Positions 1 through 64,000 of a stretch of DNA of 64,000 nt are shown here, piece after piece. The stretch is from the NCBI RefSeq assembly GCF_000518985.1, contig NZ_JAEQ01000001.1, positions 496,001-560,000 on the forward strand, in the 5' to 3' direction. The number at the start of each line of letters is the position of its first letter. The stretch's first letter is position 1. The position numbers were made by a program, and so were the translations under genes. The DNA comes from Chelativorans sp. J32 (GTDB lineage: Bacteria; Pseudomonadota; Alphaproteobacteria; Rhizobiales; Rhizobiaceae). Under the pieces are notes generated by a model. It saw nothing but the letters and a program-made list of their open reading frames with translations, ran no database searches and was not told the origin of the DNA.

Positions 1-2
1 GC

Positions 3-419
3 CTGTCGGCCGTCGTCATCGGCCGCTCGAATATCGTCGGCAAGCCCATGGCCAATCTGCTGCTGGCGGCGAATGCGACGGTTACGATCGCCCACAGCCG
101 CACGGCCGACCTGGCCGCCGTCTGCCGAAATGCCGATATCGTGGTAGCCGCGGTGGGGCGGCCTCAGATGGTTAAGGGTGAATGGATCAAACCCGGCGCC
201 ACCGTCATCGATGTCGGCATTAACCGAATACCCGCGCCGGAGAAGGGCGAAGGCAAGACGAGGCTCGTCGGCGACGTGGACTATGCGGAAGCGGAGAAGG
301 TCGCCGGTTCCATCACGCCGGTGCCGGGAGGTGTCGGTCCGATGACGATCGCCATGCTGATGGCCAATACATTGGCCGCTGCAAACAGGGCTTCCGGCCG
401 GGACACGCCTGACCTCTGA
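3..419 (+). CDS. folD: Methylenetetrahydrofolate dehydrogenase/cyclohydrolase, C-terminal part
   Basis: Bifunctional cytosolic enzyme that oxidises 5,10-methylene-THF to methenyl-THF and hydrolyses it to 10-formyl-THF. The window opens inside the gene; 138 codons remain, roughly the second half of a family of about 300 residues. The FolD signatures are visible: GRSNIVGKP at the start of the NAD(P)-binding domain and PGGVGPMT near the C-terminus. The frame is open from base 3, and the first ATG at 48 is internal. The gene ends 2 bp before the convergent chrA stop. Identification is firm; the N-terminal folate-site residues are outside the window. Confidence 0.95.
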
Positions 420-420
420 T

Positions 421-1839
421 TCAGAGGGCCAGCATTCGCCAGGCCAGTCCGGCGGCAGCAGCAGAAAGCAGAACGACCGGCAGCGGCATTCCCAGTCGGA
501 AAATCGCCAAAATGGAAAAAGCCGTCAGCACTGCTGCCGGCTCGTTCACGCTCGACCAGACGGGCACCTCGACACTGATGCCATAGCCTTTCCAGAGGAC
601 GAGCTCGCCGAAGAGCATGTGCAGCGAGAACCAGATCGCAAGATTGAGGATGACCCCGACGACAGCCGCCGTGATTGCCGACATTGCGCCTGTTATCGCG
701 CGGTTCTCCCGAAGAGTTTCGATGAAGGGCGCGCCGAGGAAGATCCAGAGGAAGCAAGGTACGAAGGTGACCCAGGTGGTCAGCACCGCGCCGAGTGTAG
801 CTGCGACCATCGGGTCGAGCGGACCGGGATCGCGGAAAGCACCCATGAAACCGACGAATTGAAGCACCATGATCAGCGGACCTGGCGTGGTCTCCGCCAT
901 TCCGAGACCGTCCAGCATCTCCCCCGGCCGCAGCCAGCCGTAATGTTCGACGGCAAGCTGCGCCACATAGGCCAGCACCGCGTAGGCACCACCGAAGGTA
1001 ACAACCGCCATCTGGCTGAAGAGAAGGGCTATCTGGCTGAAGACATTGTCCAGCCCCATGGTTGCGATGATCAGCCCGACGGGTACCAGCCAGAGCGTCA
1101 GCAGGAACGCCGAAATTTTGATCAACCAGGCGATGTCCGGCCTCGTTTGCGTCGGAACACGTTCTCCCAGGACGGATTCCCGGTCAGCGAGCGCGCCGGC
1201 GGCTTTGCCGTGGCTGCCCGTCTGGAAGAGGCGCGAGCCGGCGCGTGTACCGGCATAGCCGATGACGGCCGCTGCAAGGACGATGATTGGGAAGGGTATG
1301 TCGAAGAAGAAGATCGCAATGAACGCGGCCGCTGCAAGGGCCAGCATGGCCATGTTCTTCAGTGCACGCTTGCCGATGCGTACCACCGCTTCGAGAACGA
1401 CGGCGAGCACCGCCGCTTTCAGCCCGAAAAACAGGCCCTCGACGATCCTGACATTGCCGAAAGCTGCATAGACATAGCTGAGCGCCAGGATGGAGAAAAA
1501 CCCGGGCAGTACAAAGAGCGTGCCTGCGACGACGCCTCCCGCCGTTCGGTGCATGAGCCAGCCGATATAGACTGCGAGTTGCTGCGCCTCCGGTCCGGGA
1601 AGCAGCATGCAGTAATTGAGCGCGTGGAGGAAGCGGGTCTCACCGATCCAGCGCTTCTCCTCGACAACGATCCTATGCATGACGGCGATCTGGCCGGCGG
1701 GGCCGCCGAAGCTCAGGGCCGCTACCCTGAGCCACACTTTCACGCCCTCCGAGAACGGAATGCCGTGATCCTGGGCAGCCGGCTGCCTTGCCTCTTCGGG
1801 TGAGGCCTTGGGCATGGGGGAAGGCGTTTCAGAGCCCAT
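421..1839 (-). CDS. chrA: Chromate transporter, two-domain ChrA family
   Basis: Inner-membrane protein of the CHR family, whose characterised members export chromate. The protein is a tandem duplication: the N-terminal half has LSFGGPAGQIAVMHR and LLPGPEAQQLAVYIG, and the C-terminal half repeats the pattern with VTFGGAYAVLAYV and ETTPGPLIMVLQFVG, the FGG and PGP motifs of the family. About ten to twelve hydrophobic segments are visible. The frame can be extended to a TTG at 1896, but the ATG at 1839 fits family length better (472 aa); an ATG at 1815 is also possible. It converges on folD. Substrate is assigned by family only; no chrB regulator is adjacent. Confidence 0.9.
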   Translation of the reverse strand: MGSETPSPMPKASPEEARQPAAQDHGIPFSEGVKVWLRVAALSFGGPAGQIAVMHRIVVEEKRWIGETRFLHALNYCMLLPGPEAQQLAVYIGWLMHRTAGGVVAGTLFVLPGFFSILALSYVYAAFGNVRIVEGLFFGLKAAVLAVVLEAVVRIGKRALKNMAMLALAAAAFIAIFFFDIPFPIIVLAAAVIGYAGTRAGSRLFQTGSHGKAAGALADRESVLGERVPTQTRPDIAWLIKISAFLLTLWLVPVGLIIATMGLDNVFSQIALLFSQMAVVTFGGAYAVLAYVAQLAVEHYGWLRPGEMLDGLGMAETTPGPLIMVLQFVGFMGAFRDPGPLDPMVAATLGAVLTTWVTFVPCFLWIFLGAPFIETLRENRAITGAMSAITAAVVGVILNLAIWFSLHMLFGELVLWKGYGISVEVPVWSSVNEPAAVLTAFSILAIFRLGMPLPVVLLSAAAAGLAWRMLAL

Positions 1840-1922
1840 AGGAGCAAGATTCCCAGAACCGCCACTAGGCGTGGCCCAAGTATTGCAAGCGGTCAAGAGA
1901 GGTTGGCGATGTCCTTCAGGCT

Positions 1923-3605
1923 TCAGTTCACCGGCTGCAAGGGTTGGTCGATCGCACGTCCCGCGACATTGGCCGGCCGGCGGATCTTCTCGGTTACATC
2001 GTGGAATTCGTAGATATTCGCATCGTTCGGAAAGAAGAAGATGCGGTCCGGGAGAATAGGGAAATTCGCTCCCAGATAGTTGTTGAACACCACGCGATAG
2101 CTGTTCACGGGCGTGATGTCGGAACGCAAGGACCCGTAGTCCTTGTTCGGGAAGAAATATGCATTGAGTATTCCGGTCTTGATCCGGAGACCATCGACCG
2201 GCGAATCCTGCCAGGGTATGCTCCAGTCCCGCTCCGGAAAGGGACCTTCATCGGCCTGGATGATGATGATTGGCGGTTCCCGGTCAGGGCTTTGAAGCGT
2301 GGTGACGATCTCCTCAATGATCTTGTTGGCATATGCGATGCCATCGACATAGCCCTGATCTTCGCCCCGTTTGATCTGTTCTTGCAGAGTGAGGCACCGG
2401 CCTTCCGGCGTGAAAACGAAAGGCCCATGCGTGACCAGGAAATGCGCAAAGACATAGACCGGCTTGTCACGCTCGCCGATCGCCTTGATCTCTTCTACCT
2501 GCGGGCCGACGCGCTGGCATTGCGCATTGTCCCAATCTAGCCGCATGGTCAGCGGTCTTCGCGGTAGAATGTGCGATACGGGCAGTGCGGCCGTCGTCCG
2601 GAGGTAGATCATCTCGAACTCGCTGAACCCGTGCGGATGATTCTCCTTCGCGAGCGGATTGTCGTAAGTGCCGACCCACCACGAGCCGAACTGCAGGAAG
2701 TCGTAGCCTTGGGATATCAGGAACTTGCTCGCGCGGGTCTCGTCCAGCATCTCATAGATGGGGCGCCAGTTGCTGCCCTTTGCCCGCGGGTCGTCACCCA
2801 GCAGGTTAAGGTAGTCCATATAGAGCGTAGAAGCCAGGGAATGGCCGGTTTTCTGGTAATTGGAGTTGCTGTCGCGAGCGACATAGAAACCACGCTGTTC
2901 CAGGAACCGGCCAATCGCGCTGTTGTCGATTCCGAAATGCTGCTGCAGGATCGGCTCAGAAGCATAGCGATCGAAGATGAAGTGGTAGATGTCGGGCGGC
3001 CTTTTGCTCGAAATGCGTTCCCCTGCCGGCGCTATGAATGGATCGATTTCCGCCATGGCGCGGTCGAGGTTGTAAATCTCGCGCGCGGCCCCGTTTCGCC
3101 ATTCGTAGCTGACTGTGTTCCATATGGGCGTTATGAGGAGCACGGCGGCGATGCCGGTCAGGACGCTGTGGACGAGGCCCGAGGCTCTTCGCAGCAAGAT
3201 GGCAAGCGCCGTGACCGCCACGAGAATTGCGAAGGCGTAGGGGAGTGTCTTCGCCATCGAGAAGCTGCCTTGGACGATGCCGTTCACGTCCTTGAAAAGC
3301 TGCCCGTAAAAGAGAAGACCCACCACCCATATACTTGAAATGATCGTGGTCAGCCGGTCCAGGCGCCGGCGCAGGAGCGCCACCAACAGATAAACCGCCA
3401 GCGCAAAGAGAAGCACGCCTACCAGGGATGGAAGGACATCCGCGAGACCGGCATGGTCGAGATTGCGGGCCATGACGGCCAGAACGGACGCCGCCGCGAA
3501 CAGGAATGGGTGGAAGGGATAGCTGCCATCCGTAGGGATGAAACGGTGTCGCTTCTTCTTCGCCGCCGGCGCTGCTTCCCCCATCGGCTGTTCAATATCG
3601 GCCAT
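1923..3605 (-). CDS. Membrane-anchored alkaline-phosphatase-fold (sulfatase-like) protein
   Basis: A 560-residue protein with a basic cytosolic N-terminus (KKKRHR), about five transmembrane segments in the first 170 residues, and a large presumably periplasmic domain. The domain opens with PDIYHFIFDRYAS, the position of the catalytic nucleophile strand in the sulfatase/phosphoethanolamine-transferase superfamily, and later has AHFLVTHGPFVF and IIIIQADEGP, resembling the metal-binding strands. The classical Cys/Ser-x-Pro-x-Arg sulfatase site is not evident, so activity could be phosphotransfer, hydrolysis or none. It is divergent from the small protein at 3801 and the methyltransferase at 4061, suggesting a shared role in envelope or polysaccharide modification. 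Substrate unknown. Confidence 0.7.
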   Translation of the reverse strand: MADIEQPMGEAAPAAKKKRHRFIPTDGSYPFHPFLFAAASVLAVMARNLDHAGLADVLPSLVGVLLFALAVYLLVALLRRRLDRLTTIISSIWVVGLLFYGQLFKDVNGIVQGSFSMAKTLPYAFAILVAVTALAILLRRASGLVHSVLTGIAAVLLITPIWNTVSYEWRNGAAREIYNLDRAMAEIDPFIAPAGERISSKRPPDIYHFIFDRYASEPILQQHFGIDNSAIGRFLEQRGFYVARDSNSNYQKTGHSLASTLYMDYLNLLGDDPRAKGSNWRPIYEMLDETRASKFLISQGYDFLQFGSWWVGTYDNPLAKENHPHGFSEFEMIYLRTTAALPVSHILPRRPLTMRLDWDNAQCQRVGPQVEEIKAIGERDKPVYVFAHFLVTHGPFVFTPEGRCLTLQEQIKRGEDQGYVDGIAYANKIIEEIVTTLQSPDREPPIIIIQADEGPFPERDWSIPWQDSPVDGLRIKTGILNAYFFPNKDYGSLRSDITPVNSYRVVFNNYLGANFPILPDRIFFFPNDANIYEFHDVTEKIRRPANVAGRAIDQPLQPVN

Positions 3606-3800
3606 GTCGAAACCTCTGCGGTGGCCGGCGGAGGCCGGCCATGTCCTCTGGAAAACTTATCAGCTTCTCTGGATGCATCTAGCCGGCTCACATTTTATGT
3701 GACAATTTCATGACGTTTTTACAAAGCTAGAGGGAACGTCCGAACGCTGATCGCGTTCCAGCACAGTTGGGACGACGTCATCAGAAGAAAGGCAGGGCAG

Positions 3801-4064
3801 ATGCACCTCAAGATTGCATCTCATCTATTTCCGGTCACGCTTTCGCTGCTGTTCGTCGGCATCTCCACTTCCGGTGCGCACGCATATCTGGATGCCGGAA
3901 CGGGAAGCATGATTCTCCAGGTGCTGCTGGGCGGCCTGGCCGGTCTGGCGATCGCCGGAAAGCTCTATTGGCACAAATTCCTGATCGCCATAGGTGTCCG
4001 CCGCGAAGACCCTCAGGCGCTGGAAGCCAAGAAGGACGTCTCCAACGCGCAGGCTGATAGGTGA
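3801..4064 (+). CDS. Small secreted/membrane protein with YLDAGTGS motif
   Basis: An 87-residue protein with an N-terminal hydrophobic signal-like segment (residues 8-28), the motif AYLDAGTGSMILQ immediately after the probable cleavage region, a glycine-rich second hydrophobic stretch (VLLGGLAGLAIAG), and a charged tail. I know related short YLDPGTGS proteins next to sulfatase-like and methyltransferase genes, but not a demonstrated function. The stop overlaps the GTG start of the downstream methyltransferase (GTGA, 4 nt), so the two are almost certainly translationally coupled. Start ATG is preceded by AGGCAGGGCAG. Confidence 0.65.
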   Translation: MHLKIASHLFPVTLSLLFVGISTSGAHAYLDAGTGSMILQVLLGGLAGLAIAGKLYWHKFLIAIGVRREDPQALEAKKDVSNAQADR

Positions 4065-5524
4065 ACGAGTCAAGCCCGCTGAAGAGAGACGCCGCAATCA
4101 TCGCCGAAAGCATCGCGGCCACGCAGGTTGCGTCAGTAGAGCCTGAGCCAGGTTCGTATCGAGATCGCAACGGCGCGGTGTTCTATCGCGGCGAGCGCGT
4201 GTTCAGATATTTGAGCCCGCGAGCGCTCGACAATTGGCGCCGCTTGGAGCAGGCGCCTTTCTTTCAAAAACTCAGCGACGAAGGCCGTGTGGTGGAGACA
4301 CACACGGTCGATCCATTGGCCGCAGGAGTCGATCTCGGACGATGGGGAGGCATAGTGGAGCATGCGCGGATACCGTTCATCTCCTACCCGTACGAGTGGT
4401 CCTTCGGCATGCTGAAAGATGCGGCGCTGCTGCATCTGGAACTGATGCGCCAGGCATTGGCGGCCGATATGATCCTGAAGGATTCTTCGGCCTACAATGT
4501 CCAATGGAACGGCGTCCGGCCCGTTTTCATCGACATTCCCTCCTTCGAGCCGCTTCGGCAGGGCGAGCCATGGGTGGGCTACCGCCAGTTCTGCGAACTC
4601 TTCCTCTATCCGCTGATGCTGCAGGCGTATAAAGGCGCGGATTTCCGCCCTTGGCTGCGCGGCAGGGTGGACGGGATTCCGGCTGAGGACATGCGGGGGC
4701 TGATGTCATCGCGTGATCTGCTGCGGCCGGGTGTTCTTCTGCATGTTGCCGCTCAGGCGGCGCTGCAGAAACGTTATTCGGGGGGAGGGCAGAACGTTCG
4801 CGGCGCGCTTGCAGAGGCGGGTTTCGGCAAAGCTTTGATAGAGCGCAATGTCGGAAAGCTTGCCAAGCTCGTCGAAGGGCTCCAACCGGCAAATACCAAA
4901 ACCACCTGGGCCGATTACGACCGCACGCATTCTTACGACGACGCCGAACTGACCAAGAAGATCGAGTTCGTGCGCAGGTCGGCAGCAACGCGCCATTGGC
5001 ATCTTGCCTGGGATCTCGGCTGCAACACGGGCACCTTCTCCCGGCTCGTGGCCGAGCATTCCGATTATGTCGTTGCGATGGACGGCGACTGGATGGCCAT
5101 TGAGCACCTGTATCAGCGCCAGAAAGCCGCGGACGCGTCCGAGAACATTTTGCCGCTGGTGATGAATCTGGCGGACGCATCGCCAAGCCAGGGCTGGCGC
5201 AACGCCGAGCGGAAGGCAATCACCGAGAGGGGAAGACCTGAGCTCACCTTGTGTCTGGCGCTTGTCCACCACATCGTCATTTCAGCCAATATTCCGCTTG
5301 CCGAGTTCATCAGCTGGCTTGCAGGCTTGGGAACCTCGCTCGTGATCGAGTTCGTCGGCCGGGAGGATGAGATGGTGCAGACACTGCTCGCCAACAAGGA
5401 CGATCAGTACGACGATTACCATCCGGAGATCTTCCGCGACCTTCTCTCGGCCCGGTTCGATATTCAATCAGAGCAGCCGCTGAAGGGTGGAAAGCGGCAC
5501 ATCTACTTCGCCACAGTGCGATAG
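4061..5524 (+). CDS. NoeA-like class I SAM-dependent methyltransferase
   Basis: A 487-residue protein beginning with GTG inside the previous stop codon. The first half resembles the NoeA nodulation-protein region (YRDRNGAVFYRGERVFRYL, ILKDSSAYNVQW, PVFIDIPSFEPL), which looks like a degenerate kinase-like fold. The second half is a Rossmann methyltransferase: WDLGCNTGTFSRL (motif I, about residues 323-335), then VVAMDGDW as the acidic strand-2 residue, and LCLALVHHIV. NoeA family members occur well outside nodulation loci, so a general role in modifying a lipid or polysaccharide is more plausible than symbiosis. It forms a unit with the YLDAGTGS protein. Confidence 0.75.
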   Translation: MNESSPLKRDAAIIAESIAATQVASVEPEPGSYRDRNGAVFYRGERVFRYLSPRALDNWRRLEQAPFFQKLSDEGRVVETHTVDPLAAGVDLGRWGGIVEHARIPFISYPYEWSFGMLKDAALLHLELMRQALAADMILKDSSAYNVQWNGVRPVFIDIPSFEPLRQGEPWVGYRQFCELFLYPLMLQAYKGADFRPWLRGRVDGIPAEDMRGLMSSRDLLRPGVLLHVAAQAALQKRYSGGGQNVRGALAEAGFGKALIERNVGKLAKLVEGLQPANTKTTWADYDRTHSYDDAELTKKIEFVRRSAATRHWHLAWDLGCNTGTFSRLVAEHSDYVVAMDGDWMAIEHLYQRQKAADASENILPLVMNLADASPSQGWRNAERKAITERGRPELTLCLALVHHIVISANIPLAEFISWLAGLGTSLVIEFVGREDEMVQTLLANKDDQYDDYHPEIFRDLLSARFDIQSEQPLKGGKRHIYFATVR

Positions 5525-5532
5525 AGACGGCG

Positions 5533-7353
5533 TCATTCGGCGAAGATCGCCGCACCTTGATCAGCCCGTGAAACGATCTGCCGGAAGCTTGCGAAGAGTT
5601 CCCGTCCCATGCCGTAATGCTCGTGTGAGAGGTCGGCTGAAGCAGGGGCTCGTGCGGCGAATTCCTCTGCGTCGACCAGGGCTTCCACCGTTCCCGCCTC
5701 GGCGTCCAGCCGCACGATGTCGCCATCCTTGATTCGTGCGATGGGCCCTGCGTCCGCCGCCTCGGGGGTGACGTGAATGGCTGCGGGAACCTTGCCGGAT
5801 GCGCCGGACATCCGGCCATCGGTGAGGAGCGCTACCTTGTGACCCCGGTCTTGCAGCACTCCGAGCACGGGCGTCAGCTTATGCAATTCAGGCATGCCGT
5901 TGGCCTTCGGCCCTTGGAAGCGGAGGACGGCGATGAAGTCGCGATCAAGCTCGCCGGCCTTGAAAGCGGCCTGAAGCTCCTCCTGGGCGTGAAAGACGAT
6001 CGCCGGCGCCTCGATGATCCTGTGCTGCGGCTTGACGGCCGAGGTTTTGATGATGGCCTGACCCAGATTGCCCTTGAGCACGCGGATGCCGCCCGTGGGC
6101 TGGAACGCCTTCGTCACCGGTACGAGGACCTTCTCATCACCGCTTTCCTTCGGTGCGGGTTGCCGCACGACCGAGCCATCAGGGCCGAGCCTTGCTTCAA
6201 TCGCGTATTGCCGCAGGCCCGGGCCCCAGACCGTCAGTACGTCCTCATGCAGGAGCCCGGCGTCGAGAAGCTCGCGGATGAGAAAGCCGATGCCGCCAGC
6301 GGCATGAAAATGGTTCACGTCTGCCAGGCCGTTGGGATAGACCCGCGCCAATAGCGGAACGTGCTCGGAAATTTCTGCGATATCGCCCCAGGTGAGCTTG
6401 ATGCCTGCAGCCGCAGCCATCGCCACCAGATGCATGGTATGATTGGTCGATCCGCCGGTCGCATTGAGCCCGACCACCCCATTGACGACGGAACGCTCGT
6501 CGATCATGCGGCCCGCAGGTGTGAATTCATTGCCGAGTGCGGTGATCGCGAGAGCGCGCTTCGCGGCTTCCTTTGTCAACGCATCGCGCAGGGGCGTGTT
6601 GGGATTGACGAAGGAAGAGCCCGGTGTGTGCAGCCCCATGATTTCCATCAGCATCTGATTGGAGTTGGCAGTCCCATAGAAGGTGCAGGTGCCGGGTCCG
6701 TGGTAGGATTTGGATTCGGCGTCGAGCAGCGCTTCGCGCCCGACCTTGCCCTCCGCATAGAGTTGGCGGATCCTCGCCTTCTCGTCATTTGGAAGACCGG
6801 TGGTCATAGGTCCCGCGGGAATAAACACAGCGGGCAAGTGGCCGAAAGTGAGGGCCGCGATGGTGAGCCCCGGCACGATCTTATCGCATATGCCCAGATA
6901 AACGGCGGCATCGAACATGTTGTGCGAGAGGCCGACAGCCGTCGACAGCGCGATCACGTCACGCGAGAAGAGGGAGAGTTGCATCCCCGGTTGGCCCTGG
7001 GTGACGCCATCGCACATGGCCGGCACGCCGGCGGCGACCTGCGCGACCCCGCCCGCTTCACGTGCGGCCTCCTTGATGAGCTCGGGAAAGGTCTCGTATG
7101 GCTGGTGCGCGGAAAGCATATCATTGTAGGCGGTGATGATCCCCAAATTGGGAACTGTGTCGCCGGCAAGCGCCTGCTTATCGTGCGGTGCGCAGGCGGC
7201 AAAGCCGTGAGCGAGGTTTCCGCAGGAGAGAGTGGCGCGATGAACCCCCTTCGACGCTGCGTCGTCCACGCGGCTGAGATAGGCTTCGCGGCTTGCACGC
7301 GAACGCTCGCGGATACGGGCTGTGATGGCTTCGATTTCTCGCCTTGCTGTCAT
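5533..7353 (-). CDS. edd: 6-phosphogluconate dehydratase
   Basis: First committed enzyme of the Entner-Doudoroff pathway, converting 6-phosphogluconate to KDPG in the cytosol. It belongs to the IlvD/Edd family with a 4Fe-4S cluster. Visible signatures: [17 protein letters not shown] near the N-terminus, [41 protein letters not shown], and [16 protein letters not shown] near the C-terminus. The ATG at 7353, preceded by AGGACAGGACC, gives 606 aa, matching the family; the open frame runs further upstream to 7470 but would overlap pgl. It is the third gene of zwf-pgl-edd. The KDPG aldolase gene eda is not in this window. Confidence 0.95.
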
Positions 7354-7405
7354 GGTCCTGTCCTGCACGATCCCGGTTGGCCGAGCCTCTGGGAATATCG
7401 AGATG

Positions 7406-8116
7406 TCAGGGCGTCGTTCGACCGGGCGCCCAGTAGATGGAAACGGGGGCGGCTGCCTGTTCCACCGCAATTCGGATGGGCAGTTTTGCGCCGTCTGCCG
7501 AGAGGGTCGTTTCCAGCACCTGACGCTTTTCCTCCCCTTCGATATGAACGGCGATGAAACGCGCTTGGGAGATCAGCGGCATGGAGAGTGTCAGGCGAGG
7601 TTCGCCGGCGCTTTTCGCGTAAATCGGCAGCACACGCCGATCTTGCACCTGCATCTTCAGCGCGATGTCCTCCGCGTCCGGAAAAAAGGAAGCGGTGTGT
7701 CCATCCGGACCCATGCCGAGCACGACCACATCCAATGGGAGGGGGATCTCCCCGATCTTTTCGTCCGCTCTTTCAGCGGCGTCTTCGACAGTTTCGGTCG
7801 GCTGGTAAAGACCGATGAAATTCGCCTTTGCGGCGTTGTTTTGCAGTAAATGCCGGCTGGCAAGAGCGGCATTCGAACGTTCGGAGGAGGGAGGCACGAA
7901 ACGCTCGTCGACGAGCGTGATGGTTACCCGCGTCCAATCGATCTCCTGACGCGAAAGCGCGCGAAAGAAGGGGGGCGGGGTGCTGCCACCCGATACGGCG
8001 ATGCTTGCCGCACCGCGTTTCTCGATCGCGTCGGCAAGATGCATCGCCACGGTTTCGGCGAGCGCTTCCGCCAGCACCTCGCTTCCAGTGAAATCATGCC
8101 AGAGGACGTCCGCCAT
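7406..8116 (-). CDS. pgl: 6-phosphogluconolactonase
   Basis: Hydrolyses 6-phosphogluconolactone, product of the preceding zwf enzyme. The 236-residue protein has the sugar-phosphate-isomerase-like motifs of the family: [25 protein letters not shown] and [16 protein letters not shown]. The ATG at 8116 shares its A with the last base of the zwf stop (TGATG), so translation is coupled. A longer frame up to 8257 exists only because it reads through zwf. Downstream edd starts 52 bp after the stop. Very secure. Confidence 0.95.
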
Positions 8117-9588
8117 CAAAAGCTCTCGTGCCATGTGCGGCCGTCGCGCTCGATGAGGGCGATCGAGGCCGAAGGGCCCCAGGTGCCGGCGGTATAGGCC
8201 TGCACCGCCTGCCCACGCTCTTCCCATGCCGCAAGGATCGGATCGATCCAGCGCCATGCGGCCTCCACCTCGTCACGACGCATGAAAAGGGTCTGGTTCC
8301 CCCGGATCACGTCCATGATGAGCCGTTCATAGGCATCCGGATTACGTTCATGGAACGATTCCGCGAAGCTCATATCGAGCGGTATTTGACGCAGCCGCAT
8401 TCCCCCGGGGCCGGGATCCTTGATCATGATCCATTGCTTCACGCCTTCGTCGGGCTGCAGGCGGATGACGAGCTGGTTGGCGAAGATCCGCCCCGCGGCC
8501 TCTCCGAAGATTGAATGCGGGATTGGCTTGAACTCGATCACGATTTCAGAAACGCGTGTGGCCATGCGCTTGCCCGTGCGCAGGTAGAATGGCACGCCCG
8601 CCCAGCGCCAATTGCCGATCTCTGCCTTCACGGCGACGAATGTCTCCGTACCGCTGACCCCGGCGGAAAGTTCTTCCAGATAGCCTTTAACGGCGCCGCC
8701 ATTCGAGGCGCCCGCGCGGTATTGTCCGCGTACGGTTACGCGTTCCGCATTGAATGCGTCGATCGGCTTGAGGGCGCGCAGGACCTTGAGCTTCTCGTCG
8801 CGGACGGCATCGGCTTCAAGAGAGGCGGGAACCTCCATTGCAACGAGACAAAGAAGCTGCAGGATGTGGTTCTGGACCATGTCGCGAAGCGCGCCTGCCT
8901 TGTCGTAATAGTCGGCCCGCCCCTCAAGGCCGACGGATTCGGCGACCGTGATCTGCACGTGGTCGACATGTGCCGAATTCCAGAGCGGTTCGTAGAGCGC
9001 GTTGGCAAAGCGCAAGGCCATCAGGTTCTGAACCGTCTCCTTGCCGAGATAATGATCGATGCGGAAGATACGGGCTTCATCGAACACCCGGCCGATCGCG
9101 TTATTGACCTCCTTGGCAGTCTCCAAGCTGCGCCCGATGGGCTTCTCCACGATGACCCGGGACGTAGGGGTAGCGATGCCGTGGGCGTCGATCTGGCTGA
9201 CGATGACGCCGAAAAGGGAAGGCGCGACGGCCAGATAGAAGGCGCGGATATTCGTGCTGTCTCCGACCGCCGCTTTGAGGTCTTCGAAGCCCCGTCCGGT
9301 GGTTGCATCCGCCGATACATAAGAGAGACGGGCCAGAAAGCGCTCGAGTTCGCGCTCGTCTATGTCTGCCCTGGAAACGTGGGCGTTGATCGCCTCTTTC
9401 GCGAAGGAGCGGTACTGCTCGTCGCTCAGCTCGGAGCGGGAGGAACCGATGATTCGCGTCGGTCCGCTGAACTGGCCAGCCCGCTGGCGCTGGTAAAGCG
9501 CCGGCAACAACTTGCGCTCGCAGAGGTCACCAGTTGCCCCGAAGACGATGAGGTCGAAGGGGTCGACCGGTATAGTCTGGCTTGTCAT
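8116..9588 (-). CDS. zwf: Glucose-6-phosphate 1-dehydrogenase
   Basis: Oxidises glucose-6-phosphate to the lactone with NADP(+) and starts the Entner-Doudoroff/oxidative pentose route. The nucleotide fingerprint FGATGDLCERKLLPALY and the catalytic-site motif RIDHYLGKETVQN are intact, followed by the usual C-terminal all-beta domain (FYLRTGKRM, and WIMIKDPGPGG). The ATG at 9588 gives 490 aa, the normal family length; the longer frame to 9759 is unsupported. First gene of zwf-pgl-edd. Confidence 0.96.
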   Translation of the reverse strand: MTSQTIPVDPFDLIVFGATGDLCERKLLPALYQRQRAGQFSGPTRIIGSSRSELSDEQYRSFAKEAINAHVSRADIDERELERFLARLSYVSADATTGRGFEDLKAAVGDSTNIRAFYLAVAPSLFGVIVSQIDAHGIATPTSRVIVEKPIGRSLETAKEVNNAIGRVFDEARIFRIDHYLGKETVQNLMALRFANALYEPLWNSAHVDHVQITVAESVGLEGRADYYDKAGALRDMVQNHILQLLCLVAMEVPASLEADAVRDEKLKVLRALKPIDAFNAERVTVRGQYRAGASNGGAVKGYLEELSAGVSGTETFVAVKAEIGNWRWAGVPFYLRTGKRMATRVSEIVIEFKPIPHSIFGEAAGRIFANQLVIRLQPDEGVKQWIMIKDPGPGGMRLRQIPLDMSFAESFHERNPDAYERLIMDVIRGNQTLFMRRDEVEAAWRWIDPILAAWEERGQAVQAYTAGTWGPSASIALIERDGRTWHESF

Positions 9589-9745
9589 TGGCTTTGCGTC
9601 CGTTCTGTCGTGGTCGCTACATAGTCTAATCGATTTAATAAGGCCAGAGCCCTGTGGCCGTCCTTTTGCCGCAGTGCAGCAGGACGGCTCGTCAAGCAGA
9701 GGATAGGCGTGAAAACTCGTCTTGCAAGCCGGGCACGTCGCCGGC

Positions 9746-11032
9746 CTAGATCCTATCACGCAGTGCGTACCAATTGAGAGCGAGGAACAACAGTGCGTGA
9801 CGGAAGCGTGTTCCGCCCGGAAAAGCCGGTATTCTCAGATCTTCCAACAGCCGCAGGCGTTCCCGGTTTCCTGCAACTGCTTCCGCGTAGAGGCGTCCCA
9901 TGAAATTTGCCAGCATTACGCCGTGGCCCGAATATCCTCCGGCGGTGATCACATTTGGCATCACTTCGCGAACAAATGGCCGTCGCGGCATGGTGATGCC
10001 GACAGAGCCTCCCCAGGCATGGGTGAGTTCGATATCGCGGAGATCCGGGTAGACTTCCGCGATCTGGCGGCGGATTTGGCTTCGGATTTCTCGCGGGCTT
10101 GATTTGGAATAGACCTCGCGTCCGCCGAAAAGCAGCCGGTCGTCCTTTGTCTTTCTGAAATAACGGACGACAAAGCGGGAATCGTCCACGCTCTCTCCGC
10201 CGGGAAGCACGGGACTGTCCGGTCTGAGCGGCACGGTAGCCCCAATGAAGGAGCCGATGGGCAGGAGATGAGCGGCCGTCGAGGGCTCCAGATTGCCGGT
10301 ATAGGCATCAGTTGCGATCAGGCACTTGTCGGCGGTGATCGAACCGAAGGGGGTCGTAATCCGCACTTTCCCCGAGAGTGTGTTGATGTGCGTGGCCTTC
10401 GTTTCCTCGAACAGATGGGCGCCCGCAGCCGCTGCCACGCGCGCGGTGCCCACCACGAGCTTCAAAGGGTGAATATGCCCCGTCCCGGTGTCGCGAAGGC
10501 CGCCGAAATAGCGCGTCGAGCCCAAGCGTTCCGCGGTCTCCCGGCCATCCATGAAGGTAAGATGGGGATAGGAATAGCGCTCGCGCATGATATCGACATG
10601 CGTGCGATAGGCCTCCAGATAGCGCCGCTTGTGCGCCACTGAGAGATGCCCGGGCACGTAGTCGATTTCGATCCCGTTTGTCTGCGCGAAGTCGAGGAGA
10701 TGCGCCTTGGCCTCTTCAGCCAAATCGAAGAGTACCTTCGATCTCGCATAGCCCAGATCGGCCTCGAGTTCTTCCGCCCAGGCGCGTTGGCCTGTGCCCA
10801 ACTGGCCGCCATTGCGGCCGGAAGCGCCGTCACCTACCCGATGCGCTTCGATCAGAACGACGTCCACACCCAGCTGAGCCAGGTGGGCGGCTGCGGAAAG
10901 ACCGGTAAAGCCACCGCCGATGATTGCCACGTCCGCCCGCCTGTCACCGTCGAGCCGCGGGTACTGCGGTCTCTCGCCCACAGTCGCTTCGTACCAGGAC
11001 AGGCCGGGTGAGATCGGGGATTGGTATGGCAT
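9746..11032 (-). CDS. puuB: FAD-dependent oxidoreductase, gamma-glutamylputrescine oxidase type
   Basis: Predicted DAO-family flavoenzyme of 428 residues that would oxidise gamma-glutamylputrescine to the aldehyde in the Puu pathway. It has the dinucleotide-binding GGGFTGLSAAAHLA (about residues 39-52), the GASGRNGGQLGTGQ segment typical of PuuB/OrdL, and the C-terminal TAGGYSGHGVMLANFMG flavin-contact region. It lies on the same strand downstream of a PuuA-like ligase and near a putrescine importer, which supports the substrate. A four-helix-bundle cassette now separates it from puuA. Confidence 0.85.
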   Translation of the reverse strand: MPYQSPISPGLSWYEATVGERPQYPRLDGDRRADVAIIGGGFTGLSAAAHLAQLGVDVVLIEAHRVGDGASGRNGGQLGTGQRAWAEELEADLGYARSKVLFDLAEEAKAHLLDFAQTNGIEIDYVPGHLSVAHKRRYLEAYRTHVDIMRERYSYPHLTFMDGRETAERLGSTRYFGGLRDTGTGHIHPLKLVVGTARVAAAAGAHLFEETKATHINTLSGKVRITTPFGSITADKCLIATDAYTGNLEPSTAAHLLPIGSFIGATVPLRPDSPVLPGGESVDDSRFVVRYFRKTKDDRLLFGGREVYSKSSPREIRSQIRRQIAEVYPDLRDIELTHAWGGSVGITMPRRPFVREVMPNVITAGGYSGHGVMLANFMGRLYAEAVAGNRERLRLLEDLRIPAFPGGTRFRHALLFLALNWYALRDRI

Positions 11033-11045
11033 GGGATGAGGGAGA

Positions 11046-11060
11046 TAGGGCAGTAGGGTA
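11046..11060. repeat. Left inverted copy of the GGGCAGTA repeat flanking the four-helix-bundle gene
   Basis: The + strand reads TAGGGCAGTAGGGTA, containing GGGCAGTA at 11048-11055. This is the reverse complement of the TACTGCCC unit repeated five times on the other side of the gene at 11067-11432. The two sides therefore bracket the gene as inverted repeats, one side short and one expanded. Confidence 0.75.
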
Positions 11061-11066
11061 ATGTGC

Positions 11067-11432
11067 TCAACAGGTTGAGAGCTTGCGGATGAGAAGCCTC
11101 AGGAGCTTTCCGACGCTTTCGCTACACGTCATCAACGGTGCGATCGCTCCTCTTGTTGCAAAGCCAATCCGTTCAGCAGGAAGAGAATGCGTTTCTAACT
11201 CCTTCAGCGACTCCTGCGCGGTTCTCCAGAACTGCTGATACGAGCCGGAGTTCTCACGCCCGTAACCTTCCGCAATACTGGCAGGCACCGAACTTGCAGC
11301 CCTGCTCGCTTGACTGGTAAGGCCATAGATCTCCTCTTTGGGCCAACCCTTCGTCAGGTAAGTTGCCACGGCGAGATCCATAGCTTGCTGCCAGTCGAGG
11401 AGGTCCTTGTAGGACTCGATCTTTGCCGACAT
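11067..11432 (-). CDS. Four-helix-bundle protein (23S rRNA intervening-sequence/S23 family)
   Basis: A 121-residue protein of the family often annotated as four helix bundle protein or S23, first known from 23S rRNA intervening sequences and related to the accessory protein Avd of diversity-generating retroelements. Family motifs seen: SYKDLLDWQQAMDLAV at the N-terminus, YGLTSQASRAASSVPASIAEG in the middle (two-part helix with Ser-Ile-Ala-Glu-Gly), and FWRTAQESLKELET. No rRNA, reverse transcriptase or template repeat is nearby. The ATG follows directly after five GGGCAGTA units (gene strand). It interrupts the puuA-puuB operon, has a looser codon style than its neighbours, and looks like a recent insertion. 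Cellular role unknown. Confidence 0.8.
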   Translation of the reverse strand: MSAKIESYKDLLDWQQAMDLAVATYLTKGWPKEEIYGLTSQASRAASSVPASIAEGYGRENSGSYQQFWRTAQESLKELETHSLPAERIGFATRGAIAPLMTCSESVGKLLRLLIRKLSTC

Positions 11433-11435
11433 CTC

Positions 11436-11475
11436 TACTGCCCTACTGCCCTACTGCCCTACTGCCCTACTGCCC
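11436..11475. repeat. Five tandem 8-bp TACTGCCC units
   Basis: Perfect tandem array, five copies of TACTGCCC plus a partial TAC, between the start codon of the four-helix-bundle gene and the stop codon of puuA. The array runs right into the puuA TAG (11475-11477), so the last puuA codon context may have been created or altered by the repeat. An inverted single copy lies at 11048-11055 on the far side of the gene. Confidence 0.95.
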
Positions 11476-12902
11476 TACACATTCAACAACAGATATTCCC
11501 GCTCCCACGGGCTGATGACCTTCATGAAGGTCTCGAATTCTGCCCGCTTGATTGCGGCGTAGGTACTGGCGAAGAGTTCGCCGACCATATCGCAGAGCGC
11601 CGCATCGCCCTCGAAAAGGGCGACTGCCTCGAGCAAGCCGCGCGGCAGGTCGATCACGTCGGTATTCACTGCGGTGCCGGCCGGCGCATCCGGCTCGATC
11701 TTTTCAAGAATGCCGATAAGGCCGCAGGCAAGCGAGGCGGCAAGCGCGAGGTAGGGATTGGCGTCGGACGAGGGAATGCGGTTCTCCACGCGCCTGGAGC
11801 TCGGGTCCGAGCGCGGCACGCGGAACGCGGTGGTGCGGTTGTCGTAACCCCAGTGCGTGTTGACCGGCGCCGAGCCGCCCTGCGTCAGCCGGCGATAGGA
11901 ATTCACGTAGGGCGCAAGCATGATCAGTGCGTTCGGCACGTGTCGCTGCAGCCCGCCGATGAAATGGCGGAACATCTCCGTCTCTTCCCCGGCTTCGTCG
12001 GAAAAAACGTTGCGGCCGCCCTTCAACGTGACGACCGACTGATGGATGTGCATGGCCGAACCCGGCTGGTCCTGTATCGGCTTGGCCATGAAGGTGGCGT
12101 ACATATCGTGCTTGAGGGCCGCTTCCCTGATCGTTCTCTTGAAGAGGAACACCTGGTCGGCAAGCTCGACCGGATCACCGTGGCGCAGGTTGATTTCGAG
12201 TTGCCCCGCACCCTCCTCGTGAATCAGCGTGTCGATCTCCAGCCCCTGGCTTTCGGAGAAATGATAGATGTCGTCAATCAGCTCGTCGAACTCGTTGACG
12301 CCCGCGATGGAATATCCCTGTCCGCCTCCGATCGGCCTTCCGGATCGCCCGACGGGTGGCGTGAGCGGATAGTCGGGATCCGGGTTTTTGTGAACGAGAT
12401 AGAATTCGATCTCAGGCGCGACGATGGGCTTCAGGCCGTATTCGGCATATTTGGCGACCACCCGCCTCAGAACATTGCGCGGGGCGAACTCGACCACACG
12501 GCCATCCTGATGGGCAAGATCGCAGATGACCTGGGCAGTCGGGTCGGTTTCCCACGGCACCGCCGAAAGCGTTGAGAGATCGGGCACAAGTTTCAGGTCG
12601 CCGTCATCCTCGGGATAGGTGAACCCGTTGCCATCTTCCGGATACTCGCCGGAGATCGTCGCCATGAAGACTGCGGAAGGCAGCGCAAGCGACGTATTGG
12701 ATATGAACTTCTTGGACGGCATCATCTTGCCGCGTGCGACGCCCGCCTGGTCAGGCGCGATGCATTCGATGTCCTCGATGCCGCGCCATTCGAGCCAGGC
12801 CCGTGCTTCCTTCCATCCCTTCACACCGCGCAAATTCTTCAAAAATGCCGGAGTCCGGCGTCCGCCTCTGTTGGTGCGGCTTGCCTTGCTGTCGTCTAAC
12901 AT
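11475..12902 (-). CDS. puuA: Glutamine-synthetase-family ligase, gamma-glutamylputrescine synthetase type
   Basis: ATP-dependent ligase predicted to join glutamate to putrescine, the first step of the Puu pathway. The 475-residue sequence has GS family motifs: PEIEFYLVHKNPDP (metal ligand Glu), HEEGAGQLEINL, GSAMHIHQSV and the C-terminal ENRIPSSDANPYLALAASLA. ATG at 12902 is preferred over the TTG one codon upstream; GGTGA lies a few bases before. The next same-strand gene originally would have been puuB, now separated by the cassette at 11046-11475. Ethanolamine or another amine remains possible as substrate, but the adjoining potFGHI favours putrescine. Confidence 0.87.
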   Translation of the reverse strand: MLDDSKASRTNRGGRRTPAFLKNLRGVKGWKEARAWLEWRGIEDIECIAPDQAGVARGKMMPSKKFISNTSLALPSAVFMATISGEYPEDGNGFTYPEDDGDLKLVPDLSTLSAVPWETDPTAQVICDLAHQDGRVVEFAPRNVLRRVVAKYAEYGLKPIVAPEIEFYLVHKNPDPDYPLTPPVGRSGRPIGGGQGYSIAGVNEFDELIDDIYHFSESQGLEIDTLIHEEGAGQLEINLRHGDPVELADQVFLFKRTIREAALKHDMYATFMAKPIQDQPGSAMHIHQSVVTLKGGRNVFSDEAGEETEMFRHFIGGLQRHVPNALIMLAPYVNSYRRLTQGGSAPVNTHWGYDNRTTAFRVPRSDPSSRRVENRIPSSDANPYLALAASLACGLIGILEKIEPDAPAGTAVNTDVIDLPRGLLEAVALFEGDAALCDMVGELFASTYAAIKRAEFETFMKVISPWEREYLLLNV

Positions 12903-13016
12903 CAATCACCAGGAATGCTTTAATGGCGGGAGTATAGCCTTGGCGCAAAGCAGAAGGGAAGGGGGACCGATTGCGGAACGTTCGATTGCGAGGCGCTCTC
13001 ACCCGCAATTGAATGG

Positions 13017-13448
13017 CTAGATCGCACCATCCTTTGCAAGTCGTTCCACAACCGGCTGCAGTATTTCCGGCGTAATCGGCTTGGCGACGACCGCATCCAC
13101 GAGCCCCTCATAGCGCACACTGCCTTGCTGGGAAGGCTCGGCGATGAGCACGATGCGCGGGAGATTGCTCATATGCGACTGCCGTCGGCTGGCAAGCTCT
13201 TCAATTAGCGCATCCAGGTTAGTTTGCTGCCCTTCGTCAATGATCACCATTGCCGGACATTTCGCGACGAATGCTTCTAGCGCCGCTTCGTGATCCACGG
13301 CGGTTGGTTTCAGGTAAATGCGCTCGAGCATGCGGGAGATGACGATGCGATTAACCGGTGAAGCAGCAACGACAAGAATTCGGCTGTGATCCGCGCACCC
13401 GACGGAAGGGGTGGCTCGGCCTGAACCTCCAAGGCCGTTTCGTCCCAT
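13017..13448 (-). CDS. Degenerate response-regulator receiver protein
   Basis: A stand-alone 143-residue protein with a receiver-like fold: ILVVAASPVNRIVISRML as strand 1/helix 1, MVIIDEGQQ with an Asp at the phosphoacceptor position (about D71), and DAVVAKPI with the conserved Lys. The acidic pair that normally binds Mg2+ after strand 1 is replaced by Ala-Ala (VVAAS), so canonical phosphorylation is doubtful. The ATG at 13448 follows a strong AGGTGAGGAG; the frame upstream of it to 13535 is probably untranslated. It lies between puuA and the divergent potF. No partner kinase is adjacent. Confidence 0.7.
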   Translation of the reverse strand: MGRNGLGGSGRATPSVGCADHSRILVVAASPVNRIVISRMLERIYLKPTAVDHEAALEAFVAKCPAMVIIDEGQQTNLDALIEELASRRQSHMSNLPRIVLIAEPSQQGSVRYEGLVDAVVAKPITPEILQPVVERLAKDGAI

Positions 13449-13878
13449 GTTCTCCTCACCTGGTTTCGGCAGAAACGCCGGGTTCAATGCATGGTTGCGT
13501 TTATGCGGCGGCATACTCGCCATAGGAGGGCTCATGTCAACCCGCTTAATCGTACGGGTTGCAAATAATAAAAGTTCGCTCTCCCGCGCTCAATTCCTCC
13601 TTAAGAAGGTATTGGCACGTGAGAGGCGCCTCGTGCAGGCCGGCTTCAAATCGGCACGGAACTTAGGTGTTCCTGCGCAGGTTGAAAAAACTGCCGGAAG
13701 AATTCCGGCGGGCAGCGGCGATCGAGATCCGCGGAAAACCGACAGTGGAAATGTATGCTTCCACAGCTAATTTCGCCCCTTGTGGCACTTTGCAAACGAC
13801 AATAGGTTTGCCGCTAATTTCCCCGGATTCCCAAGGGCGGGAGGCGGGCCGAAACTGGTCGACTATGGGAGATAGGTG
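13449..13878. other. 430-bp intergenic region between divergent receiver gene and potF
   Basis: Contains the promoters for the receiver gene (minus) and potF (plus). A short basic frame on the + strand, 13534-13770 (78 aa), starts with ATG after GGAGGGCTC, but its sequence resembles no family I know. A local hairpin GCCGGAAGAATTCCGGC is visible around 13692-13708. I recognise no riboswitch or RNA gene. Confidence 0.5.
13534..13770 (+). CDS. Possible small basic hypothetical protein
   Basis: Open frame of 78 codons beginning MSTRLIVRVANN, rich in Lys/Arg in its first half (FLLKKVLARERRL). The reason to list it is the ribosome binding site: GGAGG four bases before the ATG. The C-terminal part is low in hydrophobic residues and looks unconstrained, and the first codons lie just outside the receiver gene. 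May be spurious. Confidence 0.25.
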   Translation: MSTRLIVRVANNKSSLSRAQFLLKKVLARERRLVQAGFKSARNLGVPAQVEKTAGRIPAGSGDRDPRKTDSGNVCFHS

Positions 13879-14976
13879 ATGAACCCGAAAGCTGCTCTGC
13901 TCTCCGCCGTTTCCGTCGCAGCGGTGTTGTTTGCCGCAGGCGCCGTGGCGCAGGAGCGCACCGTTAATGTCTACAACTGGTCCGATTACATCGACGAGTC
14001 GATTCTGCAGGAGTTTACGGCCGAAACCGGAATCAAGGTAGTCTACGATGTGTTCGATTCCAACGAGATCGTCGAGACCAAGCTCCTCGCGGGCGGCACG
14101 GGCTATGATGTCGTCGTTCCCTCCGGCGAGTTCCTGGCGCGGCAGATCGAGGCCGGCGTGTTTCAGAAGCTCGACAAGTCGAAGCTGCCCAATCTTGCGA
14201 ATATGTGGGATTTCGTGTCCGAGCGGACGGCGGTCTACGACCCCGGTAACGAATATTCAGTCAATTACATGTGGGGCACGACAGGCATCGGCTACAACAA
14301 GGCTAAGGTGAAAGAGGCGCTCGGTACCGATGTGATCGATTCGTGGGACGCGATCTTCAAGCCCGAAGTTGCCTCCAAGCTCGCCGGTTGCGGCATCCAT
14401 GTGCTGGACGCCTCGTCCGAGATTGCGCATGCGGCGCTGAATTATCTCGGCCTCGATCCCAACAGCGACAAGCCCGAGGATTTTGAAAAGGTCGAGGCGC
14501 TGTTGCTTTCCGTCCGGCCCAATATCCGCAAGTTCCACTCGTCCGAATATATCAATGCACTCGCCAACGGCGACATCTGCGTGGCGGTGGGCTATTCGGG
14601 CGACATCTTCCAGGCGCGCGACCGGGCGGCAGAAGCGGATCAGGGCGTGGAGATCGCCTACTCTATTCCGAAGGAAGGGGCGCAGATGTGGTTCGACCAG
14701 ATGGCCATTCCCGCCGACGCGCCTCATGTGGAAGAAGCCCACGAGTTCATCAATTATATGATGCGCCCGGAAGTGATCGCCAAAGCGTCGAACTACGTCT
14801 TCTACGCCAACGGCAACAAGGCCTCGCAGGAACTGCTCGACGCTGAGGTGGTCGATGATCCGGCCGTTTACCCGGACGAGGCTACGCTGCAAAAACTTTT
14901 CACGGCGAAGCCATATGATGCGCGCGCGCAGCGCCTGCTCACGCGGATGTGGACCAAGGTGGTCACTGGGCAGTAA
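13879..14976 (+). CDS. potF: Putrescine ABC transporter, periplasmic binding protein
   Basis: Periplasmic receptor of the PotFGHI putrescine importer. A Sec signal peptide is evident (residues 1-25, ending AAGAVAQ), then RTVNVYNWSDYIDESILQEF, the opening strand of PotF/PotD proteins in which the Trp-Ser-Asp-Tyr cluster contributes to ligand binding. Later landmarks: YSVNYMWGTTGIGYN and AVGYSGDIFQARDRA. The ATG at 13879 is preferred over the overlapping GTG at 13876; GGGAGATAGG precedes it. First gene of potFGHI, with a hairpin after the stop. The nearby puuA/puuB genes support putrescine as ligand. Confidence 0.93.
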   Translation: MNPKAALLSAVSVAAVLFAAGAVAQERTVNVYNWSDYIDESILQEFTAETGIKVVYDVFDSNEIVETKLLAGGTGYDVVVPSGEFLARQIEAGVFQKLDKSKLPNLANMWDFVSERTAVYDPGNEYSVNYMWGTTGIGYNKAKVKEALGTDVIDSWDAIFKPEVASKLAGCGIHVLDASSEIAHAALNYLGLDPNSDKPEDFEKVEALLLSVRPNIRKFHSSEYINALANGDICVAVGYSGDIFQARDRAAEADQGVEIAYSIPKEGAQMWFDQMAIPADAPHVEEAHEFINYMMRPEVIAKASNYVFYANGNKASQELLDAEVVDDPAVYPDEATLQKLFTAKPYDARAQRLLTRMWTKVVTGQ

Positions 14977-14987
14977 CGGTAAATCGC

Positions 14988-15007
14988 AGCCCGGCAACCG
15001 CCGGGCT
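14988..15007 (+). terminator. Intercistronic hairpin between potF and potG
   Basis: An 8-bp perfect stem (AGCCCGGC/GCCGGGCT) with a 4-base AACC loop, followed only by TTCT. Position between a binding-protein gene and its ATPase gene suggests partial termination or 3'-end protection that gives higher binding-protein expression, rather than a full stop. Confidence 0.6.
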
Positions 15008-15045
15008 TTCTACCGCCTCGGGGTGGGGCAGGGACGGAGCAGGCC

Positions 15046-16185
15046 ATGGCGTCGCTTGGCAGCATTCGCAGGAGCTTTGCGCCTTGGGCGGACCCCAAGG
15101 CGAAGCCCTATATCCGCTTTGAGAACGTAACCAAGCGCTTCAGCGACTTCGTCGCCGTCGATGACCTCTCCCTTTCCATTTACGAGAGGGAGTTCTTCGC
15201 TCTTCTAGGCGCCTCGGGTTGTGGCAAGACCACTCTTCTGCGCATGCTGGCTGGCTTCGAACAGCCGACATCTGGCCGCATCCTCCTCGACGGGCAGGAT
15301 TTGCGCGGCGTGCCGCCCTACCGCCGCCCGGTGAACATGATGTTTCAGTCCTATGCGCTTTTCCCGCATATGACCGTCGAGGCCAATATCGCTTTCGGGT
15401 TGAAACAGGATCGTATGCCTAAGGCCGAGATTGCCGAGCGCGTGAGGCAGATGCTCAAGCTCGTGAAGCTCGAGCCGTTTGCAAAACGCAAGCCACACCA
15501 GCTTTCCGGCGGTCAGCGGCAGCGGGTGGCGCTCGCCCGCTCGCTTGCCAAGCGGCCGAAGGTGCTGTTGCTCGACGAGCCGCTCGGAGCTCTGGACAAG
15601 AAGCTGCGGGAGGAGACCCAGTTCGAACTGATGGATCTTCAGCACGATCTGGGCCTCACCTTCGTCGTGGTGACCCATGACCAGGAAGAAGCCATGACCA
15701 TGGCGGATCGGATCGCCATTATGGACAAGGGGCGCGTGCTGCAGGTGGCGACGCCAGCCGAAATCTATGAGGCGCCAGCCTCCCGCTTCGTGGCGGATTT
15801 CATCGGTTCGATCAATATTTTCGAGGGATCGCTGGTGAAGGAGAGCGCTGGCATGACGGAGATCCGCGACACGAGCGGTGCGGATTTCCGTGTGGCGGCC
15901 CCGGCTCGGGCTGCACCGGGAGACCTTGTCTGGCTCGCCATCCGTCCGGAGAAGATGCGCGTTTCCCGAGAGCGCCCGCCGGAGGCGGAAAATGCGCTGA
16001 ACGGGGAAGTCTGGGACATCGCCTATTTGGGGGATATGACGATCTACAATGTGAAGCTTGATGATGGGCGTATCGTCAAGGCGAGCATGATCAACAGCAT
16101 GCGCCGGCTGGAGGATGCGCTCACCTGGCACGACCGGGCCTGGATCTCCTTTCCAGCCGATGCCGGTGTGGTTCTGGCGGAATGA
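15046..16185 (+). CDS. potG: Putrescine ABC transporter, ATP-binding protein
   Basis: Cytoplasmic ATPase of the importer, 379 aa. Walker A GASGCGKTT, signature LSGGQRQRVALARSLA, Walker B VLLLDEPLGALDKKLREE and the switch histidine in VVTHDQEEAMTMADR are all intact, followed by a C-terminal TOBE region (WLAIRPEKMRV). The N-terminal extension before the first strand (YIRFENVTKRF) is typical of PotG. Its stop overlaps the potH start (ATGA). Confidence 0.95.
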   Translation: MASLGSIRRSFAPWADPKAKPYIRFENVTKRFSDFVAVDDLSLSIYEREFFALLGASGCGKTTLLRMLAGFEQPTSGRILLDGQDLRGVPPYRRPVNMMFQSYALFPHMTVEANIAFGLKQDRMPKAEIAERVRQMLKLVKLEPFAKRKPHQLSGGQRQRVALARSLAKRPKVLLLDEPLGALDKKLREETQFELMDLQHDLGLTFVVVTHDQEEAMTMADRIAIMDKGRVLQVATPAEIYEAPASRFVADFIGSINIFEGSLVKESAGMTEIRDTSGADFRVAAPARAAPGDLVWLAIRPEKMRVSRERPPEAENALNGEVWDIAYLGDMTIYNVKLDDGRIVKASMINSMRRLEDALTWHDRAWISFPADAGVVLAE

Positions 16186-17099
16186 TCATGCGAAAGCTTG
16201 TTTCAGGCCTCGGCGGGCGGGCCGTCATCGCCGTTCCCTATCTTTGGCTCTTCATTTTCTTTCTGGTCCCCTTCTTCATCGTGCTGAAGATATCGCTTTC
16301 GCAGGTGACGATCGCGATTCCCCCTTATATTCCCGTCTTCAATTGGCAGGACGGGCTGGCGGGGTTTTTCCAGAAGCTCGGAGCGCTCTCCCTCGACAAC
16401 TATTTGTGGCTGGCAGACGATCCGCTCTATGTGAACGCCTATCTGTCCAGTCTGCGAATCGCAGCCGTTTCGACGCTTCTCACGCTGCTCGTCGGGTATC
16501 CTTTGGCCTATGGAATGGCACGTGCGCCGCTCGCCGTTCGGCCGATCCTGCTGATGATGGTGATCCTGCCATTCTGGACCAGCTTTCTGATCCGCGTCTA
16601 TGCGTGGATCGGAATCCTGAAACCGGAAGGGCTTCTCAATCAGTTCCTTATGTTCCTCGGCATTATCGATCAGCCGCTTGTCATCGCCAACACGACGACC
16701 GCGGTCTATATCGGCATTGTCTACTCTTACCTGCCCTTCATGGTGCTGCCGCTCTATGCGACGCTCGAGAAGATGGATTACTCGCTGATCGAAGCGGCAG
16801 AAGATCTCGGCTGCACGCCGCTTGCCGCCTTCTGGAAGATCACCTTCCCGCTTTCGTTGGCCGGCGTGCTGGCCGGATGCATGCTGGTCTTCATCCCGGC
16901 AGTGGGCGAGTTCGTCATCCCTGATCTCCTGGGCGGTTCAGGGACGCTTATGATCGGGAAGACGCTTTGGAACGAGTTCTTCGCCAATCGTGACTGGCCG
17001 GTTTCCTCGGCGGTGGCGATCGTGCTTCTGCTCATCCTGGTCCTGCCGATCGTTTACTTCCAGCGGGCGCAAGCACGGGCGCAGGAAAGGGCGGGCTAG
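16182..17099 (+). CDS. potH: Putrescine ABC transporter, permease 1
   Basis: Inner-membrane permease, 305 aa with about six hydrophobic spans; EAAEDLGCTPLAAFWKITFPLS is the EAA loop that docks on the ATPase. The ATG overlaps the potG stop by 4 nt; a second in-frame ATG two codons later is equally possible. Large periplasmic loop after the first span (residues 40-85) is characteristic of the PotH/PotB class. Pairs with potI. Confidence 0.93.
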   Translation: MIMRKLVSGLGGRAVIAVPYLWLFIFFLVPFFIVLKISLSQVTIAIPPYIPVFNWQDGLAGFFQKLGALSLDNYLWLADDPLYVNAYLSSLRIAAVSTLLTLLVGYPLAYGMARAPLAVRPILLMMVILPFWTSFLIRVYAWIGILKPEGLLNQFLMFLGIIDQPLVIANTTTAVYIGIVYSYLPFMVLPLYATLEKMDYSLIEAAEDLGCTPLAAFWKITFPLSLAGVLAGCMLVFIPAVGEFVIPDLLGGSGTLMIGKTLWNEFFANRDWPVSSAVAIVLLLILVLPIVYFQRAQARAQERAG

Positions 17100-17101
17100 C
17101 C

Positions 17102-17920
17102 ATGGCAGGCACATGGGGGCGGTTCAATATTACGGCGTTGGTGCTGGGCTTCGCTTTCCTGTACCTGCCGATCCTCCTCCTCGTGATCTATTCGTTCAAC
17201 GAGTCGCGTCTCGTAACGGTGTGGGCCGGGTTCTCGACGAGATGGTACGTGTCGCTCTTCTCCAATCGCGGGCTGATGGATGCCGCCTGGGTCACGGCGC
17301 GCGTCGCATTCATCTCTGCCACCGTGGCGACAGTGCTCGGCACCATGGCTGCGGTCGCGCTCACACGCTACACCCGGTTTCGAGGCCGCTTGCTTTTCTC
17401 CGGAATGGTCTTCGCTCCGCTCGTGATGCCTGAAGTGATCACCGGCCTGTCCCTCCTGCTCCTCTTCGTGGCTATTGGTTTCGACCGCGGTTTCATGACC
17501 GTCACCCTTGCTCACATCACCTTTTCAATGTGTTTTGTGGCGGTGGTGGTGCAGTCGCGGCTCGTTTCCTTCGACCGGTCGCTGGAGGAAGCCGCAATGG
17601 ATCTCGGCGCAACGCCTCTGCGGGCATTCTTCCAGGTTACGCTGCCGATCATCCTGCCCGCGGTGATTTCGGGATGGATGCTGGCCTTTACCCTCTCACT
17701 CGATGATCTGGTCATTGCCAGTTTCACTTCGGGGCCGGGTGCAACCACGCTGCCGATGAAAATCTACAGCCAGGTGCGCCTTGGCGTGACACCGGAAATC
17801 AATGCGGTCTGCACGATCCTGATAGGCATCGTGACCCTTGGCGTCATCGCGGCGTCGGTCGTGAACAAGCGGCGCGAGGTGCGGCGGCAGAGGGAAGAAA
17901 GGCTGGCCTTCGCTGGATGA
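17102..17920 (+). CDS. potI: Putrescine ABC transporter, permease 2
   Basis: Second inner-membrane permease, 272 aa, six predicted spans, with EAAMDLGATPLRAFFQVTLP as the EAA loop. It begins 2 bp after potH and completes the potFGHI operon. The C-terminus is arginine-rich (KRREVRRQREER). It converges on the AsmA-like gene, 10 bp between the stops, with no clear terminator there. Confidence 0.94.
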   Translation: MAGTWGRFNITALVLGFAFLYLPILLLVIYSFNESRLVTVWAGFSTRWYVSLFSNRGLMDAAWVTARVAFISATVATVLGTMAAVALTRYTRFRGRLLFSGMVFAPLVMPEVITGLSLLLLFVAIGFDRGFMTVTLAHITFSMCFVAVVVQSRLVSFDRSLEEAAMDLGATPLRAFFQVTLPIILPAVISGWMLAFTLSLDDLVIASFTSGPGATTLPMKIYSQVRLGVTPEINAVCTILIGIVTLGVIAASVVNKRREVRRQREERLAFAG

Positions 17921-17930
17921 GGACGCGCGC

Positions 17931-19748
17931 CTATTCTTCTGCAGGTTTGGGAAGGAAGGAGGCGATGAATGGAGCGTTCCAGGAGCCGCCGACAAAGAAC
18001 GGGAGGGGCGACTTGAGCCGTGAATCGGCTCCTTCCGGTGCGGAAAGAGTTCCGTAGAGAGCCAACCCGCGGCCGGCGAGCGGGATGAAGCCATCCATCC
18101 CGATCATATAAGGGCCGGACTTGACTTCGGCGCCATCGATCTGCAGCACTCCCTTCTTGACGGTCGCCTTCAGCTGGATGCCGTCTATCGCAAGGCTGCC
18201 TTCTTCCAGCGCCGCCATAGGGAAGAAGTCGCCGGCTGCGCTATGTTCCAGAAATGCATCGACGCTCAGCCCCGTGACGCTCCCTTTGCCGAGACTTGCC
18301 GAAACGCTGCCCTCTGCCGATTGCAGGACGGTGTCCAGATCCTTGCCGGTCCCCTTCAGCATGACGGAAAAATTCCCGCTCGCCTGCGGCATGGGTTTGG
18401 CGTAACCGAATGCGGCGGCCAATTCTCCAACGGCTATTTCTTCGCCGCTACCGCTGATCTCAACGGCATCATTGTTGTTCCTGCGCACGCCGAATTGCAG
18501 CGTACCGCCGAATGCCGTCGCATCCGAGACGTCGAATGCCGCAAGGCCTTGGCGCAGCATTGCCGCGGCAGCTACGTCCGTCAGCATCACATTGTCATAT
18601 TTGGCGGACGCGGCTGAAAAACGTAAATCGAAGTCGAACTGCGTCTGCGCGCCGGAGGTGTTTTGCCCTGCGGCATCGAAGGAGAGCGGATTGAAGCCGT
18701 TGAAGAAGGCGCGCAGGTCAAGCGTGTTGAAGGCGAGAGTGCCGGCAATCATCGGCCTGCTCGATTCGAAGCTCACATCAAGAAGGCCTTCGCCGGCGCT
18801 TTTATCGAAATTGAGCGACGCTCCCTCGAATTTGAGGCGTTTCATGTCGCCGACCATTCGCGCGGAAATCGAAAAAGGGCCGATCTTGCCGGCCACGGGC
18901 GAACGCGAATGGGTCCATTCGATCAGCCGGCTGAGAGAAGGAGCCGATAACTCGAAGTCTCCGCCGAGAAATCCATTGCCCGAGCCATTGGCGATGCCCT
19001 CGAAAGAAAACGTAGCAGGCGCGGCTTTCAAGGAAAGGCTCACGGCCGCGTTACCCCCACCGAATAGAAGCAGGGGCTCGGCGATGGAGGCGGTAACCAG
19101 CACGCTCTCCCCGTGCCAGATGCCGTTGGCGGAGAGCGAGGCCTGTCGGTTGAGCGCAGGCCAGTCGAGCGTGCCAGAAAAGCTGGTGAGTATGTCGCTT
19201 TGGAGTTCGCCATCCTCCGCTATGACCCTGCCTTCGACGAACTCGATTTTCCCGAAGGAATCGTTGGGCAGGAATGCGGTGTCCGGTTCACGCGGCGCGG
19301 CAGAGACCGCCTGCTTTGCGGCTTCGACGGACTGTGGGACCTTGCCCCAGCCCTGCGGAGAAATTGGCTGGAGCTCGTCGCCTTCCTGCCTGACGCGCAG
19401 CACAGGACGGATCAGCCGCATGCGGGTGAAGACGACGTCGCCCCGAAGGGCTGCCAGCGCCGAAAGATCGATATCGATCCGCTCGGCCTCAAGCACCGTC
19501 TGAGCGTTTTCATCGGCCGAATCGAGCAAAGTGACATCGTGGAGCACAGCCTGAAGCGGCCAGACGTGAATCTCCGGCGTGTCGTCCAGCCGCACGTGAT
19601 AGCCGCTCCACGCGCGCATCTGATAGGCGATGCTGTTCCGCACGATTCGCGTGGAGGCGACCAGGGGAAGCACGGCCACGATGAGAATTACCAGGAGGGC
19701 AACGGTGGCGACAGCCCAAATGCCTTTCTTCGCCAGTGATGTCGGCAT
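17931..19748 (-). CDS. AsmA-family envelope protein
   Basis: Long periplasmic protein anchored by one N-terminal helix (IWAVATVALLVILIVAVLPLV), followed by repetitive beta-rich sequence typical of the AsmA/YicH bridge-like lipid-transfer superfamily. The conserved VRDSI-like segment after the helix is seen as IVRNSIAYQM, and the C-terminal half has LQIDGAEVKSGPYMIGMDG and GLALYGTLS, matching the AsmA_2-type end. ATG at 19748 gives 605 aa and places the basic residues just before the helix; an upstream start at 19817 cannot be excluded. Predicted role in outer-membrane phospholipid homeostasis is from the family only. Confidence 0.8.
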   Translation of the reverse strand: MPTSLAKKGIWAVATVALLVILIVAVLPLVASTRIVRNSIAYQMRAWSGYHVRLDDTPEIHVWPLQAVLHDVTLLDSADENAQTVLEAERIDIDLSALAALRGDVVFTRMRLIRPVLRVRQEGDELQPISPQGWGKVPQSVEAAKQAVSAAPREPDTAFLPNDSFGKIEFVEGRVIAEDGELQSDILTSFSGTLDWPALNRQASLSANGIWHGESVLVTASIAEPLLLFGGGNAAVSLSLKAAPATFSFEGIANGSGNGFLGGDFELSAPSLSRLIEWTHSRSPVAGKIGPFSISARMVGDMKRLKFEGASLNFDKSAGEGLLDVSFESSRPMIAGTLAFNTLDLRAFFNGFNPLSFDAAGQNTSGAQTQFDFDLRFSAASAKYDNVMLTDVAAAAMLRQGLAAFDVSDATAFGGTLQFGVRRNNNDAVEISGSGEEIAVGELAAAFGYAKPMPQASGNFSVMLKGTGKDLDTVLQSAEGSVSASLGKGSVTGLSVDAFLEHSAAGDFFPMAALEEGSLAIDGIQLKATVKKGVLQIDGAEVKSGPYMIGMDGFIPLAGRGLALYGTLSAPEGADSRLKSPLPFFVGGSWNAPFIASFLPKPAEE

Positions 19749-19948
19749 ATCCCCTCGTCGTGGTTCCCTGCTTCGATCCGAACCATTCCCGGCGGGTTTA
19801 AACGATGGGCTTCCCATTTCAAACCCTTGTAACACAGTTTGTTAGCAGCTGTTAGAGACCTGCGATCCGTCAGAGTTGGCACGAGGCTGTGCGCTTGCCC
19901 GTTTCTCTCAAGCCGTGCATAACCGGCAAGATCGAAGGGGAGACGCAA

Positions 19949-21907
19949 ATGGTTCAGGCTCTGCCGCTTTGGACACCCTCTGCCGATAGGATCGAACATG
20001 CGCCGATGAAGGCGTTCCTGGAGCAGGCTTCGGAGCGCAGCGGCCGACCACTACAAGATTATGCGGAACTTCACCGCTGGTCCGTTGAAAGCCGGGAGGA
20101 TTTCTGGCCCCTCGTTTGGGATTTTTGTGGGCTTGTCGGGGAGCGAGGTGCCCGCACGCTCGTCAATGGCGACAAGATGCCAGGCGCCTCTTTCTTCCCT
20201 GATGCAAAGCTCAATTTCGCTGAGAACTTGCTGCAAAAATCAGGCCCGGAGGATGCGATCGTCTTCCGTGGCGAGGATAAGGTGAGGCGGACGCTCTCCT
20301 GGGACGGACTGAGGGGACTGGTCTCGCGCCTGCAGCAGCTCTTCAGGGCAGAGGGGGTAAAGCCCGGCGATCGGATCGCCGCTATGATGCCGAACATGCC
20401 GGAAGCAGTGGCGGCGATGCTGGCCGCGGCTTCGCTGGGCGCCATCTGGTCCTCTTGTTCACCCGATTTCGGCGTGCGTGGTGTCCTCGACCGCTTCGGC
20501 CAGATCGAGCCGGTGCTCTTCATCGCTCCCGACGGCTATTGGTATGGCGGTAAAGCCTTCGAAGTCGGGCAGAAAACAAGCGAGATCCTTTCCGCGCTGC
20601 CAAGCGTCAGGAAAGCTTTCATCGTCGACTATCTCGGAAAGGCTCGGGAGGTTGCGTCGGGCAGCGACCGCGCGGTGGCTTTGGACGAAGCGATTGCTCC
20701 CCTTTCGCCGGCCCCCCTTTTTTTCGAGCGGCTGCCCTTCGCTCATCCGCTCTATATCCTCTTTTCCTCGGGGACGACGGGAATTCCCAAATGCATCCTC
20801 CATTCGGCTGGCGGCACGCTGCTGCAGCATGTGAAGGAACACCGCCTGCATGCCGGCCTTCTGAACGGCGACCGCTTCTTCTATTTCACCACCTGCGGAT
20901 GGATGATGTGGAACTGGCTCGTCTCCGGCCTCGCTTCGGGCGCGACTCTTTTGCTCTATGACGGCTCGCCCTTCCATCCGGATGGCAACGCGATTTTCGA
21001 TTTCGCGGCTTCTGAACGGATGACCCATCTTGGAACCTCTGCGAAATTCATCGACGCCGTTCGCAAGGCGGGATTGGAGCCGATCAAGACGCATGACCTC
21101 TCCAGCATCCGCGTCATCTCATCGACAGGCTCTCCGCTCTCGCCGGAGTGCTTCTCTTTTGTCTATCGTTCGATCAAGAAGGACGTGCACCTGGCCTCGA
21201 TCTCGGGCGGAACCGATATCGTGTCCTGTTTCGTGCTCGGTGTTCCCCTTCGGCCTGTCTGGAGTGGTGAGATCCAGGGTCCGGGACTTGGGATGGCCGT
21301 CGACGTCTGGGACGAGGCGGGCAGATCCCTTATGACGGGAAAGGGGGAGTTGGTTTGCACCAGAGCCTTTCCTTCCATGCCCGTTGCGTTCTGGAACGAT
21401 CCGTCCGGCGAGAAATACCGATCCGCCTATTTCGACCGTTTCGACGGTGTGTGGTGCCACGGCGATTTCGCCGAGTGGACGGCGCATGGCGGGATCGTCA
21501 TTCATGGCCGGTCGGATGCCACGCTCAACCCTGGCGGCGTGCGCATAGGCACAGCGGAGATCTACAACCAGGTAGAGCAGCTTCCGGAGGTGCTTGAGGC
21601 GATCTGCGTCGGCCAGGAATGGGACGGCGATGTGCGCGTTGTGCTTTTTGTCCGGCTGGCTGAAGGTGTGGTGCTCGACCAGGCGCTTGAGAAGAATGTT
21701 CGCGATTGCATCAGGACAGGGGCAAGTCCGCGGCACGTGCCAGCGAAGATCGTGGCAGTGCGTGACATTCCGCGCACGAAGTCCGGGAAGATCACCGAGC
21801 TTGCGGTTCGCGATGTGATCCATGGCCGGGACGTGAAGAACAAAGAGGCGCTTGCCAATCCAGAAGCGCTGGACTGCTTCCGCGACCTGCCAGAACTCAA
21901 GGAGTAA
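19949..21907 (+). CDS. Acetoacetyl-CoA synthetase
   Basis: ANL-superfamily ligase of 652 residues that activates acetoacetate with CoA and ATP. Landmarks: [28 protein letters not shown] (adenylate-forming P-loop), [19 protein letters not shown] (diagnostic for AacS/acetyl-CoA synthetase relatives), [21 protein letters not shown] and the catalytic lysine in [15 protein letters not shown]. The ATG at 19949 has AGGGGAGA upstream; the frame upstream to 19889 is not needed. With the phasin at 28959 it fits polyhydroxybutyrate/ketone-body turnover, although the two are not in one operon. Confidence 0.93.
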
Positions 21908-22114
21908 GCTCGGCGTCAGCGTATGTGCGCACCATGGTTAATGAAGCGTTCCCCTGGAATTTACCGAGATTTATCGGCGCGGCCCGTAACTCGAATTTTA
22001 CGGTTCCGGGTAAGCTCCCGTTAACGATTGAGGCCAATAGTCCAGAGCAACTTGACGGATCGACCCGCAGGACGGGAAGAGATTTCGGCAAGCCGTTTTC
22101 AGCACTTTTCACTT

Positions 22115-22138
22115 GGCGCCTTCGGGCGCCTTCTTCTT
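22115..22138 (+). terminator. UUCG-loop terminator-like hairpin
   Basis: Perfect 6-bp GC stem GGCGCC/GGCGCC closed by a TTCG tetraloop and followed by TTCTTCTT on the + strand. It lies about 210 bp after the acetoacetyl-CoA synthetase stop and directly at the convergent fbpB stop, so it would terminate + strand transcription. Confidence 0.55.
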
Positions 22139-23837
22139 ATGCTTCGCGGTCCCGCATAAGAGCCCCCGAGAGCAGGATAACCGGCGCGATCGAGGTCGCT
22201 ATGATCACGAGAGCGGCCATAGCGCCATCTTCAACCACGCCACGGGAGGCGTTCTCGTAAACGAAGGTGGCGAGGGTGTTGAAGCCGAAGGGGCGCAACA
22301 GGATCGTTGCTGAAAGCTCCTTCACCGTATCGACAAAGACAAGAATGCAGGCGGTCAGGATTGCTGGCTTCAGAAGCGGCAGAAGCACGGTCAATGTGCT
22401 GGAGGCGGCGGAGCGTCCGAGGCTTCGCGCCGCTTCGTCGAGATGAGGCGGAAGCTTTTCCAGGCCTGAATGAACTGCGCCTTCTGCAAGCGCGAGGAAG
22501 CGTATGGAGCAGGCGAGCACGACGGCAACTGCCGATCCGGTAAAGATGAGACCGGTCGAGAAGCCGGCATATTCGCGTGCCAGGGCATCGACGAAATTGT
22601 CAAAGCGGGCGAGAGAAATCAGAAGGCCGAGCGCCAAGATCGTTCCGGGCAGACCATAGCCGATGCTGGCTATGCGGACGAGAACGGCCATCTTTCGCGA
22701 GCGGGAGAGCCTTACCGCGTAGAGCAATACCAGCGCCATGCCAACCGTGAGCGCTGCCGTTGCGAGCGCGACGGAAAGGCTGGTGAAGAAGGCCTGCGCG
22801 AGCTTGGGATCCATGATCTGCTCGAGCCTGTTCAGGGCGTAACGGCCGAAGATGAGGAGCGGAATACCGAAGCCGAAAAGGATCGGGATGACACCCAAGA
22901 ATGCCGCCGCCGCCGCACGCCATCCCGAAAGGCGGATACGGGGGGGCCGGGATTTCATTTGCGTGGCACGCGGTGCATGGAAGCGCTGCCTGCTGCGGGC
23001 CGCCCGCTCAGCGGCAAGCAAGGCGATGACCAGAAGCAGCATCACGAGCGCTATTTGCGCTGCCCCTTCGAGGCTGCCGCGGTTGAGCCATGTGGAATAG
23101 ACCGAAAGCGTCAGTGTACGCACCCCGAGATGCTCGACAGCGCCGATATCGTTGATCGTCTCCATAAGCACAAGCGCGATGCCGGCGGCGATGGCCGGGC
23201 GCGCTACGGGCAAGAGCACGCGCCAGAAGACGCGGGCTGGCGCTGCTCCAAGTGTGCGTGCCACGTCGGCAATGTTCCTCCCCTGCATGAGGAAGACCAC
23301 GCGCGTGGTGAGATAGACATAAGGGAATGTCACCGACACCATCACCAGGGCTGCGCCGCCGGTGGAGCGGATTTCAGGAAACCAGTATTGGTTGCGGCTT
23401 TGAAATCCGAAAATCCCCCGGATCATGCTCTGCAGCGGACCGACATAGTCGAAAAACTCGGCAAAGGCATAGGCCGCTAGATATGGGGGCACGGCGAGCG
23501 GCAGCACGAGTGCCCAGGCAAGCAGGCGGCGCGTGGGGAAGTCGTAGGCCACCACCAGCCATGCGCAGCCGATACCGATAAAGGCCGTCCCGAACGCGAC
23601 CAGAGCAAGCAAGACCGCAGTGGTGCGAGATGCTTGCGGTAGGACGTACCGGACCAGATGCGGCCAATCCGCTCCCCCGCTGGAGAGTGCCACTGCGATG
23701 ATCGTTGCGATCGGCAGGAGCACGATCGCCGCCGTGATGAGCGCAATGATGAGAGCAACCGGATGGCTTGGCCTGCGTGCCTCGCGCGCAGAGCCTTCAG
23801 GATTTGGAAGCGAGTCCCCGAGGGTGAGGCTGGTCAT
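22137..23837 (-). CDS. Iron(III) ABC transporter permease, fused two-domain type
   Basis: FbpB/SfuB-type inner-membrane permease of 566 aa made of two six-span halves in one polypeptide. Each half has an EAA-like loop: ADVARTLGAAPARVFWRVLLP in the first and LDEAARSLGRSAASSTLTVLLP in the second. Downstream of the Fe-binding protein gene on the same strand, separated by a strong hairpin. No FbpC-type ATPase gene follows, so the ATPase must be encoded elsewhere. Start ATG at 23837. Confidence 0.9.
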   Translation of the reverse strand: MTSLTLGDSLPNPEGSAREARRPSHPVALIIALITAAIVLLPIATIIAVALSSGGADWPHLVRYVLPQASRTTAVLLALVAFGTAFIGIGCAWLVVAYDFPTRRLLAWALVLPLAVPPYLAAYAFAEFFDYVGPLQSMIRGIFGFQSRNQYWFPEIRSTGGAALVMVSVTFPYVYLTTRVVFLMQGRNIADVARTLGAAPARVFWRVLLPVARPAIAAGIALVLMETINDIGAVEHLGVRTLTLSVYSTWLNRGSLEGAAQIALVMLLLVIALLAAERAARSRQRFHAPRATQMKSRPPRIRLSGWRAAAAAFLGVIPILFGFGIPLLIFGRYALNRLEQIMDPKLAQAFFTSLSVALATAALTVGMALVLLYAVRLSRSRKMAVLVRIASIGYGLPGTILALGLLISLARFDNFVDALAREYAGFSTGLIFTGSAVAVVLACSIRFLALAEGAVHSGLEKLPPHLDEAARSLGRSAASSTLTVLLPLLKPAILTACILVFVDTVKELSATILLRPFGFNTLATFVYENASRGVVEDGAMAALVIIATSIAPVILLSGALMRDREA

Positions 23838-23846
23838 GGCCTGAGA

Positions 23847-23881
23847 GAGAACCGGGCCGGTGCGTCACCGGCCCGGTTCTC
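23847..23881 (-). terminator. Perfect 16-bp hairpin between fbpA and fbpB
   Basis: Two 16-base arms, GAGAACCGGGCCGGTG and its exact complement, with a 3-base CGT loop. There is no T-run after it in the direction of transcription, so it probably attenuates or protects the binding-protein mRNA 3' end instead of ending transcription fully. Confidence 0.7.
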
Positions 23882-23901
23882 AAGCTGCGTCTCTGGAAGG
23901 A

Positions 23902-24957
23902 TCAGCTCGACGGACCATCGTCGAGGCCGACGCGGTCGACCATCTCGGAAGCCGCCTTGCGGTATTTTGCGATCTCCGCCAGCGAAAGCGTGTCGGGCTT
24001 GATCTTACCGAAGGAGGCCACGACCTCGGATACCGGAACACCGGGCATCACCGGGTATTCGTTGTTCTTCTCGGCATAAAGCTGCTGGGCTTCGTGGCCG
24101 GAGAGGAATTCCATCAGCTTCAGCGCGTTTTCCTTGTTGGGCGAATATTTGGCAAGCGCCATGCCGGAAATGTTCACATGCGTGCCGCGGTCGTTCGCGT
24201 TGGGGAAGAGCACCTTGATGGCGTTGGCCCACTCCTTCTGCTCCGGCTCCTTTTCGTTGGTCATCATGAGACCGACATAATAGGTGTTGCCAAGGCCGAT
24301 GTCGCACTCGCCGGCGTAAATGGCCTGAGCCTGATCGCGGTCACCGCCGTCGGGCTTGCGTGCCAGATTGGCCTTTACGCCCTTCAGCCACTCCTCGGCC
24401 TTTTCCTCACCATGATGGGCGATCATCGAAGCGATCAGCGCGATGTTGTACATGTGCTGCCCGCTGCGCATGCAGATCTTGCCCTTCCACTTCGGATCGG
24501 CAAGCTCCTCATAGGTGATCTCGTCCTGCTGGACACGTTCCTTCGACGCGTAGACCACACGTCCGCGCGTGGTCAGTCCGAACCAGTGACCTTCGGGATC
24601 GCGGAATTCCTGAGGGATATTGGCGTTGATAACCTCGTCATCGACCGGCTGTGTGACGCCCTTTTCCTTCACATTGACGAGCCTGCCGATATCGACGGTC
24701 AACACCACATCCGCAGGAGAATTCTGGCCTTCTGCCGCAATACGGTCCTCAAGCCCCTGGTTGAGGAACAGAACCTCGGTCTTGATCCCGGTCTTCTTGG
24801 TGAACGCATCGAGCAGCGGCTGGATCAGTCCCGGCTCCCGATAGGTGTAGACATTCACCACACCATCCGCCTGCGCGGCGGAAGCAAGGAAGGATGTGCC
24901 GGCCATGAGGGCCAAGGCAGCCAAGCCGGTCTTCAATTTGAAGGCAGTATCGAACAT
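23902..24957 (-). CDS. Iron(III) ABC transporter, periplasmic binding protein
   Basis: FbpA/FutA-type ferric-binding protein, 351 aa. Signal peptide residues 1-30 ending ASAAQA; mature protein opens VVNVYTYREPGLIQPLLDAF, the usual start of this family. The segment GLGNTYYVGLMM carries the paired tyrosines that ligate Fe(III) in FbpA proteins, and TTRGRVVYASKERV precedes it. Start ATG at 24957 has GGAGAGAG upstream. An Irr-type control box lies about 120-150 bp upstream, consistent with iron regulation. Confidence 0.9.
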   Translation of the reverse strand: MFDTAFKLKTGLAALALMAGTSFLASAAQADGVVNVYTYREPGLIQPLLDAFTKKTGIKTEVLFLNQGLEDRIAAEGQNSPADVVLTVDIGRLVNVKEKGVTQPVDDEVINANIPQEFRDPEGHWFGLTTRGRVVYASKERVQQDEITYEELADPKWKGKICMRSGQHMYNIALIASMIAHHGEEKAEEWLKGVKANLARKPDGGDRDQAQAIYAGECDIGLGNTYYVGLMMTNEKEPEQKEWANAIKVLFPNANDRGTHVNISGMALAKYSPNKENALKLMEFLSGHEAQQLYAEKNNEYPVMPGVPVSEVVASFGKIKPDTLSLAEIAKYRKAASEMVDRVGLDDGPSS

Positions 24958-25070
24958 CGTCTCTCTCCACTTCGCTGGGATGCAAGGTCCCAGGAGTCCA
25001 TCCAGCCGTCATGCGGCGCATGGAACTAATGTGGAAAACCACCGGGTGCGTCAAGGAAAATGTTAGCAAA

Positions 25071-25103
25071 AACAGCAGTTTAGAATAATTCTAAACTGCT
25101 GTT
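25071..25103. promoter_or_regulatory. Irr-type iron control element (ICE box) within a 33-bp palindrome
   Basis: Two 16-base arms that are exact complements around one central base. The core at 25079-25095 reads TTTAGAATAATTCTAAA, matching the TTTAGAA-N3-TTCTAAA pattern known for the rhizobial iron regulator Irr. It lies upstream of the ferric-binding protein gene (start at 24957) and 12 bp beyond the histidine-kinase stop. Read on the minus strand the palindrome is followed by TTTTT, so it may also act as the kinase terminator. Confidence 0.75.
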
Positions 25104-25114
25104 GTCAAGTTTTC

Positions 25115-28100
25115 CTACTCCGCCAGGACGCGAGTGGGTGGAAACGTGATTTCCACCAGCGTGCCTTCTCCCGGCGTCGAGGCGATGGAGAACTGGGCGC
25201 GGTTTGCCTCGACCATGGCGCGCGTTAGGGGGAGGCCGAGGCCTGTTCCATCGCCGCGCTTGCGCCGCAACGCATTGATCTGCCTGAACGGCTTCAGCGC
25301 TTCGTCCAGTTCCGCAGAGCTCATGCCGACGCCGGTGTCACGTACCCTCAAAACGACCGAGCCATCCCGTTCATAGACGGTAGAAACGACCACCTGTCCG
25401 CCAGCAGGGGTGTAGCGCACCGCATTGGAAAGAAGGTTGATGGCGATCTGGCGCACGCTTCGCAAATCGGCCACCACATCCGGCAGGCGCGAAGCAAGCG
25501 AGGAGCGGATGATCACACGCTCGCGATTGGCTTGCGGCTGCATCATCGCGATTACCTGCGCAAGCGTATCGTTCAGCGGCACAGCTTCGTGTGCCATCTC
25601 CTGCTGACCGGCCTCGATCTTGGAAATGTCGAGAAGATCATTGACGAGATCGAGCACATGATTTCCGGAACGGTTGATGTCCCGCAGATAGTCGCGATAC
25701 CGGTCATTGCCGATCGGACCGAACTTCTCGTCTATCATCAACTCGGAGAAGCCGATGATTGCGTTGAGGGGCGTACGGATTTCATGGCTGACGCGCGCGA
25801 GGAACTCGCTCTTCTGCGAGGAAGCGCGTTCGGCCTGTGCCCGCGCTTGCGTGAGCTCTTCCTCGGCTCGCTTCCAGTGAGTGATATCGCGCAGCACCGC
25901 GCAATAGCCGCTGCCATTCGGCAACCGCCCGATGGTGATGAAGAGGGGGATGAAGCGACCCTGCGCCTCGCGCCCGATCACCTGGCGGCCATCATTGAGC
26001 ACGCTCGCCACGCCATTGTCCGATAGCCCGGCAAGATAATCCTGAACGGTGCGCTGGCTCTCGATCGCGAACAACGAGGTAAATGGCTTGCCGGTGACGT
26101 TCTCCGCATCAAAGCCGAAAAGAGCTTCTGCCGGGCGGTTGATCGAGCGGATCGTACCGTCATTGCCGATCACCGCAACGCCATCGGTCGCGGTATCGAC
26201 GATGGCGCGCATTTCCGAAAGGCTGGACTCCAGTTCCGCAGCCTTGACAGCTTCCTCAGGCGTCCGTTCGCTCAATCCGGCCGGGTTCAAGGCCAGCATG
26301 AGCGCCTTCTTGCCGGCCCAGGCAACGGATTGGAGATGCGCTTCCACCGGGCCGTCCGTGCCGTCAGCCCTGCGCAGCAGAAGCCTCTCTCTTTCCGGCG
26401 CACCGGCGGCAGGCTCATCGAACAACGCGCCGATACCCCCTGCCGCTTCCAGTTCGTCGAGATCGGAATAGCCGGTAAGCTTGAAAAACTCGCAGTTCGC
26501 ATAATGGAGCCGATCACCGGAATGAATAAGCACGGGGAGAGGCAAGTGGGCCAGGATCGTTTCAGCCTCCGCCTGCCTCCGCTCCGCATCAGGGCGATGG
26601 AAGGCAGAGGGTAGATAGGCGATCTGGGAGCTTCGCTCCGGAACTCTCTCACCATCGGGTGAGGGCACACTCGGTTTCGCTTCCTCGGTTGCCTCGGGCT
26701 CGATCTGTCCTTCGTCACCCGTTGCAGTGACCTCCTCCGATAGCTCCGCTCCGGAACCCGCTTGCGGCTCGTGGCCGTCAGCATCGGTGTGTGATTCCAC
26801 CGGCGGCGCTGCCGTCGCCTCCTGTTGCGTGTCCGTTTCGGTGGACAAAACAGGCTCGGCCGAGACCTCTTCGGCTGGAGCCGGCTCGGTCTCCCGCTCT
26901 GCTTGCTCGGGCTCCGAGTCTATATGGGTGATATCCTTCTGGCTCGTCGCATCGACGGAGCCAGCCGGCTCTAAGGGAACGATCTGCTCCGTTTCGCCGG
27001 CCCCTTCCATGTCTTCGGCAAGGGAAACCGGCGCTTCCGGCGCCTCAGTGGATTGCGGCTGCGAGGGCAGATCGCCGCGCTTATCGGCTGAATCTTCGCC
27101 CCGATCTCCCTTCTGCGTTTCCCGCTCTGTTTGGCCCAGCGCGTCTCCCGAAAGGGAGGCCGCAGCCGGCAGATCGTCATTTGGCAGACTCTCTTCCAGC
27201 CGGCCGTGTGGGGAAAGCTCGCCGATCTTTCCTTCCTCGACACCAGCGGCCGTTGCCCGGCTCTCGCTGGCGCGGCGCAATCGCTCGCCGATCTCACGGA
27301 AGGCCGTCCGCTCACTTGCAGACAAACTTCCATTCCATCCGCTCTCACGATGCTCCGCCAGCTGGACGACATTTTCGTTCGAGCGAGTTTGCGTGGCTGT
27401 GGTGGTCAGCGCTTCGGCCGGGACGGGATCTGGTTCCCCCGATAGGCTGGAAGGAACCGCCTTTTCTCCAGCTTGGGGATCGATTGACCCAACCGGCTCC
27501 TGCGCGTCCTCTTTCCCCGCGAGGGTCTCGGCGCCGGAAGGTTCGGAAAGGGGTGGAGCGAGCACCTCGCCGATTGCTTCCGGATCCACCTCCGCGTCGC
27601 TCAGGCGAGCGATGCCGAAGCCGCGGAAGCCTTCGAAAACGCGCCCGCGCCCGTAAATCGGTAGTGCTGCGAGGTCCACGGGCACTTTGAGATTTGTGCC
27701 CTGAAGCGGCCACATCACCGTTCGCCCGGACCAGGTATCCCGCCGTTCCAGCAACCGGCAAATCGAACCATCGGCATCAAGTCCGAAAGCGTTCGAAACT
27801 TCGCGGAAGGTGCGGCCGATCACGTCCGTCGCGTTCCTGCCCATCGACTCGGTGAATTCCTCCGAAATCGAGGTGAAACGACCATGCGCGTCCGTGCGCC
27901 AGGAAAAACGGACTGTCCGCGGTGCGGGAGGGGCTTCCGATCCCTGGGGCTCCGGTGTCGGGCCGAGCGGCTGAGGCGACTGCAACCTGCTTGTATCCGA
28001 GGGAGAAGCTTCGCGTGCCGTGGTCTCGGAAGAAGCGGGCAGGTGATCGGAAGCGGAGGGTCCCGCGGTTCCGTCCTCAACGACGACGAGAAGATGGCGC

Positions 28101-28717
28101 GCAGGATCGTCTGTGAGGCGGGCGAGCCCAGCGGCGACTTGGGTTCGGGCAGGGATGCGCTTCTTCACAAGGCGCGCCGCTTCACGGCTCACGTCCTGGA
28201 TCAGGCCGAGAAGGGTTTCGCGTTCGATGCCAAGGAGCTCAAAGCCAGCGGAGGCTGCAGAGATGGAGCCGTCCGCCTCCAGCAGTGCTGCAAAATGACC
28301 GGGCTCGCTGAGTCCTGATATCGTCCGTTCCGCGGGTTCTGCGGCCTCAGTGGTGGAGGGAACGGCGAGCAGGAGCGCTTCCTCGCCATGCGGAAGCGTT
28401 ATCGCGCTTGCCTGCACCGCGACGATCTTGCTCGTGAGCCCACTCGTAACCCTGAGCGCAATCGTACGATCGCGTCCGACATGCGGGAACCCAGGGGTAG
28501 CCGCAATCTGCCGCAAAGCGATTGCCGACAGCCGGGGGCGCTCCCCTATAGCTGCCTCGATATTGGGAAAGCCGAGCCAGGCGGCACCTGGGCCATTGGC
28601 CCACAGGATCTCCTCGAGGCTCGTGGACAGAACCGCCAGCGCGTCGCCGGCCGCGAACCGCTCACGCACTCCATCAAGAACAACTATGTCGAGAAATGAA
28701 TAGGATGAGGACGCCAT
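25115..28717 (-). CDS. PAS-domain sensor histidine kinase, PdhS/PleC-DivJ-like
   Basis: Soluble 1200-residue kinase. The C-terminus is a complete transmitter: SHEIRTPLNAIIGFSELMID with the phosphoacceptor His at about 978, N box NLLSNAVRYTP, then RDTGVGMS and GDGTGLGLPLT. The sequence FGPIGNDRYRDYLRDI after the H box is typical of the PdhS/PleC/DivJ kinases controlling DivK in Rhizobiales. PAS domains precede it (about 735-830 and 836-955), with another near 268-375 and a PAS-like N-terminus. Residues about 390-720 form an unusual Glu/Pro/Ala/Ser-rich, acidic low-complexity linker. No transmembrane helix is visible. Probable role: cell-cycle or polarity signalling. Confidence 0.85.
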   Translation of the reverse strand: MASSSYSFLDIVVLDGVRERFAAGDALAVLSTSLEEILWANGPGAAWLGFPNIEAAIGERPRLSAIALRQIAATPGFPHVGRDRTIALRVTSGLTSKIVAVQASAITLPHGEEALLLAVPSTTEAAEPAERTISGLSEPGHFAALLEADGSISAASAGFELLGIERETLLGLIQDVSREAARLVKKRIPARTQVAAGLARLTDDPARHLLVVVEDGTAGPSASDHLPASSETTAREASPSDTSRLQSPQPLGPTPEPQGSEAPPAPRTVRFSWRTDAHGRFTSISEEFTESMGRNATDVIGRTFREVSNAFGLDADGSICRLLERRDTWSGRTVMWPLQGTNLKVPVDLAALPIYGRGRVFEGFRGFGIARLSDAEVDPEAIGEVLAPPLSEPSGAETLAGKEDAQEPVGSIDPQAGEKAVPSSLSGEPDPVPAEALTTTATQTRSNENVVQLAEHRESGWNGSLSASERTAFREIGERLRRASESRATAAGVEEGKIGELSPHGRLEESLPNDDLPAAASLSGDALGQTERETQKGDRGEDSADKRGDLPSQPQSTEAPEAPVSLAEDMEGAGETEQIVPLEPAGSVDATSQKDITHIDSEPEQAERETEPAPAEEVSAEPVLSTETDTQQEATAAPPVESHTDADGHEPQAGSGAELSEEVTATGDEGQIEPEATEEAKPSVPSPDGERVPERSSQIAYLPSAFHRPDAERRQAEAETILAHLPLPVLIHSGDRLHYANCEFFKLTGYSDLDELEAAGGIGALFDEPAAGAPERERLLLRRADGTDGPVEAHLQSVAWAGKKALMLALNPAGLSERTPEEAVKAAELESSLSEMRAIVDTATDGVAVIGNDGTIRSINRPAEALFGFDAENVTGKPFTSLFAIESQRTVQDYLAGLSDNGVASVLNDGRQVIGREAQGRFIPLFITIGRLPNGSGYCAVLRDITHWKRAEEELTQARAQAERASSQKSEFLARVSHEIRTPLNAIIGFSELMIDEKFGPIGNDRYRDYLRDINRSGNHVLDLVNDLLDISKIEAGQQEMAHEAVPLNDTLAQVIAMMQPQANRERVIIRSSLASRLPDVVADLRSVRQIAINLLSNAVRYTPAGGQVVVSTVYERDGSVVLRVRDTGVGMSSAELDEALKPFRQINALRRKRGDGTGLGLPLTRAMVEANRAQFSIASTPGEGTLVEITFPPTRVLAE

Positions 28718-28861
28718 TCAGCCCGACCATCAACACAACGAGGAGCCCAAGTTAACCTCTCGTTAATAAGAGCACGATCCGACGTCGTCCACAAACCTTC
28801 TCTGGGCGTTCACCGGGAAATCGCGGCTTGGTTAATCAAAAGCGCCCTCTGATGTGGTTTT

Positions 28862-28888
28862 GCTGCATCGCCACAAAAATGTTGCAGC
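28862..28888. promoter_or_regulatory. Possible PhaR-type operator upstream of phasin
   Basis: Inverted GCTGCA (28862-28867) and TGCAGC (28883-28888) lie about 70-95 bp before the phasin start, in an otherwise AT-rich leader. TGC/GCA-containing sites upstream of phasins are known targets of the polyhydroxybutyrate-responsive repressor PhaR. Assignment is by analogy only. Confidence 0.4.
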
Positions 28889-28958
28889 GCACAATAAAAG
28901 TCACTATATTGATCTGAGTGAGAATACCGGCAATCAGCCCCGGGTAAAGGACAACCAG

Positions 28959-29402
28959 ATGACGAAGACCAGCAACAAAGCGGCCGAAGAGTTTCCGACC
29001 TTCGACCCGTCGGCGGCCACAGAGCAGCTTCGCAACTTCACCGAAAAGACCGCGGAGCAGGCCAAAGAAACCTATCAGCGTTTGAAAACGAGCGCCGACG
29101 ACGCCCGCAAAGCATTTGAAGCCTCAATGGAATCGGTAAAGACGGTGGGTGACGAGATTGTGCTCAAATCTGTCGCCGCAGTACGCGCCGGCACAGAGGC
29201 CAATCTCGCGCAGGTGGAAGCGCTCGTTACCGCCAAGAGCTTTTCCGACGTGGTGGAGCTGCAGAGCTCGTTCCTGCGCAAGCAGATGGAATTTGCGCTC
29301 GATCAAGCCCGCGAATTTCAGGCGCTTACTCAGAAAGCGACCATCGAGCTGACCAAGCCGGTGAAGGACGCGTTCGAGAAGGCGATCAAGCAACCTGCCT
29401 GA
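28959..29402 (+). CDS. phaP: Phasin, polyhydroxyalkanoate granule-associated protein
   Basis: A 147-residue, almost wholly helical, amphipathic protein of the alphaproteobacterial phasin family (phasin_2). Characteristic features: EQLRNFTEKTAEQAKETYQR, then ALVTAKSFSDVVELQSSFLR and EFQALTQKATIELTKPVKDAFEKA. Phasins coat PHB granules and limit coalescence. The ATG at 28959 (after GGTAAAGGACAA) fits family length; the open frame from 28854 lacks an RBS. Followed by two strong terminators. GC is lower in the leader than in neighbouring genes. Confidence 0.93.
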   Translation: MTKTSNKAAEEFPTFDPSAATEQLRNFTEKTAEQAKETYQRLKTSADDARKAFEASMESVKTVGDEIVLKSVAAVRAGTEANLAQVEALVTAKSFSDVVELQSSFLRKQMEFALDQAREFQALTQKATIELTKPVKDAFEKAIKQPA

Positions 29403-29466
29403 GGCGATGCGTCGCGCTGCAATTTGAATGGGCAGGATTTATATGCCAGCCGTTCGCTAGAACATT

Positions 29467-29504
29467 GGGACCGGTACTCCTCCTCCTCCCATCGGTCCCT
29501 TTTT
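29467..29504 (+). terminator. First of two tandem rho-independent terminators after phaP
   Basis: Stem GGGACCG/CGGTCCC with a pyrimidine-rich 19-base loop, followed by five T. Confidence 0.75.
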
Positions 29505-29535
29505 AAAGACCGGGGTTCCTCCCCCCGGTCTTTTT
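29505..29535 (+). terminator. Second tandem rho-independent terminator after phaP
   Basis: Stem AAAGACCGGGG with a T-rich-flanked complement CCCCGGTCTTT and a T-run to 29535. The A-rich and T-rich flanks make it potentially bidirectional. Strong termination suits a highly expressed phasin. Confidence 0.9.
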
Positions 29536-29622
29536 CTTTGCGCGGTGTGCCGCTTTGGCAGTATCGCTCTTGAAAATGAATGGATTTGCCCGTAAGGGAC
29601 GCGGGCAAGACGTTGACGTCGG

Positions 29623-29699
29623 GCGGTTGTAGCTCAGTTGGTTAGAGCGCAGGATTGTGGCTCCTGAGGTCGGTGGTTCGAATCCACCCAACCGTACCA
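29623..29699 (+). tRNA. tRNA-His (GTG)
   Basis: Full cloverleaf: acceptor GCGGTTG/CAACCGT, D-arm starting AGCTCAGTTGG, anticodon stem CAGGA/TCCTG with loop TTGTGGC (anticodon GTG at 29657-29659), T-arm GGTGGTTCGAATCCACC, encoded CCA at 29697-29699. Position 73 is A, not the C found in most bacterial tRNA-His, and the G-1:C73 pair is absent; the first pair is G1-U72. This is the known alphaproteobacterial type. Confidence 0.97.
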
Positions 29700-30018
29700 C
29701 CCCTCCACTTCGTTCCGGACCAATCGAGCTCTACTTTTTCGGATGCCCTGCTGTGACAGGCGGCCCTGAAGGGCGAGCGCGAACTGGAGAAGGCAGCGCT
29801 TTAAGCAGGCGGTCCAGCGTTGGCGTCGTGGAGCGATAACCCGACCGTAAAAGGCTTATTGGTCCGCCAGCCGCACGTTTTGAATCATTTTGTGAACGCA
29901 CGGCGCAAATATTCCATCGAAATATGCATAAACGCGGGTTATTGCGGACGCCCTCCTGCCTTCCGTGTAAGTGCGCGGGCAGACGGAGCAGAGTATCGAT
30001 CGGCGAGTAGAGCTGTTT
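29700..30018. other. Intergenic region between tRNA-His and glutaminase
   Basis: About 320 bp with no convincing gene. It holds the glutaminase promoter region, locally AT-richer around 29870-29945. The frames that cross it are short and unlike known proteins. Confidence 0.6.
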
Positions 30019-30960
30019 ATGCCCCATCTCCAAGAGATCTTACCAAAACTCGTATCATCCCTGGCAGCACGATCGGATCGCGGCAGCGTTGCCACCTATA
30101 TCCCGGAACTCGCAAAGGTCGACCCCACCAAGTTTGGGATTGCTGTCGCCACGCTCGCCGGTTCCGTGGTCGCTGCGGGTAACGCCGATGAACTGTTTTC
30201 GATCCAGAGCATCTCGAAGGTGTTCACGCTTGCGCTGGCGCTTGGAAAATGCGGAGACATGCTCTGGACCCGTGTAGGGCGCGAGCCTTCAGGCAATCGC
30301 TTCAACTCGATCGTACAGTTGGAGTATGAGAAGGGGGTTCCCCGCAATCCCTTCGTGAATGCCGGCGCTCTGGTGGTGACGGACAGCCTGCTTGCGGGAC
30401 ACGAGCCTCGGGAAGTCATCGGCGAAATTCTCCGGTTCGTTCGCTTCCTTGCGGATGACGATACGATCTCCGTAAACCGGGCCGTAGCTGCCTCGGAGCA
30501 GTCCACCGCAAGCCGCAATATGGCTCTGGCCCACTACATGCATTCGTTCGGCAACCTGCAGCACGCACCGCAACGGGTGCTGGGGACATATGTCCACCAC
30601 TGCGCGATCGACATGAATTGCCGCCAACTGGCCGCTGCAGGCCTGTTTCTTGCAGCGGGCGGCCGCAATCCTTTGACGGGGCATTCGGTCATCTCCCCTT
30701 TGCGCGCCCGACGCATAAATGCACTTATGCTGACATGCGGCCATTACGACGCATCTGGAGATTTCGCCTTCCGCGTCGGGATCCCGAGCAAGAGCGGTGT
30801 CGGTGGCGGTATTCTGGGCATTGTTCCCGGCGTGGCTTCTGTTGCGGTCTGGTCGCCCGGTCTGGATTCCAGCGGCAATTCGCATCTTGGCACGATCGCC
30901 TTGGAAGAACTCGTCCAGGCAATGGACTGGTCCGTATTCGCGCCGAGAGCGCATGCATGA
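30019..30960 (+). CDS. glsA: Glutaminase
   Basis: Serine-dependent glutaminase of the beta-lactamase fold that hydrolyses glutamine to glutamate and ammonia. The 313-residue protein has the Ser-x-x-Lys site in [28 protein letters not shown], and the C-terminal [18 protein letters not shown], all family hallmarks. The ATG at 30019 gives the normal family length; the GTG at 29971 would add 16 unsupported residues. Monocistronic, ending at a bidirectional hairpin. Confidence 0.94.
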
Positions 30961-30998
30961 CAGGTGGCGGCACCACGCGGACCCGGCACCATCGCGGG

Positions 30999-31033
30999 GA
31001 GAGTTCAGCCATGTGAACCCAGGCTGAACTCTC
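30999..31033. terminator. Bidirectional hairpin between glsA and the Dabb gene
   Basis: A perfect 12-bp stem, GAGAGTTCAGCC and its complement, with an 11-base loop. It lies between two convergent genes. There is no T-run, so efficiency as an intrinsic terminator is uncertain. Confidence 0.6.
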
Positions 31034-31048
31034 ATCCGTTTCCGTTCT

Positions 31049-31585
31049 TCAGTTCCTAGAAGTAGCGCCCAGCCTGGTGCTGTCGGTTATCCTCATGTCG
31101 AACACCAGAACGCCGGAATCGGCGAGGTAGGGACCGACAAACTCTTTGAATTTTTGATGCTGGGGGTCGAAGAATTTGGGTTCCGTGACGACGGGCGTGC
31201 CTACGTAATAATTCCTGTCACCTTCGGAGCTGAAAGTGACGATGAAGCCTTCTTCAAACCCGCCGCTGACGCCCTCGCCGCTGTTCTGGGCGCCGGACTC
31301 GATCGAAACGATATAGGGTTTGCCGTTACGGGTGGCCTTCTTGGCCAAAGCCATGAACTGATCCCGGATCTCTTGGCGCTGCTCAGCCGTCGTTCCGTCC
31401 TTATAGCGGAACAGGACGATGTGGCGGATAAGCCCCGGCTTGTAGTCCGCGCCGGTAAAGGTGGATACGCCGACTTCGCTGATCTCCTTGTCTAGGATTT
31501 GACGCGCGGACATGTTCTCGGCGGCGTAAGTCATGTTCGTCGCCCAAAACGAAAGAATGGCGGCTGCGGCAATATATTTTTTCAT
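31049..31585 (-). CDS. Secreted Dabb (stress-responsive alpha/beta barrel) domain protein
   Basis: A 178-residue protein with a signal peptide (MKKYIAAAAILSFWATNMTYA) and a Dabb domain: LIRHIVLFRYKDGTTAEQRQ is the typical first strand and helix, and YYVGTPVVTEPKFFDPQHQKF the typical His-containing segment before the final strand. Dabb proteins are dimeric ferredoxin-like folds, some of them enzymes, with mostly unknown roles in bacteria; export is unusual. Start ATG has GGAG upstream. Composition is less GC-rich than its neighbours, and a MITE-like element lies upstream, so transfer is possible. Confidence 0.8.
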   Translation of the reverse strand: MKKYIAAAAILSFWATNMTYAAENMSARQILDKEISEVGVSTFTGADYKPGLIRHIVLFRYKDGTTAEQRQEIRDQFMALAKKATRNGKPYIVSIESGAQNSGEGVSGGFEEGFIVTFSSEGDRNYYVGTPVVTEPKFFDPQHQKFKEFVGPYLADSGVLVFDMRITDSTRLGATSRN

Positions 31586-31687
31586 GAAGTGCTCCAGTTA
31601 AAAAGAGACTAAATATGCGCACAATAGAGCCCGATCTTCTGGCTATACTCGGGCGGGATTAATTCTTGCTCAAGGGCATATGTCGCA

Positions 31688-31798
31688 TTCTACAGCATCG
31701 GCCCGAAAACCGGAATCGGTTTTCGGAAAGCACGATGCGTCAATCCAATAAATTACAGCGTCCTTTGTGCGTCCGAGTGGACGCATGGCGCTGTAGAA
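31688..31798. repeat. MITE-like palindromic intergenic element with 9-bp terminal inverted repeats
   Basis: A 111-bp element bounded by TTCTACAGC and its exact complement GCTGTAGAA. Inside are GCATCG/CGATGC enclosing a perfect 9-bp stem CCGAAAACC/GGTTTTCGG, then a second stem TGCGTCC/GGACGCA. I recognise this kind of sequence as a dispersed intergenic repeat in Rhizobiales genomes. No flanking duplication is obvious. No coding capacity. Confidence 0.8.
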
Positions 31799-31867
31799 AT
31801 GACTACAGTAACGTGCGTGCAGCAAACGCGCGGTAAGCACAGGTTTACGCATCGTGTTTCCGATGCG

Positions 31868-33427
31868 CTAGAACAGCGTTCCCTGTTTTCCAGGCTCGCG
31901 GGTGGGGGCGCTCTTGCGACTCCCGCCGGAGGACTTTCCGGTAGCGATTGCCCCAACACTGTCGTCAGCAAACTGCAGGCGCAATGCCTCGCCTGCTTTT
32001 ACGTCGCTCGCGCGCTTGAGCGGCCTATCGTCAGCATCCCGCACCAGTGCGAAGCCGCGTTCAAGGATGCTCTTATAGGAAAGCGTTTCGGCTAACCTGG
32101 CAGACTGCTCATAGGCGATCCGGCTCCGCTCCAGCCTGAGCAAGACGGCTCGGTCCTTCCGTCCCACGGCGGCTTTCAGCCGTTCGCTGAGCACAGTGAT
32201 GCGCTGCAGCGCAACGCGCGGATTTACCCGCGCGGCGTCGCGATCTAGCCGGGTGCGGCGATGGCGCACCAGGCTCTGATAGAGGGCCGGGAGCCGTTCG
32301 CCGCACTGCGTTGCGTCGCGGCTCGCCTGCGCGATACGTCGATCGAGCGTGGCGATGGATAGTCGGATCCCGCTGAAATGAAGGCGTTTGCGCTGCGTTG
32401 AGGTCTCGAGCGCACGGCCCAGCCTGCCTGCCGCTTCATCGAAGCGCCGTCGCGGCATTGCGAAGAGCTGATCGGGCGAGGGAAGCGCGCGGGACAGGCT
32501 GCGCATTTCCTGGCGGCGGCGCTCTAGGCACCGGGAAACCGCGCCTTTTAGCCTTGCGGAGAGCCGGGCGAGATTTGCTTCCAGGTCCGCCTTCACGGGC
32601 ACGGCCATTTCGGCGGCCCCTGTTGGCGTCGGAGCCCGCCGGTCCGCGGCGAAATCGATAAGCGTCCAGTCCGTTTCGTGGCCGACGGCCGAGATGAGAG
32701 GAACCGCCGAAGCGGCAGCTGCGCGAACGACCACCTCGTCATTGAAGCCCCAAAGGTCTTCGAGGCTGCCACCCCCGCGTGCCACGATGATCAGATCGGG
32801 GCGAGGGATGGTTCCACCGCGCTGAAGCGCGTTAAAACCTGTAATCGCTGCGGCGACCTCGGCCCCGGTCGTTTCCCCCTGCACACGCACGGGCCAGACG
32901 ATGACATGTACCGGAAACCGATCGGTGATGCGGTGGATGATATCGCGTATTACCGCACCGGTAGGCGATGTGATGACGCCGATCACATGCGGCATGAAGG
33001 GGAGGGGTTTCTTCCTGTTCTCCGCAAACAGGCCCTCAGCCGCCAGCCGGCGTTTGCGCTCTTCCACGAGCGCCATGAGCGCGCCCGCTCCGGCAGGCTC
33101 CAGGCTTTCGATGACGATCTGGTATTTCGACGAGCCGGGAAAGGTCGTGAGCCGGCCGGTAGCCACGACTTCCAACCCCTCCTGGGGCGGAACACGCAGC
33201 CTGGCGAAGGTTCCTTTCCAGATGACCGCCTCTATGCGCGAACGATCGTCCTTGAGCGAGAAATAACAGTGACCGGACGAATGGGCGCCGCGAAAACCGG
33301 AAATCTCGCCGCGCACGCGAACATGCCCGAAGGCGTCCTCGACGGTCCGCTTCAGGGCAAGCGAGATTTCGCTTACCGAATATTCGGCGACATTGCTCAG
33401 CGAATCGTCTTTCCGTATTTCTACCAT
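31868..33427 (-). CDS. xseA: Exodeoxyribonuclease VII large subunit
   Basis: 519-residue subunit of the single-strand-specific exonuclease. OB-fold N-terminus ([23 protein letters not shown], then [18 protein letters not shown]), then the catalytic core: [61 protein letters not shown]. The helical C-terminal half follows, ending in [18 protein letters not shown]. The small subunit xseB is not here. Divergent or convergent neighbours are unrelated. Confidence 0.96.
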
Positions 33428-33537
33428 GGTCCGATTGAGCAGCTTGCAGGCGGTGGGGTCAACCCGCGCCAGACTGCAGGTTTGGCATCTGTTCCCGCCG
33501 GGCCGAGAAGGGCGGGGAAATCGCGTCTATCGCAGCC

Positions 33538-34497
33538 TCACCATCCCGGCAGAACGTGGTTCGGCCGCAGGCGCTTCCCGCGTTTCATCCGGTGCGTGAA
33601 GCCGGCGAAATCCAGTCCTTCCGTCTCATCCACAACGGGGATCGGCATCGAGATGTTGTCCAAGCTCTCCGAGATGTGGCGGGCCAGCGCATCTACAAGC
33701 TCCGTCTGGTTGGTGCGCCCACGCATGATGCCGATGTGGCAATCCGGCAGCTTTGGAAATCCGTCCTTTTCGGTAAGAACGCGCATCCCGGGACGCAGAG
33801 CGCATTCGGGCAATACGGAAATTGCGGCGCCGGAGAGGACGGCAGCCGTGATGACCGTCGCCGAGAAGCTCGTGAAGAGGATCCGATAGTCGCGGTCGAT
33901 TTCGCGCAGCGTATCGCAGGCAATCCGCCGCCAGTTGCAGGTCGGCCGCCCGAATGCCATCGGCAGCACTTCGCGTTCATGGGTGGAATGATTGGCCGAG
34001 CCGACCCACAGCAGCGGCTCGTGACGCACCGTTTCTGCCATTTCCTGGTCCGTCACCAGGGCAAGATCCACATTGCCCTGCCGCACATGGTGCACGAGAT
34101 TGGCCGTAGGCTCGCAGAGAACGGACATTTCTACCCGCGGATTCGAATGCGAGAAGCGAGCCATGATCTCGGGCAGGAAGCGCTCGGCGTAATCGTCCGG
34201 CATGCCGATGCGCACATGTCCTTCAAGGCTCTCATCGTCGAAAGCGGCCAGCGTTTCGCGATTGAGACGCAGGAGCCGGCGCGCATAAAGAAGCAGCCTC
34301 TCCCCGTCATCGGTAAGACGGTTGGAGCGGCCGTCCTTTTCGAACAGCGGTTTTCCAATCCGCTCCTCTAGGCGCCGCATCTGCATGGAGACGGCCGACT
34401 GCGTGCGATGCACCTCCTCGGCAGCACGCGTGAAGCTTCCCGTATCGGCGATAGCGATGAAGGTAACGAGCTGGTCGAGATCGAGCGGTGCCGACAT
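33538..34497 (-). CDS. LysR-family transcriptional regulator
   Basis: 319-residue regulator with an N-terminal winged helix (DLDQLVTFIAIADTGSFTRAAEEVHRTQSAVSMQMRRLEE, split here only by eye) and a periplasmic-binding-protein-like effector domain (GHVRIGMPDDYAERFLPEIM onwards). Start ATG has AGGAG upstream. It is divergent from a DUF1127 gene; in other Rhizobiales LrhA-type regulators often neighbour DUF1127 genes. Effector and targets unknown. C-terminus has a basic extension, MKRGKRLRPNH. Confidence 0.9.
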   Translation of the reverse strand: MSAPLDLDQLVTFIAIADTGSFTRAAEEVHRTQSAVSMQMRRLEERIGKPLFEKDGRSNRLTDDGERLLLYARRLLRLNRETLAAFDDESLEGHVRIGMPDDYAERFLPEIMARFSHSNPRVEMSVLCEPTANLVHHVRQGNVDLALVTDQEMAETVRHEPLLWVGSANHSTHEREVLPMAFGRPTCNWRRIACDTLREIDRDYRILFTSFSATVITAAVLSGAAISVLPECALRPGMRVLTEKDGFPKLPDCHIGIMRGRTNQTELVDALARHISESLDNISMPIPVVDETEGLDFAGFTHRMKRGKRLRPNHVLPGW

Positions 34498-34679
34498 GGC
34501 GGGCTCCTATAAGCGATGTTGATGCAAAAGATTAAAAACATTCGTTCGACTAATCAATGCCTGTGTGAGACAAGGGCGCCGTTCCTGAAAGGACGGCAGG
34601 TTTGGTCGCGGCGGATACGTCGGCGGCTGTGCTGTCGCCTCGGAATAGCTATCAGCGAATGGCTCGAAGGAGATTTGCC

Positions 34680-34961
34680 ATGCGTGCAGAACAGACAGTC
34701 TTGCCAAGTGCCGCCGCAACGCAGGGATTCGCGATGCGCCTCGTCCGCACGGCGTCCCACATTCTGCGCTCCTGGTCGAACCGCCGCGCAATGCGCCAGC
34801 TGAATGAGCTTACGGAATGGGAACTCGTCGATATTGGCCTGACCCGCGAGGATATCGCGCTCGCCTATGACGGGCCTATTTTGGACGATCCTACACGGCG
34901 CCTTGCACAGATTGCGCGCGAACGGGCGAAGGAAGACAACGCCACACGTCGCCACCCCTGA
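34680..34961 (+). CDS. DUF1127 domain small protein
   Basis: 93-residue protein whose centre, RAMRQLNELTEWELVDIGLTREDI, is the DUF1127 (YjiS-like) motif. Proteins of this family in Rhizobiales and Rhodobacterales influence phosphate/carbon metabolism and RNA turnover. The start at 34680 is set by AAGGAG eight bases upstream; the upstream frame to 34602 is rejected. A strong terminator follows. Possibly controlled by the divergent LysR regulator. Confidence 0.85.
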   Translation: MRAEQTVLPSAAATQGFAMRLVRTASHILRSWSNRRAMRQLNELTEWELVDIGLTREDIALAYDGPILDDPTRRLAQIARERAKEDNATRRHP

Positions 34962-35030
34962 TTATCGCTTCTCCCATGCAGGCATTTTACTCCCATCACG
35001 CCGGCTCCCCCCGGCTGCCTGCAAACCTGG

Positions 35031-35057
35031 CCCGGCTCTCCTGAGCCGGGCTTTTTT
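35031..35057 (+). terminator. Rho-independent terminator after the DUF1127 gene
   Basis: 8-bp stem CCCGGCTC/GAGCCGGG, TCCT loop, then C and six T. Confidence 0.92.
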
Positions 35058-35142
35058 CGTCCGTCTCGAAAATGCGGTTTGGTCCGGATGAGCGCGCCCA
35101 CACCGATAGCAGAGGGCTTTCATTCTGACCGAACGCCCGGCT

Positions 35143-35355
35143 CTATTGAGAGGAGCCCGGCTCCTCTTCCTCGTCCTCGACCGGACGACCTGGAATGACA
35201 TAGGCACCCGAAAGCCATCTGTTGAGGTCGATGTCCTTGCAGCGCTTGGAGCAGAATGGGTAAAACTCGCGCGCCGACGGCTTGCCGCATTCAGGGCAGG
35301 GCCGTTTGGGCCTTAGCGGCGTAATCTTCTCGCCGTTTCCTGTACCACCAGCCAT
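35143..35355 (-). CDS. yacG: DNA gyrase inhibitor YacG, zinc-binding
   Basis: 70-residue protein with a treble-clef Zn site: CPECGKPS then [17 protein letters not shown], giving four cysteine ligands. E. coli YacG binds GyrB and blocks DNA binding. Acidic C-terminal tail EDEEEEP. It starts 3 bp after the maf stop on the same strand. Confidence 0.93.
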
Positions 35356-35358
35356 TGC

Positions 35359-35988
35359 TCAGACGTCTGTTCCTGCTGACCAGTTGAGGTAGGCCTTCAC
35401 GCCATCTGCTGCAAGCAGGTTCACGGTCTCGTAAAGCGGCAGTCCCACCACATTGGTGTAGGATCCCACGAGCTTGACGACGAAGGTTCCGGCGAGCCCC
35501 TGGATGGCGTATCCGCCGGCCTTTCCGCGCCACTCGCCCGACATGATATAGGCATCGAGTTCTTCACGCGAAATACGCTTGAAGCGCACGCGGGTTTCCA
35601 CCAGCTTGTGACGCAGCTTGCCGGCCGGCGTGAACAGGCACACGCCCGTATAGACTCGATGTGAGCGGCCCGATAGGAGGCGAAGACAATTCGAAGCTTC
35701 CTCCGCCAGTTCCGTCTTGGGGAGGATGCGACGGCCCACGGCAACTACCGTATCAGCTGCGAGCACGAAGGCCTCGCGCTCTGCACCTTCCTTCTTCAGC
35801 CGCTCCAGCGCCTTTTCGGCCTTGCTGCGCGCGAGCCGCTTGGCAAGCGAGCGCGGATGCTCCGCCTTGAGGGGCGTTTCATCGATTTCAGCAGGAATGA
35901 GCCGGTGCGGTTCGAGACCCGCCTGCTGCAGGAGCTGCACCCGTCGGGGCGAAGCCGACGCCAGAATAAGTTTTGCGGGTGCGCTCAT
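35359..35988 (-). CDS. maf: Maf-like nucleoside triphosphate pyrophosphatase
   Basis: 209-residue house-cleaning hydrolase of the Maf/HAM1-like fold. Motifs: [19 protein letters not shown] at the N-terminus, [28 protein letters not shown] and [16 protein letters not shown]. Likely removes non-canonical or modified nucleotides; the septum-formation annotation is historical. In the operon infA-maf-yacG. Confidence 0.94.
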
Positions 35989-36008
35989 TGCCCTGCCAGG
36001 ATGCGCGG

Positions 36009-36227
36009 CTATTTGAAACGATAGGTGATCCGGCCCTTGGTCAGGTCGTAGGGCGTCATCTCCACAAGAACCTTATCCCCGGTCAGGACGCGAATGCGGT
36101 TCTTGCGCATGCGACCCGCGGTGTGGGCAATGATCTCATGGTCGTTCTCAAGCTTCACGCGAAACATCGCGTTGGGCAGAAGCTCGGTGACAACACCGGG
36201 AAATTCCAGGACTTCTTCCTTCGGCAT
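36009..36227 (-). CDS. infA: Translation initiation factor IF-1
   Basis: 72-residue OB-fold protein; the sequence from [13 protein letters not shown] to GRITYRFK is close to the universal IF-1. It binds the ribosomal A site during initiation. First gene of the infA-maf-yacG block; 132 bp separate it from the upstream phosphatase gene. Confidence 0.98.
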
Positions 36228-36359
36228 CCGATACCTTCAATTTGGCGATCCAGTCGGCCCCGGCCGGTTCCTTACAGTTGCATCTGTGGAAATGTAAATG
36301 GCCGGGCCGAAATCGCGCGGAACCTAGCCCATCCTCCATCATTTGTGAACAAGCAACTG

Positions 36360-36857
36360 TCACGTTTCGTCAGCAAATGCTCCCGCGCCAAAACGCTCCG
36401 CTATCTGCTCGGCTAAACGGTCGCGCACATCTCGATACGAGGCCATGATCTGCTCGCGCGTTCCTTCCACGACGGAAGGATCGAGCGTCGGCCAGTACTC
36501 CACTTGGACAGGCATGGTGCGTGTCAACTCGAGCGCGGCATGGTGCGCTTCGGGCGCAAGCGTGACGATGAGGTCGAAAAAACTGTCCTCAAGCTCTTCG
36601 AGCGTTCGCGGCAACCAGTTCTCCAAGGCAAGATTCTCTTCGGCCAGGACCGCATCGACAAACGGGTCACGCGGTCCCTTGCGCACTCCCGCGGAGGCGA
36701 TGAAGATCGATTTCGGCAGCATGCGCTTGGCGAGCGCCTCAGCTATGGGCGAGCGGATCGAGTTCTGCCCGCAAAGGAAGAGCACGGCGCGCAGCCTTGC
36801 GCCGGCTGCTTCGCCCGGCAGTGCGCCCGGATCACCTTCGGCCGGCTGCGGTGTCAT
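36360..36857 (-). CDS. Low-molecular-weight protein-tyrosine-phosphatase-like protein
   Basis: 165 residues with the P-loop CGQNSIRSP (Cys about 29, Arg about 35) matching C-x5-R and a general-acid Asp in WPTLDPS. The same fold includes arsenate reductases, but the chromosomal context (hisD, UPF0262, infA) is the conserved Rhizobiales arrangement annotated as LMW phosphatase. The ATG at 36857 lies 2 bp after the UPF0262 stop; AAGGTGAT serves as RBS. Physiological substrate unknown. Confidence 0.85.
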   Translation of the reverse strand: MTPQPAEGDPGALPGEAAGARLRAVLFLCGQNSIRSPIAEALAKRMLPKSIFIASAGVRKGPRDPFVDAVLAEENLALENWLPRTLEELEDSFFDLIVTLAPEAHHAALELTRTMPVQVEYWPTLDPSVVEGTREQIMASYRDVRDRLAEQIAERFGAGAFADET

Positions 36858-36859
36858 GA

Positions 36860-37345
36860 TCACCTTCGCCAATGCAGGACACAGATCAGTGTAAAGAGCC
36901 GCCGCGCAGTATCGAAATCCACCTCGATCTTACCGCGGAGGCGGTCCATCAAAGTTTGTGATCCTTCATTGTGAAGCCCGCGCCGCCCCATGTCTATCGC
37001 CTCGATCTGGCTGGGCGTGGCCGAGCGGATCGCCTGGTAGTAGCTTTCGCAGACGAGGAAATAGTCCTTCACAATGCGTCGGAACGGCGTGAGCGACAGC
37101 ATATGGGTGACGACGGGATCACCTCCCTCCCGCGTCACGTTGAGCACGAGGCGCTTGTCGACCAGCGAAATCTTCAACCTGTACGGACCGCCCGTTGCAT
37201 CTCCCACGGGCTGGAAACTGTTTTCCTCGACAAGGTCGAAGATGGCGACGGCCCGCTCGTGCTCGACGTCCGGCGTCGCCCGTCCGACGGTATCGTCCAG
37301 CTCGACATCGATAAGGCGTGCCTTGCCGGAACTCCGCTCACCCAT
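36860..37345 (-). CDS. UPF0262 family protein
   Basis: 161-residue conserved alphaproteobacterial protein with [21 protein letters not shown] near the start and [21 protein letters not shown], both typical of UPF0262. Function unknown; universally next to hisD in Rhizobiales, so co-transcribed with it. Starts 9 bp after the hisD stop. Confidence 0.9.
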
Positions 37346-37354
37346 CGGTGGTCC

Positions 37355-38647
37355 TTAGATGTTCAGCCGTATCGAGACGGAGCGGCCATGCGCCTCCAGC
37401 CCTTCCGCCTTTGCGAGGGCGACTGCCGCTGGACCGAGTTCTCGCAGCTGCTCGGCATCGAGCCGTAGGATGGACATGCGCTTCATGAAATCCAGGACGG
37501 AAAGTCCGGAGGAAAACCGTGCCGAACGGGCGGTCGGCAACACATGGTTCGATCCGCCGACATAGTCCCCTATGACTTCGGGCGTATGCCGGCCCAGGAA
37601 GACCGCGCCTGCATGACGAATGCGCGAAAGCAGCACTTCAGCTTCTTCGGTGGCGAGCTCCAGATGCTCCGGGGCGATCCGGTCGACGAGCGCCGGCACC
37701 TCGTCAAAACTGCGCACCAGAACGATCGCGCCGAAATCCCGCCAGCTCGCACCCGCGATTTCCGATCTCGAGAGCCGCCTCAGCTGCCGCTCGACCGCTT
37801 CGCAGACCGCATCGGCGAATTGCGGGTCGTCCGTCATGAGAATTGATTGCGCAGCCGCATCGTGCTCCGCTTGCGCGAGAAGGTCGGCGGCGATCCAATC
37901 GGGATCGTTGTCGCGGTCGGCAACCACGAGCACCTCGGAGGGACCTGCGATCATGTCGATCCCGACTTGTCCAAAGACTTGGCGTTTCGCGGCGGCGACA
38001 TAGGCGTTGCCCGGGCCCACGATCTTGTCGACGGGCGATATGGTCTCCGTACCGTACGCAAGCGCGGCCACTGCCTGCGCGCCGCCGATCCGGTAGACCT
38101 CGCTTACCCCCGCAAGATCAGCCGCAACCAGCACCAGAGGGTTGATGGCACCATCAGGCGACGGGACGGTGATCACCAGACGCTCAACGCCCGCAACGCG
38201 CGCAGGCACGGCATTCATGAGCACTGAACTTGGATAGCTCGCAAGCCCGCCGGGCACGTAGAGACCGACGGCGCTGACCGGGGTCCAGCGCCAGCCGAGT
38301 TCAACCCCGAGCGGATCCGTGTAGCGCATATCGGAGGGGAGCTGCCGGCGGTGATGCGCCTCGATGCGGCCTTGCGCAACCTTGAGGGCTTCAAGCGTTG
38401 CGGCGTCCGTCTTCCCATATCCAGCCTCGATCTCCTCGCGCGAGATACGCACGCCGGTTTCGGCGAGATCGAAACGATCGAAACGCTTGGTATAATCGGC
38501 GACTGCGGCATCCCCTTCGGCGCGCACACGCGCGATGATCTCGCGCACGGCGGCATCCACCTCCTCGGAGGTCTCGCGCTTGGTCGAGAGGAACGCAGTA
38601 AACCGCGTTTCGAAATCCGCGTCGGCGGTGGAAAGCCTTATCGGCAT
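37355..38647 (-). CDS. hisD: Histidinol dehydrogenase
   Basis: 430-residue Zn enzyme for the last two oxidations of histidine synthesis. Visible: RWTPVSAVGLYVPGGLASYPSSVLM, DKIVGPGNAYVAAAKRQVFG, IDMIAGPSEVLVVAD, LLAQAEHDAAAQS (Zn ligands Gln/His) and GSNHVLPTARSARFSSGLSV. ATG at 38647 matches family length; the longer frame overlaps the DUF2948 gene. Other his genes are not in this window. Confidence 0.97.
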   Translation of the reverse strand: MPIRLSTADADFETRFTAFLSTKRETSEEVDAAVREIIARVRAEGDAAVADYTKRFDRFDLAETGVRISREEIEAGYGKTDAATLEALKVAQGRIEAHHRRQLPSDMRYTDPLGVELGWRWTPVSAVGLYVPGGLASYPSSVLMNAVPARVAGVERLVITVPSPDGAINPLVLVAADLAGVSEVYRIGGAQAVAALAYGTETISPVDKIVGPGNAYVAAAKRQVFGQVGIDMIAGPSEVLVVADRDNDPDWIAADLLAQAEHDAAAQSILMTDDPQFADAVCEAVERQLRRLSRSEIAGASWRDFGAIVLVRSFDEVPALVDRIAPEHLELATEEAEVLLSRIRHAGAVFLGRHTPEVIGDYVGGSNHVLPTARSARFSSGLSVLDFMKRMSILRLDAEQLRELGPAAVALAKAEGLEAHGRSVSIRLNI

Positions 38648-38660
38648 GCGTGAAAGCCTC

Positions 38661-39098
38661 TCAATTGCTGTGCCGGGGGCGCACCGGCGTTTCCCAGGCC
38701 GCACCCAGATCGCTCAGCCGGACCTCGATGCACTCGACATCGAGCTGGATGGTGGCATTCCCGGAAAAATCAAGCTCGATCGTGCCCGACGGCCGCTCAC
38801 CCGGCAGGAACCGGATTGCCAGTAACGAAAGAACCTCGTCGGGCTTCTTTATGTCGATACCAGAAGAGCGGACGGTGAAGACCCGGTTGAATGTGAGCGC
38901 CGAAAGCCGCCGCTCATGTGGTCGCCGGCTGAAGAAGAAGCTCTTCTCCGCCTTTTCCCAGGCGAACCGGCGCATGGCCAGTGTGAACTGCTTTTCACGC
39001 TTCAGATAGGTGAGCTCGCCTGTTTTCATCACCGCGTCCTGGACATGCGCAGAGATGATCTTCAGGTCCTCCTCATCGAGTGCAGCGAGCTTCAACAT
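38661..39098 (-). CDS. DUF2948 family protein
   Basis: 145-residue conserved alphaproteobacterial protein: LKLAALDEEDLKIISAHVQDAV, then RRFAWEKAE and RRLSALTFNRV. No known function. It sits between murA and hisD as in most Rhizobiales, start ATG preceded by TTGAGGAA. Confidence 0.9.
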   Translation of the reverse strand: MLKLAALDEEDLKIISAHVQDAVMKTGELTYLKREKQFTLAMRRFAWEKAEKSFFFSRRPHERRLSALTFNRVFTVRSSGIDIKKPDEVLSLLAIRFLPGERPSGTIELDFSGNATIQLDVECIEVRLSDLGAAWETPVRPRHSN

Positions 39099-39156
39099 CT
39101 ACATTCCTCAAGGATGGCCGGAAACGAATGACTGCTCCTGCTATCCCGAAATTCGG

Positions 39157-40446
39157 TTAGCCGGAGATGCGCTCGATTTCGGCGCCGCAATTCGAAAGCT
39201 TCTCCTCCAGCCGCTCGAACCCACGGTCGAGGTGATACACGCGATTGACCATGGTTTCGCCTTCGGCGGCCAGACCGGCGATTACAAGCGATACGGATGC
39301 CCTGAGATCCGTCGCCATCACGGGAGCACCCTTTAGGCGCGCAACACCTTCCACCATCGCTTCCTGACCCGAAAGGGAAATGCGTGCGCCAAGCCGGGCG
39401 AGCTCCTGCACGTGCATGAAGCGGTTTTCGAAAATGGTTTCGGTGATTCGGGACTTGCCCTTGGCCTTGGTCATCAGGGCCATGAACTGGGCCTGGAGAT
39501 CGGTGGGGAAACCCGGAAAGGGTTCCGTGGTGATGTCGACCGGGCTAATCCCCGCACCATTCCGCTTCACGCGGATGCCGATATTGGCGCGGGTGATTTC
39601 CGCGCCGGTCTGCTCGATAACGTCGAGCGCCGAATCTAGAAGATCTGCGCGCGCACCCTCCAGCATGACATCTCCGCCTGCCATAGCGACGGCCAAAGCG
39701 TAGGTGCCGGTCTCAATGCGATCCGGAATGATCCGATGACGCGCGCCGGAAAGGCTGGTCACACCCTCAATCGTGATGGTGGAGCTTCCAGCACCCGTGA
39801 TCTTCGCCCCCATTGCATTGAGGCAATCGGCAAGGTTGACGATCTCCGGCTCGCGGGCGGCGTTCTCCAGGATCGTATCGCCCTTGGCGAGCGAGGCTGC
39901 CATCATCAGGACATGGGTAGCTCCCACGGAAACCTTTGGAAACCGGTAGCGGGTCCCCACAAGACCATTCTTTGTCCTGGCGACCACATAGCCGCTTTCG
40001 ATCTCTATTTCGGCACCCAGCGCACGCAGGCCATCGATGAAGAGGTCGACCGGGCGTGTGCCGATCGCGCAGCCGCCCGGCAGCGATACTTTGGCTTCGC
40101 CCATGCGGGCCAGAAGAGGGCCGATGACCCAGAAGCTCGCGCGCATCTTGGAGACGAGATCGTAGGGGGCGGTCGTGTCGACAATGCTGCGCGCCGTGAA
40201 ATGAATGGTGCGCGAATACCCTTTGTCCTGGTTCTCCCGCCGACCGTTCACCGAATAATCGACGCCGTGGTTCCCAAGAATGCGGATGAGCTGCTCGACA
40301 TCCGCCAGATGCGGGACATTCTCCAGGGTCAGCGTATCGTCGGTAAGCAGCGAGGCGATCATCAGCGGCAGCGCAGCATTTTTCGCCCCGGAGATCGGGA
40401 TCGTTCCGTTGAGCTCGCTGCCTCCGCGGATGCGTATGCGGTCCAT
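39157..40446 (-). CDS. murA: UDP-N-acetylglucosamine 1-carboxyvinyltransferase
   Basis: First committed enzyme of peptidoglycan synthesis, 429 aa, target of fosfomycin. [17 protein letters not shown] at the N-terminus and the active-site loop [16 protein letters not shown] with Cys at about 126, so fosfomycin-sensitive type. [12 protein letters not shown] and [11 protein letters not shown] are also present. Cytosolic. Confidence 0.97.
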
Positions 40447-40564
40447 GAATATCTCTTTCCCGGGAGAGACGAATCCCGGCGTTGACGTCGCAAGTCCTGC
40501 CTGTCCTAGAGCAAGCCCGCGCCCGGTTCAAGAAATTGCGTCGGCTCCCGACGAGCCGCGGTGT

Positions 40565-40735
40565 TCACTTGCGCTCGGGTTCCTTTGCGGATGGAAGCCC
40601 TTCCGCGCGTTCATCGGCACTGCCGCCTCGGCGGGAACGAGCCTGTGCCTTTCTTCTCGCGAGATTGGCACGAAGCTCCGCCGCAAGCCGCTTCTGCCGT
40701 TGATCCTTGGTTTCTGTCCTTTCCTTCGAGGTCAC
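40565..40735 (-). CDS. Small basic conserved-type protein upstream of murA
   Basis: A 56-codon frame starting with GTG at 40735, preceded by AAGGAG about ten bases away. The product, MTSKERTETKDQRQKRLAAE then LRANLARRKAQARSRR, is a charged helix; I recognise this pattern (xRLAxxLRANLxRRKAQAR) from short conserved Rhizobiales proteins near murA. Too short for most gene callers. Function unknown; possibly nucleic-acid binding from its charge. Confidence 0.65.
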   Translation of the reverse strand: MTSKERTETKDQRQKRLAAELRANLARRKAQARSRRGGSADERAEGLPSAKEPERK

Positions 40736-40847
40736 TCGCCCACTCCTTCAGTCCGCATCCGCCAACCTTCTGCACATCTTCCATATATAATGGAGCTAGT
40801 GCTTGCGCTGGGGCAACCGATATGGCAGAAGGCCGCCCGAACGCGAC

Positions 40848-40922
<75 letters not shown>

Positions 40923-41143
40923 TCATCGTCTAAAATTGTTCAAAATCGGTATCATTCCCAGGTTCTGCAGCCTTGGAATCCAAACCGCGTTGACTCATTG
41001 CATTTTGAATGCCCTACTTTGGCGAGCAGGCGCCCCGCTTCAATTGCCGTGGGAGCAGGGCGCGGAGGGACGTTCCATGCGGGGAGGATAACCGCTCTAC
41101 AACTCTGGGACGCGTTTGACGGTCGTGGGAGGAGACTTCCGGA

Positions 41144-42139
41144 ATGCATGTTCTGGTGATCGGTGCGGCCGGCATGATCGGCCGCAAGCTGGTCGAGCGA
41201 TTCGCTGCCGGCAAAGAAATTCTGGGTGGTGAGATCCGCCGCCTCTCGCTCGTTGACGTGGTGGAAACGCCCATGCCGCCGGCCCTCTCCGATATAACGC
41301 GGGCGTTCGCCATCGATATTTCCGAAACGGGCAATGCGGCCAAGCTCGCGGGCCTGCGCCCCGACATCATCTTCCATCTCGCCGCGATCGTCTCGGGCGA
41401 AGCAGAAGCGGATTTCGACAAAGGCTATCGAATCAATCTCGATGGAACCCGTGCGCTCTTCGATGCGATCAGGCTCGAGGGGCTAAAGGAGCCTTACCGC
41501 CCCCGTCTCGTCTTTGCCTCCTCCATCGCCGTGTTCGGCGCGCCCTTTCCGGAAAAGATCGGCGACGAGTTCTTCACCACGCCGCTCACGAGCTATGGGA
41601 CGCAAAAGGCGATCTCGGAGCTTCTGCTCTCCGATTATTCGCGGCGGGGCTTCTTCGACGGGATAGGCATAAGACTTCCCACGATCTGCGTTCGGCCGGG
41701 ACGGCCGAACAAGGCAGCTTCAGGGTTCTTCTCCAACATCCTTCGTGAGCCGCTCGTGGGGGAAGAAGCCGTGCTGCCGGTCGACGAGGACGTACGTCAT
41801 TGGTTTGCAAGCCCACGTGCGGCGGTCGATTTCTTCATTCACGCAGCCACGCTTGATCTCGATCGGGTGGGCGCGAGACGAAACCTGACAATGCCCGGCC
41901 TTTCGGCCCTGGTGGGTGAAGAAATCGAGGCGCTTAGGCGGGTTGCCGGAGAAAGGGCCGTGCGTCTCATTCGCCGCGAACCCGACCCGCTCATCCGGCA
42001 GATCGTGGCGGGTTGGCCGACGGACTTCGATGCCCGGCGTGCCGAGGGTCTTGGTTTCCGGGCCGAGAAGAGCTTTGATGAAATCATCAGAATCCACATA
42101 GACGATGAACTAGGCGGGACAATCACGCATGGCGGTTGA
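41144..42139 (+). CDS. denD: NAD-dependent epimerase/dehydratase, D-erythronate dehydrogenase (DenD) type
   Basis: 331-residue extended SDR. Nucleotide motif [16 protein letters not shown], active-site Ser in [10 protein letters not shown] and Tyr/Lys in [13 protein letters not shown]. The sequence style ([28 protein letters not shown]) is that of DenD, which oxidises D-erythronate at C2. It heads an operon with an SDR and a complete ABC importer; the usual OtnK/OtnC partners are missing here, so the true substrate may be another aldonate. Stop overlaps the next start by 11 bp. Confidence 0.8.
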
Positions 42140-42905
42140 AGGAAGATCGGGCGAAGGGAAGATTGCACTGGTAACGGGTGGGGGCACCGGGATAGGTCGC
42201 GCCATAGCGCGGGCCTTGAGTAGAGAGGGCTACACCGTCGCCATCACTGGCAGGCGCGCTGAAATACTTGAGAGAGCCGCCGGCGAAATCGCGGCGGAAA
42301 CGGGAGGTGCCCTCAAGGCTATGCGCGCCGACATCGGCGATCCTGTTTCGGTTCAAGCTCTTTTCCGCGAGATCGAAAATGCGTTCGGCCGGCTCGATCT
42401 TCTGGTCAACAATGCCGGAATGAGCCTGCCGTCAGTTCCAATGGAAGAAATCACCTTCGAGCAGTGGAGCACGATTGTCGCAGCCAATCTCACAGGCGCA
42501 TTCCTCTGCACCCAGCAGGCAATGCGTCTCATGAAGGCGCAGACGCCGCGCGGCGGACGCATCATCAACAACGGATCGATCTCCGCCCAGACGCCGCGCC
42601 CCCACTCAGCGCCCTATACGGCGACCAAGCACGCCATCGCCGGCCTCACGAAAGCCACCGCGCTGGACGGCCGGCCCTTCGACATAGCTTGCGGGCAGAT
42701 CGACATCGGCAATGCCGCCACGGACATGACCGCGCGAATGAGCGTGGGCGTGCTGCAGGCGAACGGCGAGATCGCGGCGGAGCCGACGATGTCGGTCGAG
42801 CATGTGGGGCGGGCAGTGGTTTACATGGCGAGCCTCCCGCTCGAGGCCAATGTGCTGACAATGACCGTGATGGCTACCGGAATGCCGCTGGTTGGGCGAG
42901 GTTAG
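42129..42905 (+). CDS. Short-chain dehydrogenase/reductase
   Basis: Classical SDR of 258 residues: [44 protein letters not shown] with Ser, Tyr and Lys in place. Overlaps denD by 11 bp and precedes the ABC genes by 18 bp. Likely oxidises or reduces the sugar acid or polyol imported by the transporter. Specific substrate not deducible. Confidence 0.88.
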
Positions 42906-42923
42906 CAGTTCGGGAGGGAGCAG

Positions 42924-43991
42924 ATGGCAGGAGTTCAGTTCCTCGATGTGAAGAAGTCCTTCGGGACCGTCCCTGTCATCAAGGGCGTGAATATCGGGAT
43001 TGACGACGGCGAATTCGTCATCCTCGTGGGGCCGTCTGGCTGCGGCAAGTCGACATTGCTGCGCATGCTTGCGGGGCTGGAGAACATCAGTGCCGGGTCC
43101 ATCCGCATCGGTGATCGGGTGGTGAATGCGGTCCCGCCCAAGGATCGCGACATCGCGATGGTGTTCCAGAACTATGCGCTTTATCCGCATATGACCGTCT
43201 CCGACAATATGGGCTTTTCTCTTAAGCTCAAGGGCACGCCCAAGGAGGAAAAGGACCGGAGGGTCAAAGCGGCGGCCGAAATTCTCGGCCTCTCGCATCT
43301 GCTCGACCGGTATCCGCGACAGCTTTCCGGCGGGCAGCGCCAGCGTGTTGCCATGGGGCGAGCGATCGTGCGCGATCCGCAGGTCTTCCTGTTCGACGAG
43401 CCGCTGTCCAATCTGGATGCCAAGCTGCGTGTTGCGATGCGGGCGGAGATCAAGGAGCTCCATCAGCGCCTGCAGACGACCACCGTCTATGTGACGCACG
43501 ACCAGATAGAAGCCATGACCATGGCCGACAAAATCGTCGTCATGCATGACGGGATCGTCGAACAGATCGGCGCACCGCTCGATCTCTATGACCGACCGGC
43601 CAATCTGTTCGTTGCCGGCTTCATCGGCTCTCCTGCCATGAACATGCTGCCTGGCCGTCTTGACCCCGGGGACAGAACCGTTTTCGTGTCCGAGGACGGA
43701 ACGAAATTGCCGGTCGCAGACCATGGCCCTGCGGCAGCCGGCCGCGATCTTGTCTACGGCTTGCGACCCGAATTCATCAGGCTCGACCCGGCGGGTCTTC
43801 CGGTCGAGGTGATCGTAACCGAGCCGACCGGCTACGAGACACACATGATGGTCAAGCTTGGCGGCGTGGAGGCGAACTGCGTGTTCCGCGAGCGCGTGCA
43901 GGCACGACCGGGAGAGAAGATCACGGTCGGCATCGATGCCGACCGGGTTCACCTTTTCGACAAGGAGACGGGAAAGAGGCTTTCAGCTTAG
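42924..43991 (+). CDS. Carbohydrate ABC transporter, ATP-binding protein (UgpC/MsmK type)
   Basis: 355-residue cytoplasmic ATPase of the CUT1 class: GPSGCGKSTLLRMLAGLE, LSGGQRQRVAMGRAIVRDPQ, VFLFDEPLSNLDAKLRV, VTHDQIEAMTMADK, and a C-terminal MOI-type regulatory domain. The ATPase precedes the binding protein in gene order, which is common in Rhizobiales sugar operons. Confidence 0.94.
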   Translation: MAGVQFLDVKKSFGTVPVIKGVNIGIDDGEFVILVGPSGCGKSTLLRMLAGLENISAGSIRIGDRVVNAVPPKDRDIAMVFQNYALYPHMTVSDNMGFSLKLKGTPKEEKDRRVKAAAEILGLSHLLDRYPRQLSGGQRQRVAMGRAIVRDPQVFLFDEPLSNLDAKLRVAMRAEIKELHQRLQTTTVYVTHDQIEAMTMADKIVVMHDGIVEQIGAPLDLYDRPANLFVAGFIGSPAMNMLPGRLDPGDRTVFVSEDGTKLPVADHGPAAAGRDLVYGLRPEFIRLDPAGLPVEVIVTEPTGYETHMMVKLGGVEANCVFRERVQARPGEKITVGIDADRVHLFDKETGKRLSA

Positions 43992-44098
43992 CAGACAGCA
44001 GGCATTCGGGATGGGGGAGGACCACCCCGAGCCGTGTTCGGCATCCCTTTGCGGGGAGGGTGCCGGTGTGGGAACCCCGCAATGAAGTGGAGGAGACA

Positions 44099-45412
44099 AT
44101 GACGATCAGGAGACGTGACTTTCTGGCTGGCTCCGCGGGGCTGGCGGGCATGGCCGGCCTCAATGCGTTTGGGCTTCGCCCGGCATTCGCGCAGTCCGAG
44201 CCGAGCTACACGCCAGAGGAGGGGGCAAGCCTCCGGCTGTTGCGCTGGGTGCCCTTCGTGAAGGGCGACGAGGACGCCTGGAACGCCAATACGAAAAAAT
44301 TCACCGAGCAAACGGGTGTCGAGGTCCGTATCGATCAGGAGAGCTGGGAGGATATCCGCCCCAAGGCAGCCGTTGCCGCGAATGTGGGCAGCGGCCCGGA
44401 CATGGTGATGTGCTGGTTCGACGATGCGCATCAATATCCCGACAAGCTGGTCGACCTCACGGAACTCGCCAACTATCTCGGCGAAAAATACGGCGGCTGG
44501 TATGACGGCCTGCGCGGCTATGCCTCGCGAGGCGACAAGTTCATCGCGATGCCGCTGACGGCGATCGGAAACGCCATCTGCTACCGCGACAGCCAAGTGA
44601 AGGCTGCGGGCTTCAGCGAATTCCCGAAGGACACAGACGGGTTTCTGGAGCTCTGCAAAGCCTTGAAGGCCAACGGAACGCCGGCCGGCTTTCCGCACGG
44701 CAAAGCAGTCGGCGATGGAAACAACTATGCCCACTGGCTGCTCTGGAGCCATGGCGGCAAGATGGTCGACGAACAAGGAAAGGTCACCATCAACAGCCCT
44801 GAGACGATCGCCGCGATCAATTATGCAAAGGCGCTTTACGAGACTTTCATTCCCGGCACGGAAAGCTGGCTGGACATCAACAACAACCGCGCTTTCCTCG
44901 CAGGGCAGGTATCGCTGACGGCGAATGGCGTTTCCCTCTACTACGCGGCCAAGAACGACCCGGCGCTGAAGGAAATGGCCGCGGATATCCGCACCACCAA
45001 CTTCCCGATCGGGCCGGTCGGCGAAAGCGTGGAGTTGCACCAAACGAGCTCGCTGCTCGTCTTCAATCATTGCCAATATCCGGAAGCCGCAAAGGCCTAC
45101 ATCAAGTTCATGATGGAGGCGGACCAGATGAATGCCTGGATCGAGGGCTCCAGCGCCTATTGCTGCCAGCCTCTCAAGGCCTTTGCCGACAATCCGGTAT
45201 GGACGTCGGATCCGATCCACGCGCCCTATGCCCGCGCCTCCGAGACGCTGAGGCCGAACGGCTATGCGGGACCGCTCGGCTATGCTTCGGCCGGGGTGAT
45301 GGCGGATTATGTCCTTGTGGACATGTTCGCTTCAGCGGTGACGGGACAGGCGACGCCGGAAGACGCCGCAGCCGAAGCCGAGAGACGGGCGAACCGATAC
45401 TATCGGATATAG
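44099..45412 (+). CDS. Carbohydrate ABC transporter, periplasmic binding protein (Tat-exported)
   Basis: 437-residue CUT1 solute-binding protein with a twin-arginine signal MTIRRRDFLAGSAGLAGMAG, cleavage near AFAQ. The mature protein has LRLLRWVPFVKGDEDAW, and GPDMVMCWFDDAHQYPDKLVDL. The ATG at 44099 has GGAGGAGAC upstream and puts the RRxFL motif at the very N-terminus; the frame from 44060 is rejected. Tat export of a sugar receptor is usual for this group. Confidence 0.92.
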   Translation: MTIRRRDFLAGSAGLAGMAGLNAFGLRPAFAQSEPSYTPEEGASLRLLRWVPFVKGDEDAWNANTKKFTEQTGVEVRIDQESWEDIRPKAAVAANVGSGPDMVMCWFDDAHQYPDKLVDLTELANYLGEKYGGWYDGLRGYASRGDKFIAMPLTAIGNAICYRDSQVKAAGFSEFPKDTDGFLELCKALKANGTPAGFPHGKAVGDGNNYAHWLLWSHGGKMVDEQGKVTINSPETIAAINYAKALYETFIPGTESWLDINNNRAFLAGQVSLTANGVSLYYAAKNDPALKEMAADIRTTNFPIGPVGESVELHQTSSLLVFNHCQYPEAAKAYIKFMMEADQMNAWIEGSSAYCCQPLKAFADNPVWTSDPIHAPYARASETLRPNGYAGPLGYASAGVMADYVLVDMFASAVTGQATPEDAAAEAERRANRYYRI

Positions 45413-45492
45413 TGCCAGCCTTCGGCGCGCTGCCATGACGCACCGGTATCGCTGATGCCGGTGCGCGATCCCATCCCGGCCGGAGATGTGCG

Positions 45493-46428
45493 ATGTCCAC
45501 TTTGACGACCGAAACGACGCCCCGCTTCAGCTTTCCCGCTTTGATGCAAAGCGGCGGTGTGCTTGCCGTCCTGTTCATGCTGCCGGCGGCTGCATTCCTG
45601 CTCTGCTTCCTGACCTATCCGCTGGGCCTCGGGGTGTGGCTCGGTTTCACCGATACAAGGATCGGACGGGAGGGGATCTTCATCGGGCTGGAGAACTACG
45701 AATTCCTGGCGCGAGATGGAGTTTTTTGGCTCTCGGTCTTCAATACGCTTCTCTACACGATCGTCGCTTCGATCCTAAAATTCGCGCTCGGCCTCTGGCT
45801 GGCGCTGCTCCTGAACGAAAAACTTCCCTTCAAATCCTTCTTCCGCGCGATCGTGCTTTTGCCGTGGGTCGTGCCGACAGTCCTTTCGGCACTGGCCTTC
45901 TGGTGGATCTACGATTCCCAGTTTTCGATCATTTCCTGGTCGCTGATGCAACTAGGCCTCATCGACAGCCCGATCAATTTCCTTGGCAATCCCAACAATG
46001 CGCGCGCATCGGTGATCGCCGCGAATGTCTGGCGTGGCATTCCTTTTGTGGCGATCTGCTTGCTTGCCGGTTTGCAGACCATTCCCCAATCGCTCCAGGA
46101 AGCCGCGGCACTCGATGGAGCGACCGGCTGGCAGCGCTTTCGATATGTAACGCTTCCCATGCTGACGCCGATCATCGCCGTCGTCATGACGTTCTCGGTT
46201 CTTTTCACCTTTACCGATTTCCAACTGATCTATGTGCTCACCAAGGGCGGGCCGGTGAATGCCACGCATCTGATGGCGACGCTCTCATTCCAGCGGGCTA
46301 TTCCGGGCGGGCAGCTCGGGGAGGGCGCGGCGATCGCCGTGGCCATGATCCCCTTCCTGCTAGCAGCCATCATGTTCAGCTTCTTTGGCTTGCAACGCCG
46401 TAAGTGGCAGCAGGGCGGGCGGGATTGA
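45493..46428 (+). CDS. Carbohydrate ABC transporter, permease (MalF type)
   Basis: 311-residue inner-membrane protein, six spans, EAA loop [22 protein letters not shown]. Start codon ATG at 45493 with GGAGATG before it. Followed 8 bp later by the second permease. Substrate as for the binding protein. Confidence 0.94.
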
Positions 46429-46436
46429 GGAGGCGC

Positions 46437-47330
46437 ATGATGAGCCAGGCGCAAACAGATATCCTGACGGACACCAACGAGGGGATGAGCTACCTCAACC
46501 GGCTGCCGCGGCAGGTGGTGGTTCTTTATCTGCCGCTTGCGGTGTTCGTTTTCGTGCTGCTTTTCCCGTTTTATTGGATGGCGATCACGGCGATCAAACC
46601 CAACGCGCAGCTGACCGACTACAACAATCACAGCCCCTTCTGGGTGGTCCAGCCGACCCTGGATCACATCCGGTTTCTCTTTTTTGAAACCTCCTATCCA
46701 GGTTGGCTGCTGAACACCATGTATGTCGCCGTTGCTTCGACATTCCTCTCGATCGCGGCTTCCGTCTTTGCCGCCTATGCCATCGAGCGCATCCGCTTCA
46801 CGGGCGCGAGGCCTGTCGGGTTGCTGATTTTCCTTGCTTATCTCGTACCGCCGTCGATCCTTTTCATTCCGCTCGCTTATATCGTCTTCAAGCTCGGCAT
46901 CTACGATACCAGGCTGGCGCTTATCCTCACCTACCCCACCTTCCTCATTCCCTTCTGTACCTGGCTCCTGATGGGTTACTTCCGCTCGATACCCTTCGAG
47001 CTGGAGGAAAGCGCGTTGGTGGACGGCGCCTCGCGTTGGCAAATCCTGACCAAGATCATCCTGCCGCTTGCGGTCCCCGGCTTGATTTCGGCCGGCATCT
47101 TCGCCTTCACCCTTTCGTGGAACGAGTTCATTTACGCTCTCACCTTCATCCAGTCTTCCGAGAACAAGACCATCCCGGTTGGTGTGCTGACCGAATTGGT
47201 GCGGGGCGACATCTTCGAGTGGGGCGCACTGATGGCGGGCGCTCTGTTTGGCTCCTTGCCCGTTGTGATCCTCTACTCGTTCTTTGTGGATTATTACGTC
47301 TCGTCCATGACGGGGGCCGTTAAGGAATAA
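46437..47330 (+). CDS. Carbohydrate ABC transporter, permease (MalG type)
   Basis: 297-residue permease with six spans and EAA loop LEESALVDGASRWQILTKIILP. The ATG at 46437 (or the next codon at 46440) follows GAGGAGGCGC; the frame from 46404 runs inside the previous gene. Last gene of the denD operon, converging on a small transporter gene 7 bp away. Confidence 0.93.
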   Translation: MMSQAQTDILTDTNEGMSYLNRLPRQVVVLYLPLAVFVFVLLFPFYWMAITAIKPNAQLTDYNNHSPFWVVQPTLDHIRFLFFETSYPGWLLNTMYVAVASTFLSIAASVFAAYAIERIRFTGARPVGLLIFLAYLVPPSILFIPLAYIVFKLGIYDTRLALILTYPTFLIPFCTWLLMGYFRSIPFELEESALVDGASRWQILTKIILPLAVPGLISAGIFAFTLSWNEFIYALTFIQSSENKTIPVGVLTELVRGDIFEWGALMAGALFGSLPVVILYSFFVDYYVSSMTGAVKE

Positions 47331-47337
47331 AGTGGGT

Positions 47338-47670
47338 TCATTCTCCCAGCGGCAGACTGATCAGTGCGACGGCGAGCACTGCAAGCACGAGGCCTGCGCC
47401 CTGCATCGCCGTCACCTTCTCCCCGAAAAAGAACAGGGCCACCGCGTTCACCGCCACCAGTTGGACGACAGCGGAAAGGCTGAGTGCTGACGCCATGCCC
47501 ACGTCCCGGATGAGCCTCAGCATGATCAGGTTGCCGATCGTGTAGAGCACGAGCGTGAGCGCAAGCCAGACGAGGCTGTTGCTCGAAAGAGCCCAGGTCT
47601 TGGCCGAGCTGGCGGCAGCGATGAAAATCGTCGTGGAGAGGATCAGAAGTGCGAAGCTCGTCGGCGTCAT
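47338..47670 (-). CDS. Small EamA/SMR-like four-helix transporter subunit
   Basis: 110 residues, nearly all hydrophobic, four predicted spans: FALLILSTTIFIAAASSAK, LVWLALTLVLYTIGNLIML, SALSLSAVVQLVAVNAVAL and GAGLVLAVLAVALISL. The FFGEKVTAMQGAGL segment is the typical SMR/EamA loop before helix 4. Probably needs to dimerise. ATG at 47670; frames extended through the repeat array upstream (to 48387) are artefacts of the array having no stops. Confidence 0.8.
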   Translation of the reverse strand: MTPTSFALLILSTTIFIAAASSAKTWALSSNSLVWLALTLVLYTIGNLIMLRLIRDVGMASALSLSAVVQLVAVNAVALFFFGEKVTAMQGAGLVLAVLAVALISLPLGE

Positions 47671-47747
47671 GGGCCATCCGTTTGATGCGGGCTGGCCGAA
47701 GATAACCGGGCATCCTTTCGGCGGGTAGGTCGCGCCGCGTTTTTCCA

Positions 47748-48275
47748 GTCCAAGACCCTGCTCCAGCAATTGCTTGCCGAAACAGGGCCCTGGGGAAGCC
47801 GGTCCGGGGGGCGGGAGGACCGACATGGGTGGCCGCATGAGGTGCGGCGCTATTCGGAGTTCCAAGACCCCGCTCGAACAAATTGCTTGCCGAGCAGGGC
47901 CTTGGGAACAGTCGGTCCGGGGGGCGGGAGGACCGACATGGGTTGGCCGCATGAGGTGCGGCATTGTTCGGGGTTCCAAGACCCTGCTCGAACAATTGCT
48001 TGCCGAGCAGGGCCTTGGGAACAGTCGGTCCGGGGGGCGGGAGGACCGACATGGGTTGGCCGCATGAGGTGCGGCATTGTTCGGGGTTCCAAGACCCTGC
48101 TCGAACAATTGCTTGCCGAGCAGGGCCTTGGGAACAGTCGGTCCGGGGGGCGGGAGGACAGACATGGGTTGGCCGCATGCATGCGGCATTGTTCGGGGTT
48201 CCAAGGCCCCGCTCGAACAATCTCTTGCCGAGCAGGGCCTTGGACCAAGCCGGTCCGGGGGGCGGGAGGACCGGC
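47748..48275. repeat. Five-copy tandem array of about 113-bp structured repeats
   Basis: Units begin with CCAAGACCCTGCTCG or a variant at 47750, 47862, 47976, 48089 and 48201, so periods are 112, 114, 113 and 112 bp. Each unit has three hairpins: A (CCAAGACCCTGCTCG with CGAGCAGGGCCTTGG), B (GTCGGTCC with GGACCGAC around a G-rich loop) and C (GCCGCA with TGCGGC). Copy 5 has changed both arms of B to GCCGGTCC/GGACCGGC, keeping the pairing; copy 4 has turned C into a perfect palindrome. Copies 2-4 are nearly identical, 1 and 5 are diverged and 5 lacks C. No coding function; long frames through it are spurious. Confidence 0.93.
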
Positions 48276-48292
48276 TATTGCTCATGCGCAGT

Positions 48293-48547
48293 TTATGGGC
48301 TCTCAAGCCTCCGTTTTTCGGTACCGAAGATACCGAAGCTGGGGCTGGGGCTAAGCCGATCCGGTGCGCGGTGGGATCGGTTTTCATTGCGCCGCATTAG
48401 ATGGCGCCGTTTGCACTCCGCCAGGTGCCAGCGCCCGCGCAGCGTTATCTCCACGCATCGGGCACCGCTTTCTGCCCGGCTGAAGTTAGACCACCAGCGA
48501 GACAGTCTCTTCCGTTGCTCTGGCGTGTAGTTGTCTACCTGGTGCAT
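48293..48547 (-). CDS. Possible small hypothetical protein
   Basis: 84-codon frame starting MHQVDNYTPEQRKRLSRWW, ATG after AAGGGCGAGCACG. The first 50 residues look protein-like (alternating basic and aromatic residues), but the C-terminal part is Arg/Ser/Pro-rich and probably not constrained. I do not recognise the family. It lies between the repeat array and the lipid kinase. Could be a remnant. Confidence 0.3.
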   Translation of the reverse strand: MHQVDNYTPEQRKRLSRWWSNFSRAESGARCVEITLRGRWHLAECKRRHLMRRNENRSHRAPDRLSPSPSFGIFGTEKRRLESP

Positions 48548-48802
48548 CGTGCTCGCCCTTGGTTGCGGCTTTTGATCTGACGCACCCCTTATCTCCCGAT
48601 TCAGCACTTATATTTAAATAGCCCACAACTATAACTTGAGAAAAATATCGTATGGAAATTGCAGATACCCGCCTGCCGGTTTCGAGCGGGTCGCCAAGCG
48701 CGCTTCCAGTTACAAAGATTTAATATGCTGGATTGGCTGCATTGCTGTCGAAATCCGGAACTTACGATCCTATCTCCGCGGGGTGGAAATCGCGGGTCGG
48801 AT

Positions 48803-49691
48803 ATGAGTGAAGGTCAGCAAAGGCGTGCCTTGTTGCTCGTCAACAACAAGGCGCGCCGTGGTCAGGAAGCGATTGAGCCGGTCATGCAGCGCCTGGAGGA
48901 AGGAGGGCTGTCGGTCACGTTCGAGCCGTTTTCGGCTCTTCCAGAGATTGCGCGAGACATCATGCGTCTTCGCGATCGTGCGGATCTGGTTGTCGTGGGG
49001 GGGCGGAGACGGCTCCGTCTCGTCCGCCGCCCTCGCAGTGATGGAAAGCGGCCTGCCAATGGGAATTATCCCGCTTGGCACGGCGAACGACCTTGCCCGT
49101 ACGCTCGATATCCCAATGGATTTGCTCGAAGCCGCGGATGTGATTGTCGGAGGATCGACCCGTCCGGTTGATGTTGGCACGGTCAACGGGCACGCCTTCT
49201 TCAACGTGGCGAGCATCGGCCTCAGCAGTGATCTGGCACAAGGACTGGATCCGGTGCTGAAAAAGCGATTCGGGCGCCTGGGCTATGCGCTTGCGGCCAT
49301 CAAGGTGCTTGCAAAGGCCGGGCACTTCAAGGCGCGTATCCTGGAAAAGGGAACGGCAATTACGGTCGACACCTATCAGATCGCCGTCGGCAACGGGGTG
49401 CATTATGGTGGCGGCAATGTCGTCCAGGAGCATGCGGAGATCGATGACGGTCATCTCGATTTATACAGTCTCGAGATGAAAAATCTTTGGAAGCTGGCGC
49501 TGATGCTTCGGTCCTTCCGGGCGGGCACGCATGGTGCGTGGAAGGAAGTCCGCACGGCCAAATGCGTGGAGTTCGATATCGAGACCGAGGTCCCCATGCC
49601 GGTCAACGCCGATGGCGAAATCGTCACTTCCACGCCGGCCCACTTCAAGGTCCACCCGAGCGCGATCTCAGTATTCGCGCCGGCACGCTGA
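48803..49691 (+). pseudogene. YegS/DAGK-type lipid kinase with a +1 frameshift in a G7 tract
   Basis: Lipid or diacylglycerol kinase of about 295 residues. The N-terminal part, MSEGQQRRALLLVNNKARRG to ADLVVVG, is in the frame starting at 48803; the rest, GGDGSVSSAALAVM, GIIPLGTANDLARTL, VNADGEIV and onwards to 49691, is one base out of frame. The switch is at the run of seven G at 48997-49003; six G would restore the GGGDGS catalytic loop. All later motifs are intact. So the lesion is a sequencing error, a fresh mutation or a phase-variable tract. Start ATG has only a weak RBS. Confidence 0.85.
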
Positions 49692-49694
49692 CAT

Positions 49695-51095
49695 TCAGGC
49701 CTGCATGGCTTTTTCAAGAACCCGGAAGATTCGCTCCTCTTCAGATTGAGCGGCATTGAAGCGCAGAAACCCGTTGGCCGATTGCGACAGGCTGAAGGCG
49801 TTCCCCGGCGCAAGCACCACATTTTCAGCAAGCGCACGCCGCGCAACCGAAGCCGCATCGATGCCTTCGGGGAGCTTGCACCAGAGGAAAAGTCCCGCCT
49901 TCGGTGTCAGCCATGGCTCGATCCCGAGAGGCTTCAGCTTAGCTATCGTATTTTCCATGGCTTGGGAGAGCCTGCCGCGCAACCTGTCGAGATGTCTGCG
50001 ATAACTGCCGTCCTTAAGCAGCGCCAGGACGAGTTCGGCAGCTATGCGCCCGCTGCCGAAGCTCGTCGCCAATTTGAGGTCGGCGAGGTCTTCGATCCAG
50101 GGGCGAGGGGCCGCGATGAAGCCGCAGCGCACGGATGCTGAAAGTGTTTTCGAGAAGCTGCCGATATGCACCACCCGCTGCAGCCCATCGAATGCGGCAA
50201 GCCGCGGCGCGGGCGTCCATTCGAAATCAGCGAAGATATCATCCTCGACGATCGTGAGGTCCGCCTCTTCCGCCAGTTTCAGGATCCTGTGGGCGATTAC
50301 CGGGGAAAGCGTCGCCCCGGTCGGGTTCTGCAGCGCAGAATTGGTGATGTAGAGTCTCGGCCGATGCTTCTCTAGAACTTCCTTGAAACGAGCGATGTCG
50401 GGGCCGTTCGGCGTGTAGGGAACGCCGATCGCTTTCGCCCGGTGCGCGCGAAGCAGGGCATGGAAGTTGAAATAGCAGGGATCGTCGACGATTACCGCGT
50501 CGCCGGGTTCGATCAGGTAGCGGCAGAGGAGATCGATGGCCTGCGTTCCCGATTCGGTGAGCATGACCTGGTCCGGGGACGCCTCGATACCGTGATCCGA
50601 CATCCGACGGGCAAGGAGCACGCGCAGTGCAGAAAGTCCGAGCGGCGTTCCGTAGTCCGTGAGAGCGGACGCTTCGGCGCGGGACAGCGCGCGCAAGGCC
50701 CGCCGCAATTCTTCGCCTGGCATCCAGCTTGCCGGAAGCCACCCGCAGCCCGGTTTCAGCACAAGCTCGTCTGCCTCCAGCGACTGGCGTGAAATCCAGA
50801 GCGGGTCGACCTCCCGGTCCAGCTTGGGGCCGATCCCAGCCAGCGATAAGGGCGCAAGCGGCGCGGTGACATAAAAGCCGGATCCGGCCCGCGAGCGAAT
50901 CAGGCCTTCGGCGACGAGCCGCTCATAGGCTTCCACCACGGTCGACTTCGAGACCTGCATAGATTTCGCAAAGGCGCGGATGGAAGGCAGACGTGAACCC
51001 GGCAATAGGCTGCGTGAGGCGATGCGATTGCGGATGCTCTCCACGACGTCACCCGTTCGCGTGCCGCGGCTCGTCTTTGAGACAACCTGATCCAA
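49695..51095 (-). CDS. MocR-type GntR/aminotransferase transcriptional regulator
   Basis: 466 residues: N-terminal GntR winged helix (GDVVESIRNRIASRSLLPGSRLPSIR, SKSTVVEAYERLVAEGLI), then a fold-type I aminotransferase domain with PLP lysine at about 316 in GSFSKTLSASVRCGF, plus NPTGATLS and VEDDIFADF. MocR proteins use PLP as effector. The start is a TTG at 51095 with GGAG eight bases upstream; no ATG is available before the helix-turn-helix. Divergent from an EamA exporter, the usual MocR target arrangement, with repeated operator-like sites between. Confidence 0.88.
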   Translation of the reverse strand: MDQVVSKTSRGTRTGDVVESIRNRIASRSLLPGSRLPSIRAFAKSMQVSKSTVVEAYERLVAEGLIRSRAGSGFYVTAPLAPLSLAGIGPKLDREVDPLWISRQSLEADELVLKPGCGWLPASWMPGEELRRALRALSRAEASALTDYGTPLGLSALRVLLARRMSDHGIEASPDQVMLTESGTQAIDLLCRYLIEPGDAVIVDDPCYFNFHALLRAHRAKAIGVPYTPNGPDIARFKEVLEKHRPRLYITNSALQNPTGATLSPVIAHRILKLAEEADLTIVEDDIFADFEWTPAPRLAAFDGLQRVVHIGSFSKTLSASVRCGFIAAPRPWIEDLADLKLATSFGSGRIAAELVLALLKDGSYRRHLDRLRGRLSQAMENTIAKLKPLGIEPWLTPKAGLFLWCKLPEGIDAASVARRALAENVVLAPGNAFSLSQSANGFLRFNAAQSEEERIFRVLEKAMQA

Positions 51096-51141
51096 CTGTA
51101 CTGCTCCAGCATCTGGACAGTTTTCTTCAATTGTACTGCTC
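51094..51141. promoter_or_regulatory. Direct-repeat operator between mocR-like and EamA genes
   Basis: Two 13-bp direct repeats, AACTGTACTGCTC at 51094-51106 and AATTGTACTGCTC at 51129-51141, 35 bp apart. MocR regulators such as PdxR bind direct repeats. One copy overlaps the regulator's start codon, suggesting autorepression; the other lies 60 bp upstream of the EamA start. Confidence 0.65.
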
Positions 51142-51200
51142 TGTCTCTGGTATTGCTACCCCCGGGGCCGCATGAGGAGAGAAATCATGCGGAGCATTCA

Positions 51201-52061
51201 ATGGAACGGGCGAGCGGCTGGGCGAATGGATTTGTTGGCGTCCTTATTTTCAGCGGCTCCCTGCCAGCAACTCGCGCCGCGGTCTTGGATTTCGACCCCC
51301 TGTTCCTGACTGTGGCGCGCGCCGCTATCGCGGGCATGCTTGCGCTGGGATTGCTGTTCATCTTCCGCGTAAAGCGGCCGGCTCGCGGCGATTTCGGATC
51401 GCTCTTGATTGTGGCGTTCGGCGTGGTCCTTGGCTTTCCGTTGCTCACCGCTCTGGCATTGCAGTACATGACGTCTGCTCATTCCATTGTCTTCATCGGT
51501 CTCCTGCCATTGGCGACTGCGGCCTTCGGTGTGCTGCGGGCAGGCGAACGGCCGCGTGCCGCTTTCTGGCTCTTCTCTGCTTTGGGAGCTCTTCTGGTCT
51601 CCGGCTTTGCGCTTACGCAGGATTTCTCCGCGTCGGCGAAGGGTGACCTGTTGATGCTGGTGGCCATTATCGTCTGCGGTCTTGGCTATGCCGAAGGAGC
51701 CAAGCTCTCCCGCCGGCTCGGCGGCTGGCAGGTGATCTCCTGGGCCCTGGTTCTGGCGCTGCCGGCCATGCTCGCGCTGACGGTGTTGGTCTTTCCGCCT
51801 TCGTTGCAGGCGATTGGCGAGCAGGCCTGGATCGGCCTCGTCTATGTTTCGATCTTCAGCATGCTCGTCGGCTTTATCTTCTGGTATCGCGGGCTCGCGC
51901 AGGGCGGCATCGCCGCCGTTGGCCAGCTTCAACTGCTGCAACCGTTCTTTGGGCTTTGCATGGCCGGTCTGTTCCTGGGGGAAGCGGTAAGCCCAATGAT
52001 GGTCGCCGTCGCCTCCGGCGTCATTTTGTGCGTGATCGCCGCGAAGAGGGCGGCGCGATAA
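51201..52061 (+). CDS. EamA/DMT-family transporter
   Basis: 286-residue inner-membrane protein with ten predicted helices in two EamA halves: IFSGSLPATRAAV near the start and LGEAVSPMMVAVASGVIL near the end. The ATG at 51201 has GGAG seven bases upstream; the frame extended to 51153 begins with TTG and overlaps the operators. Divergent from the MocR-type regulator and presumably regulated by it. Members export amino acids or metabolites; substrate unknown. Confidence 0.88.
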   Translation: MERASGWANGFVGVLIFSGSLPATRAAVLDFDPLFLTVARAAIAGMLALGLLFIFRVKRPARGDFGSLLIVAFGVVLGFPLLTALALQYMTSAHSIVFIGLLPLATAAFGVLRAGERPRAAFWLFSALGALLVSGFALTQDFSASAKGDLLMLVAIIVCGLGYAEGAKLSRRLGGWQVISWALVLALPAMLALTVLVFPPSLQAIGEQAWIGLVYVSIFSMLVGFIFWYRGLAQGGIAAVGQLQLLQPFFGLCMAGLFLGEAVSPMMVAVASGVILCVIAAKRAAR

Positions 52062-52298
52062 TCCGCGTGCCTGTCGACTGATTCGTAGAGACTGAGATCT
52101 GCCTACAATCTCCCGGTTTTTTCTCCATAGCCCCATTCATGTCATAGAGCTGCGCATAATAGCGGGGGACAACCAAGCCGTGCATGTATGGAAGTGCCTT
52201 AATAGCACAGCTTGAAACGTTCGATCATGTTATCGTCTGGTTTCGAACGATGATCGCGCACGGCAATGCACGGGTAGCTGGCTTCGGGAGTTCCGGAA

Positions 52299-52323
52299 GG
52301 AACTTTGGGTGGGGGAAACCGTT
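52299..52323 (+). promoter_or_regulatory. EcfG-type general stress response promoter for prkA-yeaH-spoVR
   Basis: GGAAC at 52299-52303, exactly 16 bases, then CGTT at 52320-52323: the alphaproteobacterial EcfG consensus GGAAC-N16/17-CGTT. The expected start of transcription, about 52330, leaves a leader of about 60 bases to the prkA ATG. It lies in the 330-bp gap 52062-52391, where I see nothing else. Confidence 0.8.
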
Positions 52324-52391
52324 CACTCCAAGCAGGAGCCGACAGGCAGCGATCTCCGTTGCAACCAACCGGCCTGTCGGGAGAAGGTGCG

Positions 52392-54341
52392 ATGCACAGG
52401 AGCGAATCTGACGTCTTTAATCTCTTTTCGGAGATTTACAGCAGCGCGGCGCGGGAAGAGATGAGCCTTCAGGAATATCTCCTCGCGTGCCGGGACGATA
52501 AATCCATGTATGCCACCGCCGCCGAGCGGATGGTTGAGGCGATTGGCGAGCCTACCCTGATCGATACCAGCATGGACGAAAGGCTGGGCCGGATCTTCGC
52601 CAACAGGACGATAAAGATCTACCCGGCATTCTCGGACTTCTACGGCATGGAGGACACGATCGAAAGGATCGTGGGCTACTTCCGCTATGCCGCACAGGGG
52701 CTCGAGGAGCGCAAGCAGATCCTCTATCTCCTTGGGCCTGTAGGCGGCGGCAAGTCCTCGCTCGCCGAGCGGCTCAAGAAGCTGATGGAACAGCGGCCGA
52801 TCTACACGCTTTCCGTCAACGGCAAGGTGAGTCCGATCTTCGAGTCTCCGCTGGGGCTCTTCCACCCCGACCGGATGGCTGACCTGCTCGAAGACAAATA
52901 TGGGATCGCCCGGCGCCGGCTTACGGGATTGATTTCCCCGTGGGCGGCCAAACGCCTTGAAGAAGTGGGCGGGGACATCTCCAAGTTCAGTGTCGTCAAG
53001 CTCACGCCGTCCCGGCTGCGGCAGATCGGCATCGCCAAGACGGAGCCCGGGGACGAGAACAATCAGGACGTCTCCTCGCTGGTTGGCAAGGTCGATATCC
53101 GCCAGCTCGAGAATTTCAGCCAGCACGATCCCGACGCTTACTCCTATAGCGGCGGCCTGAACCGCACCACCCAGGGCCTGCTCGAATTCGTCGAGATGTT
53201 CAAGGCACCGATCAAGGTGCTCCATCCGCTGCTGACTGCTACCCAGGAAGGCAATTACAACGGAACGGAAAATTTCGGCGCCTTCCCCTATCAAGGCATT
53301 GTCGTTGCCCACTCCAACGAGTCGGAATGGCTGCAATTCAAGAACAACAAGAACAACGAAGCTTTCCTCGACCGCATCCTGGTCGTGAAGGTGCCCTATT
53401 GCCTGCGGGTCACCGAGGAGAAGATGATCTACGACAAACTTCTCCGTGAAAGCGAGCTGAAGAATGCACCCTGCGCTCCCGAGGTCTTGGAGATCCTGAG
53501 CCGCTTCACCGTAGCGACGAGGCTTACGGAGCATGAGAACTCGTCGCTCTACACCAAAATGCGGGTCTATGATGGTGAGAACCTCAAGGACGTAGATCCC
53601 AAGGCGAAGTCGGTGCAGGAATACCGTGACGCCGCGGGCGTGGACGAAGGCATGACCGGGGTGAGCACGCGATTTGCCTTCAAGGTGCTTTCGGAGACCT
53701 TCAATTACGATACCAAAGAGGTGGCCGCCGATCCGGTCCATCTCATGTATATCCTGGAACAGGCCATCCGGCGCGAGCAGTTCGCGAAGGAGAAGGAGAC
53801 GTCTTTCCTCGATTTCATCAAATCGGAGCTTGCGACCCGCTACGCCGAATTCATCGGTCATGAAATACAGAAGGCGTATCTGGAGTCCTACAGCGAATAT
53901 GGCCAGAACCTGTTCGACCGCTACATCGCCTACGCCGATGCGTGGTTGGAAGACCAGGACTTCAAGGATCCCGATACCGGCCAGATCCTGAATCGGCAGG
54001 TGCTGGACAGCGAGCTGTCGCAGATAGAGAAGCCGGCCGGCATCGCCAATCCGAAAGACTTCCGCAACGAAGTGGTGAAGTTCACGCTTAGGGCACGCGC
54101 CAAGAACAATGGCCGCAATCCATCCTGGACGAGCTACGAGAAGTTGCGTGAAGTGATCGAGAAGCGCATGTTCGGTCAGGTGGAGGATCTGCTGCCGGTG
54201 ATCAGCTTCGGTTCGAAGAAGGATTCACAGACCGAAAAGCAGCATGCGGAATTCGTTCAGCGCATGGTCGAGCGCGGCTATACCGAGCGTCAGGTCCGGC
54301 GCCTCGTCGACTGGTATATGCGGGTCAATAAGGCAGGCTGA
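52392..54341 (+). CDS. prkA: PrkA/YeaG serine protein kinase (AAA+)
   Basis: 649-residue cytosolic protein with an AAA+ P-loop GPVGGGKSSLAERL (about 115-128) and the C-terminal PrkA domain (SFGSKKDSQTEKQHAEFVQRM, GYTERQVRRLVDWYM). E. coli YeaG and Bacillus PrkA are kinases or AAA proteins of starvation and stationary phase. The ATG at 52392 follows GAGAAGGTGCG; the frame to 52305 overlaps the promoter. First gene of prkA-yeaH-spoVR. Confidence 0.95.
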   Translation: MHRSESDVFNLFSEIYSSAAREEMSLQEYLLACRDDKSMYATAAERMVEAIGEPTLIDTSMDERLGRIFANRTIKIYPAFSDFYGMEDTIERIVGYFRYAAQGLEERKQILYLLGPVGGGKSSLAERLKKLMEQRPIYTLSVNGKVSPIFESPLGLFHPDRMADLLEDKYGIARRRLTGLISPWAAKRLEEVGGDISKFSVVKLTPSRLRQIGIAKTEPGDENNQDVSSLVGKVDIRQLENFSQHDPDAYSYSGGLNRTTQGLLEFVEMFKAPIKVLHPLLTATQEGNYNGTENFGAFPYQGIVVAHSNESEWLQFKNNKNNEAFLDRILVVKVPYCLRVTEEKMIYDKLLRESELKNAPCAPEVLEILSRFTVATRLTEHENSSLYTKMRVYDGENLKDVDPKAKSVQEYRDAAGVDEGMTGVSTRFAFKVLSETFNYDTKEVAADPVHLMYILEQAIRREQFAKEKETSFLDFIKSELATRYAEFIGHEIQKAYLESYSEYGQNLFDRYIAYADAWLEDQDFKDPDTGQILNRQVLDSELSQIEKPAGIANPKDFRNEVVKFTLRARAKNNGRNPSWTSYEKLREVIEKRMFGQVEDLLPVISFGSKKDSQTEKQHAEFVQRMVERGYTERQVRRLVDWYMRVNKAG

Positions 54342-54359
54342 CGATGCGCGGGTTTCCTC

Positions 54360-55673
54360 ATGCCGATTTATATCGATCGCCGGCTTAATCCCAAGGACAA
54401 GAGCCTGGGAAACAGGCAGCGCTTCCTCAAAAGGGCCAGGGAAGAGCTGAAGCGGACGATCAAGGAGCAGGTCAAGGCCGGCAAGATAACGGACGTGGAC
54501 GCCGAGCATCGCGTGCCGATGCCGGCCCGCGGGACGAGCGAGCCTACTTTTCGTCCTGATCGCTCCAGCGGAGAGAGAGCCTATATCCTCCCGGGAAACA
54601 AGGAGTTTTCCCAGGGGGACCGCCTTCCCAAGCCTGGTGGTTCCGGGGGCGCCGGCGGCACCGGGGCCGGCCGCGGAGGCGCGGACGACGATTTCCAGTT
54701 CGTGCTTTCACGCGAGGAGGTGCTCGATCTCTTCTTCGAGGATCTCGAACTTCCCGACATGGTGAAGATGAACCTCAAGGAGGCGGTGGCCTACAAGCCG
54801 CGCCGCGCGGGTTTTGCAACGAGTGGTTCCCCCACCAACATCAATGTCGGCCGGACCATGCGCAACAGCTACGGCCGGCGCATCGCGCTCCACCGGCCGA
54901 GCAGGCAAGAGGTGGAGAGGCTTGCCACAGAGATTGCAATACTGGAGGCCGATCCGAACAAATGGGCAAAACGTCAGCAGCTTGAAGCACTATGGGCGGA
55001 ACTGGAGGCGCTGGAGCGCAAGCGCCGGCGCATCCCTTATGTCGATCCGGTCGATGTCCGCTTCAATCGCTTCGAGCCGCAGCCTCTTCCCAACGCGAGC
55101 GCTGTCATGTTCTGCCTCATGGATGTGTCGAGCTCCATGGGCGAGCGCGAGAAGGACCTGGCAAAGCGCTTCTTCGTGCTTCTGCATCTTTTCCTGAAGC
55201 GGCGCTATGACCGCATCGACATCGTCTTCATCCGGCACACCCATGAAGCGCGGGAGGTAGACGAGGAGACGTTCTTCTATTCCACCCAGAGTGGCGGCAC
55301 GGTCGTTTCCACGGCGCTTGAGGAAATGCAGCGCATTATCGGCGAGCGCTATCCCTCGCGCGAATGGAACATCTATGCCGCGCAAGCTTCCGATGGCGAC
55401 AATATCGCTGGCGATTCGGAACGGTGCGCCTCCATGCTGCGCGACGAGCTGATGGAGCTCTGCCAGTATTATGCCTATGTCGAAATCATCGACGAACGGG
55501 AAACCGAGATCTTCGGGGCCACCGATAATGGCACCTCCCTTTGGAGAGCCTACCGCACCGTCGGTGAGAAATGGCCGAACTTCCAGATGACGCGCATAGC
55601 CCGTCCGGCGGACATATATCCCGTGTTCCGCAAGCTCTTCGCTCGGCAAAACGCCGCCCAGACGCGCAGGTGA
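54360..55673 (+). CDS. YeaH/YhbH family protein (DUF444, vWA domain)
   Basis: 437 residues. N-terminal IDRRLNPKDKSLGNRQRFLKR is the family signature; a Gly-rich stretch follows (GGSGGAGGTGAGRGG), then a von Willebrand A-like domain with the MIDAS motif DVSSSMGE at about residue 258 and FYSTQSGGTVVSTAL. Acts with PrkA and SpoVR in a stress or sporulation-related system whose biochemistry is unsettled. Starts 18 bp after prkA. Confidence 0.93.
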   Translation: MPIYIDRRLNPKDKSLGNRQRFLKRAREELKRTIKEQVKAGKITDVDAEHRVPMPARGTSEPTFRPDRSSGERAYILPGNKEFSQGDRLPKPGGSGGAGGTGAGRGGADDDFQFVLSREEVLDLFFEDLELPDMVKMNLKEAVAYKPRRAGFATSGSPTNINVGRTMRNSYGRRIALHRPSRQEVERLATEIAILEADPNKWAKRQQLEALWAELEALERKRRRIPYVDPVDVRFNRFEPQPLPNASAVMFCLMDVSSSMGEREKDLAKRFFVLLHLFLKRRYDRIDIVFIRHTHEAREVDEETFFYSTQSGGTVVSTALEEMQRIIGERYPSREWNIYAAQASDGDNIAGDSERCASMLRDELMELCQYYAYVEIIDERETEIFGATDNGTSLWRAYRTVGEKWPNFQMTRIARPADIYPVFRKLFARQNAAQTRR

Positions 55674-55681
55674 TTGGAACG

Positions 55682-57232
55682 ATGTCCGCTACGAAAGCAG
55701 CCCCGGGCTCGACGCTTCTCTTCGACGGCTCCGACTGGAATTTTTCAACCCTGTCTCGCACCTACGACGCCATTGAGAAGATTGCGCTGGAGGAATTGCA
55801 CCTCGACGTCTATCCCAACCAGCTGGAGATAATCTCCTCGGAGCAGATGCTCGACGCCTATTCGTCGGTCGGCATGCCCTTGATGTACCAGCACTGGTCC
55901 TTCGGCAAGCGCTTCGTCTTCGAGGACCATCTTTATCGCTCCGGGCGGCGCGGTTTGGCGTATGAGCTGGTGATCAATTCGAACCCGTGCATTGCCTATC
56001 TCATGGAAGAGAACACCATGGCCATGCAGGCCCTGGTGACGGCGCATGCCTCCTTCGGCCACAACCATTTCTTCAAGAACAATTACCTCTTCCAGCAATG
56101 GACGGATGCGAGCGCCATTCTGAGCTATATGGAGTTTGCCAAGAAATACATTGCCAAATGCGAGGAGCGATACGGCACGGCGGCGATTGAAGCCATCCTC
56201 GATTCCGCACACGCTCTCATGGATCAGGGCGTGTTCCGCTACCGCAGGCCGCCGCGCCTATCCTCCGAAAAGGAGCGCGAACGCGCCCGCGAGAGGCTGG
56301 AATATGAAGAGCAGACCTTCAACGATCTCTGGAGAACCTTGCCGCCGCGCACGTCGGAAGAAGACGACGACGAGGTGGAAGCGGAGGTTGCCGAGCGCAA
56401 GAAGAGGCTGAATCTGCCGGAGGAAAACCTTCTTTATTTCCTGGAAAAGAACAGCCTGATCCTCCAACCCTGGCAGCGGGAACTCCTGCGCATCGTCCGC
56501 GTCATCGCCCAGTACTTCTATCCGCAGCGGCAGACGAAGGTGATGAACGAAGGCTGCGCCACCTTCGTCCATTATTACATCATGAACCGGCTCTACGATC
56601 AGGGGAAGATCAGCGAAGGAGCCATGTTGGAGGTTCTCCAGAGCCACACGAATGTGGTTTTCCAGCCCGACTTCGACGATCCGCGCTTTCCAGGGATCAA
56701 CCCCTATGCGCTGGGATTTGCGCTCATGCAGGACATCCAGCGCATCTGCGGCAAGCCCACGCCGGAAGACCGCGAGTGGTTTCCCGAGATTGCCGGCAGC
56801 GGCAATTGGCGTGACACGCTACTGGATGCCTGGGCAAACCACCGCGACGAATCCTTCATCCTGCAGTATCTGAGCCCTGCGCTCATCAGGAATTTCCGGC
56901 TCTTCCTGCTGAAGGACAAGTCGAGCGACCCCTATTGCGAAGTGGCGTCGATCCATAATGAGCGCGGCTATGAAGCGATCCGCACATCGCTCGCCCGCAG
57001 CTATGACATCGGCGTGAGTCAGCCAGATATCCAAGTGGTGGATGTGGATCTGTTGGGTGACCGGCATCTGCGCCTGCAGCACAATGTGAAGAGCGGCGTC
57101 CTCCTGGACGAGGAGAATCGCGACGCGACGCTGCGTCACGTCTGCCGTCTTTGGGGCTATGACGTGAGCCTTGCGGGCGTCGATGCCGAGACTGGTTCCA
57201 GGCTCTACGAAACATCGGCCAAGGCTGGATAG
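55682..57232 (+). CDS. spoVR: SpoVR/YcgB family protein
   Basis: 516 residues with YPNQLEIISSEQMLDAYSSVG, MPLMYQHWSFGKRF, HASFGHNHFFKNNYLF, NEGCATFVHYYIMNRLYDQG and ALGFALMQDI, all conserved SpoVR segments. The recurring His and Glu residues resemble a metal or peptidase-like site. Starts 8 bp after yeaH and completes the stress operon. Start is ATG at 55682; the earlier frame lies in yeaH. Known from Bacillus spore cortex formation, but this organism type does not sporulate. Confidence 0.95.
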   Translation: MSATKAAPGSTLLFDGSDWNFSTLSRTYDAIEKIALEELHLDVYPNQLEIISSEQMLDAYSSVGMPLMYQHWSFGKRFVFEDHLYRSGRRGLAYELVINSNPCIAYLMEENTMAMQALVTAHASFGHNHFFKNNYLFQQWTDASAILSYMEFAKKYIAKCEERYGTAAIEAILDSAHALMDQGVFRYRRPPRLSSEKERERARERLEYEEQTFNDLWRTLPPRTSEEDDDEVEAEVAERKKRLNLPEENLLYFLEKNSLILQPWQRELLRIVRVIAQYFYPQRQTKVMNEGCATFVHYYIMNRLYDQGKISEGAMLEVLQSHTNVVFQPDFDDPRFPGINPYALGFALMQDIQRICGKPTPEDREWFPEIAGSGNWRDTLLDAWANHRDESFILQYLSPALIRNFRLFLLKDKSSDPYCEVASIHNERGYEAIRTSLARSYDIGVSQPDIQVVDVDLLGDRHLRLQHNVKSGVLLDEENRDATLRHVCRLWGYDVSLAGVDAETGSRLYETSAKAG

Positions 57233-57268
57233 CCCGACCAGCCTTGGCGGCCAGGGTTTCGGAAGACC

Positions 57269-57880
57269 CTAAGCGCCCAGTTCCTGTGCGCGCTTGTTCA
57301 GGTCGACGAGCAGCGACGACGTGACTTCCAGGCTTCGATCCTCGCGGGCTTGGACGCCGTCAGGAGCAGCATGCGCCGAGAGAACACGGTCCCGCTCCCG
57401 GATGAGCTCGGCAATCTCCGCTTGATAGAGCCGCACGATGGCGGTGAGCCACCGATTGACGAGGTAGGAGGGCTTCGCAAGGTCCATGTCGAAGCGCGGC
57501 AACAGAGCGATGCTCTGCTCGGCATCCAGCCAGATATCACCGACCACCCATTGGTTGACCGTGAAAAGACGGTGCAGCTTTCCATAAGGGTTCACCCCCA
57601 CGGCGATCAGGTGATGCACGGGACCACCGGCACCTTGAGGCCGCACGAAGCAATGGAAATGCCCGTGCTCCACTTCGTCTGCCGGAGGGATATGGCAGTG
57701 ATAGTACCACTGCCCGCCGCTCGTCGGGTCGAACACATCGCCCGGCGGATAATGCGACCAGGCCTCCACCGAGTTGGCGTCGGTCAGCGTCTCGCGCAGG
57801 ATATTCTCGCCCGATTTGGCGAGAATACGCTCGCAGTAGAGCGCCTCCTGCACAGCCCTGCGAAGATCTTCCTCGGCCAT
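57269..57880 (-). CDS. Uncharacterised protein with EHGHFHCF motif
   Basis: 203-residue soluble protein, no signal peptide. The middle contains WSHYPPGDVFDPTSGGQWYY, HCHIPPADEVEHGHFHCFV and HHLIAVGVNPYGKLHRLFTVNQW, rich in histidines spaced like metal ligands and suggestive of a cupin-like or HxH metal site. I recall similar proteins under DUF6969, but I am not sure of the number. It lies 9 bp after the Cys-repeat gene and is the last gene of the tst-yeeE operon, so a role in sulfur chemistry, perhaps as an oxygenase or thiol-acting enzyme, is possible. Confidence 0.7.
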   Translation of the reverse strand: MAEEDLRRAVQEALYCERILAKSGENILRETLTDANSVEAWSHYPPGDVFDPTSGGQWYYHCHIPPADEVEHGHFHCFVRPQGAGGPVHHLIAVGVNPYGKLHRLFTVNQWVVGDIWLDAEQSIALLPRFDMDLAKPSYLVNRWLTAIVRLYQAEIAELIRERDRVLSAHAAPDGVQAREDRSLEVTSSLLVDLNKRAQELGA

Positions 57881-57889
57881 CGGAACGCC

Positions 57890-58339
57890 TCACTGCGCCC
57901 CGGCGGCGTAGGGATTGAACGGCGCGCAGGGAGCACTCGCGGCACAGGGATTCGCTGCCGGTGCTGCCGCCGCGCAAGGGTTTGCGGCCGGCGCCGCCGC
58001 TGCGCATGGATTTGCCGCTGCACAAGGTGCTGAAGCTGCGCAGGGATTGGAGGCCGGAGAAGCAGCGCAGGGGCTCGCCGCCGCGCACGGATTTCCTGCC
58101 GCGCAGGGGTTTGCAACAGGAGCAGCCGCGCATGGATTTCCAGCCCCGCAAGGAGCAGCTGCGGCACACGGGTTCGCCGCGCAGGGATTGGCGACCGGTG
58201 CAGCAGCACAGGGATTTGCTGGCGTGGCGACGGCTGCAGGCGCGGCGGCGCGGCCCGCCGCCGCGATATGATCCGCAGCTATGCCCGCCGTGGCGACGAG
58301 AAGGCCCGTACCGAACAGGAGGGTGTTTCTGGCGCTCAT
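57890..58339 (-). CDS. Secreted Asn-Pro-Cys repeat protein
   Basis: 149 residues. N-terminal signal-like helix (NTLLFGTGLLVATAGIAA) then an Ala/Pro tract and, from residue 42 to 138, fourteen cysteines. Every Cys follows Pro; ten are in Asn-Pro-Cys, at residues 44, 53, 58, 70, 79, 84, 100, 112, 122 and 132, and four in Ala/Ser-Pro-Cys, at 64, 91, 106 and 138. The last repeat is degenerate (NPY). Almost only Ala, Pro, Asn, Ser, Gly and Cys occur. The ATG overlaps the yeeE stop (ATGA). I know of other NPCA-repeat proteins but no function; a periplasmic sulfur, thiol or metal buffer is inference from neighbours. Confidence 0.85.
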   Translation of the reverse strand: MSARNTLLFGTGLLVATAGIAADHIAAAGRAAAPAAVATPANPCAAAPVANPCAANPCAAAAPCGAGNPCAAAPVANPCAAGNPCAAASPCAASPASNPCAASAPCAAANPCAAAAPAANPCAAAAPAANPCAASAPCAPFNPYAAGAQ

Positions 58340-59547
58340 TTTGACTTGAACCCGTCGAGACCGAAGAAGGGACGCAGATAGATGCCGACGAGGCTACCGG
58401 CAAATGCAGCCACGAACCAGAGCCAGCCATGCAGGCTGCCCGAAGCAATGCCGCTGAAGAGCGCGCCGATATTGCAGCCGAATGAAAGCCGCGCGCCATA
58501 GCCCATCAAGATGCCGCCGATCGCTGCAGCGAGGAAGGAAGCGAAGGGCACATGCACCTTCGGCGCGAACTTGCCTGCAAGACCGGCGGCGAGCGCCGCG
58601 CCCAGGATGATACCGAAATTCATCACCGACGTGACGTCCTGCAGCACGCTCGATTGCAGCGCTTTGGCCTGAGCCGGCCAGGTCCAGAAGGTCCATTCGG
58701 CGACCGGAATGCCGACAGCCGCCGCGACCTTCGCGCCCCACAGGCCGAAGCCGTAGGTTACCGACCAGGGGTGCCCAGCGATGAGCAGGGTGGCGATGTT
58801 CAGCAGTGCGAGAAGAAGACCAGCACCGATCAATGGCCATGGCCCGTGGAGAAGGCGCGTGATGCCGGCGGTCGGGGCCGGCTTTGGCGTTTCCAGCGAG
58901 CCATGCGCGCCGCGTTCTATTGTTGCGCTGATCCAGGCCACTGCGCCAAGTCCCATCAGCGTCACCGCGATTGCAAGCGGCACGCCCAGGCTCGTCCCCA
59001 GGCTAATGGCCGGCAGCGATGGCAGCTCCAGCCACCAGGGCAGGTGAGCCGTGCCGAGCACCGCTCCGACGATAAAGAACAGAAGCGTGACCAGCATGCG
59101 TGAGCTACCGCCACCCACGGTGAACAGGGTGCCGGAGCCGCAGCCGCCGCCCAATTGCATACCCAAGCCGAAAATGGCCGCGCCGAAGAGCACGGACATG
59201 CCGACCGGTGCCACCGCGCCCACGAGCGCCTGCCCGAAGACGTTCCCCGTCGAAAGGAGGGGGATGAAGACGATCGCTGCAGCACCGATCATCAGCATCT
59301 GCGCGCGAAGCGCCGAACCGCGCTTCTCCACGACGAAACGGCGCCACCCACCGGTGAAGCCGAACGAGGCGTGATAGAGGGTCAGCCCGAGGAGGCCGCC
59401 GATCAGGAAAAGGACGGCCTGGCGGAGATCCACAAGGGTGCCGATAGCGGCCGTGCCTATGGCAAGCACCGCGAGGACGGTTGCAACAGGCCCGCGGTCG
59501 ATTGGGATGGTGCGGGCAAGTTTCCCGCCGGCGGTAATATCAGTCAT
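58336..59547 (-). CDS. YeeE/YedE (TsuA-type) thiosulfate permease
   Basis: 403-residue inner-membrane protein with two homologous halves, about nine to ten spans. Each half has the family cysteine motif: GLGMQLGGGCGSGTLF (Cys 136) and GARLSFGCNIGALFSG (Cys 358). In the characterised TsuA proteins conserved cysteines pass thiosulfate through the membrane. The cytosolic partner TsuB/TusA is not encoded here. It is translationally coupled to the Cys-repeat gene and follows the secreted rhodanese, supporting sulfur import. Confidence 0.92.
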   Translation of the reverse strand: MTDITAGGKLARTIPIDRGPVATVLAVLAIGTAAIGTLVDLRQAVLFLIGGLLGLTLYHASFGFTGGWRRFVVEKRGSALRAQMLMIGAAAIVFIPLLSTGNVFGQALVGAVAPVGMSVLFGAAIFGLGMQLGGGCGSGTLFTVGGGSSRMLVTLLFFIVGAVLGTAHLPWWLELPSLPAISLGTSLGVPLAIAVTLMGLGAVAWISATIERGAHGSLETPKPAPTAGITRLLHGPWPLIGAGLLLALLNIATLLIAGHPWSVTYGFGLWGAKVAAAVGIPVAEWTFWTWPAQAKALQSSVLQDVTSVMNFGIILGAALAAGLAGKFAPKVHVPFASFLAAAIGGILMGYGARLSFGCNIGALFSGIASGSLHGWLWFVAAFAGSLVGIYLRPFFGLDGFKSK

Positions 59548-59566
59548 GAAGCATACCCGAAAATGC

Positions 59567-59595
59567 GATCTGCCCGGATGCCGTCCGGGCAGATC
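59567..59595 (-). terminator. Intercistronic hairpin between tst and yeeE
   Basis: Perfect 12-bp stem GATCTGCCCGGA/TCCGGGCAGATC with a 5-base loop, without a T-run. Likely sets higher expression of the upstream sulfurtransferase than of the permease. Confidence 0.65.
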
Positions 59596-59613
59596 GGCAG
59601 AATGGAAGGAAAG

Positions 59614-60531
59614 CTACTGCGCGACCACCGGCCGCGAAGCGTCGGCAGTCCACTGCGACATCGAGCCGTCATAAAGCCGCACATTCTGCAGGCCCTCGAC
59701 CTCCGACAGGCCGAACCAGGCGATGGAGGCCAGGTGACCGGTGTTGCAGAAGGTGATCAGGCCCTTGTCATCAGGCACGCTAGCGGTCTTGACGAGCCGT
59801 GCGATCTCCTCCGCGCTCGCGAAACCCGGCTTCTCCGGATGGTAGAACTTGTCGAAGTTGATATTGACCGAAGTTGGCACAGTGCCGAGCGCCTTGACGG
59901 TGTTCGTCTTCTCCTGACCGATGAACTGGGCGACTGAGCGCGCATCGATCAGATTGGTGTCTCCCGCGATCGCCTCCTGAACCTCCTTCACATCGGCCAG
60001 GAGTTCGGGCCGGAAATTCGCGGTGAAATTTCCCGGCTCTGGCGTGGTGACCTCTTTCGAGACCTCGCCGCCGGCCTTGGCCCACGCGGCATACCCGCCG
60101 TCCAGGATCGAAACGGCATCATGGCCGAGAACCTTGAATGTCCAGTAGACGCGGGTAGCGCCGCCGAATTCCGACGCATTGGTGCCGGCGGGAACGATCA
60201 CCACATGGCTGTCGTCGTTGACCCCGAGGTTTTGGATCACCTTTTCAATCTGCTCGGTCGGAGGCAACATGCCTGGGATGCCGTTCACCGTCGTACGCCA
60301 GCCGGCTTCCGAGTAGCGCGCGCTGATGGCGCCCGGCACATGGCCTTCGGCATAAGGATCGACATTGTTGGCCGCATCGCGGATGTCGAGGACCACCAAA
60401 TCCTCCTGGCCCAGATTTTCGGTGAGCCATGCGGCATCGACCAAGGGCTTGTCGGTTAGGCGCTCGGCATTTGCGGCGCCGGTCAGCAATAGCCCGAGCG
60501 CGAGGACGGAACCGATTATCGCGGATCGCAT
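59614..60531 (-). CDS. Periplasmic thiosulfate sulfurtransferase (rhodanese)
   Basis: 305 residues with a clear signal peptide (residues 1-23, ending GAANA) and two rhodanese domains. The first has VVLDIRDAANNVDPYAEGHVPGA and no catalytic Cys (VIVPAGTNAS); the second carries the catalytic loop CNTGHLAS, Cys at about 262. It would move sulfane sulfur from thiosulfate to cyanide or a thiol acceptor. The ATG at 60531 was chosen for the signal peptide; the frame runs on to 60681. First gene of the tst-yeeE-NPC operon. Confidence 0.92.
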   Translation of the reverse strand: MRSAIIGSVLALGLLLTGAANAERLTDKPLVDAAWLTENLGQEDLVVLDIRDAANNVDPYAEGHVPGAISARYSEAGWRTTVNGIPGMLPPTEQIEKVIQNLGVNDDSHVVIVPAGTNASEFGGATRVYWTFKVLGHDAVSILDGGYAAWAKAGGEVSKEVTTPEPGNFTANFRPELLADVKEVQEAIAGDTNLIDARSVAQFIGQEKTNTVKALGTVPTSVNINFDKFYHPEKPGFASAEEIARLVKTASVPDDKGLITFCNTGHLASIAWFGLSEVEGLQNVRLYDGSMSQWTADASRPVVAQ

Positions 60532-60725
60532 GAGATTTCCATTCAGTTGGTGAGGAAGAAGCTGACCCATATTTGCACCGCCGCTCGCTACGTAAAACGC
60601 AAGAGCCTCTAAATCTGGCGGTCGCTTGGAATTTTCATCCGCATTTACTGCCTTACGACAAAAAATTCTCCCTTCCATCAAATCCCTCGCCGCTTTTTAC
60701 TGCACCGCATAAAGGAACCCTCACC

Positions 60726-61157
60726 ATGCCAAATTGGGCCCATCTAGCTGTCATAATCGGATTTCTTTCCTTCGCTGCGCTTCCGGCGGTCGCGGAAAAC
60801 ACTGCGCAAACCACAGACAGCCCGGCCGAGGCTTCTGCCCCGCGAGCCACGGTCCTGGACTTCCAGGGCGAGGAGCAGCTCAGGACGCTTGCCGAAAAAG
60901 GCAAGACGGTCGTCTTCTTCTTCGCCAGCTGGTGCCCGAATTGCCGGGCCACGGTGACGGAGCTCAACGCCCGCTGGGCGGAGGTAAACCCCGAGCTTAC
61001 GCTGGTTATCGCCGATTACGACAAGGAGACCGAGCTCAAGAGCAAATACGGCGTCACCTATCAGGACACCTTCGTCCTTCTCGATTCCAATGCACAGGCC
61101 GTGAAATCCTGGAATGGCGGGGGCGTGGACGGTCTCAACGCCAACTCGAAGCTCTAG
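60726..61157 (+). CDS. Secreted thioredoxin-like protein
   Basis: 143 residues: signal peptide (HLAVIIGFLSFAALPAVA), then a thioredoxin fold with VVFFFASWCPNCRATVTEL (Cys 70 and Cys 73) and DTFVLLDSNAQAV. The CPNC motif indicates a periplasmic disulfide reductase. Its electron donor is probably the CcdA protein encoded 24 bp downstream. Divergent from the tst operon. The frame upstream to 60573 is not used. Confidence 0.88.
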   Translation: MPNWAHLAVIIGFLSFAALPAVAENTAQTTDSPAEASAPRATVLDFQGEEQLRTLAEKGKTVVFFFASWCPNCRATVTELNARWAEVNPELTLVIADYDKETELKSKYGVTYQDTFVLLDSNAQAVKSWNGGGVDGLNANSKL

Positions 61158-61180
61158 CGCCTGAACGGCGCGTATCGGCC

Positions 61181-61906
61181 ATGCTGGTCACCCTCGGCTT
61201 CGCTTTCCTCGCGGGCATCATAACGGTGCTGTCGCCCTGCGTGCTGCCCCTGTTGCCGGTGATCTTGGCCACTGCTGCTCAGGAGGGGAAGGGCCGGCCA
61301 GCCGGTGTCGTGATCGGTTTCGTGGGAAGTTTCAGCCTGGCGACCCTGGCCTTGAGCTTCCTCGTCCGCTCTCTTGGCGTACCGCCCGATCTGAACCGCA
61401 CGCTCGCGGCAACCATCCTGATCCTGCTCGGCTTGATCCTGGCCGTACCGCCGCTCCACAGCGCCTTCGAACGCTGGACAAGCGGGATGGCGGGCAAAGT
61501 GCCGGCCGGTAATGGCGATCCCGGTTTCATCGGGGGGTTGGCTGTCGGCGCCGGCCTTGGCCTTGCCTGGAGTCCCTGTGTCGGGCCGATCATGGCATCC
61601 GTCATCACGCTTGCCCTCAACCAGACTGTGACACTCGGGGCGGTGGCGGTCACGCTCGCCTTCTCCCTTGGGACAGCGATACCGATGGCCGCAGTCATGG
61701 CCGGAGGCAGGCGGATCGTTAAGCGGCTTTACTGGTTCCAGGCGAATGCCTCGACCATTCAGCGCGTGTTGGGGATCCTCCTGATCCTGACGGGCCTTTC
61801 CATCTTTGCCGGTTGGGATCGTGCGATCCAGGTCCAGCTTTTGACCTGGTTTCCCAATTGGGAGCAGGCGCTGACCGGCTGGGAGCCTCGGCCGGGTGGA
61901 CTTTGA
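61181..61906 (+). CDS. CcdA/DsbD-type cytochrome c biogenesis transmembrane protein
   Basis: 241-residue inner-membrane protein with six spans and the paired cysteines in LSPCVLPLLPV (Cys 20) and AWSPCVGPIMA (Cys 133) that carry electrons from cytosolic thioredoxin to the periplasm. It most likely reduces the adjacent WCPNC thioredoxin, which may keep the rhodaneses or the Cys-repeat protein reduced. The longer frame from 60734 is out of the trx frame and unsupported. Confidence 0.9.
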   Translation: MLVTLGFAFLAGIITVLSPCVLPLLPVILATAAQEGKGRPAGVVIGFVGSFSLATLALSFLVRSLGVPPDLNRTLAATILILLGLILAVPPLHSAFERWTSGMAGKVPAGNGDPGFIGGLAVGAGLGLAWSPCVGPIMASVITLALNQTVTLGAVAVTLAFSLGTAIPMAAVMAGGRRIVKRLYWFQANASTIQRVLGILLILTGLSIFAGWDRAIQVQLLTWFPNWEQALTGWEPRPGGL

Positions 61907-62036
61907 GCACGTGCGCGAAGCAGGCGCGTCGAAGAAAAACGTACTCTCCGCAGCAGTAAATTTGAAATAGCGCCGCTTTGAAATCTCTACTGCGCCGGTA
62001 GTCTATTCATGCTTCCACTCCTGCTGAGGTCAGATC

Positions 62037-63323
62037 ATGTCCAAATCCGCTATCGCCACTCTTTTCGTGACCAGTTTTCTGGTGCTCCCGGGCGCTATAA
62101 TACCGGGCTCCGACGCATTTCTGGCCGCCCCCGCGGCCCATGCCGAGACGCAACGCTTCCCGATCATCGTATCCGCAGAGCAGGCGAAAAAGCTGATAGC
62201 GGGTGGCGCCAAGGTAATCGACGTCCGCTCGCCGGAAGCCTACGCCAAGGGCCACATCCCCGGAGCAATCAATCTGCCCTGGCAGCGCCTCAATGTCTCG
62301 GAAAGCGACGGCATCCGCAACGAGTTTGCAGGTGATGACGTCTTCGAGAAGGAACTCAGCGCTGCCGGCATCAGCTACGGCGACACGATCCTCATCTACG
62401 ACACCACAGCGCTTCCGGGCCGCGCCTACGTCGCCTTCGAATATGCCGGCTTGGGCGATAAGACGCACGTGCTCGATGGTGGCGCCGCTGCTTGGACCGA
62501 CGGATTTTCGACGGAGCCGGTTGAGGTTGCCGCCACCTCCTTCAAGCTTGAACGGAAGAACGATATCCGCGTCGACAAGAACTATGTCGCAAGCAAGGTG
62601 GGGGCGGACGGTTCCATCATCATCGACGGCCGTAACGAAGATGCTTACGCCGACGGCCACATACCCGGCGCGCAGGCCGTCCCTGCCTCAAGCCTGCTGA
62701 CGAAGGAAGCGACGCTCCAGTCTGAGCCTGTGTTGACGGCGCTGCTGCAATCCAAAGGCGTCACCCCCGATCGGGAAGTCGTGTCCTATTGCGGCAGCGG
62801 CGTGGCGGCTGCGAACAATTACCTGGCGCTGAAGAATCTCGGCTACACCAATGTCGTGCTCTACGATGCGAGCTGGGACGAATGGAGCCGTGATCCCCGC
62901 GCCGGTCAGCAGGTCTCGCTCGCCAATTACACCTTCGAGGATGGAGCAACGGCGGCGACGGCCGACGGCGCGCCGCAGTTCTTAAACGAGGCCGAGATCA
63001 AGGCGCTTGCGGACAATCCGGATGTGGTCATCGTGGATGTGCGCTCACCCTCGGATTATGCGGCTGGGCACATCCCCGGGGCCGTCAATGTGTTCTGGGA
63101 TGCCACTTTCGATGAGGACCGCGTGCTGCTCCCGGCGGAAAAGCTGAAGGCGCTTTACGAACAGGCGGGCGTCTCTCCGGACAAGCGGGTCATTCTTTTC
63201 ACCCGTGGCGGCCTGCAGCTTTCACACACCTACACCGTGCTGAACCTGCTTGGTTATCGCGACGTAGACTTCTTTACGGGCAAGTTCCAAGGCTGGGAAA
63301 ACGGCGCTTTCAAACGCAGTTGA
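62037..63323 (+). CDS. Secreted triple-rhodanese-domain protein
   Basis: 428 residues, signal peptide to about residue 37, then three rhodanese domains. Domain 1 (about 45-160) has YDTTALPGR in place of the catalytic loop; domain 2 (about 178-288) has the active loop YCGSGVAA with Cys 252; domain 3 (about 315-425) has FTRGGLQLS. Cys 252 is the only cysteine of the whole protein, so only domain 2 can be a sulfurtransferase. It lies 130 bp beyond ccdA, same strand, with its own probable promoter. Confidence 0.9.
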   Translation: MSKSAIATLFVTSFLVLPGAIIPGSDAFLAAPAAHAETQRFPIIVSAEQAKKLIAGGAKVIDVRSPEAYAKGHIPGAINLPWQRLNVSESDGIRNEFAGDDVFEKELSAAGISYGDTILIYDTTALPGRAYVAFEYAGLGDKTHVLDGGAAAWTDGFSTEPVEVAATSFKLERKNDIRVDKNYVASKVGADGSIIIDGRNEDAYADGHIPGAQAVPASSLLTKEATLQSEPVLTALLQSKGVTPDREVVSYCGSGVAAANNYLALKNLGYTNVVLYDASWDEWSRDPRAGQQVSLANYTFEDGATAATADGAPQFLNEAEIKALADNPDVVIVDVRSPSDYAAGHIPGAVNVFWDATFDEDRVLLPAEKLKALYEQAGVSPDKRVILFTRGGLQLSHTYTVLNLLGYRDVDFFTGKFQGWENGAFKRS

Positions 63324-63334
63324 CCCGAGGATGG

Positions 63335-63359
63335 GCCCGCATGCGCGGAGCATGCGGGC
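63335..63359 (+). terminator. Hairpin after the triple-rhodanese gene
   Basis: Perfect 10-bp stem GCCCGCATGC/GCATGCGGGC with a 5-base loop, no T-run. Lies between convergent genes and may work both ways. Confidence 0.6.
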
Positions 63360-63390
63360 TCGTCATGTGAAAAGGACTTTCCATTCGGCA

Positions 63391-63720
63391 TTACAGGAAA
63401 TCCCTGCGCTTCGGCGTGAAGCTGTCCACCAGTCGGCCTGCCTCGACAGCCTTGACGCCATGGACCGTGTTTGACGGGACAATGAAGGAATCGCCCGCGG
63501 AGAGGATTGTCGTCCTATCCCCGATCGTTACCTCGAAGCGGCCTTCCGCCACGTAGCATGCCTGTACATGCGGATGGGAGTGAAGCGCGCCCACGCTGCC
63601 TTCCTCGAACGTGAATTCCACCAGCATCAGCTCATCTGTGTGGACGAGCACCCGGCGGCGGCTGCCGCCTCCGAGGTCAGTCCATTCGCCTTCGGCCCGC
63701 CTGGCAACGTGTTGCGTCAT
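63391..63720 (-). CDS. Cupin-domain protein, KdgF-like
   Basis: 109-residue single cupin: VGALHSHPHVQACYVAEGRFEVTIG (His ligands and Glu) and GDSFIVPSNTVHGVKA (distal His). The sequence RRRVLVHTDELMLVEFTFEEG and the ending TPKRRDFL match KdgF, which linearises unsaturated uronates from pectin or alginate. Next to a KduD-like SDR, which supports this, though no lyase is in view. Confidence 0.82.
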   Translation of the reverse strand: MTQHVARRAEGEWTDLGGGSRRRVLVHTDELMLVEFTFEEGSVGALHSHPHVQACYVAEGRFEVTIGDRTTILSAGDSFIVPSNTVHGVKAVEAGRLVDSFTPKRRDFL

Positions 63721-63826
63721 GAAAGTCTCCCAACTAGCTTCGACCCGCTGCGGTTTGGTCCTTCAGGCGTGTATTCCCGAGGATCCATGCCGGAACGTCA
63801 AGCGCCACCGGCGCTCCAAGGCCCTC

Positions 63827-64000
63827 CTATCTTGCGAGCCAACCGCCATCGACGGGGATCGTCGCGCCATGCATGTAGTCCGAGGCCGGCGCAAGCAGAA
63901 AGACAGCCGCATCGCCTATATCCTCCGGACGTCCCCAGCACCCGGCCGGAATGCGGGCCAGGATCGCGGCGCTGCGATCCGCGTCGGCGCGCAGGGCCTC
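63827..64000 (-). CDS. SDR-family oxidoreductase, KduD-like, C-terminal end
   Basis: The last 57 codons of a gene running off the window edge: [20 protein letters not shown], then [16 protein letters not shown] and [17 protein letters not shown] with the stop at 63827-63829. This is the standard SDR C-terminus, and the wording matches 2-deoxy-D-gluconate 3-dehydrogenase (KduD). The active-site residues are outside the window, so KduD is a suggestion from context with the KdgF-like cupin. Confidence 0.8.

Follow-up and report, generated by a model that had tools for sequence, protein, structure and literature searches.

The sulfur importers SoxT1 and SoxT2 belong to the YeeE/YedE family (PF04143) and adjoin SoxYZ and SoxS, according to the sections of the SoxT study drawn on here (PMC11582611). 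Its introduction states that SoxY-bound sulfur reaches the cytoplasm by unknown means, and the study then shows a role for SoxT1A and considers it conceivable that sulfur passes from SoxY along the channel Cys residues of SoxT1 (PMC11582611, in part). In E. coli, thiosulfate uptake by YeeE depends on YeeD, its essential partner (PMC11073785, in part). The MNIO enzymes (DUF692, PF05114) of the bufferin and oxazolin systems are genetically tied to Cys-containing precursors, most of which have Sec signal peptides and some of which are very long, and the main text of this source has no mention of DUF6969, NPC, YeeE, rhodanese or P460 (PMC12452194).

Gene layout and the sulfur genes

The locus described here lies in a window of 64,000 nucleotides (the whole stretch of DNA analysed) from Chelativorans sp. 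J32, where a minus-strand block of rhodanese, permease, repeat gene and DUF6969 diverges from plus-strand genes for thioredoxin, CcdA and a triple rhodanese. All seven genes of the original prediction were found in their places and on their strands:

57269-57880, minus strand, DUF6969 protein of 203 aa (PF22308, E 9.7e-72)
57890-58339, minus strand, Pro-Cys repeat protein of 149 aa (ORF reading; at 52 loci a small ORF of this sort separates the permease gene from DUF6969)
58336-58339, minus strand, ATGA, 4 bp shared by the permease stop and the start of the repeat gene (from the sequence)
58336-59547, minus strand, YeeE/SoxT-type permease (PF04143, E 5.7e-71)
59614-60531, minus strand, two-domain rhodanese, probably exported (PF00581, two stretches)
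60726-61157, plus strand, thioredoxin-like protein with WCPNC, probably exported (PF00085; start is the ATG at 60726)
61181-61906, plus strand, CcdA/DsbD-type membrane electron carrier, DsbD_TM (PF02683, PF13386; start is the ATG at 61181)
62037-63323, plus strand, three-domain rhodanese, probably exported (PF00581, three stretches)

The locus resembles the SoxT systems in its PF04143 permease with conserved Cys and in the periplasmic thiol-disulfide proteins nearby, but it has a Pro-Cys repeat protein in place of a SoxY-like donor, and DUF6969 in addition, and the permease is only a putative member of the SoxT clade. A search of the Chelativorans genome for SoxY (PF13501) gave no match, and no control genome matched either. 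The permease aligned with positions 1-309 of 310 of PF04143 (240 bits), and its Cys residues in GGGCGSG and FGCNIG were retained by 55 and by 57 members of a set of 59 relatives. It shares PF04143 with E. coli TsuA-TsuB (YeeE-YeeD), but it reached only 61 bits where one NCBIfam TsuA cut-off is 400, and 36 bits where the other is 645, far under both, so the thiosulfate that the permease had been said to accept should be taken as a putative substrate only. It is full-length, whereas the PmpA/PmpB half-permeases resemble split PF04143-like halves that adjoin repeat protein and DUF6969 at three other loci (L105, L235, L236).

Both rhodaneses have a single Cys, within FCNTGH in the double and within SYCGSG in the triple protein, so each has at most one Cys-based active site. 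The FCNTGH Cys was kept in 43 of 43 adjacent rhodaneses. Among the window proteins scanned around the permease, Pfam named none as YeeD/TusA-like.

Three overlapping draws together gave 202 DUF6969 loci, and at 59 of them a same-strand PF04143 gene lay no more than 2.5 kb away. Within the stretches fetched, a rhodanese was present in 42 of these 59 loci and thioredoxin plus CcdA in 14, which supports rhodanese, YeeE, repeat protein and DUF6969 as a conserved block. Several loci recur between draws (L054/L091, L052/L085, L090/L220, L139/L152 and others, apparently the same contigs or species), so the independent cases are fewer than these counts. On the DUF6969 tree, linkage to PF04143 recurs on separate branches (10 changes, at least 5 of them forced), and it was also found in another class (L235, L236). 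In Devosia sediminis (L067), DUF6969 stood beside a rhodanese and no permease or repeat protein was found.

The Pro-Cys repeat protein and its DUF6969 neighbour

Of the 149 residues of the repeat protein, 14 are Cys, and the NPC motif occurs 10 times in it; Pfam and NCBIfam searches gave no match at E 0.1. Same-strand permeases ahead of DUF6969 were present at 57 loci, from which we excluded three without a small ORF (L049, L105, L186) and two with a permease fragment only (L092, L224). At the remaining 52, the window included, a small protein encoded next to the permease begins in a similar way, with RNTLLFG...ADH conserved, so the repeat ORF of the window is not a chance frame. The ATGA overlap, with its -4 offset, recurred in 43 of the 52 loci; it had been read as a sign of stoichiometric coupling, for which it is weak evidence, as ATGA overlaps are frequent in operons. 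Most of the 52 proteins have, as judged by eye, a hydrophobic stretch near the N-terminus, in many cases with AxA ahead of D-H, and the repeat protein of the window is probably exported or membrane-anchored.

The motif itself is better described as Pro-Cys than as the Asn-Pro-Cys first proposed, since 291 of 292 Cys in the close family directly follow Pro, whereas the position ahead of PC can hold N, A, S, T or G, rarely any other residue, so that Asn is not conserved. The number of Cys in syntenic orthologues ranges from 1 to 17, so multi-site sulfur storage, by which the repeat protein was thought to hold sulfur, is unlikely.

The HGHFH protein had been described as having no assigned function; its domain is indeed one of unknown function, but it is already a Pfam family, DUF6969 (PF22308), which it matched over positions 2-199 of 201 with 241 bits against a cut-off of 27. 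A 28-sequence alignment showed five invariant His (H61, H63, H74, H76, H90; motifs YHCH and EHGHFH) and no invariant Cys, which disfavoured a Cys-based sulfurtransferase. By eye, no signal peptide is visible at the N-terminus of DUF6969 or of the relatives aligned with it, so the protein is most likely cytosolic, and the original view that all parts of the locus act outside the cytosol fails for it. With a structure model of pLDDT 95.4, Foldseek gave no PDB match at E <= 0.001 (top probability 0.14 among the 50 matches listed), a PDB sequence search gave none up to E 5, and we found no paper on DUF6969 in the open PMC literature. That DUF6969 may be an enzyme is suggested by its invariant residues.

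Linkage and co-occurrence beyond the sulfur block

In the order-level draw, the close repeat family was present in 10 of 150 genomes, always beside DUF6969; DUF6969 was present in 27 of the 150, and the family in 0 of the 123 others. Five of the 10 genomes matched by the close-family profile (A2) had supplied rows to it, and without them the association gave p=5e-5. For the wider NPC-repeat kind we surveyed the class, where 102 DUF6969 places were found and 94 were fetched, in 93 loci, with the window's own place and seven fragments excluded. Cys-repeat ORFs were about 18-fold enriched near DUF6969, with 48 in the 351 kb within 2 kb of it, compared with 4 in the 585 kb lying 3-8 kb away. By our own criterion, 51 of the 93 loci had no Cys-repeat ORF within 3 kb, some of them ending at contig ends.

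Across the class genomes, DUF6969 was present in 48 of 52 NPC-positive genomes versus 90 of 385 overall (p=2.9e-31), in 36 of 39 NPC-positive entries when counted per genus (p=7e-24), and in 41 of 45 after removal of the 7 profile-supplying genomes (p=5e-27). These p values come from genomes that share ancestry and are not phylogenetically independent, and from profiles built on DUF6969-adjacent loci. Of 30 stretches around matches to the wider profile (A3), 25 had an ORF with at least 2 NPC and five had none (L238, L240, L258, L262, L264). Four NPC-positive genomes had no DUF6969 match (G272, G405, G442, G490), and 42 of the 90 DUF6969 genomes had no match to A3, a profile which misses the window's own family. 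The single-contig genomes G177 and G446 have NPC ORFs megabases away from DUF6969. A case against the pairing is G286, where a PF04143 half and an NPC ORF lie some 1 kb from each other and away from the DUF6969 of that genome.

The original prediction asked whether the repeat gene co-occurs with YeeE and rhodanese genes more than by chance, and named homologues lying mostly away from sulfur genes as evidence against itself. For the close family the co-occurrence stands, since it remains in the conserved sulfur block, but the wider NPC kind lies largely elsewhere: of the 44 class loci where a PC-repeat ORF lies no farther than 5 kb from DUF6969, 38 had no PF04143 within 5 kb. The association of NPC with DUF6969 persisted among PF04143-positive genomes (p=8e-15) and among PF04143-negative ones (11 of 11, p=3e-12), whereas NPC and PF04143 were not associated among DUF6969-positive genomes (p=0.48). 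Statistically, the wider kind thus tracks DUF6969 rather than sulfur genes, which ruled out YeeE or rhodanese as an obligate partner of every Cys repeat. These results also bear on a simple relay, in which the repeat protein would be a multi-site periplasmic store or relay of sulfane sulfur between rhodanese and YeeE and DUF6969 an accessory: the preserved arrangement of these genes with rhodanese and PF04143 agrees with it, as does the presence of PF04143 in 41 of 52 NPC-positive genomes (p=5e-8, before DUF6969 is taken into account), but the lost association among DUF6969 genomes, the many repeat loci without PF04143 and the wide range of Cys numbers make it unlikely. It is very improbable that DUF6969 takes the place of YeeD as cytosolic acceptor for YeeE, with the repeat protein as periplasmic donor; the essential role of YeeD in E. 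coli (PMC11073785, in part) and the position of DUF6969 at the close of the permease block would fit, but it has no invariant Cys and only 7 of the 93 class loci have PF04143 within 5 kb.

In the wider set, 1536 of 2024 Cys spacings (76%) were multiples of three, versus 37 +/- 1% in shuffles. Repeats are elsewhere fused to cytochrome P460, SoxA/TsdA-like cytochrome c or phosphatase; a search of the Chelativorans genome for cytochrome P460 gave no match, and the control was silent too. Other loci have an FGE-like partner (PF03781, E 3e-41) with CxxC in 53 of 54, whose Cys spacing we take to be unlike that of canonical FGE. In the open PMC literature, NPCNPC occurred in three papers, all unrelated, and CNPCNPC and NPCAAK in none, and broader searches gave no paper on these repeats among the matches listed.

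Such CxxC-rich, period-three repeats with P460 and FGE-like neighbours, together with the Sec-exported Cys-containing substrates of MNIO enzymes in the parts of PMC12452194 drawn on, would suit a bufferin-like buffering of copper or another metal, with Cys ligands prepared by DUF6969, metal bound by the exported repeats and the sulfur genes as side context. The window family has isolated Pro-Cys motifs, down to one, among sulfur genes, and against this we consider metal buffering rather unlikely. DUF6969 is like MNIO in being a partner protein genetically tied to Cys-containing, probably exported proteins, but it is a different Pfam family, and the motifs are Pro-Cys in the window family and EGKCG in MNIO substrates. 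PF05114 had no match in the Chelativorans genome, while the control matched in 2 of 14, and DUF2063 had none among 28 proteins scanned with Pfam.

A proposed role for the pair

Linkage and co-occurrence, in some genomes also unlinked, lead us to propose that DUF6969 and exported Pro-Cys proteins are a functional pair in which DUF6969 prepares the motifs, and which here serves sulfur import by YeeE as a SoxY-like carrier; we give this reading a probability of roughly 45%. DUF6969, most likely cytosolic and metal-dependent, would modify, metal-load or otherwise prepare the Pro-Cys motifs before export; the modification, metal binding and persulfidation in this reading are all predicted. The same co-occurrence could come about if DUF6969 were a chaperone, or held proteins for export, so that nascent chains rich in Cys stay reduced or unfolded with no covalent chemistry. 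It would be in line with this that 36 of the 78 ORFs of the wider repeat kind, versus 18 of 180 secreted-like controls, have an LL[ST]T-like stretch among their first 45 residues. In our judgement, the five invariant His, along with Arg and Asp, resemble a metal site or an active site more than a surface for binding peptides, so we hold a chaperone quite unlikely.

Under the preferred reading of a motif-preparing pair, the pair would have joined a periplasmic module for sulfane-sulfur import in the window and its relatives. The exported rhodanese would load sulfane sulfur onto the repeat protein at its flexible Pro-Cys motifs, this protein would be a SoxY-like carrier arm that offers the sulfur to the channel Cys of the YeeE/SoxT-type permease, and the thioredoxin-CcdA branch, where present, would re-reduce the thiols. 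The number of motifs would not be essential, as 1 to 17 occur. This sulfur-branch reading is suggested by the gene order, the ATGA overlap, the conserved Cys of rhodanese and permease, the repeated linkage to PF04143 and the passage of sulfur from SoxY along the SoxT1 channel that PMC11582611 considers conceivable. For the window's branch, the sulfur relay of the original prediction is plausible, though it missed the core.

More tentatively, and as a possibility only, DUF6969 may be the founder of a class of cytosolic metalloenzymes new to science, acting on the Pro-Cys motifs of exported proteins, a RiPP-like maturation unrelated to MNIO and present in Alphaproteobacteria and at least one more class, in which the matured motifs would be general sulfur or metal carriers for modules of YeeE import, cytochrome P460, SoxA/TsdA-like cytochrome c and phosphatase. 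If true, DUF6969, a Pfam domain of unknown function, would gain a substrate class, the widespread low-complexity Cys-rich exported proteins would gain a dedicated partner, and YeeE/SoxT permeases would have a carrier independent of SoxY.

Gene block of the window and its conservation

We re-checked gene positions in the window, and the seven-gene layout of the sulfur locus given by the original prediction was found again:

59614-60531, minus strand: two-domain rhodanese, first in transcription order
58336-59547, minus strand: PF04143 permease, second
57890-58339, minus strand: Cys-repeat protein, third
57269-57880, minus strand: DUF6969 (PF22308, E 1e-71), fourth
60726-61157, plus strand: thioredoxin-like WCPNC protein, divergent from the minus-strand block
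61181-61906, plus strand: CcdA, divergent
62037-63323, plus strand: three-domain rhodanese, divergent

Four bases (ATGA) are shared by the permease and repeat genes, and each of the two rhodanese proteins has a single cysteine. The permease, earlier described as accepting thiosulfate, belongs to PF04143 but is not TsuA by curated cut-offs. DUF444 (YeaH-type) and SpoVR genes (52305-57232, plus strand) adjoin the block, and the ORF ahead of them presumably resembles PrkA/YeaG kinase; DUF444, SpoVR and PrkA/YeaG-type genes form a common stress operon. A small single-domain cupin gene (PF07883; 63391-63720, minus strand) lies just past the triple rhodanese. Thirteen other genomes of the window's own family in the phylum draw (4 also in the order draw) gave no DUF6969 match, which could mean horizontal acquisition of the block or its loss in the relatives.

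We then compared 202 DUF6969 loci from three overlapping draws: 29 order loci (150 genomes, 27 DUF6969-positive), 80 named loci (the best 80 of at least 562 confirmed relatives, in order of similarity to the window's DUF6969) and 93 class loci (385 genomes, 90 positive; holding 94 of 102 places). Same-strand PF04143 was found within 2.5 kb of DUF6969 in 59/202 loci, and the fetched stretches of these 59 also held rhodanese in 42 and thioredoxin plus CcdA in 14; rhodanese, permease, repeat and DUF6969 genes form a conserved block. One locus (L067), which counts against a pairing of repeat and DUF6969, had DUF6969 and rhodanese, with neither repeat nor permease found.

A small protein, with an N-terminus mostly of the form RNTLLFGAAL...AxDH, was encoded between permease and DUF6969 in 52 loci, and its gene started at -4 relative to the permease gene in 43 of them. 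In this window-type family 291 of 292 cysteines directly follow proline, and the residue before Pro-Cys is N, A, S, T or G with few exceptions. Cysteine number ranged from 1 (Pseudothauera, L084) to 17, and Ochrobactrum- and Falsochrobactrum-like forms had two motifs, one near the C-terminus. A single motif suffices in one orthologue and many others have two, which speaks for a carrier and against a sulfur store. The profile of this close family (A2) matched 10 of the 150 order genomes, all among the 27 with DUF6969 (p=7e-9; p=5e-5 after removal of five genomes used to build the profile), and all 10 matches adjoin DUF6969.

Repeat proteins, DUF6969 and PF04143 across the class

The survey supported an association of DUF6969 with Pro-Cys repeat proteins, usually by linkage but in some cases without it, whether or not sulfur permeases are present; in the window this pair is built into a YeeE-rhodanese operon. 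Sulfur loci are a minority among the class DUF6969 loci: PF04143 lay within 5 kb of DUF6969 in only 7/93, an FGE-like gene in 29/93 and a P460 match in 26/93; the 43/80 with PF04143 in the named draw came from a ranking by likeness to the window's DUF6969. Cys-repeat ORFs numbered 48 in 351 kb within 2 kb of DUF6969 vs 4 in 585 kb at 3-8 kb. They occurred within 3 kb in 42/93 class loci, and by a second criterion PC-repeat ORFs occurred within 5 kb in 44/93, 6 of these 44 with PF04143 in the same distance. Against the pairing, 51/93 class loci had no repeat gene within 3 kb by the criterion used here, and 42/90 DUF6969 genomes had no match to the profile of wider NPC-repeat proteins (A3), a gap that is overstated because A3 misses the window's own family.

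Many linked repeats were of NPC or CxxC type, with Cys numbers that reached 111. Fusion partners of some were cytochrome P460 (PF16694), a DSP-type phosphatase and a SoxA/TsdA-like cytochrome c (PF21342, joined to NPC repeats in L233:7765-8613 and L044:9106-9927). Cys spacing was a multiple of three in 1536/2024 intervals (93 non-redundant ORFs) vs 37 +/- 1% in token shuffles. An LL[ST]T-like stretch occurred within the first 45 residues in 36/78 repeat ORFs outside the window's family vs 18/180 secreted-like controls. GAC, AEGC and GDCGG repeats also adjoin DUF6969, and the AEGC ORF (L222:7779-8075) looks to us like MNIO-type precursors. The conserved FGE-sulfatase-like family near DUF6969 (54 ORFs, e.g. 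L035:10939-11853) had CxxC near the C-terminus in 53/54, and CNPC repeats contain C-x-P, with which the FGE target motif begins.

A3 matched 52 of the 385 class genomes, and DUF6969 was present in 48/52 vs 90/385 overall (p=2.9e-31; by genus 36/39, p=7e-24; 41/45, p=5e-27, after removal of seven genomes used to build the profile), in a sample of genomes related to each other and with profiles built from loci beside DUF6969. DUF6969 gave no match in four NPC genomes; in one of them (G272) the repeat is on a 4.2 kb contig together with an FGE-like gene, and the assembly rather than the genome may lack DUF6969. PF04143 (168/385 genomes) alone was also enriched, in 41/52 NPC genomes (p=5e-8), but among DUF6969 genomes NPC repeats did not track it (p=0.48). 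DUF6969 was found in 37/41 NPC genomes vs 29/127 others when PF04143 was present (p=8e-15), and in 11/11 NPC genomes when it was absent (p=3e-12).

In some genomes, among them the single-contig genomes G177 and G446, NPC genes are remote from DUF6969. Thirty stretches around A3 matches were compared, 25 from DUF6969 genomes at sites away from DUF6969 and 5 from genomes with no DUF6969 match. An ORF with at least two NPC was picked in 25 of the 30, none of the genes picked matched the PF04143 profile, and rhodanese occurred in three. The neighbours that could be recognised were a VTT membrane protein, a pyridine-nucleotide disulfide oxidoreductase and a histidine kinase; in other cases the picked ORF was itself a fusion with P460. 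A VTT-domain protein, the oxidoreductase, the NPC protein and the histidine kinase form a second conserved home of unlinked NPC genes (L241, L243, L245, L256, L263, L266). Outside these stretches, G286 provides a counter-example (C5:552459-553921): roughly 1 kb separates an NPC-repeat ORF there from a PF04143 half, and the DUF6969 match of G286 lies elsewhere.

The DUF6969 protein and its tree

The former "HGHFH" protein is DUF6969, still a domain without assigned function, but its placement outside the cytosol is unlikely to hold: by eye, neither the window protein nor its relatives in a 28-row alignment start with a signal peptide, and DUF6969 is therefore probably cytosolic. P45, H61, H63, G73, H74, F75, H76, F78, H90, F106, N109, W111, V112, R163 and D164 were invariant in this alignment, with no invariant cysteine. 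In the predicted structure (pLDDT 95.4, pTM 0.92) three consecutive strands (56-62, 73-79, 89-96) carry the invariant histidines or directly adjoin them, and no PDB chain matched the model at E <= 0.001. The loop from GHFH to the next invariant His was short in 51/56 PF04143-context members vs long in 128/135 other members with a measurable loop, a split that follows the main clade of the DUF6969 tree. A quick tree of 177 rows, uncertain in its details because of long branches, requires 10 changes of PF04143 context, and well-supported branches force at least 5 of them. DUF6969 occurred in 11/299 genomes of the phylum draw, four outside the window's class, and PF04143 context was also found in another class (L235 and L236, with split PF04143-like halves, small NPC protein, DUF6969 and rhodanese).

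Known systems and possible working

No paper on DUF6969 or Pro-Cys/NPC repeats was found in the open-access PMC literature. PMC12452194 describes MNIO enzymes tied to Sec-exported Cys-containing precursors such as bufferins, a system that the DUF6969 pair would resemble in its working; however, the pair is not a member of that system, since DUF6969 is a different family and the window genome has no MNIO match. The window block also has a setting like that of SoxT-like import, but no SoxY match was found in the window genome, as in the control genomes.

On the most likely reading, DUF6969 would modify Pro-Cys motifs, load them with metal or hold them in the cytosol, after which the Pro-Cys protein would be exported and carry thiols flexibly. 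Within the sulfur branch, this carrier may present sulfane sulfur to permease cysteines, in likeness to sulfur passing from SoxY to the SoxT1 channel, which PMC11582611 calls conceivable, and thioredoxin-CcdA would reset the thiols.
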